Source of the DNA: a bacterium
Lineage (GTDB): Bacteria > Patescibacteriota > Gracilibacteria > Peribacterales > Peribacteraceae
Length of the DNA: 44,020 nucleotides
NCBI GenBank assembly: GCA_027623015.1
Contig: JAQBVR010000009.1
Location: 1-44,020 of the forward strand
Reading direction: 5' to 3'
The notes beneath the pieces are model-generated. The model worked only from the letters and a program-made list of their open reading frames with translations. It did no database searches and was not told the origin of the DNA. Of this stretch, positions 1-44,020 are shown in pieces (position 1 is the first letter of the stretch; each line of letters opens with the position of its first letter). The translations under genes were made by a program, and so were the position numbers.

Positions 1-72
1 AGTTGAAGTAGGAGTTGAAGTAGGAGTTGAAGTAGGAGTTGAAGTAGGAGTTGAAGTAGGAGTTGAAGTTAG
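1..72. repeat. 12-bp tandem repeat encoding TSTP
   Basis: Five exact copies of AGTTGAAGTAGG followed by one imperfect copy, continuing beyond the window start. The period of 12 keeps the reading frame, so copy-number changes would lengthen or shorten the TSTP tract of the minus-strand gene without frameshift. Confidence 0.95.
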
Positions 73-366
73 AGTATTCAAGTCAGTCTGCATTTGTACT
101 AACTGATTACGAAGTGTAACTAAGGCAGCCTTACTCAATACTTGTCGTGTAACATCAAGTATATGATTCTTTTCTACATTTTTCTTGAGCTTATCCATAT
201 TTCTACGCAGAGCATCCGTCACATTTCGTTGATCTTCATTTGTTTCAGGAGGTGAAGTTGTAAGATAATCTCGCAGTGCAGTTAGTGCACCTACAACCTG
301 TTCTTTGTCAGATTCTGGAGCTGCATAAACCGCATCTATTTTTATCTGTAGGTCTGGATTAGCCAT
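1..366 (-). CDS. Hypothetical protein with C-terminal TSTP repeats (3' end outside window)
   Basis: The reading frame is open from an ATG at 364-366 to the window edge, giving 122 codons and no stop. The first 95 or so residues are charged, probably helical, and begin MANPDLQIKIDAVYAAPESD. From about residue 100 the protein becomes a four-residue repeat, Thr-Ser-Thr-Pro, encoded by a 12-bp DNA repeat that runs out of the window. Such Thr/Ser/Pro tracts usually act as flexible linkers or surface stalks, but no signal peptide is visible here. A promoter lies 27 bases upstream. That promoter closely matches the one before the 3751-1108 operon, so these genes may be expressed together. I do not recognise the family. 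The start has no clear Shine-Dalgarno sequence. Confidence 0.75.
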   Translation of the reverse strand, partial: MANPDLQIKIDAVYAAPESDKEQVVGALTALRDYLTTSPPETNEDQRNVTDALRRNMDKLKKNVEKNHILDVTRQVLSKAALVTLRNQLVQMQTDLNTLTSTPTSTPTSTPTSTPTSTPTST

Positions 367-392
367 ATGTATTTTGGTAAATAATTCATATA

Positions 393-421
393 ATTATAGC
401 AGAAATAGGCCTAGGAAGCCA
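393..421 (-). promoter_or_regulatory. Promoter of the TSTP-repeat gene
   Basis: On the minus strand a perfect -10 TATAAT (393-398) is preceded at 17 bases by a weak -35 (TGGCTT, 416-421). The segment from TCTGCTATA to TTATATGAA is nearly the same as in the promoter at 3780-3808, which suggests one shared promoter type. Confidence 0.65.
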
Positions 422-430
422 GTATTTTAG

Positions 431-523
431 GGCCTCATCCCCCAAACCCCCTTCTCCTCCTCTATTTTAAGCCCAAAAACGCCTTTTTCATCAATATAGC
501 AAATGAAACACAGGAGAAGGGGG
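431..523. repeat. Left flank: opposed G-rich repeats
   Basis: The copy at 431-460 reads GGCCTCATCCCCC then CCCCCTTCTCCTCC. The copy at 511-523 reads CAGGAGAAGGGGG. The two are complementary over the AGGAGAAGGGGG core, so the flank can fold back with a loop of about 50 bases. Confidence 0.8.
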
Positions 524-567
524 CTTACTTGTCATATGGTTATTGCCCATGTAGCGTTAACTGTCCT

Positions 568-972
568 ATGGACGATCTGCGAAGAAAACGGCTATACAAA
601 AAGCATAAGGCGAAGTTCACGAAGAAGCTTCGACATTCCATGACACCTACTGAGACAGTACTATGGGAACAACTTCGAAATCGAAACTACAGAGGCTTAA
701 AATTCCGACGCCAAGTAAATATTGGTCCATTTATTGCTGATTTTCTCTGCATGCAACACAGGCTTATTGTTGAAGTAGATGGCAGTGCTCATGACAACCA
801 AAAAAAATATGACAAAGAGCGAGATGGATATCTACAAGAGAACGGATATATCATCCTTCGGGTTACCAATCTCGACGTATATGAAAATATCAACATCGTT
901 CTTGAATACATCTATCAGTCAATATTCGAACGACGAAGCTCCCCTTCTCCTGTACGCCAGGAAAAAGAATGA
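568..972 (+). CDS. DUF559 family endonuclease-like protein (Vsr/restriction fold)
   Basis: DUF559 proteins resemble the very-short-patch-repair nuclease Vsr and other PD-(D/E)XK-fold enzymes; their role is not established. The family pattern is clear: MTPTETVLWEQLR, then FRRQVNIGPFIADFLC with the candidate catalytic Asp, then VEVDGSAHD, then a helix with D and R, and finally the LRVTNLDV strand. Length of about 134 residues is normal. I use the ATG at 568. A TTG at 529 in the same frame is preceded by AGGAGAAGGGGG and would add 13 residues, but that apparent Shine-Dalgarno sequence is part of the flanking repeat. The gene stands alone, boxed in by inverted repeats, which suggests a selfish or domesticated mobile unit. 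Confidence 0.85.
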   Translation: MDDLRRKRLYKKHKAKFTKKLRHSMTPTETVLWEQLRNRNYRGLKFRRQVNIGPFIADFLCMQHRLIVEVDGSAHDNQKKYDKERDGYLQENGYIILRVTNLDVYENINIVLEYIYQSIFERRSSPSPVRQEKE

Positions 973-1065
973 CAACGCAAACCGCTGTACATGTGTCGTA
1001 GTGAAGGAGAAGGGGCTGGGGGATGAGGTCTAACACCTAAGGAGAAGGGGCTGGGGGATGAGGTC
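941..1065. repeat. Right flank: opposed and directly repeated G-rich repeats
   Basis: A short minus-orientation copy (CCCCTTCTCCTG, 941-952) overlaps the 3' end of the DUF559 gene and is the exact reverse complement of 511-522. It is followed by two long direct copies, 1004-1030 and 1039-1065, which are identical over AAGGAGAAGGGGCTGGGG plus the following GATGAGGTC. Confidence 0.9.
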
Positions 1066-1107
1066 CCTAAAACACTTCCTCAAAAAACGTTACAAACTTG
1101 TTACAAC

Positions 1108-2097
1108 CTATTTCGTCGGCTTCGGCTTCTCAAACTTCAACGTCTTCGTATTTACTCCAGCCAATGCGGCTATTGTAAGAGACACCCTTTTCGCATCTGT
1201 TGTATTTTCTCCTATGACCTTCGTATTCTTTTGTATAAATGCTGTAGTCCGTGTACTAACATAGTCTGCAAATAAAAGTGAAGGTTGTTTCACATTCACT
1301 GCCTTATATTCTAGATACATTTGATCAACTGCAGTTGTATCATCACTACCTTCTAAGAGATCGATTTTGAGCTTGGACCTTTCTATGGCATCTCTTGCTG
1401 CCTGACGAGCATCTGCCCCTATAAGACCAGTAGACTGGTACATAAATTCCATCAGAGGAGCACTAAGCGAAGTCCCTGAAACACCAAATACTGCAGCAAG
1501 GTTAAATCGGCGAGAGAACGTTATTGCCTGTGAAAGCATACGGCCAATGCCTCTTGCACCCAATGACTCTATAATACTTGCAAGCTTTCCCTTCTTCTTC
1601 AGATCTAGAAGATTATCTTTTGAGAAAACATAGTCCTCCTCTTTCTCTGCTGCAGTTTCCGATGGCGTTTCATTTGCAGCAACAGGATTAGACTTTACTG
1701 AATCTGGTGTTTCTTCTGGCTCAGGTTCTTCCTCTTCAAACGAAGACTCTATCAATCGATCTATCGCTCTTGTGAGCGTTGCAGAACTTGATACATCTAA
1801 ACCTTCATCAATAATGTTCAAAGCCTCATTGATATCTCCCCTCTCAGTATCTGTTAACTGAGGATCCTCTTGTAAAGATTCAAAGTATGCTCTGTACTCT
1901 TGAATTTTACTAAGTGCTGCACTCAACCTTGTAGTTAGTTCTTCATTCGAGACAGTTTCGTTTTCTGTTGCACGATCGATGATACGATGTACTACATTAA
2001 ATTCACTTAATTGACCTCTTAATCGTAATAGTGCTTCACGAGCATCTTTTGGTTCTGCATTTTCAGCGCCAGGTGATTTTTTTTCTACGTCAGACAT
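1108..2097 (-). CDS. Hypothetical protein, last gene of lineage-specific operon
   Basis: A 329-residue protein with no signal peptide and no domain I recognise. Residues 20-130 look like charged helices. Residues 131-165 are an acidic Glu/Pro-rich linker. Residues 175-260 form a less polar segment (GARGIGRMLSQAITFSRRFN, then a Gly/Ser/Ala-rich stretch) that might be a membrane-associated or buried helical domain. The C-terminus is basic and ends KFEKPKPTK. It starts two bases after the stop of the 78-residue gene before it, so it is probably cotranslated in the four-gene operon that begins at 3751. The DUF559 unit lies immediately downstream of its stop. Confidence 0.75.
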   Translation of the reverse strand: MSDVEKKSPGAENAEPKDAREALLRLRGQLSEFNVVHRIIDRATENETVSNEELTTRLSAALSKIQEYRAYFESLQEDPQLTDTERGDINEALNIIDEGLDVSSSATLTRAIDRLIESSFEEEEPEPEETPDSVKSNPVAANETPSETAAEKEEDYVFSKDNLLDLKKKGKLASIIESLGARGIGRMLSQAITFSRRFNLAAVFGVSGTSLSAPLMEFMYQSTGLIGADARQAARDAIERSKLKIDLLEGSDDTTAVDQMYLEYKAVNVKQPSLLFADYVSTRTTAFIQKNTKVIGENTTDAKRVSLTIAALAGVNTKTLKFEKPKPTK

Positions 2098-2099
2098 AA

Positions 2100-2336
2100 T
2101 TATTTAGTAAGCATGGTATTTACATGATCCACAAGCACCCCCGTCCTCTCCGCAAACGACTCCACCGCTATCACCTCTGCTTCTTTGTCGATCTGCTCCC
2201 CTTCTTCAAGGATCTCTCCAAGCTGATCGATACGATCTGCACTCATAGTCTCAAGCTTCTCTAACCACGACTTCTTCTGGTCTTCCTGTAGAAGCCAACT
2301 TTTTTTGACCAGTGATTTGACCTGCGTAGGATCCAT
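2100..2336 (-). CDS. Small hypothetical protein, paralog of the 73-aa protein at 3530-3751
   Basis: A 78-residue acidic protein. Its start overlaps the stop of the preceding gene as TAATG, which is typical of translational coupling. Residues 1-45 resemble the N-terminus of the protein encoded at 3530-3751. Both have a Val/Leu helix, a polar stretch, a conserved Trp (SWLEKL here, YWTKSL there), then a Met followed by Asp and Gln/Leu (MSADRIDQLGEIL here, MTPDQMQKLVDIL there). The two seem to be diverged copies of one small helical domain. Function unknown; its place in the operon suggests an accessory or assembly partner for the larger proteins. Confidence 0.75.
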   Translation of the reverse strand: MDPTQVKSLVKKSWLLQEDQKKSWLEKLETMSADRIDQLGEILEEGEQIDKEAEVIAVESFAERTGVLVDHVNTMLTK

Positions 2337-3520
2337 TATGTTTTTTTGGTACTAGAATCATCTGTACGCTTCTTGAGCTTGATGTCCGTAGATTCGATAG
2401 TAAATTCATTCTCAGCTGTGACCTTTTTGACATTATTTACAAGCGCAGAAACTACTATTGTTTGCTCTATACCAGCAACTGCAAAGACAATGCCTGTTTT
2501 ACTAATATCAGTATTAGGCACTACTTTTGTAATAAGAGTGTTCTCATCTCGCACATCAAAAGATGATCCTCCATATGTCAGTGCTTTTTGATTCAGAAGC
2601 AAGCCCTTTTCAAATTTTACAGAAACAGGATTTCCACTTTCAGGAACTAGAATAGGATTATTTGAACCCGCTTCAGCCGCTCCAACGACAACCTCTGGCT
2701 TCTTGACTACAACAGTTGGGCTAACCATCTCTAAGAGTGAAGGTCTATCTATAGCTCTTTTTTTTTCGGTCTTCGCCCACTTCTGGTAAGCCACTCTCCA
2801 CTGATTTTCAAACTCTTTCTTGTTTGCATTGTACTTCGTGAGTACCTCACCTTCGAGAGAAGACTCTTCTTGCTTAAACCGCTGATCTGCAAGCATCTTC
2901 ACAAATTTCGGTCCGAGGACAGTAAACTTCTCCATATAACTCATGATCCCATTCATAAGAAGTCCTATGATGACCTTCGGTTCTATACCAATCTTATCAA
3001 GCTTCTCGAGCAGAGGACCTGCCTTTTCTCCTGTTAGTACTTTTGTTATGCGATCCTCCAATTTCTCTAGCGGTGTACTATTAAGATTCTTTAAGTACTG
3101 AGCTACGACTTCCTCTTCAGTAGTGAGATGGCTTGCTTCAATTTTTCCTGCAAGACTAGCAAGGTCTTCTGTTGAACGAATGCTTGTGTCATCTACAAGA
3201 GCATGAAGCATCTTCTCTCCTTCAGATCCTACTTGGATAGTTGTCTCCATCACCTCTTCGATGGCATCAAACGCCTTATCACTAGACCCAAGCTTGTCCT
3301 TAGCTGCCTTATAGGCATCTACAAGACTATTAGCAGCTGCGAGTATTGCATTCTCTTGTGCCTGCTCATTTGTTTCATTAGTTTCCCCTGCATCATCTTC
3401 TTTTTTAGACGTTGCACCTATGACATCTTTCAGACTCTTGAGCTGTTCTTGAATATTTCCAACGAGCTTCGCACGTTCATCAGGGGCTGGTAATGCATCT
3501 TTTTTTTCTACCATATTCAT
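2336..3520 (-). CDS. Hypothetical protein, 394 aa
   Basis: A mostly helical, charged protein. Residues 1-180 contain Asp/Glu-rich segments. Residues 185-215 include a hydrophobic stretch (VIIGLLMNGIMSYMEKFTVL) that may be buried or touch the membrane. Residues 225-270 are Lys/Glu-rich with Trp residues. The last 100 residues change character to a beta-rich module (VSVKFEKGLLLNQKALTYGG and following) and end in a Lys/Ser/Thr tail. No catalytic motif is visible and I do not recognise the family. It lies between the two small paralogous genes of the operon, nine bases after the first and overlapping the second by one base. Confidence 0.75.
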   Translation of the reverse strand: MNMVEKKDALPAPDERAKLVGNIQEQLKSLKDVIGATSKKEDDAGETNETNEQAQENAILAAANSLVDAYKAAKDKLGSSDKAFDAIEEVMETTIQVGSEGEKMLHALVDDTSIRSTEDLASLAGKIEASHLTTEEEVVAQYLKNLNSTPLEKLEDRITKVLTGEKAGPLLEKLDKIGIEPKVIIGLLMNGIMSYMEKFTVLGPKFVKMLADQRFKQEESSLEGEVLTKYNANKKEFENQWRVAYQKWAKTEKKRAIDRPSLLEMVSPTVVVKKPEVVVGAAEAGSNNPILVPESGNPVSVKFEKGLLLNQKALTYGGSSFDVRDENTLITKVVPNTDISKTGIVFAVAGIEQTIVVSALVNNVKKVTAENEFTIESTDIKLKKRTDDSSTKKT

Positions 3521-3529
3521 ACGGGGAAA

Positions 3530-3751
3530 TTAACTACGAGCTACAGCCGACTTAGCCGACTTCGCTATAAGATTAAAGTAATTACTGACTTGTTTGGTCC
3601 ATGGGATGTCTTGCGCCTTTGTAAGGATATCCACCAGTTTTTGCATCTGATCTGGCGTCATCTTCACAAGACTCTTTGTCCAGTACACACGCTCAGCATC
3701 GGTAAGGATGTGGCTCTCTTGGATCAGTGCTTGTACGGCAGTTATTTCCAT
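3530..3751 (-). CDS. Small hypothetical protein, first gene of the operon
   Basis: A 73-residue protein made of two or three predicted helices with a basic C-terminus (KSAKSAVARS). It shares the W-x3-L-x2-M-x-D-x4-L-x2-IL pattern with the 78-residue protein at 2100-2336. The ATG at 3749-3751 follows a promoter about 30 bases upstream, and there is no clear Shine-Dalgarno sequence. Function unknown. Confidence 0.7.
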   Translation of the reverse strand: MEITAVQALIQESHILTDAERVYWTKSLVKMTPDQMQKLVDILTKAQDIPWTKQVSNYFNLIAKSAKSAVARS

Positions 3752-3779
3752 GGGGTTGTTTGTGTAAGTATTTCATATA

Positions 3780-3808
3780 AGTATAGCAGATTGGGCCAAA
3801 AACTACAA
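3780..3808 (-). promoter_or_regulatory. Promoter of the 3751-1108 operon
   Basis: Minus strand: -35 TTGTAG (3803-3808), 17-base spacer, -10 TATACT (3780-3785). The surroundings, TCTGCTATACTTATATGAA, match the promoter at 393-421 except for one base over this stretch. Confidence 0.7.
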
Positions 3809-3891
3809 TTGAAACCCATCCAAAGCATAGGAAAAACCTCTAGAAGCCAACAGAATATGCTATTCTAGGGTAAACATTTCCCCTTCTACCT

Positions 3892-4227
3892 ATGAAAATT
3901 CTCCACTACGAGAAGAACTTCCACTACACAGACCGTGAACTCCTGCTGGTTGTCCGCAAGATCGGTACATTGGCAACGTATTGCAAACGCCTAAAAGACG
4001 ATGGATCATCTATCCGTATCGACGTAGAAAACCGTGCAACAAAAAAAGAGCGTGACCAACTCAAAATGATGGTAACCATAGAGATCCCTGGGAAAACTCT
4101 GCGAGCAGAATCACGAAAGTCTACGATTACAGAAGCTATAGAACGATGTTGTGAGAAGCTCGAACCACAACTGAAGAAATACAAAGACATGCACTCGAAA
4201 AAAGTCCGCACAAAGAAGAGAGCGTAA
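3892..4227 (+). CDS. hpf: Ribosome hibernation promoting factor (HPF/RaiA family, short form)
   Basis: HPF/RaiA (YfiA) proteins bind the 30S decoding region and silence ribosomes in slow growth. The 111-residue protein has the expected beta-alpha-beta-beta-beta-alpha order: an N-terminal strand and helix (HYTDRELLLVVRKIGTLATY), two strands including VTIEIPGKTLRAE, and the helix ITEAIERCCEKLEPQLKKYK followed by a Lys/Arg tail that would contact rRNA. The C-terminal dimerisation domain of long HPF is absent, so this is a short form. It is followed 27 bases later by the 7TM gene in the same direction, but a functional link is not evident. Confidence 0.8.
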   Translation: MKILHYEKNFHYTDRELLLVVRKIGTLATYCKRLKDDGSSIRIDVENRATKKERDQLKMMVTIEIPGKTLRAESRKSTITEAIERCCEKLEPQLKKYKDMHSKKVRTKKRA

Positions 4228-4254
4228 CCCTACTCCCGATTCCCAGACCCTATC

Positions 4255-5766
4255 ATGCGAATCCTATCCTCAATCATCATCGCTCTAACCATGAGCACAA
4301 GTGTTGCCGCACAATCCGGCGAACTCGTAGAACAAGAGCGACTACCTCTTACCCCTGTTATTAGTGGTCCAGAAGACATCGCCGTCGGACGAACTGTAGT
4401 GCTCGATGCTTCTGCATCTGTTGGCCTAGGGGAAAATACATCGTACAGGTGGTATCGAGACAATATTCCGCAGCCCATAAGTCGTACTGTAGAAGCTGTC
4501 TACACACCGCAAAAAGATGGTATCACGCTTATCCGTCTTGAGATCCGAACAACCATAGACGGAGAAGTAGTAGAAAGCCAAGAACAAAGAGCTATCACAG
4601 TTTACACACGAAAGATCGCACTGATTGCAGACCCATCTGTATCAGTAGATAAGCTACAAATTCACAGGCAAACTGCAGAAGACGAAGGGGTGTATCTACG
4701 CATCTTGCAGCCAGAAATCAGCAGTGTACCACTTGGTATAGAAGAGGCTCTTGTCAACTTGATCAAAGAACAACCTGCCGCACTTGCTGGTGCCGAGTCC
4801 ATCATTATTTGGAGTGAAGGAATCACTGGCCTCCAAGCGCTGATGAGAGCGCTCGAAGAGGACACAGACCGCATGCAAGCCATCAAAAACCAGACGATCG
4901 TGCTGATCTCTGAAGGAGGTTTGCAGACACTCGCACGTACCGCAAAGGGCCCGTTTTCTGTCTTAAAACCCAACCGTATTATTGTGACACACAAGGTGGC
5001 CATAAACCCTCTCATGTCATCCAAAACACTGGAAGGATTTATCTCTGAACTACAAAAGAGGGATAACGAATACCTCATCGTAGACTCTTCTTCTGCCGGA
5101 CTGCGACCATGGAACCTCCTTGCATCTCTCGTGAATTACATGCTTATCAACGGAGTCTCTAGTCAGACAGTCATCTTGCTACTGATGCTTCCAGTCATCG
5201 CGATGATCTTAGCCTTCTTAAAGCAAGTCATCGGTATCACGACATTCGGACTCTACACACCATCCATCGTTGCTCTGAGCTTCCTCGCTCTTGGTTGGCC
5301 TATAGGACTCACATTCCTCCTCTTTATCCTCACGACAGGGTATGCCACTCGTGCATTTATGCGACGATGGCGCATGCTCTATATCCCCAAAGTTGCCATC
5401 ATCATTACAGTTGTAAGCATCACGCTCCTGCTTCTCCTAGGGCTTGGCACACTGTTTAACATCACCTTCTCTCGAGACACAATATTCGTGTTGCTCATCA
5501 TGTCGACTCTTGCAGAAAGTTTCCTCAATGTAAAAACAGAAGAGGGTCTCTATAGTGCAGTACTTGGAACAAGTGAGACTATCCTCGCTGCGATGCTCTG
5601 TGTGTTCATCGTGCAATGGGCATGGCTACAGTCCATCATTCTTGCATACCCTGAACTCATCCTCTTGACCATCGTGGTAGATGTATTCCTCGGCCGTTGG
5701 TCTGGACTTCGTTTGGTCGAGTATTTCCGTTTCCGAGAAGTATTTCAACACTTACAAGAGGAATAG
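4255..5766 (+). CDS. Seven-transmembrane protein of the ATP-grasp/DUF1704 peptide-modification system
   Basis: Residues 1-20 are a signal peptide with a likely cleavage after VAA. Residues 30-117 resemble a PKD/Ig-like beta-sandwich (VVLDASASVG, then YRWYRD, ending ITVYTR). Residues 118-285 appear alpha/beta and exported. Residues 305-490 contain seven hydrophobic segments, including ITTFGLYTPSIVALSFLALG. This C-terminal block matches the family described as 7TM usually fused to an inactive transglutaminase. Relatives sit beside RimK-like ATP-grasp and DUF1704 genes, as here, where the next gene begins three bases after the stop. The exported N-terminal part seems to differ from the usual transglutaminase-like domain. 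The role is inferred to be the membrane or envelope part of a peptide or amino-acid ligation and removal system; the substrate is unknown. Confidence 0.8.
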   Translation: MRILSSIIIALTMSTSVAAQSGELVEQERLPLTPVISGPEDIAVGRTVVLDASASVGLGENTSYRWYRDNIPQPISRTVEAVYTPQKDGITLIRLEIRTTIDGEVVESQEQRAITVYTRKIALIADPSVSVDKLQIHRQTAEDEGVYLRILQPEISSVPLGIEEALVNLIKEQPAALAGAESIIIWSEGITGLQALMRALEEDTDRMQAIKNQTIVLISEGGLQTLARTAKGPFSVLKPNRIIVTHKVAINPLMSSKTLEGFISELQKRDNEYLIVDSSSAGLRPWNLLASLVNYMLINGVSSQTVILLLMLPVIAMILAFLKQVIGITTFGLYTPSIVALSFLALGWPIGLTFLLFILTTGYATRAFMRRWRMLYIPKVAIIITVVSITLLLLLGLGTLFNITFSRDTIFVLLIMSTLAESFLNVKTEEGLYSAVLGTSETILAAMLCVFIVQWAWLQSIILAYPELILLTIVVDVFLGRWSGLRLVEYFRFREVFQHLQEE

Positions 5767-5769
5767 CCT

Positions 5770-8142
5770 GTGCTTAACCCCTTTTCCAATGCAGGCATAC
5801 TAGGACTCAATGCAAGAAATCTGCTCTACGTAAAACCATTTAACCCGCGCAAAGCTGTTGCTTTTGCCGATGATAAATTAAAAACAAAAGGGTATTTAGC
5901 TGCACGCGGAATCCCTACTGCAAAGATCTACGCCCGCATAGAAACACGAGACCAATTGCGAGAATTCGACTTCGACCAAATACCAAATGAATGCGTCTTA
6001 AAACCAAATTTTGGTTTTGGAGGTGAAGGAATCTTGATCATTCGAGGTAGAAAAAACGACACGTTTTTACGGAATGGAAAAATCCCCGTCTCAAAGCTAG
6101 AACTCTCTCAGCATTGTGAAGATATCCTAGAAGGAATGTTCTCTGTAAATGGACGAAGAGATACTGCCTTCTTTGAACAGATCCTTATTCAACACGATTG
6201 CTTTGCTCGCTTTCGACCAGCTGGCTTACCAGATATTCGTGTTATCGTGTTTAATCTCGTACCTGTCATGGCCATGCTACGTGTTCCTACTGCGCAAAGT
6301 GACGGAAAAGCAAACATTCACCTCGGTGGAATAGGAATAGGTATCGACCTTGCTACAGGTATGACAACACATGCAGCACAATATCATGGGATCATCAAAA
6401 AATTACCACATGGCGGCTCTCCAGCGGGGATTCAGATCCCCTACTGGGATGAGATGCTGCTCATCAGCTCCAAGATTCAGCAAATTACAAACATCGGGTA
6501 CCTTGCAGTAGATATCACTATAGACCAACAGATGGGCCCTGCTCTGCTCGAAGTAAATGCGCGCGCTGGACTCATGGTACAACTCGCAAACCTCGCTCCA
6601 CTGCGTGCCAGACTCGAACGCGTACAAGGGGTGACAGTGGACACACCAGAGAAAGGAGTAAATCTTGGGCAAAGCCTCTTTGGGGCAACAACGAAGAAAA
6701 GAGTGGTCGAGAAAAAAGAAGAAGAACGTCCTGTGCTCGGCAAACATGAGATGATAACCATCAGTGGAGATGGTACGAGTATAGAGGTGCCTTGTCTCAT
6801 AGCCCCAGAGCATGAACGAACAATATTTACACAAGATCTTATCAAAGACCTACAAGAAAAGGGCGCCGCAGAAACAAAAAATGCAAAAGATGGTACGTTC
6901 AAAGTAAAGTTCACCCTCGCAGGTAAGAGACTACAAACATTGGCCACTATTGGCGATGTTACTGGAGAAGACCACGCTATGATCGGTAAGCGTGACTTAG
7001 CTGGATTCCTCATCGATCCATCGAAAGAAGCACCGGCTATCAAAAGGACGGCATCAGTCAAATCTGAGCTTCGAGCAGTGGATAAAATAATCGCACAAAT
7101 AGATCGCGACCTTCTTCTTCTCAAGCACATCAAGCCGATCAACCTACAAGAAGAACGCCGACGTGCGCAACATGACAGACTGTATAACCCTATCTTCAAT
7201 TACAACGAACCTGCAATAGACCTCGACGATGCAGAACGTAAAATAGAGAAGTCTATCAAGAATGACAGTCCTCTTGGCATCTTACTTGAAAAGAAAAGGA
7301 AAGAACTTCGTACAAGGATAGATTTGATCCGCTCTCGCGGAGATGCAGATCGATTTACACAAGCGTCACGGTCACTCTTTGGTGCTCCTACATCTGCACT
7401 TATGCGCAGTGCACAAGCACTGATAAACGAGCGTATTGCTTGCGATCTACCTGAATCTAAGAAGGAATTACTCTCCTCAAAAGAGGTGGCAAATCGATTC
7501 ACCGAGATACTAAAAAGTTATAGTCTTCATGATTGGCAAACAACAATCCGACCACGCATGGTTGCAGATGTAACCGTAGGACAAGGACATATTTACATTC
7601 GAGAAGGTGCCACGTTTGCCCGAGTACATATAGATGCACTTATCGCTCACGAAATAGAAACACACATTCTCACTGCAGAGAATGGATCACACCAACCCTA
7701 TGCCATTTTCCGAAATGGTTGTGCAAACTATCTCGATACACAAGAAGGCCTTGCAGTGTACAATCAAAATCGCATCTACAGTCCATACCACGAAAAGAGA
7801 TACAACCCGCCTCGTGGCGTACTAGGAGTTGCATTTGCACTCGAACATTCCTTTGCAGATACACGAAAATACCTCCATGAAACACTAGGTTACGATACAG
7901 AGAAGGCTCTAAACTTAGCCATTTCTATGAAACGAGGGCTCATCGACACATCTGAACCAGGAGCGTTTACGAAGAGTGTTGTGTACTACCGTGGACTCCG
8001 TGCCATCGAACAGTACGTCAAAGATGGTGGAGATTTGACTAGACTCTACATCGGAAAGATCGCACTTGAAGATCTCGAACTCATCGAACGGATAGAAGGA
8101 TTAGAGAAGCCGCTGATTCTTCCAAGTTTTTTGAGGGAATAG
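5770..8142 (+). CDS. Fusion: RimK-like ATP-grasp ligase, degenerate retropepsin-like domain, DUF1704 (MATCAP-type) metallopeptidase
   Basis: Three modules lie in 790 residues. Residues 1-300 are an ATP-grasp ligase of the alpha-L-glutamate ligase-like type: VLKPNFGFGGEGILI is the nucleotide-binding loop and LLEVNARAGLMVQLAN the metal-binding end. Residues 326-420 resemble the RimK-linked retropepsin-like family (PF05618), best seen in MIGKRDLAGFLIDPSK. The site where that family has V-D-T-G-A appears to read IAPEH, so this part is probably inactive. Residues 430-790 match DUF1704, with the zinc motif HEIETH (627-632) and QEGLA (658-662), whose Glu is the likely third ligand; human MATCAP tyrosine carboxypeptidase belongs to the same family. 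Start is GTG, three bases after the 7TM stop. One polypeptide could thus both attach and remove a residue. Confidence 0.85.
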   Translation: MLNPFSNAGILGLNARNLLYVKPFNPRKAVAFADDKLKTKGYLAARGIPTAKIYARIETRDQLREFDFDQIPNECVLKPNFGFGGEGILIIRGRKNDTFLRNGKIPVSKLELSQHCEDILEGMFSVNGRRDTAFFEQILIQHDCFARFRPAGLPDIRVIVFNLVPVMAMLRVPTAQSDGKANIHLGGIGIGIDLATGMTTHAAQYHGIIKKLPHGGSPAGIQIPYWDEMLLISSKIQQITNIGYLAVDITIDQQMGPALLEVNARAGLMVQLANLAPLRARLERVQGVTVDTPEKGVNLGQSLFGATTKKRVVEKKEEERPVLGKHEMITISGDGTSIEVPCLIAPEHERTIFTQDLIKDLQEKGAAETKNAKDGTFKVKFTLAGKRLQTLATIGDVTGEDHAMIGKRDLAGFLIDPSKEAPAIKRTASVKSELRAVDKIIAQIDRDLLLLKHIKPINLQEERRRAQHDRLYNPIFNYNEPAIDLDDAERKIEKSIKNDSPLGILLEKKRKELRTRIDLIRSRGDADRFTQASRSLFGAPTSALMRSAQALINERIACDLPESKKELLSSKEVANRFTEILKSYSLHDWQTTIRPRMVADVTVGQGHIYIREGATFARVHIDALIAHEIETHILTAENGSHQPYAIFRNGCANYLDTQEGLAVYNQNRIYSPYHEKRYNPPRGVLGVAFALEHSFADTRKYLHETLGYDTEKALNLAISMKRGLIDTSEPGAFTKSVVYYRGLRAIEQYVKDGGDLTRLYIGKIALEDLELIERIEGLEKPLILPSFLRE

Positions 8143-8243
8143 ATTAAGAAATAGAGGAAATAAAAAAAGAAGATTCACGGTATTGGATTCCAAAATACTT
8201 TGTAGATTTCTACACTGCCAAATCCTTAATTTCCTTTTGTTCT

Positions 8244-9284
8244 TTACTCCCATTTTACTCGTACAAAGTCATCGATGAACGTCATCCATGTCTGTCCATT
8301 TGCGAAGGTAAGCATCTTGCCACTGGCGTCCTGAAATGCAAATGGGTCTTCGATACGATCTCGTGACCATGTTCCGTGCATCACCTTTCCACTACGAAAT
8401 AGAAGTACTTTCCCTTGGCCAGTTGTCTTGATAGAAAGTCGGCCATACGGTCCTATTTCATTTGTAGACGTAGCAAGAAATACAATATTTCGTGGATGAG
8501 CAGGACTTTCAATACCACCATTTATACGTGTATACCGTCCAAGCCATTGATCATAGGAGTACTGAACATTGTGCAGTGAACTAAAGTAATTCACACGGAT
8601 AGCAGTCGCACCTGAGCCACTACTTCCTACGGGGCCTGTAGCATAAAGAGGGACAGGAATGTGTATGGCAGGAGTCTCAGATAAAAGATCTTGTATACGA
8701 TCACGTTGTAAGAATAAATCATGTGGTGCAGGAGCATCATCAGCGCGAAGGAAGTGACTTTCTAGCCAAAGTCCGTTGAAAGCGACAAGGCCAGTATCAG
8801 AATTTTCAACTCGCTCAAGAGCCTCAGGGCTTCCGCCAGCATGAAAAATAACTGGTCTCCAGGGCAGAGATCCATCTAGTACGTACGGTCGCAAAGAACG
8901 CACTGGCCCAACGACCTTTGGTAGATCTTTTCTATCAAACAACACAAAAAATCGTGTGATGAACCCTTCTGCAAAATACTCTTGGATGATGTCTGCCTTG
9001 TCTAGTCCACGATGATGCGGTCGTGCATCCTCGTGATTTTCTACAACGATACCTATATAGCTCTTATGCTTCTGTTGAAATGGTGACAAACTAAGATAAG
9101 AAATAATGGACTTTTCAGAAGAAGAATCCAGAGGCGCAACAAATACATTTTCACGAGGTTCTGCAGGAAGAGCAAAACGGATATGTGGTATAGGTAAGCC
9201 AAAAACTTGGACGATCAACATGCCCGTACAGACAAGTGTCAACAGAAAGATAATGCCAAGTAAGAAGCGGCGAAGTATTTGCAT
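8244..9284 (-). CDS. DUF3048 (YerB-like) exported protein
   Basis: Residues 1-28 are a hydrophobic N-terminal anchor or signal. From residue 70 the DUF3048 pattern is clear: IGIVVENHEDARPHHRGLDK, ADIIQEYFAEGFITRFFVLF, GPVRSLRPYVLDG and FHAGGSPEALE. The C-terminal half (about residues 225-345) matches the second part of the family, ending in a beta-rich segment. YerB-type proteins are envelope proteins of unknown biochemical role. Length is normal for the family. It is the last of three minus-strand genes, 24 bases after L25, and converges on the ATP-grasp fusion gene. Confidence 0.85.
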   Translation of the reverse strand: MQILRRFLLGIIFLLTLVCTGMLIVQVFGLPIPHIRFALPAEPRENVFVAPLDSSSEKSIISYLSLSPFQQKHKSYIGIVVENHEDARPHHRGLDKADIIQEYFAEGFITRFFVLFDRKDLPKVVGPVRSLRPYVLDGSLPWRPVIFHAGGSPEALERVENSDTGLVAFNGLWLESHFLRADDAPAPHDLFLQRDRIQDLLSETPAIHIPVPLYATGPVGSSGSGATAIRVNYFSSLHNVQYSYDQWLGRYTRINGGIESPAHPRNIVFLATSTNEIGPYGRLSIKTTGQGKVLLFRSGKVMHGTWSRDRIEDPFAFQDASGKMLTFANGQTWMTFIDDFVRVKWE

Positions 9285-9308
9285 GATCTACGATCTACTG
9301 TGATGAAA

Positions 9309-9956
9309 TTAAGAATCCCCTCCTTCAGATTTTTCTGCATCACCTCCTTTTGCTACTTCACCCTCTTCACCTTCTACAGCTTCTACTGCCTCTGGCTCAG
9401 TCTCCTTGCGTGGCTCTTGCACTGTAGCAAGAACAACATCATCATCTTCTGAGATCACAACACCAGATGGAACAATAATGTCGGATACATGCAGAGCACT
9501 TGTGAAGTCTACAAGGATACTAATGTCGATAGATAATGAATGAGGAAGGTCTGACGGAAGACACTTCACTGTTACGTGGTCACGAGATGTAACCATGACT
9601 CCTCCAAGATCCTTGACTGCAGGAGCCTCTCCTTCAAATTGCAACGGAATAGTTGCCTCGATCTCCTTCTTCATATCGACAGCAAGGAAATCTACATGCG
9701 TTATAAAGTCAGACACAGGGTCGAACTGGAGAGCATGGAAAAGTACAGGAACCTTCTTTCCATCGATCTCAAGGTTTACCAATGTACTTGCTCCTGCCTT
9801 CTGATATGAACGGAAAAGTTCATTGTAGACACACTGAATCTGGGTATTATCCACGTCACTACCATAGAGAACACAAGGGACAGTATTTGCCCTGCGAAGC
9901 ACCTGAGAGGTCTTAGACATATCTCGAGCCTGTGCTGAAAGTTCTACGTTATCCAT
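9309..9956 (-). CDS. rplY: 50S ribosomal protein L25 (CTC/general stress form)
   Basis: L25 binds 5S rRNA in the central protuberance. The N-terminal domain (residues 1-90) has the family elements LSAQARDM, VPCVLYG and the segment PVLFHALQFDPVSDFITHVDF. A second beta-rich TL5/CTC C-terminal domain follows (about 95-185), and then a 30-residue Glu/Ala/Gly-rich acidic tail. I use the ATG at 9954-9956; an in-frame TTG three codons upstream is possible. Length is normal for the two-domain form. It lies between the glycosyltransferase and DUF3048 genes. Confidence 0.93.
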   Translation of the reverse strand: MDNVELSAQARDMSKTSQVLRRANTVPCVLYGSDVDNTQIQCVYNELFRSYQKAGASTLVNLEIDGKKVPVLFHALQFDPVSDFITHVDFLAVDMKKEIEATIPLQFEGEAPAVKDLGGVMVTSRDHVTVKCLPSDLPHSLSIDISILVDFTSALHVSDIIVPSGVVISEDDDVVLATVQEPRKETEPEAVEAVEGEEGEVAKGGDAEKSEGGDS

Positions 9957-10024
9957 AAAGCCCAAAAAGCTTACGGAAACGTGGACTGGAGGTCAATAAA
10001 GGAAAAGGGTTTTCTTGAGTATTC

Positions 10025-10822
10025 TTATGCTGACCGCCATTTCCAGAAGTATTTGAGAGCACTGGCTATATGCACTCTTCCCGTCTTATGAAGGAATAAT
10101 GCGAAGAATCCCCCTCCGCTAAGGCGCTGTTTGCGATCTAAGGCATGGACAACTGGAAAATACACAACCTGCTTCCCTGACTCTAAACAGCGACGACAGA
10201 GGTCTGTATCCTCGAAAAAAAGGAAGTATCGCTCATCGTACCCTCCAAGATCTGCAAAAAGAGCCCGTGATATAAGAAAGCAAGCTCCAACGACCCAATC
10301 TACCTGCCGTACCGCCTGAGGGTTTACATTGCGCTCCAAATATCTGTCCAGCCTCTTGGGGAACAATCGTCGTAAAGGAGTCCGTTTTATGCAGATATCT
10401 ACAAAAGACGGAAAAACACGGTGAGAATCACGGACAGTGCCATCGGCAAACACAAGCTGTGGAGCCAAGATGCCAATCTCTGAATGTTGCTGCATATGCG
10501 TAAGCATTTTTTCTAAACCAGAAGACTCCAAGGCATTATCTGGGTTGATAAAAAGAATGTAATCACTATCTGCAAACTGCTCTGCATAGTTATTGCCACT
10601 ACCAAATCCTGTATTGGTAGAAGATTCAACAATCTCTACATTGCTCATATGACCTAGCTGATTTCGGATCACACCTATAGAGTCATCTTCAGAATGATTA
10701 TCGACGACGATAATCTGTAGTTGATCTACTACAGTTTGCTTCTGCAAAGCCTCTACACAACGCACAGTGTCTTGTGGAGAACGATAATTTAATACGATTG
10801 CTGATACTAAAACCTTCACCAT
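10025..10822 (-). CDS. Family 2 glycosyltransferase (rhamnosyltransferase-like)
   Basis: This GT-A enzyme probably transfers a sugar from a nucleotide donor to a cell-surface polysaccharide. Visible elements: SAIVLNYRSPQDTVRCVEAL (donor-binding strand and helix), IIVVDNHSEDDS, STNTGFGSGNNYA, LFINPDN (metal-binding region in DxD position), VVGACFLISR, and FLFFEDTDLCRRC (catalytic ED). This is the WbbL-like pattern. No membrane span is obvious apart from a mildly hydrophobic C-terminus. The gene is divergent from uvrC; their shared upstream region contains an inverted pair of heptamer arrays. The acceptor cannot be told from sequence. Confidence 0.88.
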   Translation of the reverse strand: MVKVLVSAIVLNYRSPQDTVRCVEALQKQTVVDQLQIIVVDNHSEDDSIGVIRNQLGHMSNVEIVESSTNTGFGSGNNYAEQFADSDYILFINPDNALESSGLEKMLTHMQQHSEIGILAPQLVFADGTVRDSHRVFPSFVDICIKRTPLRRLFPKRLDRYLERNVNPQAVRQVDWVVGACFLISRALFADLGGYDERYFLFFEDTDLCRRCLESGKQVVYFPVVHALDRKQRLSGGGFFALFLHKTGRVHIASALKYFWKWRSA

Positions 10823-10847
10823 GTGATGATATTAGTAGATAAGTAAC

Positions 10848-10934
10848 GAATTGAGAATTGAGAATTGAGAATAATTCATCCCAATAATCTAAAATGTATG
10901 TAGATATCAATTTTAAATTATCAATTTTCAATTC
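10848..10934. repeat. Inverted pair of heptamer arrays
   Basis: Left array 10848-10875: three exact GAATTGA units and one GAATAAT. Right array 10907-10934: TCAATTT, TAAATTA, TCAATTT, TCAATTC. The right array is the imperfect reverse complement of the left, so the pair could fold into a long stem between the divergent glycosyltransferase and uvrC genes. Confidence 0.85.
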
Positions 10935-10945
10935 ATACTCTCTAT

Positions 10946-13300
10946 ATGAAAGAAGAGAACCCACATCTCAAAGATCTAGCAAAAATAGTATCGACCATGC
11001 CTCAAAAGCCTGGTGTATATCGCTGGCTTGATGAAGCGGGAACTGTGCTCTATGTAGGGAAAGCCAAGAAACTACGTGACCGTCTAAAAAGCTACGTGTC
11101 TAAGCCAAACAAAAACATCGGACCATGGAAACTATCACTCATAAAAAACATCGCAGGACTCGAAACAACCATAACCCAATCTGAGCTCGAAGCTCTTGTA
11201 CTAGAGACAAATCTCATCAAAGAGATGAAGCCAAAATATAACGTCTTGATGAAAGACGATAAGAACTATGTCTATGTGCAGATCACCATTGCAGATGTTT
11301 GTCCTACTATCGACATCACCCGACAGATGGATAACAAGAAAGCGAAATACTTTGGGCCATTTCTCACAGCACAACGTGTGCGCTATACCCTTGACCTGCT
11401 GCAAGACATCTTGGGATATCGAAGCTGTAAAGAGTCGATAAGAGCGCTAAATACACAACGCCAAATTCCAAAACTCAAAACTCACAAACCACAATTTACA
11501 ACTTACAACTTACAACCCACAACTAGTACCCCATGTTTACAATTTCAAATCGGACAATGCAATGGCCTGTGTACTGGGAAGATCTCTCCAGAAGAATATG
11601 GCAAACGGATGCATGCAGTGATCGACTTCTTCAAAGGAAATCACACAGAAGCAAAAAGGTTAGCAAAAGTCATGATGAAAGAAGCAGCAAACAACAAAAA
11701 GTTTGAACGTGCAGCCAGACTACGAGACGCTCTCGCTGCAATAGAAAAGATGAAAGAAACACAGATGGCATCCGACACATCTGGCCAACATGCCGACTAT
11801 CTTGCAGTCGTGATAGCTGCAGGAAAAGCACAGGCAGTCGTGCTACAAGAACGTGGAGGAAAGCTTATCGGCGAACAGAGTATCGCACTCAAGGGGCAGC
11901 CAGACTCCATAGTAGAGGCACTAGAGCAGTTTATCCCCCAGTACTACACTGCAATGCCAGATATCCCTAACACTGTTGTCATAAGCGAAGAGATAGAAGA
12001 CCACGAAGTCATGCAGGAGTGGCTACAGTCCATACGAGGAAAACATGTCGACTTGTGGGTACCCGAGCGTGGAAAGAAGTCGAAGCTCCTCGAGCTTGCC
12101 ATCGCCAATGCAGAAGAGAAACTGCGGCAACAAGCTGCAGCATGGGAAGCAGCTGCGCGCAACCTCGAAGAGGCTCTCGAACAAGTAAGAGATGCTATAG
12201 GACTACCAGATGTACCCAAGCGCATAGAAGGCTACGACATCTCACACCTTGGAGGGACAGAAACCGTCGGTAGCATGGTGGTGATGATCAACGGTAAACC
12301 CAACAATAAAGACTACCGTAGCTTCACCATCCAAACACTCAAAGAAGGAGACATCGATGACTACAAAGCGCTAAAAGAAGTACTGAGAAGGCGGTTGCGG
12401 CATCTGTCAGATGAGGTAGGGCAGTGGAAAGAAAAAGGAGTACTAATTGGTAAAGCGCGTAAAGGAGAAGATAAGCAAATAGAAGAGATTATCGCGCAAC
12501 ACAAAGAGGAGCTTGGGCAAAATACATTTTCATATAAAGACTTTACTCTAGCCAGAAAAGAGAAAGAGATCATTGGATTTGGAAGAATGACCACGCATAA
12601 AGATAAGACCATCGAACTACAATCCATTTGGGTACATCAAGATTACCGTGGACAGAAGCTTGGAAAATTTATTTCACGTTCCATACTCAAAAAGATTAAG
12701 AAAGGGAAAGTATATATTCTCATAAATCAAAAACTAGAAGAGTACTACGCATCTCTTGGATTTCGTCATGTACACACTCCGCCTGACATCCTGAAAAAGG
12801 AACTGGTTTCCGATACACACCCCAGCTCTTGCAACATGGTGATGTTGTACAATATTGCAGATAACAAAGAAGATACATCACTCAAATCCAAACCAGATCT
12901 TCTGGTTATCGATGGAGGGAAAGGTCAACTCAGTAGCGTCGTGGAAGTACTCAAAGAACTTGAGCTGGATATACCAGTGATCGGTCTCGCAAAAAAATAT
13001 GAAGAAGTCTTTGTTCCTGGAAACCCTGTTTCCATTCTCCTGCCAAACAACAGCCAAGGAAGCTTCTTATTGCAAAGACTACGAGATGAAGCACATAGGT
13101 TTGCAAATGCACACAGAGAAAAGCGCTTGTCTAAACGCACTATAGGATCTGCTCTGGACGATGTACCAGGAATCGGACCAAAAACACGCAAAGAACTACT
13201 CACGACATTTCGCACAGTAGAAAACATCAAAGATGCAAGTGATGATGAACTGCTAAAGCTGATTACACAGACACAACTCAAAGCTATCCGAGAAAGTTGA
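10946..13300 (+). CDS. uvrC: UvrABC nuclease subunit C with inserted GNAT domain
   Basis: UvrC makes both incisions in nucleotide excision repair. Residues 18-100 are the GIY-YIG nuclease (GVYRWLDEAGTVLYVGKAKK). A Cys-containing stretch at 161-212 (RSCKES, then CLQFQIGQCNGLC) follows, then a UVR motif near 235-270. The RNase H-like nuclease is split: its first part ends near 490 and holds D431 (EGYDISHLGG). Its second part starts near 650 with DLLVIDGGKGQ (D656) and RDEAHRFA (H717). Residues 500-640 between them resemble a GNAT acetyltransferase (IIGFGRMTT, then SIWVHQDYRGQKLGKFI, then YYASLGFRHV). Helix-hairpin-helix DNA-binding motifs occupy about 738-780. At 784 residues it is well above the usual size of about 600. 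A heptamer array adds 21 codons near residues 173-193. Confidence 0.96.
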   Translation: MKEENPHLKDLAKIVSTMPQKPGVYRWLDEAGTVLYVGKAKKLRDRLKSYVSKPNKNIGPWKLSLIKNIAGLETTITQSELEALVLETNLIKEMKPKYNVLMKDDKNYVYVQITIADVCPTIDITRQMDNKKAKYFGPFLTAQRVRYTLDLLQDILGYRSCKESIRALNTQRQIPKLKTHKPQFTTYNLQPTTSTPCLQFQIGQCNGLCTGKISPEEYGKRMHAVIDFFKGNHTEAKRLAKVMMKEAANNKKFERAARLRDALAAIEKMKETQMASDTSGQHADYLAVVIAAGKAQAVVLQERGGKLIGEQSIALKGQPDSIVEALEQFIPQYYTAMPDIPNTVVISEEIEDHEVMQEWLQSIRGKHVDLWVPERGKKSKLLELAIANAEEKLRQQAAAWEAAARNLEEALEQVRDAIGLPDVPKRIEGYDISHLGGTETVGSMVVMINGKPNNKDYRSFTIQTLKEGDIDDYKALKEVLRRRLRHLSDEVGQWKEKGVLIGKARKGEDKQIEEIIAQHKEELGQNTFSYKDFTLARKEKEIIGFGRMTTHKDKTIELQSIWVHQDYRGQKLGKFISRSILKKIKKGKVYILINQKLEEYYASLGFRHVHTPPDILKKELVSDTHPSSCNMVMLYNIADNKEDTSLKSKPDLLVIDGGKGQLSSVVEVLKELELDIPVIGLAKKYEEVFVPGNPVSILLPNNSQGSFLLQRLRDEAHRFANAHREKRLSKRTIGSALDDVPGIGPKTRKELLTTFRTVENIKDASDDELLKLITQTQLKAIRES
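11462..11524 (+). repeat. Heptamer array inside uvrC
   Basis: Nine consecutive 7-base units: CAAATTC, two CAAAACT, CACAAAC, CACAATT, two TACAACT, TACAACC, CACAACT. The total of 63 bases equals 21 codons, so the reading frame is kept. It falls in the variable loop between the two Cys-containing segments of UvrC. Confidence 0.95.
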
Positions 13301-13342
13301 TACCAGCAAAGTAATACAGCGTCATACATTGTATATACAAAC

Positions 13343-13377
13343 CAGTAACGAGTAACAAGGAACAAATAACGCGTAAC
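13343..13377. repeat. Heptamer array between convergent genes
   Basis: Five units sharing the form NNNNAAC: CAGTAAC, GAGTAAC, AAGGAAC, AAATAAC, GCGTAAC. It fills the space between the uvrC stop and the end of the convergent membrane-protein gene. A short palindrome, TTGTATATACAA, precedes it. Confidence 0.85.
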
Positions 13378-13380
13378 GAT

Positions 13381-14004
13381 TTAAGCAACAGGTGTCTCCT
13401 CAGCAACATCAACGATATCCGCTTGAACTGGATCAGGAGCATGCTGCCTATCTGCCCGACTGCCACGACGCTGGTACTCCATAACAACATCCGATATCTG
13501 TGCAGTGATCTCCTTTGCACGAGGCACATACCTCTTTATGATAGTATCTCCACCCTCTCCTTCCTTGAGATGAAAGGAAATCGCTCCAAAAGGGAACATA
13601 TTCCATAGTTGTGTTTCCACAGTAATAGAGCCAATGTTTTCGAGATGGATTGGTTTGATTTCCTGTCGAAAAATCGATGTTTGATCTACCAAGATCACCT
13701 TATCGGTCGTTACTAAGATAAAATCGTAACACCAGTCGATATACGCCTTTGCCACATTGAATAAAACAAATACTACCCATACAGTAACAAGACCACCCCA
13801 AAGCAACACCGGAGGCCAGGAGTAGATGATTCCAATGATTCCAATGATCATTAGGGCTGCTGTAATGATGATCTCTCGAATAATAGCAAAGAAAAATGAC
13901 AGACCATGATAGTACGTCATGAGCACCTCACACTCCCCAGAGTCCTCCTTGCAGAAGCGATCTTTCACTTTATTTATGTCCGTCTCTAGAGCAAATATGC
14001 GCAT
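13381..14004 (-). CDS. Membrane protein with bacterial PH-like domain
   Basis: I use the ATG at 14002-14004 (MRIFALETD); the longer frame upstream adds a 39-residue Ser/Arg-rich stretch that does not look protein-like. Two hydrophobic helices lie at roughly residues 35-90 (IIITAALMIIGIIGIIYSW, then LLWGGLVTVWVVFVLFNVA). They are followed by a bPH2-type beta domain: DFILVTTDKVILVDQTSIF, then LENIGSITVE, FGAISFHL. This resembles the DUF304/YdbT-like PH families, which are membrane-linked and of uncertain function. The C-terminus is polar. It is convergent with uvrC. Confidence 0.75.
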   Translation of the reverse strand: MRIFALETDINKVKDRFCKEDSGECEVLMTYYHGLSFFFAIIREIIITAALMIIGIIGIIYSWPPVLLWGGLVTVWVVFVLFNVAKAYIDWCYDFILVTTDKVILVDQTSIFRQEIKPIHLENIGSITVETQLWNMFPFGAISFHLKEGEGGDTIIKRYVPRAKEITAQISDVVMEYQRRGSRADRQHAPDPVQADIVDVAEETPVA

Positions 14005-14024
14005 AGGGGGTATCGTAGCAGTTC

Positions 14025-14040
14025 TTCCCCATTTGGGGAA
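14025..14040. repeat. Short GC hairpin upstream of the PH-like gene
   Basis: TTCCCC (14025-14030) pairs with GGGGAA (14035-14040) across a 4-base loop. It lies in the 5' region of the minus-strand PH-like gene. Role not clear. Confidence 0.4.
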
Positions 14041-14173
14041 TGAAAATATAAAAGAACAAGAAGATCTAGAGGAACACAAAAAATATGGATACATCTTGAT
14101 CCTATTGATCTTGTATTTCATCTAGTTATTTTGGGTCTTCTTGCTCCTCTAGCTCTTTTGGTCTGTAAAATCG

Positions 14174-14623
14174 TCAAACATTGCAGTTTGCAGTTTCATC
14201 CTTACACCCCGCACAAGACAGTAGATACGAGTCAAAATAGAGAGGATCTGTAGCATCTGGAACATTTGGCTCTGCTGCACGTATTCGTTTAGCCATACGC
14301 CAAGCAGTAGGGTATGTAACACCTAACTGACGCTCTATTTCTTTAGCAGATATACCATGTGGAGACTGAGCAACAAGCAATACAGCCTTAAACCACTTCG
14401 TAAGAGCGACAGGCGACCCCTGAAAGATGGTCCCTTTCATAGGGTAGATGTGTGACCTACCACAGTTGCATGTGTAGCAAAGTTTCTTTGAATGCTTATG
14501 ATACGCCCCTTTTCGTGAACACTTAGGGCACTCAGCATCGATAAATCGCAATGCAAAGAGGAAGTCCAAGCAATGGTCGTTGGAAGAGAATCGCCGCATG
14601 AAGTCCTGAAGATGTAAAACCAT
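14174..14623 (-). pseudogene. IS1595-family transposase remnant (zinc ribbon and HTH only)
   Basis: The 149 residues match the N-terminal part of ISXO2/IS1595-type transposases. The zinc ribbon has CPKCSRKGAYHKHSKKLCYTC, then a short strand region (GTIFQGS). The helical/HTH segment is WFKAVLLVAQSPHGISAKEI, then ERQLGVTYPTAWRMAKRIRA. The DDE-type catalytic domain that should follow is missing; after about residue 125 the sequence stops resembling the family and ends ETANCNV. I see no convincing terminal inverted repeats. It is either a decayed insertion sequence or a truncated DNA-binding derivative kept as a solo gene. It sits in the accessory stretch with the tRNA and Doc-like toxin. Confidence 0.75.
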
Positions 14624-14693
14624 AGTAGATGATTCTCGGCTCTCTACAGCGAAGCGTCAAGTCTTCTGCGTACTATCTTCAGCTAGATGAAAC

Positions 14694-14723
14694 TTGACCC
14701 ACCACATGCTCTACACCTAAACT
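14694..14723 (+). promoter_or_regulatory. Promoter of the YceI-like gene
   Basis: TTGACC (14694-14699), 18-base spacer, TAAACT (14718-14723), 28 bases before the ATG. Confidence 0.55.
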
Positions 14724-14751
14724 TTGGATTCTTAATTTCTCTCATCATATT

Positions 14752-15351
14752 ATGAAGACGTTCATGGCAACATTCTCACTCGTACTTTCTACTGCTCTCC
14801 TTGGAGCATGTACAACAACTATTACCGAAGAAGAAGACAGAGTATTACCTGAAGTAGAAGAAATGATGGATGAAGTCGCTGCAGCAGACACCGTTACTGC
14901 AGATATGGATGAAAGCTACATCGCATTTACAGGTACAAAAGGTGAAGAAAAAGTGCACGAAGGAAAGTTCAACCAATACACCTTTTCAATGAAGAGAGAG
15001 GAGGGAGAGCCAAAAAGCATCGAACTTGAAATAGGGATTGGCAGTATGGAAACAGAGATCGATGGACTGACAACGCACCTACTCTCAGAAGATTTCTTTG
15101 ACGCAGAGTCATTTCCTACAGCAACATTCAGTTCAAAAAGCATCGAGCCAGTCGTAGATAATACGTACACAGTCACTGGAAATCTTACGATGCATGGCGT
15201 GACAGAATCTGTCACTCTCGATGCAACAATCACTAGCGCTTACCTCACTTTGCGACATGTTCTTGACCGTACAACGTACGGTATAGGTGACCCTGAGGCA
15301 CTCGATACAGCTGTGCCACTCGATGTGAAGATCGTGTTTGAAACGAATTAG
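14752..15351 (+). CDS. YceI-like lipoprotein
   Basis: YceI proteins are lipocalin-like beta barrels that bind isoprenoid or other lipids outside the cytoplasm. The N-terminus is a lipoprotein signal with lipobox LLGAC (Cys20). An acidic Glu/Asp linker follows (25-52). The YceI domain (about 55-199) shows FTGTKGEEKVHEGKFN, the IDGLTTHLLSEDFFDAESFP motif, ATFSSKSI, and GNLTMHGVTESVTLDATI. Length is normal for a lipid-anchored member. It has its own promoter and lies next to the tRNA-Glu gene on the opposite strand. Confidence 0.88.
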   Translation: MKTFMATFSLVLSTALLGACTTTITEEEDRVLPEVEEMMDEVAAADTVTADMDESYIAFTGTKGEEKVHEGKFNQYTFSMKREEGEPKSIELEIGIGSMETEIDGLTTHLLSEDFFDAESFPTATFSSKSIEPVVDNTYTVTGNLTMHGVTESVTLDATITSAYLTLRHVLDRTTYGIGDPEALDTAVPLDVKIVFETN

Positions 15352-15381
15352 AGTCAAATCTGCTGTTATCAGTCATTGTTA

Positions 15382-15456
15382 TGGTAGCCCGTAGGGGAAT
15401 CGAACCCCTGTTTTCAGGATGAGAACCTGATATCCTAACCACTAGATGAACGGGCC
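15382..15456 (-). tRNA. tRNA-Glu (anticodon CTC)
   Basis: Read on the minus strand the sequence starts GGCCCGT and ends ACGGGCT, A, CCA, forming a 7-pair acceptor stem with one G-U pair at the end. The D arm is ATC TAGTGGTTA GGAT. The anticodon stem TCAGG/CCTGA encloses loop TTCTCAT, giving anticodon CTC. The T arm is GGGGT TCGATTC CCCTA (GGGG paired with CCCC). The CCA tail is encoded. Fold and identity are unambiguous. Confidence 0.96.
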
Positions 15457-15465
15457 AACTCGGGC

Positions 15466-15493
15466 AGTATAGGCAGGCGTGACAGACAAGCAA
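15466..15493 (-). promoter_or_regulatory. Promoter of tRNA-Glu
   Basis: Minus strand: TTGCTT (15488-15493), 16-base spacer, TATACT (15466-15471), nine bases before the tRNA 5' end. It overlaps the apparent GTG start of the plus-strand gene at 15479. Confidence 0.65.
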
Positions 15494-15826
15494 ACAAATA
15501 GACGCAATCATACTACTCATGATAACATCCAATTAATCTCAGATTCTGATAAAATCACATACTTCCTTCTACCTAGTGGTGCATTTCAAAGTTCAGCGGG
15601 GGCTTTATTCTTTCGAGTTAATATGATGGGTGCACTTCGGAAAATCATGACGTATGTAAGATCTAATTGCCACAGAGATAGTAATGACCGAGTATCCTCT
15701 CGTGTAAACGAGCGCAAACTCAATAGTATTATTGGTAATGCTAAAAAAACTAAGAGTTTTAACAATTTGGATAATGATCGTGATGAAAGTTTTGGAAAAC
15801 TTATCACTGAGCTTTCAAAGGAGTAG
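15479..15826 (+). CDS. Small protein upstream of Doc toxin, possible antitoxin
   Basis: A 115-residue open frame starts with GTG; in-frame ATGs at 15623 and 15626 are alternative starts giving about 67 residues. The second half is basic (MGALRKIMTYVRSNCHRDSN, then KLNSIIGNAKKTK) and the end is acidic (RDESFGKLITELSKE). The last codons are 12 bases before the Doc-like gene, the usual order for an antitoxin-toxin pair. I see no Phd/YefM-like fold and no recognised family, so the antitoxin role rests only on position. The GTG start overlaps the tRNA promoter, which makes the shorter form reasonable. Confidence 0.5.
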   Translation: MTDKQTNRRNHTTHDNIQLISDSDKITYFLLPSGAFQSSAGALFFRVNMMGALRKIMTYVRSNCHRDSNDRVSSRVNERKLNSIIGNAKKTKSFNNLDNDRDESFGKLITELSKE

Positions 15827-15837
15827 TGTAATAGCCG

Positions 15838-16236
15838 ATGGCTATTGTTTATCTAAGCATTGAAGATTGTAAAACTAGGTGTTTCCCCTATATCAGAAAT
15901 CACCTATATCATGAGTCTGTACCTGAATATGAAACAGATGAAAAAGGTGTAGGAAAGCTTAGTTCTGCTTTAGATTTTTTCCAAAACGATGAGCTGTATC
16001 CAACCTTCTTTCACAAAGCTGCTTATATGTTTTGTTCTATTTCCAATAGTCATGCTTTTGTGAATGGAAACAAAAAATTAGCAGCAACAGTATTACGATA
16101 TTTTTTAGCTGACAACCATGTTAAAGCCTTGGAAACAACCACAGAATCATGGAAAGAGTTAACTAATATTTTCTTTCCTAGTTACGAATGGAAATCTATT
16201 GATGTAGGTGACCCCCTTCTACACCCTGCTATATAA
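15838..16236 (+). CDS. doc: Doc/Fic family toxin-like protein
   Basis: Doc toxins phosphorylate EF-Tu; other Fic proteins AMPylate targets. The 132 residues are the right length for Doc. The Fic-type motif HAFVNGNKKLA (about residues 74-84) has the catalytic His, Phe, the Asn-Gly-Asn anion hole and a basic pair where Doc has Lys-Arg. FHKAAYMFCSISNSHAF matches the helix before the motif. Asn replaces the acidic residue of AMPylating Fic proteins, which is nearer to Doc. It directly follows the 115-residue gene and lies beside a tRNA gene and an IS remnant, a common setting for transferred toxin modules. The target is not known. Confidence 0.8.
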   Translation: MAIVYLSIEDCKTRCFPYIRNHLYHESVPEYETDEKGVGKLSSALDFFQNDELYPTFFHKAAYMFCSISNSHAFVNGNKKLAATVLRYFLADNHVKALETTTESWKELTNIFFPSYEWKSIDVGDPLLHPAI

Positions 16237-16412
16237 TCTATCTCTTATCGCAGCAGATAGCCAACTTAGGCCAGGTATAGATTTTGATCAGTGTAAAGGG
16301 ATTCTAAGTATGTTGTTCAAGGCTATCTTTGAAGTGGAAAAACAACTGAATCATAAGTTCCATTCCCACTAGGCATGAACAAGCTCCAGCCTAGCCAAAT
16401 ACGGGCTACCAC

Positions 16413-16877
16413 CTACGCATGATGATACCCACTCGCCTTCTGGATCTGCTGTGCACGATAGAGTTGTTCCAAAAACAACAGTCTGCATAACTCATGCGGG
16501 AGTGTCATATCACTGAGTGACATCTGACTTCCTTTAGACCGTACGGCATCGTTCAAACCAAACGCACCACCAAGCACGAAGATGATCTGCTCTCCGAGGT
16601 CTTGTGCATCGGAGATAAGCGAAGCGAAGTCTACAGAGGTACGCTGCTTACCACGCTCATCTAAAACGTAGATAACACCTTTACGCTTCTCGAGTGCATC
16701 CACCAAACGACCACACTCTTCTTCTCGCTGCCTCGAAGGATCTTTCTCCTTACTTGCAGGAAGCTCGACGATGTCGAGCCCGATGTCGTGCGCTAAACGA
16801 AGTCCATACTCTTCGCATCCTTCGCGAAGCCAAGAGGACTTGATGTGGCCTATACAGAGAAGAGTGATATTTTTCAT
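16413..16877 (-). CDS. rlmH: 23S rRNA (pseudouridine1915-N3)-methyltransferase RlmH
   Basis: RlmH is a small SPOUT methyltransferase acting on Psi1915 in helix 69 of 70S ribosomes. Expected elements: ITLLCIGHIKSSWLREGCEE at the N-terminus, YVLDERGKQRTSVDFA, IIFVLGGAFGLNDAV (the SAM-binding trefoil loop), and LSDMTLPHELCRLLFLEQLY with RAQQIQKASGYHHA at the C-terminus. Length of 154 residues is normal. It follows the RlmD-type gene on the same strand after a short heptamer-rich gap. Confidence 0.97.
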   Translation of the reverse strand: MKNITLLCIGHIKSSWLREGCEEYGLRLAHDIGLDIVELPASKEKDPSRQREEECGRLVDALEKRKGVIYVLDERGKQRTSVDFASLISDAQDLGEQIIFVLGGAFGLNDAVRSKGSQMSLSDMTLPHELCRLLFLEQLYRAQQIQKASGYHHA

Positions 16878-16886
16878 GATTATCTT

Positions 16887-16907
16887 TTGTATCTTGGGAT
16901 TTGGGAT
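16887..16907. repeat. Short heptamer array
   Basis: TGTATCT, TTGGGAT, TTGGGAT in the gap between the RNA methyltransferase genes. Only two units are exact, so this is a weak member of the family. Confidence 0.5.
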
Positions 16908-16915
16908 TTTATAGA

Positions 16916-18367
16916 TTATTTCCTCTGAAGAACACTAACAGTCTCTATGTGTCCTGTGTGAGGGAACATATCTACGGGTTGTACTGTACGGAGTTCGTAA
17001 CCGTTCTTCAGGAAGAAGCCAAGGTCTCGAGCAAATGTTGCCGTGTTACAGGAGACGTAGACGATCTTCTGTGGCTTATGTGCGATGACTGCCTCACAAG
17101 CAGCTGGGTGGAGACCTGCACGAGGAGGATCCACAATCACAACGCTGAAGTCGTACTTACCTCCAGGCTTGAGCTGCTGTGCGAGTACCTGTTCTGTACG
17201 TCCTTTGTAGAAGCTGATGTTTCCGATGCGGTTTTTCCCTGCACTTCGTAGTGCATCGTCTATTGCCATCGGATGACTCTCTATACCCACAACTTTTTCA
17301 CAAAATCGAGAGAGATACTGACCGATGGTTCCCATACCACAGTATGCATCGAGGACAACATCACGAGGATCTAAGTCCGCTCCCACGCGGATAGCATCGT
17401 ACAACTTCTCCGCACCAAGCGTGTTCGTCTGGAAGAAGGAGAATGGGGAGATGTCGAATGTGAGATCGAAGAGCCTCTCAGAGATGGTGCTGCCACCCAC
17501 AAGTGTGTGAATGTTTGGTGTCTCTGGACGCTCGCGGTTCCCCATGTTTTCTATAACAAGGAGGGACTTCATACCAGAACGACCACTAAAACGCATGAAG
17601 TGCTGGAAAAGTGGTTCAAGTTCTTTCTTCCGTGCTTTCACGACGAACGCAAGCATCTCTTCTCCAGTCTGCACTCCTCTACGGAGAAGTAGAGAGCGCA
17701 ACATACCACGTTGTGTCTTGGGGTTAAAAACAGGGAGATTGACCTCCGTCATAAACCGACGCACGTCACTAAGAAGTGCTGAAAGCTGTTCATTATAGAG
17801 GTGACACTCTGTGACAGGCATGACAGTTGTCCATTCTCCAGGTTGATGAAATCCAATTGTTGGCCCTTCATCGAAGTAGATCTTCTTACCGCCTTTATCT
17901 TCGCTACGCATAGTTTCATATCCAAAGCTCATCTCTAACTTATTACGATAGTTGAAGATCTGTGGGCTTGGTATGATCTTCAGCACACGCCCTGCAAGTT
18001 CAGCTCGTATCTCAGCATCGACAGGTGTCAGGTGCTCCAACGTTTCACGAACGATGTCCTCTTTGTATTTAATCTGCTTGTCGTAGGGAAGATTTTGCCA
18101 AACACATCCTCCACAATCATGAAAGTGCTTACAACGAGGCATAACTTCATCCATAGCCTTTTTGACGACTTTTAGCACCTTCGCCTCACAGAATCCTTCT
18201 TTTCGCTTTGTGATGCTAATTTCAACCTTTTGACCGGGTATAGAACCGGGGATAAAGACTGCCAAATCGTCTATACGAGCTAACCCTGCCCCTCCATGAG
18301 TCAGTTTCTCAATTGTAACGGTGTGAAGCTGTCCGACACAGACAGCATTGTTATCAGTAGTTGACAT
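16916..18367 (-). CDS. rlmD: TrmA/RlmD-family RNA uracil-C5 methyltransferase
   Basis: These enzymes add a methyl group to C5 of uridine in rRNA or tRNA. Residues 8-68 are a TRAM RNA-binding domain (IEKLTHGGAGLARIDDLAVF, IPGQKVEISI). Cysteines in PRCKHFHDCGGCVWQNL are placed to bind a [4Fe-4S] cluster with a further Cys. The catalytic domain has QTNTLGAEKLYDAI, DAYCGMGTIGQYL (SAM), VIVDPPRAGLHP, and YVSCNTATFARDL, where the Cys is the nucleophile. Length of 483 is normal. RlmD is the closest name, but RlmCD-type specificity cannot be excluded. Its start codon overlaps the -35 box of the divergent zincin gene. Confidence 0.9.
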   Translation of the reverse strand: MSTTDNNAVCVGQLHTVTIEKLTHGGAGLARIDDLAVFIPGSIPGQKVEISITKRKEGFCEAKVLKVVKKAMDEVMPRCKHFHDCGGCVWQNLPYDKQIKYKEDIVRETLEHLTPVDAEIRAELAGRVLKIIPSPQIFNYRNKLEMSFGYETMRSEDKGGKKIYFDEGPTIGFHQPGEWTTVMPVTECHLYNEQLSALLSDVRRFMTEVNLPVFNPKTQRGMLRSLLLRRGVQTGEEMLAFVVKARKKELEPLFQHFMRFSGRSGMKSLLVIENMGNRERPETPNIHTLVGGSTISERLFDLTFDISPFSFFQTNTLGAEKLYDAIRVGADLDPRDVVLDAYCGMGTIGQYLSRFCEKVVGIESHPMAIDDALRSAGKNRIGNISFYKGRTEQVLAQQLKPGGKYDFSVVIVDPPRAGLHPAACEAVIAHKPQKIVYVSCNTATFARDLGFFLKNGYELRTVQPVDMFPHTGHIETVSVLQRK

Positions 18368-18389
18368 TGCTGTGGTATTGTAGTATAAA
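18361..18389 (+). promoter_or_regulatory. Strong promoter of the zincin gene
   Basis: Consensus -35 TTGACA (18361-18366), 17-base spacer, -10 TATAAA (18384-18389), 22 bases before the ATG at 18412. It is the best sigma-70 match in the window. Its -35 box covers the start codon of the divergent methyltransferase. Confidence 0.8.
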
Positions 18390-18411
18390 TACTCTCCTTT
18401 TAGTACGTCAT

Positions 18412-19263
18412 ATGCGCGAAACGTTCCTCATCCTCATCACCAGTGGCCTTCTCCTAAGCGGTAGCACGCACATCGACGTGTTGACGCAATCTATTGTACC
18501 AGAGGCAGAGGCTTCCGCAAGTAATGCAAACGAAGAAATACAACATGCAGCACTAAAAGATAGTGTTGCAAGCCGTCGCTATAAGCGACTTCTCCATAAC
18601 CGCGGAGAGCAGTTTAAGGCTATCGCCAATACGCCAAAGATCCACCCTGCAGTACAGAGTGACGACATCTTGATGAAACACCAGATCATCGTAAGTGAAG
18701 CACTCTATAAGATGCCTGTACGTTGCCAGAGTGCGCTGGAAAACTTCTACGTACGCTACGACAATCCCGAGCACCGTGGCCTAGGTGGTAAGTCTACAAT
18801 CATCCTCACAGGTGGTGTAGGAGATGATGAGTTCCGTGCCCTCTTCCTTCATGAGTTTGGTCATATGGTAGACCTTGGTTGCCTTCAAGGGACACAAGAT
18901 GCTGGTGTCAGCATTTTTAGAGACGGTGATGAGATCATGTTCAACAACGACCCGAGTGTCAGCTTCTATGCGATCTCTTGGAAAAACAACGAAACTCACC
19001 ATGACGGTATTACTGATCTAGACTTTGTATCTGGATATGCAAACTGGGATATGTTTGAAGACTTCGCCGAAAGCTTTACGTACTACTCTCTCCACCGACG
19101 TGCGTTTTATAACCGTGCACTTGAAAACCCAATACTTGCCAAAAAGTACAACTGGTTCGTTCGCAACCTACCTGAGCTACAGGTCTCTGCACAGACAGAG
19201 CATGTGTGGGCAGGACAGATCCCATGGGATACAACGAAGCTTGCGTATAACTGGCTGAAATAA
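18412..19263 (+). CDS. Secreted HExxH zinc metallopeptidase
   Basis: The ATG at 18412 (MRETFLIL) fits the promoter and gives a signal peptide over residues 1-20 or so; the longer frame would start upstream of the -10 box. The zincin motif HEFGH is at 147-151, after the strand STIILTGGVGDDEFRALFL. A later conserved-looking helix, MFEDFAESFTYYSL (about 214-227), supplies Glu216 or Glu220 as a third zinc ligand, as in gluzincins. I cannot assign a named peptidase family. The protein probably acts outside the membrane. It is followed by the polysaccharide-related genes 23 bases later, which may share the transcript. Confidence 0.75.
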   Translation: MRETFLILITSGLLLSGSTHIDVLTQSIVPEAEASASNANEEIQHAALKDSVASRRYKRLLHNRGEQFKAIANTPKIHPAVQSDDILMKHQIIVSEALYKMPVRCQSALENFYVRYDNPEHRGLGGKSTIILTGGVGDDEFRALFLHEFGHMVDLGCLQGTQDAGVSIFRDGDEIMFNNDPSVSFYAISWKNNETHHDGITDLDFVSGYANWDMFEDFAESFTYYSLHRRAFYNRALENPILAKKYNWFVRNLPELQVSAQTEHVWAGQIPWDTTKLAYNWLK

Positions 19264-19286
19264 CACCGCATTGCTATCATCTCACC

Positions 19287-20093
19287 ATGCAGCGTTACCG
19301 CACCCTCCTCAACGTATGGCTCCTCAGTGATATAGCTCTCTTTCTGGGTGCATACGCCTTAGCCTACTTCTGTCGTGTAGGCTGGATACTCTCTACAGAC
19401 TTCCCGTTCGATACACACATGACTGTAGCGGCTATCATCGCTCCTTTTTGGCTGATCGTCCTGATAACCACACGCACATTTAGCCTCACACGTAACCAAT
19501 CAACACTCCGTAACTTCGCATACATCATCTATGCCGCAGTGATGGGCACTGCCCTCTTCACCCTGACATACTACTTCCTCTATGGAGCATTCTTCAGTCG
19601 CCTACTCTTAGTCTACGCCATAGCATATACGATCCTCTTTACCATCGTCTGGCATATCCTATTCGAAAAACTCATGCGCAGTGCTCTACGCAAAGACCCT
19701 GCGGTATTTCGAGCACTCATCATAGGAGTCACACGTGAGTCCAAAAGACTGATCAAAACTCTCAACGAGACAAAGAACCCCATCACTCCTGTAGCTATTC
19801 TCGATGGACGTGGAAGCAAAGACAAAGACATCGATGGTGTTCCTGTAAAAGGAAAACTCAACAAGCTCGAAGAGGTACTCCAAGAAGACAAGATCACACA
19901 CCTGATCCAATGTAGCGACCTAGAGCAGTCTCTCAACCTCCTCGGCGCGTGTCGTAAGCAAGGCATCACCTACATTCTCCTACCATCTGTACTTGGTATC
20001 GTAGAACGTGATGAGCGCGTAGAGTCTCTAGAAGGACAACCCGTGACTATGGTCGCTCCAAAAGAAGGATGGTGGACGTGGTTTTTTCGTTAA
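19287..20093 (+). CDS. Sugar-transferase N-terminal half (4TM and CoA-binding-like domain), no catalytic domain
   Basis: The protein matches the N-terminal half of WbaP/WcaJ-type polyisoprenyl-phosphate hexose-1-phosphate transferases. Four membrane helices lie in residues 8-135 (LSDIALFLGAYALAYFCRVG is the first). A Rossmann-like domain follows (RALIIGVTRESKRLIKTLNE, VAILDGRGSKDKDIDGVPVKG, HLIQCS, GITYILLPSVLGIVE). It stops at residue 268, just where the catalytic sugar-transferase domain should begin. No such domain lies in the next 1 kb. It is either a natural solo regulator, or its catalytic partner lies elsewhere. The next gene is a sugar nucleotidyltransferase. Confidence 0.8.
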   Translation: MQRYRTLLNVWLLSDIALFLGAYALAYFCRVGWILSTDFPFDTHMTVAAIIAPFWLIVLITTRTFSLTRNQSTLRNFAYIIYAAVMGTALFTLTYYFLYGAFFSRLLLVYAIAYTILFTIVWHILFEKLMRSALRKDPAVFRALIIGVTRESKRLIKTLNETKNPITPVAILDGRGSKDKDIDGVPVKGKLNKLEEVLQEDKITHLIQCSDLEQSLNLLGACRKQGITYILLPSVLGIVERDERVESLEGQPVTMVAPKEGWWTWFFR

Positions 20094-20195
20094 ACGGAGC
20101 CAAGGGTACCTACATATTTTACCTTGGACCCTTTGGCAACCATTGGTACCTTTCACGCTTTCAGTTATCTCAATATTCATTCATACTCATTATCA

Positions 20196-21179
20196 ATGAG
20201 AGCCTTCATCCTCGCCGGCGGATTTGCAACTCGCCTTTGGCCACTCACAGAAAAAAGAGCCAAGCCGCTGCTTCCACTAGCAGGCAAGCCTCTTGTATCA
20301 CATCTTGTAGAACAGATCCCTGCAGAAGTCCCTGTCACTGTCAGTACCAATGCAGCACTTAGGGAAGGGTTTGAAGAATGGAAAGCCACGATGAACCGTC
20401 CTAACCTTACGATCATCGTCGAAGACACAAAGAATGATGACCATAAAGTCGGAGCCCTTGGAGCTACAGCACAGTGGATAGAGCAAGAAAGTATAGATGA
20501 TGACATCCTTCTCCTCACAGGAGATAACTACTGTGGATTTTCCATCCCTGACTTTCTGCAAAGTGCTACAGCTGGAGTACCACTTGTCGCTGTACATGAC
20601 CTCCAAGACAAGCAAAAGGCTAGTGCCTTCGGTACCGTGATCATCGAAGAACTCAGAACTCAGAACTCAGAACTCAGAACATCAAATGTCATAGGATTCG
20701 AAGAAAAACCAAAAGAACCAAAGACATCTCTTGTCAGCACAGGATGCTCACTCCTTCCTAAGGAAGCGCTTTCAACAGTAAAAGAATATGCAAAGCAACA
20801 CCCAGACAACGTCGGAGGGATCTTCGAAGAGTTTTTGAGACGATCTATCCCCGTCGAATGCTACACGTTTTCCGAACCATGGTTCGACATCGGGTCTTTC
20901 GATGCGTATCTAGAGGCATCTCAGGCACTGACAGGAGAGAATGTCGTGCTAAATGAACACGTCACGTTCGAGAACAACACTTGTGAGGGCTCTGTTGTCA
21001 TCGGAAAAGGCTCATCTGTACAGAACTCTGAGCTACGGAACGTTATCGTCTTCGAAAACTGCGATATAGACGACTGTATCCTCGAAAATTGCATTATCGA
21101 TAATAGCTGCATACTGAAAGGAATAGAGCTCAATGGGAAGATGCTCAGGGCTGACACTCAACTAACAAGCAAGCTGTGA
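20196..21179 (+). CDS. Sugar-1-phosphate nucleotidyltransferase
   Basis: Makes NDP-sugars from NTP and sugar-1-phosphate. I use the ATG at 20196, which gives the canonical start MRAFILAGGFATRLWPLTEK with the G-x-G-T-R loop (here GGFATR) and PKPLLP-like KAKPLLPLAGKP. Further elements: LLLTGDNYCGF (metal Asp), FGTVIIEE, IGFEEKPKEP, STGCSLLPKEAL, and WFDIGSFDAYLEA. The C-terminal 75 residues are a short hexapeptide-type beta helix (VVIGKGSSVQNSELRNVIVF). A heptamer array encodes the loop EELRTQNSELRTSN before the EEKP motif. Donor base and sugar cannot be decided from sequence. Confidence 0.9.
   Translation: MRAFILAGGFATRLWPLTEKRAKPLLPLAGKPLVSHLVEQIPAEVPVTVSTNAALREGFEEWKATMNRPNLTIIVEDTKNDDHKVGALGATAQWIEQESIDDDILLLTGDNYCGFSIPDFLQSATAGVPLVAVHDLQDKQKASAFGTVIIEELRTQNSELRTSNVIGFEEKPKEPKTSLVSTGCSLLPKEALSTVKEYAKQHPDNVGGIFEEFLRRSIPVECYTFSEPWFDIGSFDAYLEASQALTGENVVLNEHVTFENNTCEGSVVIGKGSSVQNSELRNVIVFENCDIDDCILENCIIDNSCILKGIELNGKMLRADTQLTSKL
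20649..20683 (+). repeat. Heptamer array inside the nucleotidyltransferase gene
   Basis: Four exact GAACTCA units and a fifth, GAACATC. They encode a polar surface loop just before the IGFEEKP motif. Confidence 0.95.
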
Positions 21180-21198
21180 GCTATATATTCTTCGTATG

Positions 21199-21263
21199 AG
21201 AAAATTCCAAAATACTGATACTAGCCCCTCTTTGGAATTTGATATTTGGAATTTCATCTTTTT
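21199..21263. repeat. Inverted AT-rich repeat with heptamer units
   Basis: Left arm AAAATTCCAAAATAC near 21201. Right arm has GGAATTT, GATATTT, GGAATTT near 21232-21255. The arms are complementary over GAAATTCCAAA-like sequence. It lies between the nucleotidyltransferase and the SecD-like lipoprotein genes. Confidence 0.65.
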
Positions 21264-21311
21264 AAAGGTATTTATTTCCAATTATATTGAGTTTCCCTAC
21301 ACTCTTATTCG

Positions 21312-21968
21312 ATGAAACGTTTTCTTGTATCACTGGCACTCGTACCACTTTTGGTGGCCTGTGGAAATGCTTCTGTTACATTCGTCGTAACGACAGATGT
21401 AGAACAAACAGAACGAAAGGTTCAGATACTCTCTGCAGGTCTCCGTGTCATAGAGAGGCGGATGGCAAGTATGGGAGAAGAATTGATCAATCTAGACCTT
21501 AGAAATACAGATACTGGTGCTGAGATCGATATCGCTGTTGCTAACCAAGAGCCTATCGATAGCCTTGTCGATGTCATGACAGAGCCATTTAACCTTCGCA
21601 TCATGAAAGAATCTGGACAAGAAGACGCTCAGATCGTTGTAGAGGGACATGGTGGATTTATTAATACTCCTGTAAACGAAATGCACATAGATTGGCTCCA
21701 TGCAGCCGAAGAGCCAGGTGGCAAAGGAAGAATAACCATCACCTTTACAGACGAAGGTCGCGAACTCATGAGTGATGTGTTTAAAGAAAATATAGGTAAG
21801 TCCATTGGCCTCTTTGTCCGCAATCAACTCGTTTCCAAACTGCTTGTAGAAACCGATAAGGTCCTCGATGACATCATCATTACAGATATACCAACAGTGC
21901 AACTTGCAAATGTCTTTGCTGATGATATGAACGTTGGCCTACACGCAACATTCATAACACTTCCTTAA
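21312..21968 (+). CDS. SecD-like lipoprotein (soluble head region without membrane channel part)
   Basis: A lipoprotein signal ends in LLVAC (Cys17). The rest resembles the exported region of SecD. LSAGLRVIERRMASMGEE parallels SIRTVIERRINALGVSE in the SecD encoded next door. ITFTDEGRELMSDVF and NIGKSIGLFVRNQLVSKLLV parallel the SecD segments INFDDEGADLFQEL and NINKRIAIFVGGTLVSAPTV. The last residues (IPTVQLANVFADDMNVG) match the part just before the first SecD transmembrane helix after the head. All later SecD membrane helices are absent. It is only seven bases before secD and so almost surely cotranscribed. It may be an accessory to the SecD head or a decayed duplicate; the clean lipobox favours a functional protein. 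Confidence 0.8.
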   Translation: MKRFLVSLALVPLLVACGNASVTFVVTTDVEQTERKVQILSAGLRVIERRMASMGEELINLDLRNTDTGAEIDIAVANQEPIDSLVDVMTEPFNLRIMKESGQEDAQIVVEGHGGFINTPVNEMHIDWLHAAEEPGGKGRITITFTDEGRELMSDVFKENIGKSIGLFVRNQLVSKLLVETDKVLDDIIITDIPTVQLANVFADDMNVGLHATFITLP

Positions 21969-21975
21969 GGTTATC

Positions 21976-24387
21976 ATGGCACGTCGATCTTTCCACAAGC
22001 CTATCATCGTTTATCTTCTTGCTGCGATCATCGTCATCGTTGCTGTTCCACAAAACTCAAAACAGTGGGCACCCAAGTTTCTTCGCGATGCCAGACTGCA
22101 CTTTGGGTTGGACCTTGCAGGTGGTACACAGCTAGATTTCCGTATCTCTGAACAAGAGATCCGAGATCAGATCTCCCAGCTTAAAACAGAGATTACTCAA
22201 ACAAAAGCATTGGAAGGATCTAGCGAGGCCGTCGCTGTACTCGAACTACAGGTAACCAACATGGAAGAGCAACAGCGTACACTGGTCGAATCCATCCGTA
22301 CTGTAATCGAAAGAAGGATCAACGCTCTTGGCGTTAGTGAAGCAGTGATCACACCTTCATACATCGGTAATGAGAAGCACCTCCTTGTGGAGTGCCCTGG
22401 TATCGTAGACACGCAAAAATGTATAGAAACTGTAGGAAAGACGATCAAACTAGAGTTTAAAGAAGAATTTACTGAAGCTACAGATGAGTATCAAGATGAA
22501 GTTCGTACTCGTGCAAAAAACGCAAAAGCAACTATCCTTGCAAAAGGTGGCTCACTCGAAATAGTAGGACAGGATCTTGGAGATGAGCTTGGAATCGCAT
22601 ATGTAGAAGAGGGCCGCTACTTCCGTGACACTCTTCCCGAAGGACTCGAAAGTCTCTGGAACAAGAGCCCAAACGGACAACTCTATGAACAAACAGGTAC
22701 CATCACCTCAACGCAATCAGGCCCAGACGGCAATCCTATAACGAGCGAGATTGAAGGGATCTTTCTCTCAGAAATCACAAGAGCACGCACTGAAACAGGT
22801 CGAGTGATCACAGACCCCGGCAATGCACTGGCGCGACTCGCTCTGGACAATGCTGACGCAAAGCATGCCACCCATGACAACAACACTCTCGATGATTCTG
22901 TACCACCGCAAGTAGCTGCTGTACTCCACAGTCTTGAGCCGGGGGCACTAAACACTGTCACAGTTGCAGAAGATGATGTGCGCCTACTGTTCCTTGAATC
23001 CTTCGCAGCAGGACGGGAAGAGATGTCTGCTAGCCACATCTTAGTTACCTACAAGGGTGCCACCTCAGCAGCCTCCGAGATCACACGAACAAAGGAAGAG
23101 GCTCTTGCAAAAGTACTTGAGCTAAAGAACACACTCAATGGAGGTGCAAGCTTTGCAACTCTTGCGCAAAAAGAAAGTGATGGTCCTTCTGGGGAAAAAG
23201 GAGGAAGCCTAGGAACATTTGGTCGAGGCACTATGGTTCCTGCATTCTCCGATGCAGCATTTGCCCTAAGTAAAGGGGAGATTACTCCACCTGTTGAAAC
23301 AGCTTTTGGGTATCACTTGATCAAAGCAGATAGTGATCCTGTTTCAAAGAAAGATATAGCAAGCTACCAAGAGCTTCTAGTTTCTGGAAACAATGCTGGA
23401 GAAACAACGAAAGGATTTTTGGCTCAACTGCAAAACGGTGAGGTACGTAGTACAGAAGAAATGGTATTTATACGATCACTATTCTTCTCACTTCTTCCTA
23501 CAGGATGGCAAGACACACAACTCGATGGAAAGAACTTCAGAACTGCGACAGTCACACTCGATCCTATTACCAACATACCTGTAGTACAGATCAACTTTGA
23601 CGACGAAGGTGCAGACCTTTTCCAAGAACTCACTGCTCGCAACATCAACAAGCGCATTGCGATCTTCGTCGGGGGAACACTTGTGTCTGCTCCTACAGTC
23701 CAAACGGAGATCAGTGGAGGTACAGCTATCATCACAGGAATGCAGAACTTCGATGCAGCAAAATCACTAGCATCTGACCTGAATACAGGCGCTATCCCTG
23801 CGCCTATCTACCTCGCAGGACAGCGGACCGTAGAAGCCACTCTAGGGGCTACAGCACTACGAACATCTCTTCGTGCTGCTCTTATCGGTATCATCATCCT
23901 GATGCTCTACATGATCATTGTGTACCGATTCCTAGGCCTCCTTGCAGACATCGCCTTGAGTGCATACGCGATCATCTTCTTCGCTATCCTCAAGATGCCT
24001 CTCTTCCTCATCTCAAGTGATTACATCGTTCTTACATTGGCTGGTATGGCAGGTATCATCCTGAGTATTGGTATGGCAGTAGATGCCAACGTACTTATCT
24101 TCGAGCGTATGAAAGAAGAGATGCGTAAGGGCAAGCTTCTCTCGACTGCTGCAGAAACTGGATTCAAACGTGCATGGCCAAGCATCCGCGACGGAAACGT
24201 CTCGACACTTATCACCTGTGCCATCCTCTTTACGATCGGTACATCCATCGTTCGTGGATTTGCTATCACACTTGGTATGGGAGTGATCCTCTCTATGCTT
24301 ACAGCGATCTTAGTCACACGACTTCTCATACGTAAGGTCGCAGAAACCCCCTTAGGGAATCGTCCCGAGTTGTTTGGTGGAAAATAG
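21976..24387 (+). CDS. secD: Protein translocase subunit SecD with inserted PpiC (parvulin) domain
   Basis: SecD uses the proton gradient to help pull exported proteins through SecYEG. Residues 8-25 are TM1; FGLDLAGGTQLDF (43-55) is the conserved segment after it. VIERRINALGVSE (110-122) belongs to the P1 head. Residues 349-455 form a parvulin-type prolyl isomerase: SASHILVTYKG, FATLAQKESDGPSGEKGG, LGTFGRGTMVPAFSDAAF, TAFGYHLIKADS. The head then resumes (540-600) and five membrane helices follow from about 630, with GMAVDANVLIFERMKEE (699-715). At 803 residues it is much longer than plain SecD. No secF follows; the next genes are folate genes. Confidence 0.95.
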   Translation: MARRSFHKPIIVYLLAAIIVIVAVPQNSKQWAPKFLRDARLHFGLDLAGGTQLDFRISEQEIRDQISQLKTEITQTKALEGSSEAVAVLELQVTNMEEQQRTLVESIRTVIERRINALGVSEAVITPSYIGNEKHLLVECPGIVDTQKCIETVGKTIKLEFKEEFTEATDEYQDEVRTRAKNAKATILAKGGSLEIVGQDLGDELGIAYVEEGRYFRDTLPEGLESLWNKSPNGQLYEQTGTITSTQSGPDGNPITSEIEGIFLSEITRARTETGRVITDPGNALARLALDNADAKHATHDNNTLDDSVPPQVAAVLHSLEPGALNTVTVAEDDVRLLFLESFAAGREEMSASHILVTYKGATSAASEITRTKEEALAKVLELKNTLNGGASFATLAQKESDGPSGEKGGSLGTFGRGTMVPAFSDAAFALSKGEITPPVETAFGYHLIKADSDPVSKKDIASYQELLVSGNNAGETTKGFLAQLQNGEVRSTEEMVFIRSLFFSLLPTGWQDTQLDGKNFRTATVTLDPITNIPVVQINFDDEGADLFQELTARNINKRIAIFVGGTLVSAPTVQTEISGGTAIITGMQNFDAAKSLASDLNTGAIPAPIYLAGQRTVEATLGATALRTSLRAALIGIIILMLYMIIVYRFLGLLADIALSAYAIIFFAILKMPLFLISSDYIVLTLAGMAGIILSIGMAVDANVLIFERMKEEMRKGKLLSTAAETGFKRAWPSIRDGNVSTLITCAILFTIGTSIVRGFAITLGMGVILSMLTAILVTRLLIRKVAETPLGNRPELFGGK

Positions 24388-24408
24388 TTCCATTTATGAT
24401 TCAAAATA

Positions 24409-24509
24409 TACAAGATAACAAGATACAAGATACAAAACTAAATGCCTCATTACCCATTTGCATCTTGTCTCTTGTCTCTTTGAATTTTCAAATGGTATCT
24501 TGTATCTTC
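24409..24509. repeat. Inverted pair of heptamer arrays between secD and folB
   Basis: Left array 24409-24436: TACAAGA, TAACAAG, ATACAAG, ATACAAA. Right array 24461-24481: CATCTTG, TCTCTTG, TCTCTTT. It resumes at 24496-24509: TATCTTG, TATCTTC. The right units are the reverse complement of the left, so a large stem can form just before the folB start. Confidence 0.9.
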
Positions 24510-24514
24510 AATAT

Positions 24515-24871
24515 ATGTCAGATGTAATAACCATTCACGACCTAGAAATTTGGACCCACATAGGTGTTCCAGAAAGTGAACGCGCAAGTCCACAACGTGT
24601 TCTTGTGAGTGTAGAGCTTTCTCTCGATACTAAAGAAGCTGGCCAAAGTGATGACGTCACCAAGAGCATCGACTACGCCGATATCGCAAAGCAGATACTT
24701 GAGCTTGCAAAGACTGAACGTAAAACTATTGAGTGTCTTGCAGAAGACATCGCTACTTCAATAAGTACCACAACGAGTAACGCGCAACGAGTAACAAGTA
24801 ACGTTCAAGTAACCGTAACCAAATTCCCCCTCCCCGAAGCCAAAGCTGTATCGATTACGATCAAAAGATAA
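24515..24871 (+). CDS. folB: Dihydroneopterin aldolase
   Basis: FolB splits 7,8-dihydroneopterin to 6-hydroxymethyl-dihydropterin and glycolaldehyde. I use the ATG at 24515, giving MSDVITIHDLEIWTHIGVPE; the longer frame would translate the heptamer array. Other motifs: RVLVSVELSLDT, SIDYADIAKQILEL, TIECLAEDIATSI, and the final VTVTKFPLPEAKAVSITI. Length of 118 residues is normal. An internal heptamer array encodes the Thr/Asn/Val-rich stretch before VQVTVTKF. The stop overlaps the folK start as TAATG. Confidence 0.93.
   Translation: MSDVITIHDLEIWTHIGVPESERASPQRVLVSVELSLDTKEAGQSDDVTKSIDYADIAKQILELAKTERKTIECLAEDIATSISTTTSNAQRVTSNVQVTVTKFPLPEAKAVSITIKR
24772..24806 (+). repeat. Heptamer array inside folB
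   Basis: Five units: AACGAGT, AACGCGC, AACGAGT, AACAAGT, AACGTTC. They encode a loop between the last helix and last strand of FolB. Confidence 0.85.
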
Positions 24872-25383
24872 TGGCACACGTAGCTATAGCTCTTGGTAGC
24901 AACATCGAACCAGAGGTTAATCTAGCAATCTGTGCTAAGCATCTACGAAAACACTGGCCAAAGATTCGCTTCTCATCTGTATACAAAACCAAAGCACAAC
25001 TCCACGAAGACCAAGAAGATTTTTTAAATGCCGCAGCTGTATTTGAAACTGATCAATCTCTCGAAGAAGTAGTACCAATCCTCGAAAGCATAGAACAAGA
25101 ACTCGGCAAAGCGACTCCTTTTCGCTATGGCCCAAGGACAATTGACATTGATATATTGCTATATGGAGATATCGAAACTCGAAACTCGAAACTCGAAACT
25201 CGAAACATCGAAGTACCACACCCTCGCATGCACGATCGTCTCTTCGTTTTGGCTCCTCTCTGCGAGATTGTTAACTCCGATGAGCAGCACCCGGCACTTA
25301 AAACCTCGTGGGACGACCTACGGAAATCTGTAGAGGATCAGCCAATAGAGAGCACTGAAATGACACTAAATAAACAGGAATAA
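24871..25383 (+). CDS. folK: 6-hydroxymethyl-7,8-dihydropterin pyrophosphokinase (HPPK)
   Basis: FolK transfers pyrophosphate from ATP to the FolB product. Motifs: VAIALGSNIEPEVNLA at the N-terminus, SSVYKTKAQLHEDQEDFLNA, LESIEQELGK, and the signature RYGPRTIDIDILLYGD followed by VPHPRMHDRLFVLAPLCEI. The two signature Asp residues that bind magnesium are present. Between ILLYGD and VPHPRM, where most HPPKs have a short loop, a heptamer array encodes IETRNSKLETRNIE. One-base overlap with folB suggests coupled translation. folE follows 39 bases later. Confidence 0.96.
   Translation: MAHVAIALGSNIEPEVNLAICAKHLRKHWPKIRFSSVYKTKAQLHEDQEDFLNAAAVFETDQSLEEVVPILESIEQELGKATPFRYGPRTIDIDILLYGDIETRNSKLETRNIEVPHPRMHDRLFVLAPLCEIVNSDEQHPALKTSWDDLRKSVEDQPIESTEMTLNKQE
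25173..25207 (+). repeat. Heptamer array inside folK
   Basis: Four exact CGAAACT units followed by CGAAACA. They lie in the loop between the HPPK motifs ILLYGD and VPHPRM. Confidence 0.95.
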
Positions 25384-25385
25384 AC

Positions 25386-25420
25386 GATTCATAATTCAGG
25401 ATTCTTCATTCATAATTCTC
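25386..25420. repeat. Heptamer array between folK and folE
   Basis: Five units: GATTCAT, AATTCAG, GATTCTT, CATTCAT, AATTCTC. They fill the entire gap between the folK stop and the folE start. Confidence 0.85.
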
Positions 25421-25422
25421 CC

Positions 25423-25965
25423 ATGGAAGACCTATTTGCATCTCTCTTAAAGCAGCTCGGAGAAGACCCTACACGTGCAGGGCTACTCAAGACCCCAAAG
25501 CGCTGTAGCGAAGGCTACAAGTTCCTGACGAAGGGCTACAGCGAGTCGCTAGATGATATTGTGAACGATGCCCTCTTCCCTTCTGACACAGATGGCATGG
25601 TCATCGTGAAAGATATAGAGATGTACTCGCTCTGTGAGCACCACCTGCTCCCTTTCACAGGCAAAGTCCACGTAGGCTACGTCCCCGATAAGCATGTGAT
25701 AGGCCTCAGTAAGATCGCACGCATCGTAGACATGTACGCACGTAGGCTCCAAGTACAAGAGCGCCTCGGCCAACAGATCTGCGACGCACTAGACGCTGTC
25801 CTCAAACCAAAGGGCATAGGAGTCGTCATAGAAGCAGAACACTTCTGCATGATGATGCGTGGTGTGCAGAAGCAGCACTCCAAAGCTATCACCAGCCAAG
25901 TACGCGGACTCATAAAGAGTGATCCTAAAACGCGTCAGGAGTTTCTAGACTTGATCCGAAACTAG
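25423..25965 (+). CDS. folE: GTP cyclohydrolase I
   Basis: FolE converts GTP to 7,8-dihydroneopterin triphosphate, the first step of folate synthesis. Motifs: [40 protein letters not shown] (zinc Cys and catalytic His residues), [40 protein letters not shown] (second zinc Cys), and the C-terminal QEFLDLI. All zinc ligands of the classical type IA enzyme are present. Length of 180 residues is normal. It is the third gene of the fol cluster; folP and folC are not in this window. Confidence 0.97.
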
Positions 25966-26864
25966 TTCAACGCAAACTGTGCATCCAGATCTATACCAGC
26001 ATCTCGCTTGAGTACTTTGTAGTATGCATCCTTAAATCCTCCTGTATTACCTGCCACTACCATCTGCTGAGCACCGTCGAAGCTCTCACCATTGCCTGAG
26101 AAGAGTCCACGCATGCGATTACTTGGCTGTGTGTACATACGATTGTAACTAGCACCTTCTGCATCTGGCTGCGCACGGATAGCTCTGTCCTCTACCACCG
26201 TACGTGCGGTATGACCTTCATCTATCGTAACTTCGTAAGCAATGTCATCAACGGTCTTTGCTTCATCGCCGATGACAACGAGATCTTCTCCAGAATCATC
26301 CTGTAATCCAATCCCCCTCATAAAGTCATCACTCGCACTTTGTAATTCTTCTTTGAATGCATCACTACGCTCTGCTATCTCCTCAGCTAAACGCTCTTGG
26401 AATTCATCTGCTGTAAATAGTGTTTCATCAAGGTTGCCAGGTAAGCCGTCACTTCTGTGCTTCGCTTCGTGGACATAGGTCCCTGTTTCCATCACACCTG
26501 TTCCGGCTTCGTTCATATGAATGTCTGACCCACCTGCATAGAACCCCCGAAGATTCGGTGCATCGCTGAAGAGCCGTACACTTCCATCTCCAAGCACTGC
26601 AGCCATGTCTGCTCGGTGATGCCCCATGGCGATACCCAGTAATCTTAAAGTATCGATAGAGGCATAGTGCTCTGCTATTTCAGTAGCCTGTTCTTCACCT
26701 TCAGACATCTCCGTCATACCTTGAATACGAGATGTTATCTCTCCAGCAACAGCACTCAAGTACTCACGACGAGATGCGACCTCACGGCGTGCTTGCCTGT
26801 GAAGATCGAATCCCATCGCTTCGTAGTCGATATCTACTGCCTCAAATGTCTCGGATAATGCCAT
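25962..26864 (-). CDS. Hypothetical protein with HExxH motif
   Basis: A 300-residue acidic protein without signal peptide. Residues 20-70 are helical and charged. [20 protein letters not shown] (117-136) contains the possible zinc motif HEAKH at 132-136, followed by RSDG. This arrangement resembles small effector-type zincins in which a short HExxH-x2-D follows a strand, but I cannot name a family. The C-terminus ([20 protein letters not shown]) is polar. It converges with folE with a 4-base overlap, and has its own -10 box upstream. A peptidase function is a guess from one motif. Confidence 0.7.
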
Positions 26865-26901
26865 AGTGAAACGCTAGTATTCCATAAAAATAGTAGAATG
26901 T

Positions 26902-26907
26902 ATTATA
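26902..26907 (-). promoter_or_regulatory. -10 box of the HExxH gene
   Basis: Perfect TATAAT on the minus strand, 38 bases before the ATG. No good -35 at the normal distance. Confidence 0.5.
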
Positions 26908-27099
26908 ACAGGTTACTGAAAGGTAAGTACAGGGACTTTTTGGCTTCTATTAGCCAAATAGTATGTGTTTACGATGTATAGATTTAAATGCAAAAGCATT
27001 TGATAAATAAAGGTTTAAGCTGTGCTGCGAAGCTGCTTCTCTTGTCATCTGTCCCTTGTGTGGACGAGGAGTTACGATAGTTGGATAATCTAGCAAGGA

Positions 27100-27405
27100 G
27101 TGCCAAGTGACCCGCAGGTCAGCTTGGTCGATAGAGCGCATAGATATGACTAGCAAATAACTCCGAGTGAGAACACAGATGACGAACATTCTTTTGTTTC
27201 TGCTGAGCTCGACGAAGTACTGATGGTTCAGAAAAGAATGAATGTAATGTAATAAATTATTGCTTCGTTATTTCAATAAATACATTCCACCTTTTTCGCG
27301 GAAAAAGGTGAAGCCAAAACGCCTGCCAGCCGAGCCTCACTCAGGACATGCTTGCTCATCATTACTGTTCGCACTTCGACCAAGCTGACTGAGGTCACTT
27401 GGCAC
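27100..27405. repeat. 30-bp inverted repeat whose arms are themselves hairpins
   Basis: Arm 1 (27100-27130) begins GTGCCAAGTGACC and ends GGTCAGCTTGGTCG. Arm 2 (27377-27405) is its reverse complement except at the centre, where CGCAG is replaced by TCA. Within arm 1, CCAAGTGACC can pair with GGTCAGCTTGG with one bulge. Similarity extends weakly beyond both arms (ATCTAG). Confidence 0.85.
27288..27310. repeat. Perfect 10-pair hairpin
   Basis: CACCTTTTTC, loop GCG, GAAAAAGGTG. It is a possible terminator or dispersed palindrome; no gene ends next to it. Confidence 0.85.
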
Positions 27406-27518
27406 TCAGTGACTAGATGAGCTACTTTATTTGTGCCTTCGCTCAAACAAGGGCGGCTGGCAAGAGGATTAGCAACTTAGGTTTAGAGTGACGTATCTCA
27501 ATGAAAGACGGAATACTA

Positions 27519-28001
27519 TTACTTCCGTTCCCAAATCTCACACGTAAACGCGTGCTCATTCTTCTCATCTTTTTCATGCTTCTTCTCAGAAACCAGCTTC
27601 CAATTTGCACCATCCAATTCTGGAAAAAGTATGTCCCCTTCTACACGTGCATGTACTCTTGTCAGATAAATACGCTCTGCCATAGGCAGTGCAAGGTTAT
27701 ATATCTCTCCTCCACCAATCACAAACGTCTCATCACTTGTATCTGCAGCACCGATAGCATCTCCAACACTGTGCACTACAGTGCAACCTTCATGCGACCA
27801 ATCTTCTTGCCGTGTTACGATGATGTTCTGACGCCCCGGAAGTACACGTCCGATAGACTCAAAGTTCTTGCGTCCCATGATGATGGGGTGCCCCTTCGTT
27901 TTCTCTTTGAAGTATTTCAAATCATCTGGAAGATCCCATGGCAGCGCATTGTCACGACCGATGACGTTATTCTCCGATGCTGCGACGATAAGACTGATCA
28001 T
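27519..28001 (-). CDS. folA: Dihydrofolate reductase
   Basis: FolA reduces dihydrofolate to tetrahydrofolate with NADPH. Motifs: [20 protein letters not shown] with [14 protein letters not shown] (catalytic Asp), [20 protein letters not shown] (NADPH site), [26 protein letters not shown], and [17 protein letters not shown]. Length of 160 is normal. Its ATG overlaps the thyA stop by four bases, so thyA-folA is one unit: ThyA oxidises methylene-tetrahydrofolate to dihydrofolate and FolA recycles it. Confidence 0.97.
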
Positions 28002-28792
28002 ACAGCGATAGGAGCCTTGATACTTGGATGTGGATCGTAATTCTCTACAGCGATGTCGCCGTACGTAAAGGAGAAGAGATCTTTCACCTCTGGATTAAGT
28101 TTAAGTGTGGGGAGCGCCCTTGGCTCTCGTGTCAGTTGCTCATGTGCTTGGTCTAAGTGATTACTATATATATGTGCATCGCCAAGTGTATGAACGAAGT
28201 CTCCTACTTTCAGATCACATGCCTGTGCAACCATGTGTGTAAGGAGTGCGTACGATGCGATGTTAAAAGGCACACCTAGGAATATATCTGCACTGCGTTG
28301 GTAGAGCTGGCAAGAGAGTTCGCCATTGGCGACATAAAACTGGAACAAGCAATGACACGGTGGCAGAGCCATCTGGTCTATAAACGGAACGTTCCATGCA
28401 GAGACGATGTGGCGACGAGAGTCTGGGTTTTCTTTGATGTTCTTTACGACATCAGAGATCTGGTCCCAGTGCGTTTCACCAGGCCCTGGCCAACTCCTCC
28501 ACTGGTAACCATACACAGGTCCAAGTTCGCCGTTATCATCTGCCCACTCATCCCAGATACTTACACCGTGATCTTGGAGGTACTTCACGTTTGTATCTCC
28601 CTGCAAGAACCACAAAAGCTCATGAAAAATAGACCGTGTGTGGAGCTTTTTGGTCGTGACCATAGGGAATCCTTCACGCAAGTTAAACCGCATCTGGTGG
28701 CCAAAAACACTCAATGTACCCGTGCCAGTTCGGTCTTCCTTTTGGCAACCTTCATCGAGCACTCGTTGGAGGAGATCGAGATACTGTTTCAT
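27998..28792 (-). CDS. thyA: Thymidylate synthase
   Basis: ThyA makes dTMP from dUMP with methylene-tetrahydrofolate. I use the ATG giving [15 protein letters not shown]; an ATG two codons earlier is equally possible. Motifs: [63 protein letters not shown] with the nucleophilic Cys, [20 protein letters not shown], and [13 protein letters not shown]. Length of 265 matches the E. coli-type enzyme. It is followed by folA with overlapping ends and preceded by the CcdA-like gene. Confidence 0.97.
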
Positions 28793-28808
28793 CAACATAA
28801 AATTACAC

Positions 28809-29666
28809 CTATTGCGAACTTGGAGCGAGGAAATCACTAAAAAACTTCGTCTCTAACTCTACTCCCAGATTTCCAAAACTTGTATTCATGACAAGGTATG
28901 ACTCAAATGCTCTGAAAAGATTGTACTGGAATGCAAGAGCAGTAACGATGAGGATGATTCCCGATACTTGCTTGATCCTCCCACTATATTGACTAAGAAA
29001 TCGTACAGAGTGCACTGCTGCCTGTCCTCCATAACCGATAAGTAACAACGGTACCGCTGTCCCGAGGCCATATGCTGTTAAGTAACCAAGTGCCTGAAGC
29101 CCTGGCTGCTCTGCAACAAGTGTGAAGGCAAAGCCTAGTGCAGGCCCAGCACACGGAACCCATACGAGTCCCATCGTCAGTCCCATGATAAATGCAGTGA
29201 AAGGAGAATCTTGTCCTAAGCCATCTCGTGTAGCACTTTGTACATCTGTCCCCGTTTGCTGCAGGCGCGTTGCGACCTTACCTCCTATGAGCATAGCTAT
29301 AGCTCCAAGAACCGCAGCGATAGCCACTGCTGTCATTCCTATGTCTGCAAAGAACCACGAGCCAGCAACAGCCCCAACAAGATGAATATTTCGTTTGTGA
29401 GAAACAAACCCTAGACCAAAGAGTAGCAATGCATAATACGTCCCTATACGAAGATAATCTGCTACCTCTACAAACTGTCGTAAGACGACAAGAAGTAAGA
29501 ACGTAAACCCTACAAAGCTCACAAGCATCCCCGCGACCGTCAGCAAGGGCCGCAGCTTACTGCGACCTGCGATGCTGACACCAAGTACTATTGGGATTAG
29601 TGGCAAGATGCACGGCAAAAGAATGGTGAGCATCCCTGCCGAAAAGAGAATGAAAAATAAAGACAT
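28809..29666 (-). CDS. CcdA/DsbD-type thiol-disulfide electron carrier membrane protein
   Basis: CcdA-like proteins pass electrons from cytoplasmic thioredoxin across the membrane to exported thiol proteins. The two redox Cys lie in the expected half-symmetric motifs: [15 protein letters not shown] in the first helix (about residue 19) and [12 protein letters not shown] in the fourth (about residue 170). Six or seven hydrophobic helices are visible, with a hydrophilic loop ([20 protein letters not shown]) between halves. The gene overlaps the stop of the thioredoxin-like lipoprotein by one base (TAATG), so the two form a redox pair. Confidence 0.88.
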
Positions 29667-30223
29667 TACCCCTCAATCATAGCACGAAGTGCATCCTCCG
29701 ATGGAAAGCTCTTAGAACTGACCTTGTTTCCTGCTCCATCGATAACGACGAATGTGTCTTGCTGTACAACACCAAAGCGACTCTTGAGTTCCGACGCAGT
29801 GTCGTAGTCAATCTTATAGGTAGAGAGTGGAAAGTCTCCTGTATCATAGAAATTGTTCAAGAGAGCATCGTTTTTCTGGCAATAAGGACACCATGCTGCA
29901 TGAAAGAAGAGAACCGCAGGTTCTCCATTACCGATGACACCATTGTAGTAACTGGTATACGTACCAACAGAAGCAACCGTTGGGATGATGACAACTGGTT
30001 CTTCAGCAGCTACAGGATCCTTCTCGAATTTTTCCGCCTCTACCTCTTTCATCGTCTCTTCATTTTCATGATCTATTTCTAGGGGATTCTCTGCAAGATC
30101 TTTCATGAGTTCTTCGATCAATACTTCTACCCTCTCCTCACTGTCAGTATCTGATAAATCTTCATGACTACATGCAGAAAATAGCAAAAGAGCACATAGT
30201 GGTAATATGAATCGTATTTTCAT
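29666..30223 (-). CDS. Thioredoxin-like lipoprotein
   Basis: I use the ATG at 30221-30223 (MKIRFILPL), which gives a signal ending in lipobox LFSAC. A long acidic linker follows (about 20-75). The thioredoxin fold then begins, with AVLFFHAAWCPYCQKNDALL holding the CPYC active site. Later come YKIDYDTASELKSRFGVVQQ and TFVVIDGAGN, where the usual cis-Pro position appears to hold Asp or Thr (QQDTFVV), a variation to check. It is the likely exported partner of the CcdA-type protein encoded immediately downstream. Confidence 0.85.
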   Translation of the reverse strand: MKIRFILPLCALLLFSACSHEDLSDTDSEERVEVLIEELMKDLAENPLEIDHENEETMKEVEAEKFEKDPVAAEEPVVIIPTVASVGTYTSYYNGVIGNGEPAVLFFHAAWCPYCQKNDALLNNFYDTGDFPLSTYKIDYDTASELKSRFGVVQQDTFVVIDGAGNKVSSKSFPSEDALRAMIEG

Positions 30224-30251
30224 AAAATATTGGGGGAAATTCATACTGACT

Positions 30252-30905
30252 TTACTTCTTCTTCATGGCTTTTCCTAGCAAAAAACTCGGACACTTGTGA
30301 CCGAAAACACATTCATCACACGCAGGATTGCGTGCGTCGCAAACAGCTCGCCCATGGGCAACCATAAGATGTGATAGCACAAGCCAATCCTCCTTTGGCG
30401 TCTTCTTCATCATATCGAGCTCTATCTGATTCTGCTCCTTCTTCCGTGTGAGACCCATACGTCTAAGAAGTCGAATATTATGCGTGTCTATAGGGATGCC
30501 TTCTATCTTACCAAATGCTGTTCCAAGAACTATCGCAGCAGTTTTACGCCCTACTCCTCGCAATGTCAGCATGCCTTTCATAGTTTGAGGAAGCTCTCCA
30601 TCAAAATCTTGCAAAATCGTATGGCAGGTCTCTTGAATTGCCCTTGCCTTCATCCTGTATGTACCACAAGAGTGAATATCTTTTTCAAGTTCTTCTTGAG
30701 TAACAGCAAGATAGTCTTGTGGCTTCTTGTATTTGCGAAAAAGCGTTTTACCAATCGTGTTTACACGCGCATCTGTACACTGTGCAGCTAAAATAGTTGC
30801 GACGAGTAATTCAAGAGGTGTTGTCCAGTTAAGTGTGCAGTGAGCATCTGGATAGATTGCCTTCAGTTCGGAGAGAACTTCTGTAAGAGTTAACTTGGAA
30901 GTCAT
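30252..30905 (-). CDS. nth: Endonuclease III (DNA glycosylase/AP lyase)
   Basis: Nth removes oxidised pyrimidines and nicks the abasic site. Motifs: LELLVATILAAQCTDARVN, the helix-hairpin-helix LRGVGRKTAAIVLG with the catalytic Lys, IPIDTHNIRLLRRMGL with the catalytic Asp, and a four-Cys iron-sulfur loop (CDARNPACDECVFGHKC, spacing 6-2-5). Length of 217 is normal. IPIDTHNIRL differs slightly from the common VDTHVxR. It lies next to the redox lipoprotein gene, with no obvious functional link. Confidence 0.96.
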   Translation of the reverse strand: MTSKLTLTEVLSELKAIYPDAHCTLNWTTPLELLVATILAAQCTDARVNTIGKTLFRKYKKPQDYLAVTQEELEKDIHSCGTYRMKARAIQETCHTILQDFDGELPQTMKGMLTLRGVGRKTAAIVLGTAFGKIEGIPIDTHNIRLLRRMGLTRKKEQNQIELDMMKKTPKEDWLVLSHLMVAHGRAVCDARNPACDECVFGHKCPSFLLGKAMKKK

Positions 30906-30929
30906 GGATTTGATTATGACCGAACTAAT

Positions 30930-31007
30930 AGAAGACTAAAAGGAGACACTGTCTCATAATAATCTTCTTAGTCTTTTCAGTCCTCTTAGTCTTTTCAGTC
31001 CTCTCGT
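30930..31007. repeat. Inverted, period-9 array between nth and the exonuclease gene
   Basis: Right part: four 9-base units AGTCTTTTC, AGTCCTCTT, AGTCTTTTC, AGTCCTCTC (30970-31005). The left arm, AGAAGACTAAAAGG (30930-30943), is complementary to it. It is the same style as the heptamer arrays but with period 9. Confidence 0.8.
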
Positions 31008-31056
31008 CAACAACAGTTGCTAGATCAGCAAGAGGAATCAGGTATAGTCAAACCCT

Positions 31057-31638
31057 ATGAATAACCTTCCAAATTTCACTGTTTTTGACGTCGAGACAAC
31101 AGGACTAGACCCACATAAAGGACATAAAATCATCGAGATAGCAGGCATGCGAATAGAGGGAGGCATCATACAGCAGGAGAAAATATTTGTAGAACTCGTA
31201 AATCCAGAACGTCTTATTCCTTGGGAAGCAAGACAAGTAAACAAGATAAGCGATGAAGCAGTAGAAAAAGCTCCAACTATTGATCAGATCCTTCCCAAAT
31301 TCCTTGAGTTTGCAAAAGATTCGATCTTGGTCGCGCATAACGCACAGTTCGATATGGGCTTCCTCGAAGTAGAAAAAGAGACTTGCTGGGGATACACCGA
31401 ACTTCCTCAGTGCCTCTGTACGATGCGCCTTAGTCGCGCTCTCTACCCTCATGAATTTCGCCACAACCTCGACATCGTCACAGCAAGACTTGGCTTAGAG
31501 TTCCCAAAAGACAGACACAGAGCTTTACCAGATGTCCTCGTAACTGCACAAGCATTCCTTAAAATGATAGAAGAAGGGGGAATAGCATCCCTTGGAGCAC
31601 TTCAGCAAAAAGCGGGCCTGAGGCAGATGGTGGCCTAG
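31057..31638 (+). CDS. DnaQ-like 3'-5' exonuclease
   Basis: This is a DEDD-type exonuclease resembling the epsilon proofreading subunit. Exo I is FTVFDVETTGLDPHKGHKII (Asp and Glu). Exo II is SILVAHNAQFDMGFL. Exo III is HRALPDVLVTAQAFLKMI, with the His and final Asp of the DEDDh group. Length of 193 is that of a solo exonuclease domain. There is no polymerase-binding tail as in E. coli DnaQ, so it may act in repair rather than replication. def follows after an inverted array. Confidence 0.9.
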   Translation: MNNLPNFTVFDVETTGLDPHKGHKIIEIAGMRIEGGIIQQEKIFVELVNPERLIPWEARQVNKISDEAVEKAPTIDQILPKFLEFAKDSILVAHNAQFDMGFLEVEKETCWGYTELPQCLCTMRLSRALYPHEFRHNLDIVTARLGLEFPKDRHRALPDVLVTAQAFLKMIEEGGIASLGALQQKAGLRQMVA

Positions 31639-31641
31639 AAA

Positions 31642-31707
31642 AACTGCAAACTGCAAAACTCTCGACAGCTGATATTTATTTGCGTTTTGCGTTTTGCGTT
31701 TTGCGTT
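31642..31707. repeat. Inverted pair of heptamer arrays
   Basis: Left array 31642-31662: AACTGCA, AACTGCA, AAACTCT. Right array 31680-31707: four exact TTGCGTT units. The reverse complement of the left resembles the right, so the pair could fold. It follows the exonuclease gene and precedes def. Confidence 0.9.
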
Positions 31708-31729
31708 TTTCCTGAGAGTATAGGAGTAC

Positions 31730-32176
31730 ATGGCAATTCTTCCGATCATCAAAGGCGAAGATTCCGCTGTCTTACGTACCAAGACGCAGAAGATGCCCCA
31801 AGTAACGAAAGAAGTCTTACGATTGATCAAAGACATGCAGCAAACAGTAAAAAAGGCAGAAGGGGCAGGCCTCGCAGCACCGCAGGTAGGAAAGTCTCTA
31901 CGCCTCTGTCTGTGTATGGTCGAAGGAACGATGACGCCTATGATCAACCCAGAAATCACCTGGAAAAGTAAAGATGTATGGGAATATGAAGAAGGATGCC
32001 TCAGTCTCCCAAATACCTGGGTCAACGTCACAAGACCTGTGACGATCCGCATCAAGTACCTCGACAAGAAAGGGAACGAACAGGAGCGTGAACTTATGGA
32101 GATGAATGCCCGCGTCGTCCAGCATGAAATCGACCACCTCGATGGTGTGCTGATCGTGGATTATGCAGAAACATGA
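31730..32176 (+). CDS. def: Peptide deformylase
   Basis: Def removes the formyl group from new proteins. All three motifs are intact: GLAAPQVGKS (motif 1), EEGCLSLPN (motif 2, metal Cys) and VVQHEIDHLDGVL (motif 3, two metal His and the catalytic Glu). Length of 148 is at the short end but complete. Its last 16 bases overlap the end of the convergent small gene at 32161-32493. Confidence 0.97.
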   Translation: MAILPIIKGEDSAVLRTKTQKMPQVTKEVLRLIKDMQQTVKKAEGAGLAAPQVGKSLRLCLCMVEGTMTPMINPEITWKSKDVWEYEEGCLSLPNTWVNVTRPVTIRIKYLDKKGNEQERELMEMNARVVQHEIDHLDGVLIVDYAET

Positions 32177-32493
32177 TCCCTCCTTGCTTTCTGTAATTCT
32201 CGCATTGCATCTTCAGATAATGCAGATTTTGCTTTTTTCATTAATACTGAAACCTGATCGACCGTTTCGAGTTTTAGTACAGCACGTACTTGATCTGTTG
32301 TTGCATTGCACCCATAAAAGATCACCATAGCTTTCGCAGCCTGTGGATCTAATGAATGCAGCTCTTGTATCGTCATATCTCCTTCAGCCGGAGCAGAAAC
32401 AACACTCCATCCTTCTGGAATCAGAGGCACTTCACCAGATGTCACCTCGCCACTTTCTCCATCAAACTCAGTAAAATGTGTAATGTCAGTCAT
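32161..32493 (-). CDS. Small protein with a sigma-region-4-like HTH segment
   Basis: 110 residues. Residues 1-45 are acidic with no known motif. Residues 46-95 (LDPQAAKAMVIFYGCN, then TTDQVRAVLKLETVDQVS, then VLMKKAKSAL) align by eye with the HTH of the protein encoded just upstream at 32499-32828. Both have a helix, a short turn, a Val-rich second helix and a basic recognition-like helix ending KKAKSAL or ARRKL. The two genes are five bases apart on the same strand. DNA binding is inferred from that weak likeness only. Confidence 0.65.
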   Translation of the reverse strand: MTDITHFTEFDGESGEVTSGEVPLIPEGWSVVSAPAEGDMTIQELHSLDPQAAKAMVIFYGCNATTDQVRAVLKLETVDQVSVLMKKAKSALSEDAMRELQKARRDHVSA

Positions 32494-32498
32494 ACAAA

Positions 32499-32828
32499 CT
32501 ATGCAGCTTCAGGCAAACTCTCATCAGAACTATCCGCAGCCTCTTCAGTAGGCAATAGTGCTGTAAGCTTTCTTCTTGCAGATGCAATGACGCTACCAAG
32601 AGTAGATTCACTTATACCCATAGATATAGTGACATCGACCACAGACATGCCTTCAGCATATTTCAACTTGCACGCTTGCCGTTCTCGATCAGTAAGAAAA
32701 TCTGCAAGAGCAGTGCGAGCTCTAATATCTTGATACGCAATTCTTCTCTCAGTAAGACTATTAGTTGTTATAAATTTAACTAGATTATCTTGGTCAGTCG
32801 GTTCTAATGATTGATATACATCTGTCAT
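32499..32828 (-). CDS. Small HTH protein resembling sigma-70 region 4
   Basis: I use the ATG at 32826-32828 (MTDVYQSLEP), since a longer frame would start upstream of the promoter. Residues 45-90 show LTDRERQACKLKYAEGMS, VVDVTISMGISESTLGSVIA and SARRKL, which is the region-4/LuxR-type helix-turn-helix order. There is no region 2, so it is not a complete sigma factor. The C-terminus is acidic. The promoter is placed so that transcription would begin at or within a base or so of the ATG, which suggests a leaderless message. Confidence 0.7.
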   Translation of the reverse strand: MTDVYQSLEPTDQDNLVKFITTNSLTERRIAYQDIRARTALADFLTDRERQACKLKYAEGMSVVDVTISMGISESTLGSVIASARRKLTALLPTEEAADSSDESLPEAA

Positions 32829-32835
32829 GCTGATT

Positions 32836-32864
32836 AGTGTACAGATGGGTAATACTCCAAGCAA
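32836..32864 (-). promoter_or_regulatory. Promoter of the two small HTH genes
   Basis: Minus strand: TTGCTT (32859-32864), 17-base spacer, TACACT (32836-32841), only seven bases before the ATG. Confidence 0.55.
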
Positions 32865-32922
32865 ATAAAGAATCACCTAGATTTTCCATCCTAGACTGTC
32901 GTTTTTCCCTTACAATACCATC

Positions 32923-34374
32923 GTGCCAGAGTTAGAAACTATCATCGGCCTAGAGGTCCATGCGCAGATGAGCACCAAGACGAAGATGTTCTGTGGCTGT
33001 GACAACGACGCTTTTGGCAAAGCCCCAAATACCACGGTATGTCCTGTGTGCATGGGGCACCCCGGTACATTACCTGTGCCAAATGGAAAAGCGATAGAGA
33101 AGGCTATGCGCACATCTCTCGCACTCAAGTGCACCATCAACATCAGTAATCACTTCGACAGAAAGCACTACTTCTACCCAGACCTCCCCATGGGGTTCCA
33201 GATCTCTCAGTACGACTTCCCTATCGCAAGCAAAGGCACTCTTCTCTACAGCGTGATGGATGCGAGTGGGCAGAAGGTTGCAGATAATATATGTGGTATC
33301 ACAAGGCTCCACATGGAAAACGACGCTGGTAAACTCACACACCGTGGTACGACTACACTATGCGACTACAACCGTGCAGGGACACCTCTCATGGAGATCG
33401 TTACAGAACCAGACCTTCGCAGTGCCGACGAAGCTGTAGCCTTTGCACAAGAGCTTCGTAGACTACTCATTGCAATGGGTGCCTCCGAAGCAGATATGTT
33501 TAAGGGAATGATGCGGTTCGATGCATCTATCTCTCTCCGTGAAATAGGAACAGAGAAGCTCAACCCTCGTAGTGAGATCAAGAACCTCAACTCGTTTAAG
33601 GCACTAGATAAAGCACTACAGTATGAGGAGAAACGCCTTCGTAAAGCATGGGCTAACGACGGAGGTCCACTACCAAACGACATCACTGTCGGTTGGCTCG
33701 ATGACCAAGAGAAAACAAAGATGCTTCGAAATAAAGAATCAGCAGATGACTACCGCTATATGCCAGAGCCAGATATCCCACCGCTAGAGTTCACACAAAA
33801 AGAAGTCGATGCTATCGCAGCAGATCTTCCTCTCCTTCCACAAGAGAAGAAGAAACAATACACAGACATCGGACTAGATGACGCTCAATCTCTACAGCTC
33901 ATCGACCAATCTGCATTGCAGCTAATATTTGATGCGGTCTTTGCAAAGACAAATGATGCGAAGAGAGCATCGAGCCTTGTACTCACTCAGCTTCTTGGGT
34001 TCCTCAATGCACATGAAAAAGATGTATCTCAAGGCCCTGACAGCGAGCGCATGCTCGAACTTATTGGAAAGATCGACGATGGGACCATTTCTGCAAATGC
34101 AGGAAAAGATGTCCTCGAAAAAATGATCACCTCTGGGAAGAACGCATCAAGCATCATCGAGGAAGAAGGTATGCAGCAAATCAGTGACGACAGTGCTATA
34201 GAATCGATGGTTCAAGCTGCCATAGATGCAAACCCGAAGGCCATCGAAGACTTCAAAGCAGGAAACGAAAAGGCTATCGGTGCCATCGTTGGATTCGTCA
34301 TGAAAGAATCCAAAGGGCAAGCAAATCCCACTATAGTAAACAAGATACTGCAAGACAAGTTAACAAACTCGTAA
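32923..34374 (+). CDS. gatB: Aspartyl/glutamyl-tRNA(Asn/Gln) amidotransferase subunit B
   Basis: GatB is the ATP-using subunit of GatCAB, which turns Glu-tRNA(Gln) and Asp-tRNA(Asn) into the amide forms. GTG start. Motifs: IGLEVHAQMSTKTKMFCGCD, VCPVCMGHPGTLPVPN (zinc Cys set CGCD...CPVC), KHYFYPDLPMGFQISQYD, RLHMENDAGKL, DYNRAGTPLMEIVTEPD, RYMPEPDIPPL, and a complete C-terminal YqeY-like tail ending VNKILQDKLTNS. Length of 483 is normal. gatA and gatC are not in the window. The stop codon lies inside a heptamer array. Confidence 0.97.
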   Translation: MPELETIIGLEVHAQMSTKTKMFCGCDNDAFGKAPNTTVCPVCMGHPGTLPVPNGKAIEKAMRTSLALKCTINISNHFDRKHYFYPDLPMGFQISQYDFPIASKGTLLYSVMDASGQKVADNICGITRLHMENDAGKLTHRGTTTLCDYNRAGTPLMEIVTEPDLRSADEAVAFAQELRRLLIAMGASEADMFKGMMRFDASISLREIGTEKLNPRSEIKNLNSFKALDKALQYEEKRLRKAWANDGGPLPNDITVGWLDDQEKTKMLRNKESADDYRYMPEPDIPPLEFTQKEVDAIAADLPLLPQEKKKQYTDIGLDDAQSLQLIDQSALQLIFDAVFAKTNDAKRASSLVLTQLLGFLNAHEKDVSQGPDSERMLELIGKIDDGTISANAGKDVLEKMITSGKNASSIIEEEGMQQISDDSAIESMVQAAIDANPKAIEDFKAGNEKAIGAIVGFVMKESKGQANPTIVNKILQDKLTNS

Positions 34375-34397
34375 CCCGTAACGCGCAACCCGCAACT
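34370..34397. repeat. Heptamer array at the gatB stop
   Basis: Four units: CGTAACC, CGTAACG, CGCAACC, CGCAACT. The first unit supplies the gatB TAA stop and the last touches the end of the convergent efp gene. Confidence 0.85.
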
Positions 34398-34956
34398 ACG
34401 ACACCCTTTCCATATACTCCCCTGAGTCTGTATTCACCTTCACTATGTCTCCTTCGTTGATAAACAAAGGAACACTCACAGTAAGTCCTGACTCAAGTAC
34501 AGCAGGCTTCGTTCCACCGGTAGCGGTATCACCTCTTACACCTGGGATAGTCTCTTTCACTTTCATATCGATAGCTGAAGGTATTTTTATGCCGATAGGA
34601 TTTTCTTGAAACACTTGAGCATCAACCTCTTGTCCATCCATAAGGAACTTTGCACTATCACCAAGTATGTCATCCGTCAGTTCAAACTGATCATACGTCT
34701 GCAAGTCCATAAACGTGTGTGTACCTTCACCGCCATAGAGGTACTGGACTTTGCGGTAACCTACATCTGCAGGCTGGATCTTCTCACTCCCTTGAAATGT
34801 CTTCTGAACAACAGATCCTGTTATAAGGTTCTTCATCTTCGTTGCCATAACTCCACCTTGTCTTGCTGCTTTGCTAAATTGAGACCATGTGATCATATAC
34901 GGATCTCCGTCAAAGATGATAGCTCTGCCTGGCTTAAGTTCTGCAATTGAATACAT
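34396..34956 (-). CDS. efp: Elongation factor P
   Basis: EF-P rescues ribosomes stalled at proline runs. The three-domain form is complete at 186 residues: KOW-like domain I (IAELKPGRAIIFDGDPYMIT), domain II (YLYGGEGTHTFMDLQTYDQF) and OB domain III (IPGVRGDTATGGTKPAVLES, VPLFINEGDIVKVNTDSGEY). The tip loop of domain I reads SKAARQGG. It carries Arg where E. coli-type EF-P has the modified Lys34 in PGKGG, and resembles the Arg32 type (SKSGRN) rhamnosylated by EarP. The array at 34370-34397 separates it from convergent gatB. Confidence 0.96.
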   Translation of the reverse strand: MYSIAELKPGRAIIFDGDPYMITWSQFSKAARQGGVMATKMKNLITGSVVQKTFQGSEKIQPADVGYRKVQYLYGGEGTHTFMDLQTYDQFELTDDILGDSAKFLMDGQEVDAQVFQENPIGIKIPSAIDMKVKETIPGVRGDTATGGTKPAVLESGLTVSVPLFINEGDIVKVNTDSGEYMERVS

Positions 34957-34980
34957 ATAGATAAATGATACCCAATAACC

Positions 34981-35008
34981 TAGGTTCTAGGTTCTAGATT
35001 CTAGACTT
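34981..35008. repeat. Heptamer array upstream of efp
   Basis: Four units: TAGGTTC, TAGGTTC, TAGATTC, TAGACTT. It fills the gap between the end of the anti-sigma gene and the start of efp. Confidence 0.9.
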
Positions 35009-35009
35009 T

Positions 35010-36944
35010 TTACAGAATCTTCCCCTCTATCTCCCATCGAAGCATGGTGATCTCCTTACGTACTTTCGCAGGAAAGTTCTCAGGACCGTCTGGAAGAGCA
35101 AAATAGAGTCTACGAAGGATCAAACCTTGATCTGGGTGAGCAGACAACGCACGAAGTTCTGTGACTAGCTGGTTTACACGAGACTGTTTCATGTGAAAGA
35201 CAAAGATACGGTCACGAATACTTTGAACCAACTCATCAAGCTCTTGTTCTGTTAGATGAGCAACTTCTGCAAACGGTGTGCGTGTTGGAAGATACTGTGC
35301 CACTTGATCAACAAGCTCAGGATCTAAGATAGCGATACGCCTTTCATTGTTTTGTACTTCTTTGGCGAATTGAGAGAGTAGAGCCATTATCTCTTTACGA
35401 AGTCCTGGCTGGAAACCAGATGTTTCATCTTCAAGAAGAGCAAGATGTGGCTGCATTTCTACCCATGCTTCGTGAATATTGGCGACAATATCGTTTTCTA
35501 AGTCTGTAATCAGACCCATCAATCGATCCATGAGCAAGATTCCTTGCAGATCAGTTACGCTTATCATGCTATCCATTTCGATACTTGCTTCTAAAACAGC
35601 CTTCTTCAAGAGATACATATCATCAGCTGGTAAGGCGGCAGCCATATCTGCACTTGCCTCTGCGAAAGATTGCTGCAATAGAAACTGTGTTAGCACTTCA
35701 TCACTTGTCTCTCCTGCAAGAGCTACGAGTATAGACCGATATTCTGCTAAGGACTCAGAAGCAATCTCATTTTGATCTTCTGAGATAAGAGCTGCTGCTT
35801 CATTTAGTCGAGTATTTGCATTTGCGATGCGCTTATTAAGACGGTGCTCATCATCGAACGTAAGAAGTACATCCACAGTCTCTGCTATGCGTTTTACAGA
35901 GTAAAATGGAGATGTCGGCAAAATACCTGCAACAGCTACACGACGTTCATGCTGCAACTGAGCAATCTCACGTCGGTGCACAGCATCGCGTGCTAGGTTC
36001 TGAGCTGGCCAACTGTCTTGGAAACGAGAAGAGGCGATCTTTTTTACAAGCAGTACGTTACCTTCCCACATCTGCGTGCGTTCACCAGATACAAGAACAG
36101 CATCATGCCCCTCATGCTGCACTGAAACACGGCGGTCAAACACAGCTACATCAACGATGTCATCTTCTGCGATAGTCACACTTCCCTCATTAACAGTCAC
36201 AAGACCATATGATGTTGATATAGTGATACCACGAACATGCGAAGGAACAAGTCCTTGTACCCAGAGTTCACCGGTGTACAGCGTCAACGTAGGAAGAAGG
36301 TCTGTCGCGACAGGGCCCAACCGACCAGATGTATCATGAATTTGAATGGTCGTGTTTGGTGCAAGACGAACAACAGCATCATCATGGAAAAGGATGCTCG
36401 CTTCACCAGAGTTTGTGCGAAGCAACATACCTGGCTCTACAGTAAACTCCTCCCCGACTGGCTGCCATAGACCAGCAACAGATACCGATACCTCCCCCTT
36501 CGTTGGGAGCATCATCACTGCGCTATCTGCAATAGTTGGAGATGCGATGAACAGCATTGGACTTACGCGTACCAGAAGAGTAAATACAGCAAAAGCTGCA
36601 ACCCACTTCATACGTCGATATGGAACAGGAACTACAACAGCTGGAACCAAGCGTGCCAGAAGTTGTGTACGCAGTTTTGCTTGAAGCTCTTGAGATGGAA
36701 AGCTACGCATACGTGCAAATACATCAACAGGCACAGTATGCTCGATTCGTTTAAATACACGCTCCCAGATAGTCAGACCCTCATAGACGTTTGGCGTAAG
36801 GGCTGCATTAACCTCACGAAGCATGATAGTACTTGGAGATATACGGCGCTCTATCTTCTGCGCGATACGCTGCTTTGCCCCCTTAGGAGGAATGGTATCT
36901 GCGTGGAGCCTACGAATAAATGAAGGATTGGACATTGGTTTCAC
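35010..36944 (-). CDS. FecR-domain membrane protein, probable anti-sigma factor (with DUF5667-like region)
   Basis: Residues 1-110 are cytoplasmic and helical and could bind the sigma factor. One membrane helix lies near 112-135 (WVAAFAVFTLLVRVSPMLF). A FecR-type beta domain follows (about 150-290): EFTVEPGMLLRTNSGEASIL, RLAPNTTIQIHDTS, LYTGELWVQG. From about 335 a DUF5667-like helical region begins with SPFYSVKRIAETVDVLLTF. The remaining 250 residues are helical and unassigned. It is 47 bases after the ECF sigma gene. The arrangement fits a sigma/anti-sigma pair sensing something outside the membrane; the signal is unknown. Confidence 0.85.
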   Translation of the reverse strand: MKPMSNPSFIRRLHADTIPPKGAKQRIAQKIERRISPSTIMLREVNAALTPNVYEGLTIWERVFKRIEHTVPVDVFARMRSFPSQELQAKLRTQLLARLVPAVVVPVPYRRMKWVAAFAVFTLLVRVSPMLFIASPTIADSAVMMLPTKGEVSVSVAGLWQPVGEEFTVEPGMLLRTNSGEASILFHDDAVVRLAPNTTIQIHDTSGRLGPVATDLLPTLTLYTGELWVQGLVPSHVRGITISTSYGLVTVNEGSVTIAEDDIVDVAVFDRRVSVQHEGHDAVLVSGERTQMWEGNVLLVKKIASSRFQDSWPAQNLARDAVHRREIAQLQHERRVAVAGILPTSPFYSVKRIAETVDVLLTFDDEHRLNKRIANANTRLNEAAALISEDQNEIASESLAEYRSILVALAGETSDEVLTQFLLQQSFAEASADMAAALPADDMYLLKKAVLEASIEMDSMISVTDLQGILLMDRLMGLITDLENDIVANIHEAWVEMQPHLALLEDETSGFQPGLRKEIMALLSQFAKEVQNNERRIAILDPELVDQVAQYLPTRTPFAEVAHLTEQELDELVQSIRDRIFVFHMKQSRVNQLVTELRALSAHPDQGLILRRLYFALPDGPENFPAKVRKEITMLRWEIEGKIL

Positions 36945-36991
36945 TAGTTAGAACGGTGGAACAGGGCTTCTGTTACAAAAAAGGAGAAAGA

Positions 36992-37549
36992 TTACACATC
37001 AAGCGGAAGGAGTTCTTCAAGCTTTTTTAGAGCACGAGATTTAAGAGTGCGTGTCGCCCCCTCTCGCATGCGCAATACACGAGCCACTTCTTCATTTGGC
37101 AACTCTGCCATAAATGATAATTCAAGAATTTCACGGTAACGATCTGGCAACTTTTTCATGGCAGTTCGCACAGTGAGCACAAGATGGTGTCGTGTGACGC
37201 GATCTGCTGTTTGATTCAGTGGATCTTCATCCATCACCTCCTCCGGAACCTCTTCAATATGCTTCTGTGAGCGATATGCATCGATCACACTATGACGAGC
37301 TATGCGAAAGAGCCATGCGGAAAACGGCACTTTCTTTTGCGGTTTATACGTATGAATCTTCTCCCATGCTTTCACAAAAATATCAGCTACCAAGTCCTCA
37401 GCCATTTCTTTAGGAACACGAAAAGATGTATAGCGGTACATCGCTGTAAAATAATGATCATACAACTTACCAAATGCATCTGTATCGCCGTCCTGCGACT
37501 GCAATACGTACTCCTGCAGTGCCGATTCCAGAAGATCTTGGGAAGACAT
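36992..37549 (-). CDS. ECF-type RNA polymerase sigma factor
   Basis: Group 4 sigma factor. Region 2 spans about residues 20-90: DAFGKLYDHYFTAMYRYTSF, AEDLVADIFVKAWEKIHTYK, FSAWLFRIARHSVIDAYRSQ. Region 4 spans about 125-180: AMKKLPDRYREILELSFMAE, LPNEEVARVLRMREGATRTL, KSRALKKLEELL. Length of 185 is typical. It precedes the FecR-type gene on the same strand. A 17-base inverted repeat lies 50 bases upstream and may be part of its control. Confidence 0.95.
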   Translation of the reverse strand: MSSQDLLESALQEYVLQSQDGDTDAFGKLYDHYFTAMYRYTSFRVPKEMAEDLVADIFVKAWEKIHTYKPQKKVPFSAWLFRIARHSVIDAYRSQKHIEEVPEEVMDEDPLNQTADRVTRHHLVLTVRTAMKKLPDRYREILELSFMAELPNEEVARVLRMREGATRTLKSRALKKLEELLPLDV

Positions 37550-37598
37550 AGGGTGGGAGACTTGATTCTACTACACTTATAACGAGAATGGGAGCTAA

Positions 37599-37615
37599 TT
37601 GTTACGATATAACAA
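37599..37615. promoter_or_regulatory. Inverted repeat upstream of the ECF sigma gene
   Basis: TTGTTA, 5-base centre CGATA, TAACAA. Read on the minus strand, TAACAATT followed later by CGTTATA resembles the AAC...CGT spacing of ECF promoters, so it may be an operator or an autoregulated promoter. Weakly supported. Confidence 0.4.
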
Positions 37616-37648
37616 CTAGCCTAATTAGCAACATTTAGCGTAATAACA

Positions 37649-37750
37649 AGAAATAAAGGCAATAGAGGATTATCTGCATAGAGAATCAATAGCCTTAAAT
37701 GGTATCAATACTTCTAAATCCTCTATTTCTTCTATTGCCTCTATTTCCTT
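37649..37750. repeat. Inverted, period-9 arrays between guaA and the sigma gene
   Basis: Left arm 37649-37671 contains AAATAAAGG, CAATAGAGG. The right arm 37716-37750, reverse-complemented, reads AAATAGAGG, CAATAGAAG, AAATAGAGG. The two are about 45 bases apart and could pair. Confidence 0.85.
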
Positions 37751-37759
37751 AAAAAGCAA

Positions 37760-39532
37760 CTACTCCCACTCAATAGTCCCAGGCGGCTTATTTGTCAAAT
37801 CAAGAAATACCATGTCTATACCGTCCAATGACCTAATACGGCCAGTCATCTTTGCCAAAACAGCATCAGACAAGATCACTGCATTGGCAGTCATAGCGTC
37901 AACGGACTCGATTGGCCTCAATACCACCGATTGGCCGCCTTCTGTATTCCCAAATGGCAACAAAACGACTGGAAACTGCCAAATGCTCTCATACAGTCCA
38001 GCTTCCATCATCTGATCATGTACGATAGCATCTGCCTCACGAAGGAGATTTGCTCTCTTTGCAGTACAATACCCTGGTGTGAAGACTATTTTTTGAGGTG
38101 TGGAGTGTGATGTGCATAACAACACCCTGCTGATTGCTGGATCTGAGTTTGGGATGCGCGTAGCCAAGTCGCCAACATCTGCCATAGAACAATGGAGTGC
38201 CAATGCATGTCTGTACGTTCTGCCATCCCCTTGCACACCGACAGACTTCACAGGAAGAAGTGACCATGGCACAGAGATGTCTGGAGTGTAATCATCTACG
38301 ATAAATGGTTCCTTGGCACAGAGAATACGGACACCAAGTCCGGGGCCTGGAAACGGGTGTCGCCATACGAGATCATGTGGAATGCCTAGCTCTTCTCCCA
38401 GTGCACGCACTTCATCTTTGTACAGATCTTTTAGAGGCTCGATGACGAGGCCTTTGTCTATCATCTTTTGTATCGCCTCCACACGATTGTGGTGCGTTTT
38501 GATCTTATCACTATGCTTCGTCGCACCTGTTTCTATCGTATCTGGGTAGATGGTCCCCTGCCCAAGCATCCATCCATCACCGCTCAAGTTCGTCTCTTCA
38601 CTCACACGCTTTTGCACATCCAGAAATGTATTCCCGATAGATGCTCGTTTTTCTTCGGGTTCATAGACCTCTTTCAAATTTGAGAAAAATTCTTCAGATG
38701 CGTACTCAACACGCAAATTTGTAATGCCAATCTTCTCAAATTCTTCGAGGATGTACGTAATTTCATCTTTGCGCATCATACCCGTATCTACCAAGAGTCC
38801 CTGCACACGATCTGTTCCGAGTACTTGGTTCAGTAGTACAAACGCAACTGAACTATCGACACCACCTGAGACAAGCATAAATACATTGCGGTCTCCTACT
38901 TCGTTTTTTACCTCCTCTGCAACCTGCTTACTATAACTTTCCATAGACCAAGGAGACGCATCACATTGTGCTACGAAATTAAGCAGAATCTGATTCCCAA
39001 ACTGCGTATGAGTAACTTCGGGATGAAACTGTACTGCATAAAAATGTCGCTCGGCATCGGCAAATGCAGAGTTGGTACAAGCATCTGATGTTGCAATCAG
39101 CTCAAACCCTTCTGGTAGGCGCGATGCCTCATCTCCGTGACTCATCCAAACAGTAAGATTCGAAGCACTCACATCTGTAAACAACGCACCACCATCACCC
39201 ACCAATGCTATCTCTGTATGACCATATTCTTTTGTCTTTCCTTGGCTTACTTCTCCGCCGAGGGCTTGTGTCATCCACTGGAGACCATAGCAAATACCAA
39301 GTACGGGAATGCCAAGGTCAAATATCGCAGGGTCTGCTTGTGGACTGTCACTATCGTTCACGCTCTGTGGGCCACCAGAGAGAATGATCCCTGCAGCATC
39401 TTGTAGAGCACTTATAGGAGTATCTGCATCCATAATCTGGGAAAAAACACCCTGTCGCCTCACACGACTAGCAATGAGATGAGCGTACTGACCACCGAAG
39501 TCGAGAATGACGATACTCTTGCGGGCTTCCAT
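37760..39532 (-). CDS. guaA: GMP synthase (glutamine-hydrolysing), long form
   Basis: GuaA converts XMP to GMP with glutamine and ATP. I use the ATG at 39530-39532; a GTG two codons earlier is possible. Class I amidotransferase: IVILDFGGQYAHLI, LGICYGLQWMTQALGG (nucleophile Cys), AVQFHPEVTHT. ATP-pyrophosphatase: FMLVSGGVDSSVAFVLLN, GWMLGQGTIYPDTIE, RHPFPGPGLGVRIL. The C-terminus holds two dimerisation-type segments: SLLPVKSVGVQGDGRTYRHA, then VVLLPFGNTEGGQSVVLRPI, ending TNKPPGTIEWE. This order matches my memory of human GMPS rather than E. coli GuaA, and explains the 590-residue length against about 525. Confidence 0.96.
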   Translation of the reverse strand: MEARKSIVILDFGGQYAHLIASRVRRQGVFSQIMDADTPISALQDAAGIILSGGPQSVNDSDSPQADPAIFDLGIPVLGICYGLQWMTQALGGEVSQGKTKEYGHTEIALVGDGGALFTDVSASNLTVWMSHGDEASRLPEGFELIATSDACTNSAFADAERHFYAVQFHPEVTHTQFGNQILLNFVAQCDASPWSMESYSKQVAEEVKNEVGDRNVFMLVSGGVDSSVAFVLLNQVLGTDRVQGLLVDTGMMRKDEITYILEEFEKIGITNLRVEYASEEFFSNLKEVYEPEEKRASIGNTFLDVQKRVSEETNLSGDGWMLGQGTIYPDTIETGATKHSDKIKTHHNRVEAIQKMIDKGLVIEPLKDLYKDEVRALGEELGIPHDLVWRHPFPGPGLGVRILCAKEPFIVDDYTPDISVPWSLLPVKSVGVQGDGRTYRHALALHCSMADVGDLATRIPNSDPAISRVLLCTSHSTPQKIVFTPGYCTAKRANLLREADAIVHDQMMEAGLYESIWQFPVVLLPFGNTEGGQSVVLRPIESVDAMTANAVILSDAVLAKMTGRIRSLDGIDMVFLDLTNKPPGTIEWE

Positions 39533-39638
39533 GGACACAGTCTACTAGAAGTGACGCATAAAATAACACAATTTCTTCAAGTGAATACTCGTGGATTCTG
39601 TGACTTACGCGTAAAATGCTTGAGATCCAATTTTCTCT

Positions 39639-40391
39639 ATGCCAAATACTCCTCGCCACGATCTCGACAAATCCTTAGTAGAACACTGGGGTGCTGGTAT
39701 CAGCGATACTGTAGGTCGAATCAAAGGAGAAAATCACGTGCATAAAGATGAAACGGACACATTCCATTTTGCAACATCAGCGTTAACTATTCACGGACTA
39801 CTACATGATAATATATTAGCTGAAACAAGAGCTGAAGGAGCATCGATACAAGAAATTTTGGACAGAGATATAGATCGTACATTTTTACATCGAAAACTAC
39901 ATAGAGATTTTCTTTGGATGGCAAAGTACTTCCCAGCATCTTTGCGCTCTCTAGCACATGAGAATATTCGTTCAACACTAAATCGCATCCTTACAGATAT
40001 AGGAATAGACAATTCAGTATTTGAAATGGTAGATGCCGAAAGAGCAAGAATACTCTGTGTCGCTAGTATCAGCCCTCTCAACCTCCACTGGGGAGAGACA
40101 GACCCCGATGTCGACGATGCAGCGATGTTCAAAGTTTTACCAGAAGAAGCACATCGACACCAAAGGCGATATTTACAGATTCGCGACATATGGATGGAAA
40201 GACTGAGAGAACAATTACCAGATATAGACACTATAAATCGCTTTGATGCTGTAGTGAGAGAGGCATCAGTCGATAGAACAATTAGTGAAATACAAAGTCA
40301 CTTTAGAGTACTACTGAATAACACGGAGCAGCCACTCCAATACGATCCACTGCCGGCAATCGGTGATGACGGCAACAGGGCAGCTGCCTAA
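39639..40391 (+). CDS. Hypothetical protein, 250 aa
   Basis: A soluble, charged, helical protein without signal peptide or membrane span. It is rich in His, Arg and Asp (FLHRKLHRDFLWMAKYFPAS, WGETDPDVDDAAMFKVLPEE, EEAHRHQRRYLQIRDIWMER). No catalytic pattern or family recognised. It is divergent from guaA and converges on the O-antigen ligase gene with a 4-base overlap. Real-gene status rests on length, good codon pattern and fit between neighbours. Confidence 0.7.
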   Translation: MPNTPRHDLDKSLVEHWGAGISDTVGRIKGENHVHKDETDTFHFATSALTIHGLLHDNILAETRAEGASIQEILDRDIDRTFLHRKLHRDFLWMAKYFPASLRSLAHENIRSTLNRILTDIGIDNSVFEMVDAERARILCVASISPLNLHWGETDPDVDDAAMFKVLPEEAHRHQRRYLQIRDIWMERLREQLPDIDTINRFDAVVREASVDRTISEIQSHFRVLLNNTEQPLQYDPLPAIGDDGNRAAA

Positions 40392-41884
40392 CCCTGTGCA
40401 TCACGTTTTGCAAAAGCAACACCAGCCATAAGCCAGAGTGAATACGCTACTGCTGCTCCTTCCCAAGAGTGCAAGAACAATGCTGCTACAGAGATGCCAA
40501 GAAATGGCAGAAATACTTCTGGTGAGAGGATGTCGTTTGGCTCTTCTGTATTTGCGTTTGGCACATAGAGCCTGCGCAAAATAGTAAGATTCAAAAGTAA
40601 GAATACAAGCATGCCAACGACACCTAACTCTACACCTATCTGCAAGTACCAGTTCTCTGTCACAAATGGGCAGTGACATGCAGGCTCTACTGGCTGTACT
40701 TGTACACCTCCTGCAAACACACATAAGTTTGGCCTGTCCGCAGCCCAAGTAGTGTCTGCACCTGCACCGAGAAATACACACGCATCACTGACCCTATTAC
40801 TTGCAGGACCTGCAGCACCAAGGCCTAATCCAAGAGGATTCTCTCGGATGACATGCATGGCATGAAGAGGCTTGAGTATATGGTCACGTGAAGAGCTAAG
40901 ACGAATCAACAAATTTGGCGCAAGGACTACAACAAGAAGTAGACACATGGCAGTAAGTCCGGAAACTCGCAAGATATGTCGTACTGCTTCTTTGGCAGAA
41001 AACTGCATCAATACTGCAGTCAGTGCGATGACTGCGGCTGCTACCCACGCACTCCGAGAGAATGTCAGAAGAAGTGCCGTGCCAATCAGGAACAAGTAGA
41101 GACCGTAAAACCATCGAACTTTGCTCGAATTATTTTGTGGAAAGATCAAACGAATCAAACGGTGAGACGTATCAAATCTTGCCAATAACTCCAAGACACC
41201 TATGCTCCACGGTAGAAGCAACCAGAGTCCCAACTGATTTGGCCCACTCATCGTAGATTGAATGCGACGCATTCCACTATCGCCAATCTGCTGGAACGCA
41301 GCAAGTGGTCCACCTGGAAGATATAAAGAATGCAGGTCACTATACCCAAGCATGGTGAAGAATGACTGTGGCATGAAGAAAGTCAGGATACCAAACCCCG
41401 CAACTGCGCCTCCAGTGATCAAGATCACACGAAGAAGCAATACACGAAACCACTCAGACCAATCCACTCTACGTACAATCAAAAATATAATAAGCGGCAA
41501 GAAGTCATATCGGAAACCAAACGCCACCTGACGTAGTGGCAGCTGTAAGCGATAACTCAGTGCAGCTGCAATAGCTAATAGAGAAAGAATAGCCGCATCA
41601 GTCATGTCTATTTTTGGTATGTGGTATTTGGTATGTGGTATTTTCTTTGCCTGCCCGATGAAGCCTTGGCGTAGGCGGGCAGTTTTCAGTTTGCAGTTTG
41701 CAATTTCTACAATCGAAAAAATAAGTATCAAACCCAATACCAATTCTTTCCACAAAGCTAGTTCCGTAAGTGGTGCATGTCCTGGACCAATACTCAGTTT
41801 TGTTCCAAGTGTCACGATCAATGCATGCAAAGGCAACGCCCCTATCAGAAGTAGCGACAGTGATTCACGAAATTTCTGGATCAT
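40388..41884 (-). CDS. O-antigen ligase family membrane protein
   Basis: Wzy/RfaL-type enzymes polymerise or attach surface glycans at the outer face of the membrane. About ten to twelve hydrophobic helices are visible. The family's large external loop lies at about 325-425 and contains NPLGLGLGAAGPASNRVSDA and CPFVTENWYLQIGVELGVVG, with the His/Glu-Asn pattern of Wzy_C. Two Cys-rich segments in this loop are unusual. Between the second and third helices, residues 60-92 (NCKLKTARLRQGFIGQAKKI and following) are encoded by a heptamer array, a GC palindrome and a second array. wecB lies upstream on the same strand. Confidence 0.85.
   Translation of the reverse strand: MIQKFRESLSLLLIGALPLHALIVTLGTKLSIGPGHAPLTELALWKELVLGLILIFSIVEIANCKLKTARLRQGFIGQAKKIPHTKYHIPKIDMTDAAILSLLAIAAALSYRLQLPLRQVAFGFRYDFLPLIIFLIVRRVDWSEWFRVLLLRVILITGGAVAGFGILTFFMPQSFFTMLGYSDLHSLYLPGGPLAAFQQIGDSGMRRIQSTMSGPNQLGLWLLLPWSIGVLELLARFDTSHRLIRLIFPQNNSSKVRWFYGLYLFLIGTALLLTFSRSAWVAAAVIALTAVLMQFSAKEAVRHILRVSGLTAMCLLLVVVLAPNLLIRLSSSRDHILKPLHAMHVIRENPLGLGLGAAGPASNRVSDACVFLGAGADTTWAADRPNLCVFAGGVQVQPVEPACHCPFVTENWYLQIGVELGVVGMLVFLLLNLTILRRLYVPNANTEEPNDILSPEVFLPFLGISVAALFLHSWEGAAVAYSLWLMAGVAFAKRDAQG
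41616..41708 (-). repeat. Compound repeat inside the O-antigen ligase gene
   Basis: Heptamers GGTATGT, GGTATTT, GGTATGT, GGTATTT (41616-41643) precede a GC-rich palindrome (41650-41682; CTGCCCG pairs with CGGGCAG). Then come AGTTTTC, AGTTTGC, AGTTTGC, AATTTCT (41681-41708). The reading frame stays open through the whole block. The palindrome resembles dispersed palindromes I recall from other Patescibacteria genomes. Confidence 0.9.
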
Positions 41885-41893
41885 GGATGTGTT

Positions 41894-43246
41894 TTAGGAA
41901 TCAAAATGCTTGTCGCGGCCGAAGACGGACAGTCGCTCCTCGTCTGCACGAAACACTCCTTCGCTCTTCAGAACATTCTCCACAGCATCGATACACTTCG
42001 CACTGACATCTGTGCCGTAGATCTTTGGTGCATTCTTCATCTCTTCGTTGTCCCATGCATATTCGACCATTGCTTTTATGGCTCCGCTATCAACAGGGGG
42101 TGCTATCAAGTTTCCTCCATTCATCGCAGACTCGCTACGGTCAGAACCGAAACGCAGTGTGACACAGGGGATTCCCATCACATTCATCTCTTCCTGCATC
42201 GACCCACTATCTGTCGCACACACTGCAGCCTTACTCATCGCTGCTATCACATCTACATACTCCGCCCATACAGGTGAGTAAATAAAGTTGGCGTATTTTG
42301 CATTGAGCTGGTCTACCTCCTCTTTGAGTCCAAAGTTTTCCAGTGCTGCTTCTGTTTTAAAGAGAGAAATAAGCAGTACCTTACGACCATCTTCTATAAG
42401 TGACTTCATCGCATCGTAGATAGCGCGAAAACGTTCTTCGTTACTACAGTTTTCACCACGGTGAATGCAAAACCGAACGAAGTCTCCATCTACAAGCTGT
42501 GGATGACGCTCAAAGACAGTCGCATCTCCCATACGATCCAGGGCCTCATGTGTCGCATCTGCGACAGAGTTTCCTACGATGATGATGCGGTCGTCGCAGT
42601 ATCCTTCACTCAGCATAAATTCGCGATCAAGTTCTACAGGTGCCAAATGAATACCTGTTGCAGCCTCTGCGCAACGTGTATTGAATTGTTCTGGAAAAGG
42701 CTCCTGACTTCCGCGCTCCCAGTTGTTTCGATCCTGCAAAAACGCATGCCACGCAGATACATCTATGTCTGCATTCATCTTCCATTTGCTGTAATCAGGA
42801 GTAAGAGTGCGGATACCTGCTTCTACGTGCACCGATGCAAAGCGGTGGCAGTATGCTGCATTACTTGCAGCCATCGCTGTTGTCGTATCTCCATGAACAT
42901 AAGGGATGACTGTCTTCCCCTTACTTTTTAATTCGCCAATAACATACCCAAGCCGACCGATGATCTGACTAACGACTTCATATGCAGCTCCGCGAACATT
43001 GAGGTTAAAATCTGGCTCCACACCAAACTCCTTGAGCATCCCTCCGCTAAGGTTTTCGTCATAATGCTGTCCTGTATGACCAAGTAAAACTAAATGACCA
43101 CGCTTCTTAAGCTCACGATAAAGAGGGATCTGTTTAATGATATCTGGTTTTGTCGCGATCATAATGAGATGCACATTTTTCTGGTTCGAAGAACCAATCT
43201 CGTCGTAGAAATCCGATGATCTGTAGGTGATCTCTTGCACGAGCAA
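41894..43246 (-). CDS. wecB: UDP-N-acetylglucosamine 2-epimerase family protein
   Basis: WecB interconverts UDP-GlcNAc and UDP-ManNAc for surface glycans. GT-B-type motifs: IMIATKPDIIKQIPLYREL, LLGHTGQHYDENLS, VIPYVHGDTTTAMAASNAAY, SVHVEAGIRT, PFPEQFNTR, RIIIVGNSVADA, CIHRGENCSN, ATDSGSMQEEMNVMGIPCVT, RFGSDRSE. An extra segment of about 30 residues (SKWKMNADIDVSAWHAFLQD and following) separates VEAGIRT from PFPEQFN, making it 450 residues against about 380. The TTG start is uncertain; a GTG two codons later is possible. A diverged specificity cannot be excluded. Confidence 0.88.
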   Translation of the reverse strand: MLVQEITYRSSDFYDEIGSSNQKNVHLIMIATKPDIIKQIPLYRELKKRGHLVLLGHTGQHYDENLSGGMLKEFGVEPDFNLNVRGAAYEVVSQIIGRLGYVIGELKSKGKTVIPYVHGDTTTAMAASNAAYCHRFASVHVEAGIRTLTPDYSKWKMNADIDVSAWHAFLQDRNNWERGSQEPFPEQFNTRCAEAATGIHLAPVELDREFMLSEGYCDDRIIIVGNSVADATHEALDRMGDATVFERHPQLVDGDFVRFCIHRGENCSNEERFRAIYDAMKSLIEDGRKVLLISLFKTEAALENFGLKEEVDQLNAKYANFIYSPVWAEYVDVIAAMSKAAVCATDSGSMQEEMNVMGIPCVTLRFGSDRSESAMNGGNLIAPPVDSGAIKAMVEYAWDNEEMKNAPKIYGTDVSAKCIDAVENVLKSEGVFRADEERLSVFGRDKHFDS

Positions 43247-43316
43247 TACCGTAGCGTATTGGACATAGAAAAGGCTATGAAAAACCCTCTCTAGTACAGA
43301 GGATTACACATACACT

Positions 43317-43344
43317 ATTTAAGTATCTGCGCATATACTTAAAT
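43317..43344. repeat. AT-rich perfect palindrome upstream of wecB
   Basis: ATTTAAGTAT, 8-base loop, ATACTTAAAT, followed on the plus strand by ATTTTT. It lies between gpmI and wecB. It could be an operator or a terminator in either direction; no plus-strand gene ends here. Confidence 0.7.
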
Positions 43345-43362
43345 ATTTTTATGCATCCAAAA

Positions 43363-43390
43363 CCTACAACCTACAACCTATAACCCATAA
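43363..43390. repeat. Heptamer array after gpmI
   Basis: Four units: CCTACAA, CCTACAA, CCTATAA, CCCATAA, just downstream of the gpmI stop. Confidence 0.85.
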
Positions 43391-43401
43391 CGACATACAC
43401 G

Positions 43402-44020
43402 TTACGACTGCATCTCCTCAGGAACCTCCAGTCCCATGATCTTCAAACACATTGGGGCGATGTCTTTTAGTCCTGTACAAACATCGAGATCTTGTTGAGA
43501 AACAGCGTCACTATGCACAAACGTCTGAACCTGGTTCGCTGTGTGACTAGGGCACACGGTGTCTGTCCCAGGGTAGATCATCTGCTCTGCATTGCCATGA
43601 TCTGAAGTAACGATCCAGTCGTACCCTGCAGCCTCAATAGCAGTGAGAGCTTCACTGAGGTTACGATCCACCGACTCGCATGCAGTGATGGCTGCGTTGA
43701 GCTTACCTCCATGTCCGACGAGATCTGGGTTGGCGTAGTTCATGATAATAATGTCGTACTTGCCTAAGTTATCTTTTAGCGTCTGAGTTACTTGGTCTGC
43801 ACTCATCTCTGGTGTGTCTGCATAGTTTGGTACTTTCGGAGACTCGACGATGATACGATCTTCTCCGACATACGGCTCGTGCTTCTGTGCATTGAAGAAG
43901 AAGGTAATGTGCGCAAACTTATCGGTCTCTGCGATGCGTAGTTGCTTAAGACCGTTCTGAGAAACGATATCTCCCAAATCGTTGTGCACTTCTTCAGGAG
44001 GAAATGCTACAGGCAAGTGG
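43402..44020 (-). CDS. gpmI: 2,3-bisphosphoglycerate-independent phosphoglycerate mutase (5' part outside window)
   Basis: GpmI interconverts 3- and 2-phosphoglycerate in glycolysis using two manganese ions. The frame is open to the window edge, so about 206 C-terminal residues are visible. Motifs: QLRIAETDKFAHITFFFNAQ, GEDRIIVESPKVPNYADTPE, MNYANPDLVGHGGKLNAAIT (metal Asp and His), and WIVTSDHGNAEQM (metal Asp and His), ending GLKDIAPMCLKIMGLEVPEE. All metal ligands expected in this part are present. The TTG near 44016 is only an internal Leu codon. Confidence 0.96.
   Translation of the reverse strand, partial: HLPVAFPPEEVHNDLGDIVSQNGLKQLRIAETDKFAHITFFFNAQKHEPYVGEDRIIVESPKVPNYADTPEMSADQVTQTLKDNLGKYDIIIMNYANPDLVGHGGKLNAAITACESVDRNLSEALTAIEAAGYDWIVTSDHGNAEQMIYPGTDTVCPSHTANQVQTFVHSDAVSQQDLDVCTGLKDIAPMCLKIMGLEVPEEMQS

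Follow-up and report, generated by a model that had tools for sequence, protein, structure and literature searches.

SecD of a Peribacteraceae bacterium and of many other Patescibacteria carries a parvulin-type domain inserted between the P1 base and head

The stretch of DNA analysed here (the window) spans 44,020 nucleotides of contig JAQBVR010000009.1 from a Peribacteraceae genome (GCA_027623015.1) and holds an intact secD, encoded as one open frame at 21976-24387 on the forward strand. The three SecD domains of Pfam were found in the expected order with a Rotamase domain among them (SecD_1st at residues 105-163, Rotamase at 354-452, SecDF_P1_head at 514-609 and SecD_SecF_C at 617-788), and the protein scored 334 bits against the NCBIfam SecD model TIGR01129, which has a cut-off of 244 bits. 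A first-pass annotation had placed a parvulin domain at 23020-23340, and these positions correspond correctly to residues 349-455 of the 803 aa frame. The features of the locus are as follows.

21312..21968, + strand: lipoprotein similar to the P1 domain of SecD, with neither membrane helices nor a parvulin (lipobox LLVAC; weak PF22599 match)
21976..24387, + strand: SecD with inserted parvulin module, 803 aa (SecD_1st, SecDF_P1_head, SecD_SecF_C; TIGR01129 above cut-off; single open frame)
21994..22044, + strand: first transmembrane helix, residues 7-23 (AlphaFold secondary structure; topology from known SecDF structures)
22288..22464, + strand: N-terminal part of the P1 base, SecD_1st, residues 105-163, last strand TIKLEFKE (Pfam; junction common to 70 aligned Patescibacteria SecD)
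22465..22809, + strand: insert unit A, residues 164-278, putative degenerate first parvulin (positional homology to parvulin-matching units elsewhere; hhalign)
22810..23013, + strand: insert unit B, residues 279-346, extra small alpha/beta unit (AlphaFold elements H281-291 E295-304 H311-319 E325-331 E334-344)
23014..23343, + strand: insert unit C, residues 347-456, complete parvulin (PpiC-type PPIase) (Pfam, solved-chain matches, AlphaFold, Foldseek)
23035..23037, + strand: codon of His354, active-site histidine in the ASHIL motif (kept in 34/37 relatives)
23245..23247, + strand: codon of Phe424, substrate-pocket residue (kept in 36/37 relatives)
23314..23316, + strand: codon of His447, active-site histidine in the FGYHLI motif (kept in 35/37 relatives)
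23344..23505, + strand: insert unit D, residues 457-510, strand-helix-strand linker from parvulin to head (AlphaFold elements E461-470 H474-486 E491-505)
23506..23802, + strand: SecD P1 head, residues 511-609 (Pfam PF22599, E=1.5e-23)
23824..24339, + strand: SecD transmembrane domain, residues 617-788, bearing the GMAVDANVLIFER motif (PF02355; D703 invariant in 37 sequences)

The stretch between the first and second transmembrane helices of known SecD proteins is extracytoplasmic, and it is here that the window SecD carries its extra residues. The motor residues are intact, with the transmembrane aspartate region GMAVDANVLIFER present and D703 unchanged in 37/37 sequences, and the partner SecF was found in the same genome at G000:C9:9159-9743 (E=1e-56). 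Foldseek comparison with Thermus thermophilus SecDF (3AQP, 5YHF) showed a common SecD core, P1 base and head, and transmembrane motor, whereas the Thermus protein has no parvulin insert at the junction of base and head. In the stretch G000:C9:9159-10651 (L002), away from secD, secF is a separate gene that immediately precedes the one for trigger factor. The lipoprotein encoded directly upstream of secD shares 36% identity with the SecD P1 head over 69 residues (E=5e-9) and may be a paralogue of P1 with substrate or SecD as its binding partner; a P1-like lipoprotein gene recurs in Peribacteria (L064 2781-3515, L066 2529, L067 2826). On its other side secD is followed by a series of folate genes (24458-25965, + strand), starting with dihydroneopterin aldolase (Pfam FolB) and continuing, as judged by eye, with an HPPK-like gene and then a GTP cyclohydrolase I-like gene.

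The insert is 347 residues long (164-510), and the complete parvulin makes up one part of it. Across 70 aligned Patescibacteria SecD proteins, the insert follows the final strand of the P1 base (LEFKE or a variant of it) and stops before the W(K)xTxLxGxxLxxA motif where the head starts, and in unfused relatives within the same alignment the two motifs are linked over a short stretch. For the window protein this places the end of the base strand at ...TIKLEFKE163 and the start of the head at W511. The first-pass annotation had the domain interrupting the SecD head; the parvulin does lie inside SecD, but at the base-head junction, and an interruption of the head is ruled out by the alignment since the junction precedes the head, which is itself unbroken.

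The insert had also been viewed as a single domain, and while an intact parvulin is there, it appears to be preceded by a degenerate one. When unit A of relatives that include Magasanik-, Uhr- and Falkowbacteria was compared with free parvulins using hhalign, the match reached 98.5% (E=2e-15), and unit A of the SecDF-type relatives reached 95.8%, against 0.1-1.0% for control comparisons with the head; in L075 and in L092 Pfam itself finds two Rotamase stretches. Unit A of the window's family gave no direct match to free parvulins (2.9%), so its homology to parvulins rests on the intermediate lineages, with a value of 87.5% against the SecDF-type units after the common LEFKE boundary was trimmed. 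We read the insert as a tandem pair of parvulins, in which the first copy would be decaying and the second is intact. SurA likewise pairs an inactive parvulin with an active one in tandem. Units B and D are present in the window's family and in some relatives, and a profile search with them gave no match.

The identity of unit C is supported by both sequence and structure. Residues 354-452 matched Pfam Rotamase at 88 bits (cut-off 21.7; E=1e-24), residues 347-451 matched Rotamase_3 (E=5e-25), and sequence matches to solved SurA, PrsA, PpiC and Pin1 chains had E values down to 9e-18. An AlphaFold model of the window SecD built from 37 natural fused sequences had a mean pLDDT of 86, with about 90-97 over most of residues 260-490 and 92-97 for the parvulin fold. 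Using Foldseek, the insert superposed on solved parvulins with TM 0.8-0.9 and rmsd 1.8-1.9 Å, including Pin1 (TM 0.84, rmsd 1.8-1.9) and PrsA (6xd8; TM 0.90, rmsd 1.9, 40% identity), the latter being the top fold similarity among the matches listed. The proposal that a complete parvulin is built into the outer side of SecD, together with the domain search suggested for it, is thus borne out by the Rotamase and Rotamase_3 matches, the confident parvulin fold in the predicted structure and the similarity to PrsA.

Both active-site histidines and the pocket phenylalanine (H354, H447 and F424) are present in the window protein, and across the 37 sequences they are kept in 34, 35 and 36, respectively, so a general replacement of the active site, which the first-pass annotation had raised as a concern, is not what we find. 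The catalytic-loop position, where Cys or Asp is a usual though not universal feature, is Gly403 in the window, and among the 37 sequences it is E in 14, D in 12, G in 9, A in 1 and C in 1. The aligned PrsA and SurA have Asp at this position, and PpiC and Pin1 have Cys. Because the window has Gly here and most relatives have Glu, Asp or Gly, parvulin activity may be low, and two relatives (L083 and L087) have lost both histidines.

A shorter insert was found in five SecD proteins (L094, L174, L202, L204 and L205), where the helices, a GGxLG-type loop and an FGYH[IL]I strand follow soon after LEFKE and the strand that bears the opening parvulin motif with its histidine (HIL[IF]) stands at the end. 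In the AlphaFold model of L094 the elements run helix-helix-helix-strand-helix-strand-strand-strand, with pLDDT 96-98. In 5/5 the parvulin profile aligned this terminal strand to the positions with which the profile starts; in this rotation test the score gain was a few bits and exceeded that of all shuffled controls in 3/5. A Foldseek search with L094 was swamped by SecDF and RND matches. A circular permutation of the parvulin in these five proteins is likely. Outside full-length SecD, the unit occurs in L182 (479 aa) and L186 (491 aa), which combine a parvulin with a P1 head and have no SecD membrane domain, and whose genomes also hold a protein of SecDF length. In L188 and L189 (family f22, within the class) a long SecD insert at the same junction has no recognisable parvulin and is perhaps a decayed module.

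The window's genome (1.1 Mb, 99% complete) encodes one parvulin in total, the one borne by SecD; the free PrsA-like genes that were to be looked for are absent. Within the window's family, 56/57 genomes have exactly one parvulin match, placed in the SecD frame in at least 55/57, and by these match counts free parvulins are absent from the family as well. Two other prolyl isomerases were found in the window's genome, a cytosolic trigger factor and a single cyclophilin that has a lipobox and is an exported lipoprotein. The idea that the parvulin role has moved into SecD therefore holds in that parvulins are found solely there, but exported isomerisation also has the lipoprotein cyclophilin.

At the level of the class (288 genomes), a parvulin was found in 160 genomes and a SecD head in 274, and the two occur in one frame in at least 117 genomes from 16 families, a lower bound obtained by matching both lists by contig and open-frame length. 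Directly read loci added families f6, f7, f17 and f19, and other families carry the same insert in fused SecDF proteins of about 1020-1150 aa. A scan of named genomes retained 36 Patescibacteria loci, all of them fused, and since it was made with the fused region this number is not a prevalence; the loci come from Peribacteria, Peregrinibacteria, Gracilibacteria and Uhr-, Magasanik-, Falkow- and other Parcubacteria-group genomes. The count of SecD proteins with a Rotamase domain proposed in the first-pass annotation shows the arrangement to be common. Outside the class we found fused (L200, L201, L206), permuted (L202, L204, L205) and unfused (L193-L199, L207) loci, and in 30 genomes outside the phylum, picked via their parvulin matches and so not a bacterial survey, parvulin and SecD head lay in separate frames among the matches listed.

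The insertion junction is the same in all aligned fused SecD proteins. Several families of the class have SecD without a recognisable parvulin, and the module is therefore dispensable in some lineages. In a tree of the SecD core with the insert left out, fused and unfused proteins were intermixed and 8 changes between the two states were needed, though such a tree cannot tell gain from loss; the parvulin-domain tree, whose starred branches require 2 or more changes, lacks the resolution to establish a single origin over several. These sequence comparisons agree best with an early insertion that was later lost in some lineages and remodelled in others, which is favoured over separate gains.

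Foldases at the translocon are known from other bacteria. The accepted view of the SecDF P1 domain, as given in PMC9987972, is that it binds polypeptide and that proton transport drives its movement; in the same paper, SurA of E. coli binds the holo-translocon, with AlphaFold putting both SurA parvulin domains on the SecDF P1 head. SurA thus resembles the window SecD in having parvulin-type domains at the P1 head, but it is a separate soluble protein whose contact with SecDF rests on EM and prediction, whereas the window module is covalent. PpiD-YfgM associates with SecYEG (PMC9643414) and likewise presents a parvulin anchored at the translocon exit; PpiD, however, has its own membrane anchor and is not part of SecD, and its parvulin is reported as inactive (Weininger 2010, as cited in PMC9643414), from which a parvulin at the translocon need not be an enzyme. 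PrsA of Gram-positive bacteria is also an extracytoplasmic, membrane-anchored parvulin, but a free, lipid-anchored one with its own chaperone domain. The features that mark PrsA, SurA and PpiD (a free-standing protein, its own anchor or signal, and chaperone domains) are not those of the window domain, which lies inside SecD.

By analogy with these systems, the parvulin module most likely serves as a tethered foldase or holdase at the SecYEG exit, and we consider it fairly probable that, from the P1 base-head junction, it holds and isomerises emerging chains in place of free SurA, PpiD or PrsA. The module would sit outside the membrane beside the channel exit and move with the P1 domain; as SecDF pulls the emerging chain, the parvulin would receive or scan it, keep it unfolded and isomerise its prolyl bonds, so that one polypeptide would do the job of the separate SurA, PpiD and PrsA found elsewhere. 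Substrate contact, catalysis and coupling to the proton-driven P1 movement are what we infer here, and the whole-model pTM of 0.46, which means that the orientation of the module is not fixed by the model, counts against this explanation. A further proposal, which we put forward tentatively, is a force-coupled foldase in which a proton-driven swing of P1 would feed a covalent parvulin pair, with the module reshaped in place, including the permutation that moves the first strand to the end.

We think it unlikely, though worth weighing, that the parvulin only binds, as a holdase or peptide clamp, with most of its catalysis lost, as reported for PpiD. The Gly that the window has in place of Cys/Asp and the variability there among relatives, the loss of both histidines in L083 and L087 and the clear degeneracy of the first copy would agree with this, but nearly all of the 37 divergent sequences retain the histidines and the pocket Phe, beyond what a binding surface needs. 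A structural role for the module, as a spacer in the P1 base-head hinge or a regulator of it, with no contact to clients, seems improbable: its position exactly at the boundary and the strong variation of insert length among lineages speak for such a role, but a spacer has no need of conserved active-site residues, and L184 (G131:C1, 323 aa) has both parvulin units, one degenerate and one intact, as a stand-alone exported protein in a genome that also has a fused SecDF. An assembly or gene-calling artefact, suggested by nothing more than the metagenome origin of most relatives, has a negligible chance of being correct and is ruled out by the recurrence of one stop-free frame with the same junction in scores of independently assembled genomes; its presence in so many class genomes and families and in every retained named locus instead indicates that the fusion is under selection.

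Both protein families are already known, and so is the concept of a foldase placed where chains leave the translocon. We found no earlier report of a SecD-parvulin fusion in the literature searched, which included few subscription journals; the covalent, widespread and remodelled form may thus be new to that literature, though sequence databases may show the domain order. A tethered foldase or holdase in SecD would bear on whether exported chains are handed directly from SecD to a prolyl isomerase, as a widespread natural fusion at the place where SurA is predicted to make contact provides independent evidence for SecD and prolyl isomerases acting jointly. The fusion also provides a single polypeptide for testing the coupling of export and folding, and it shows a way in which very small genomes may handle extracytoplasmic folding without a free parvulin.
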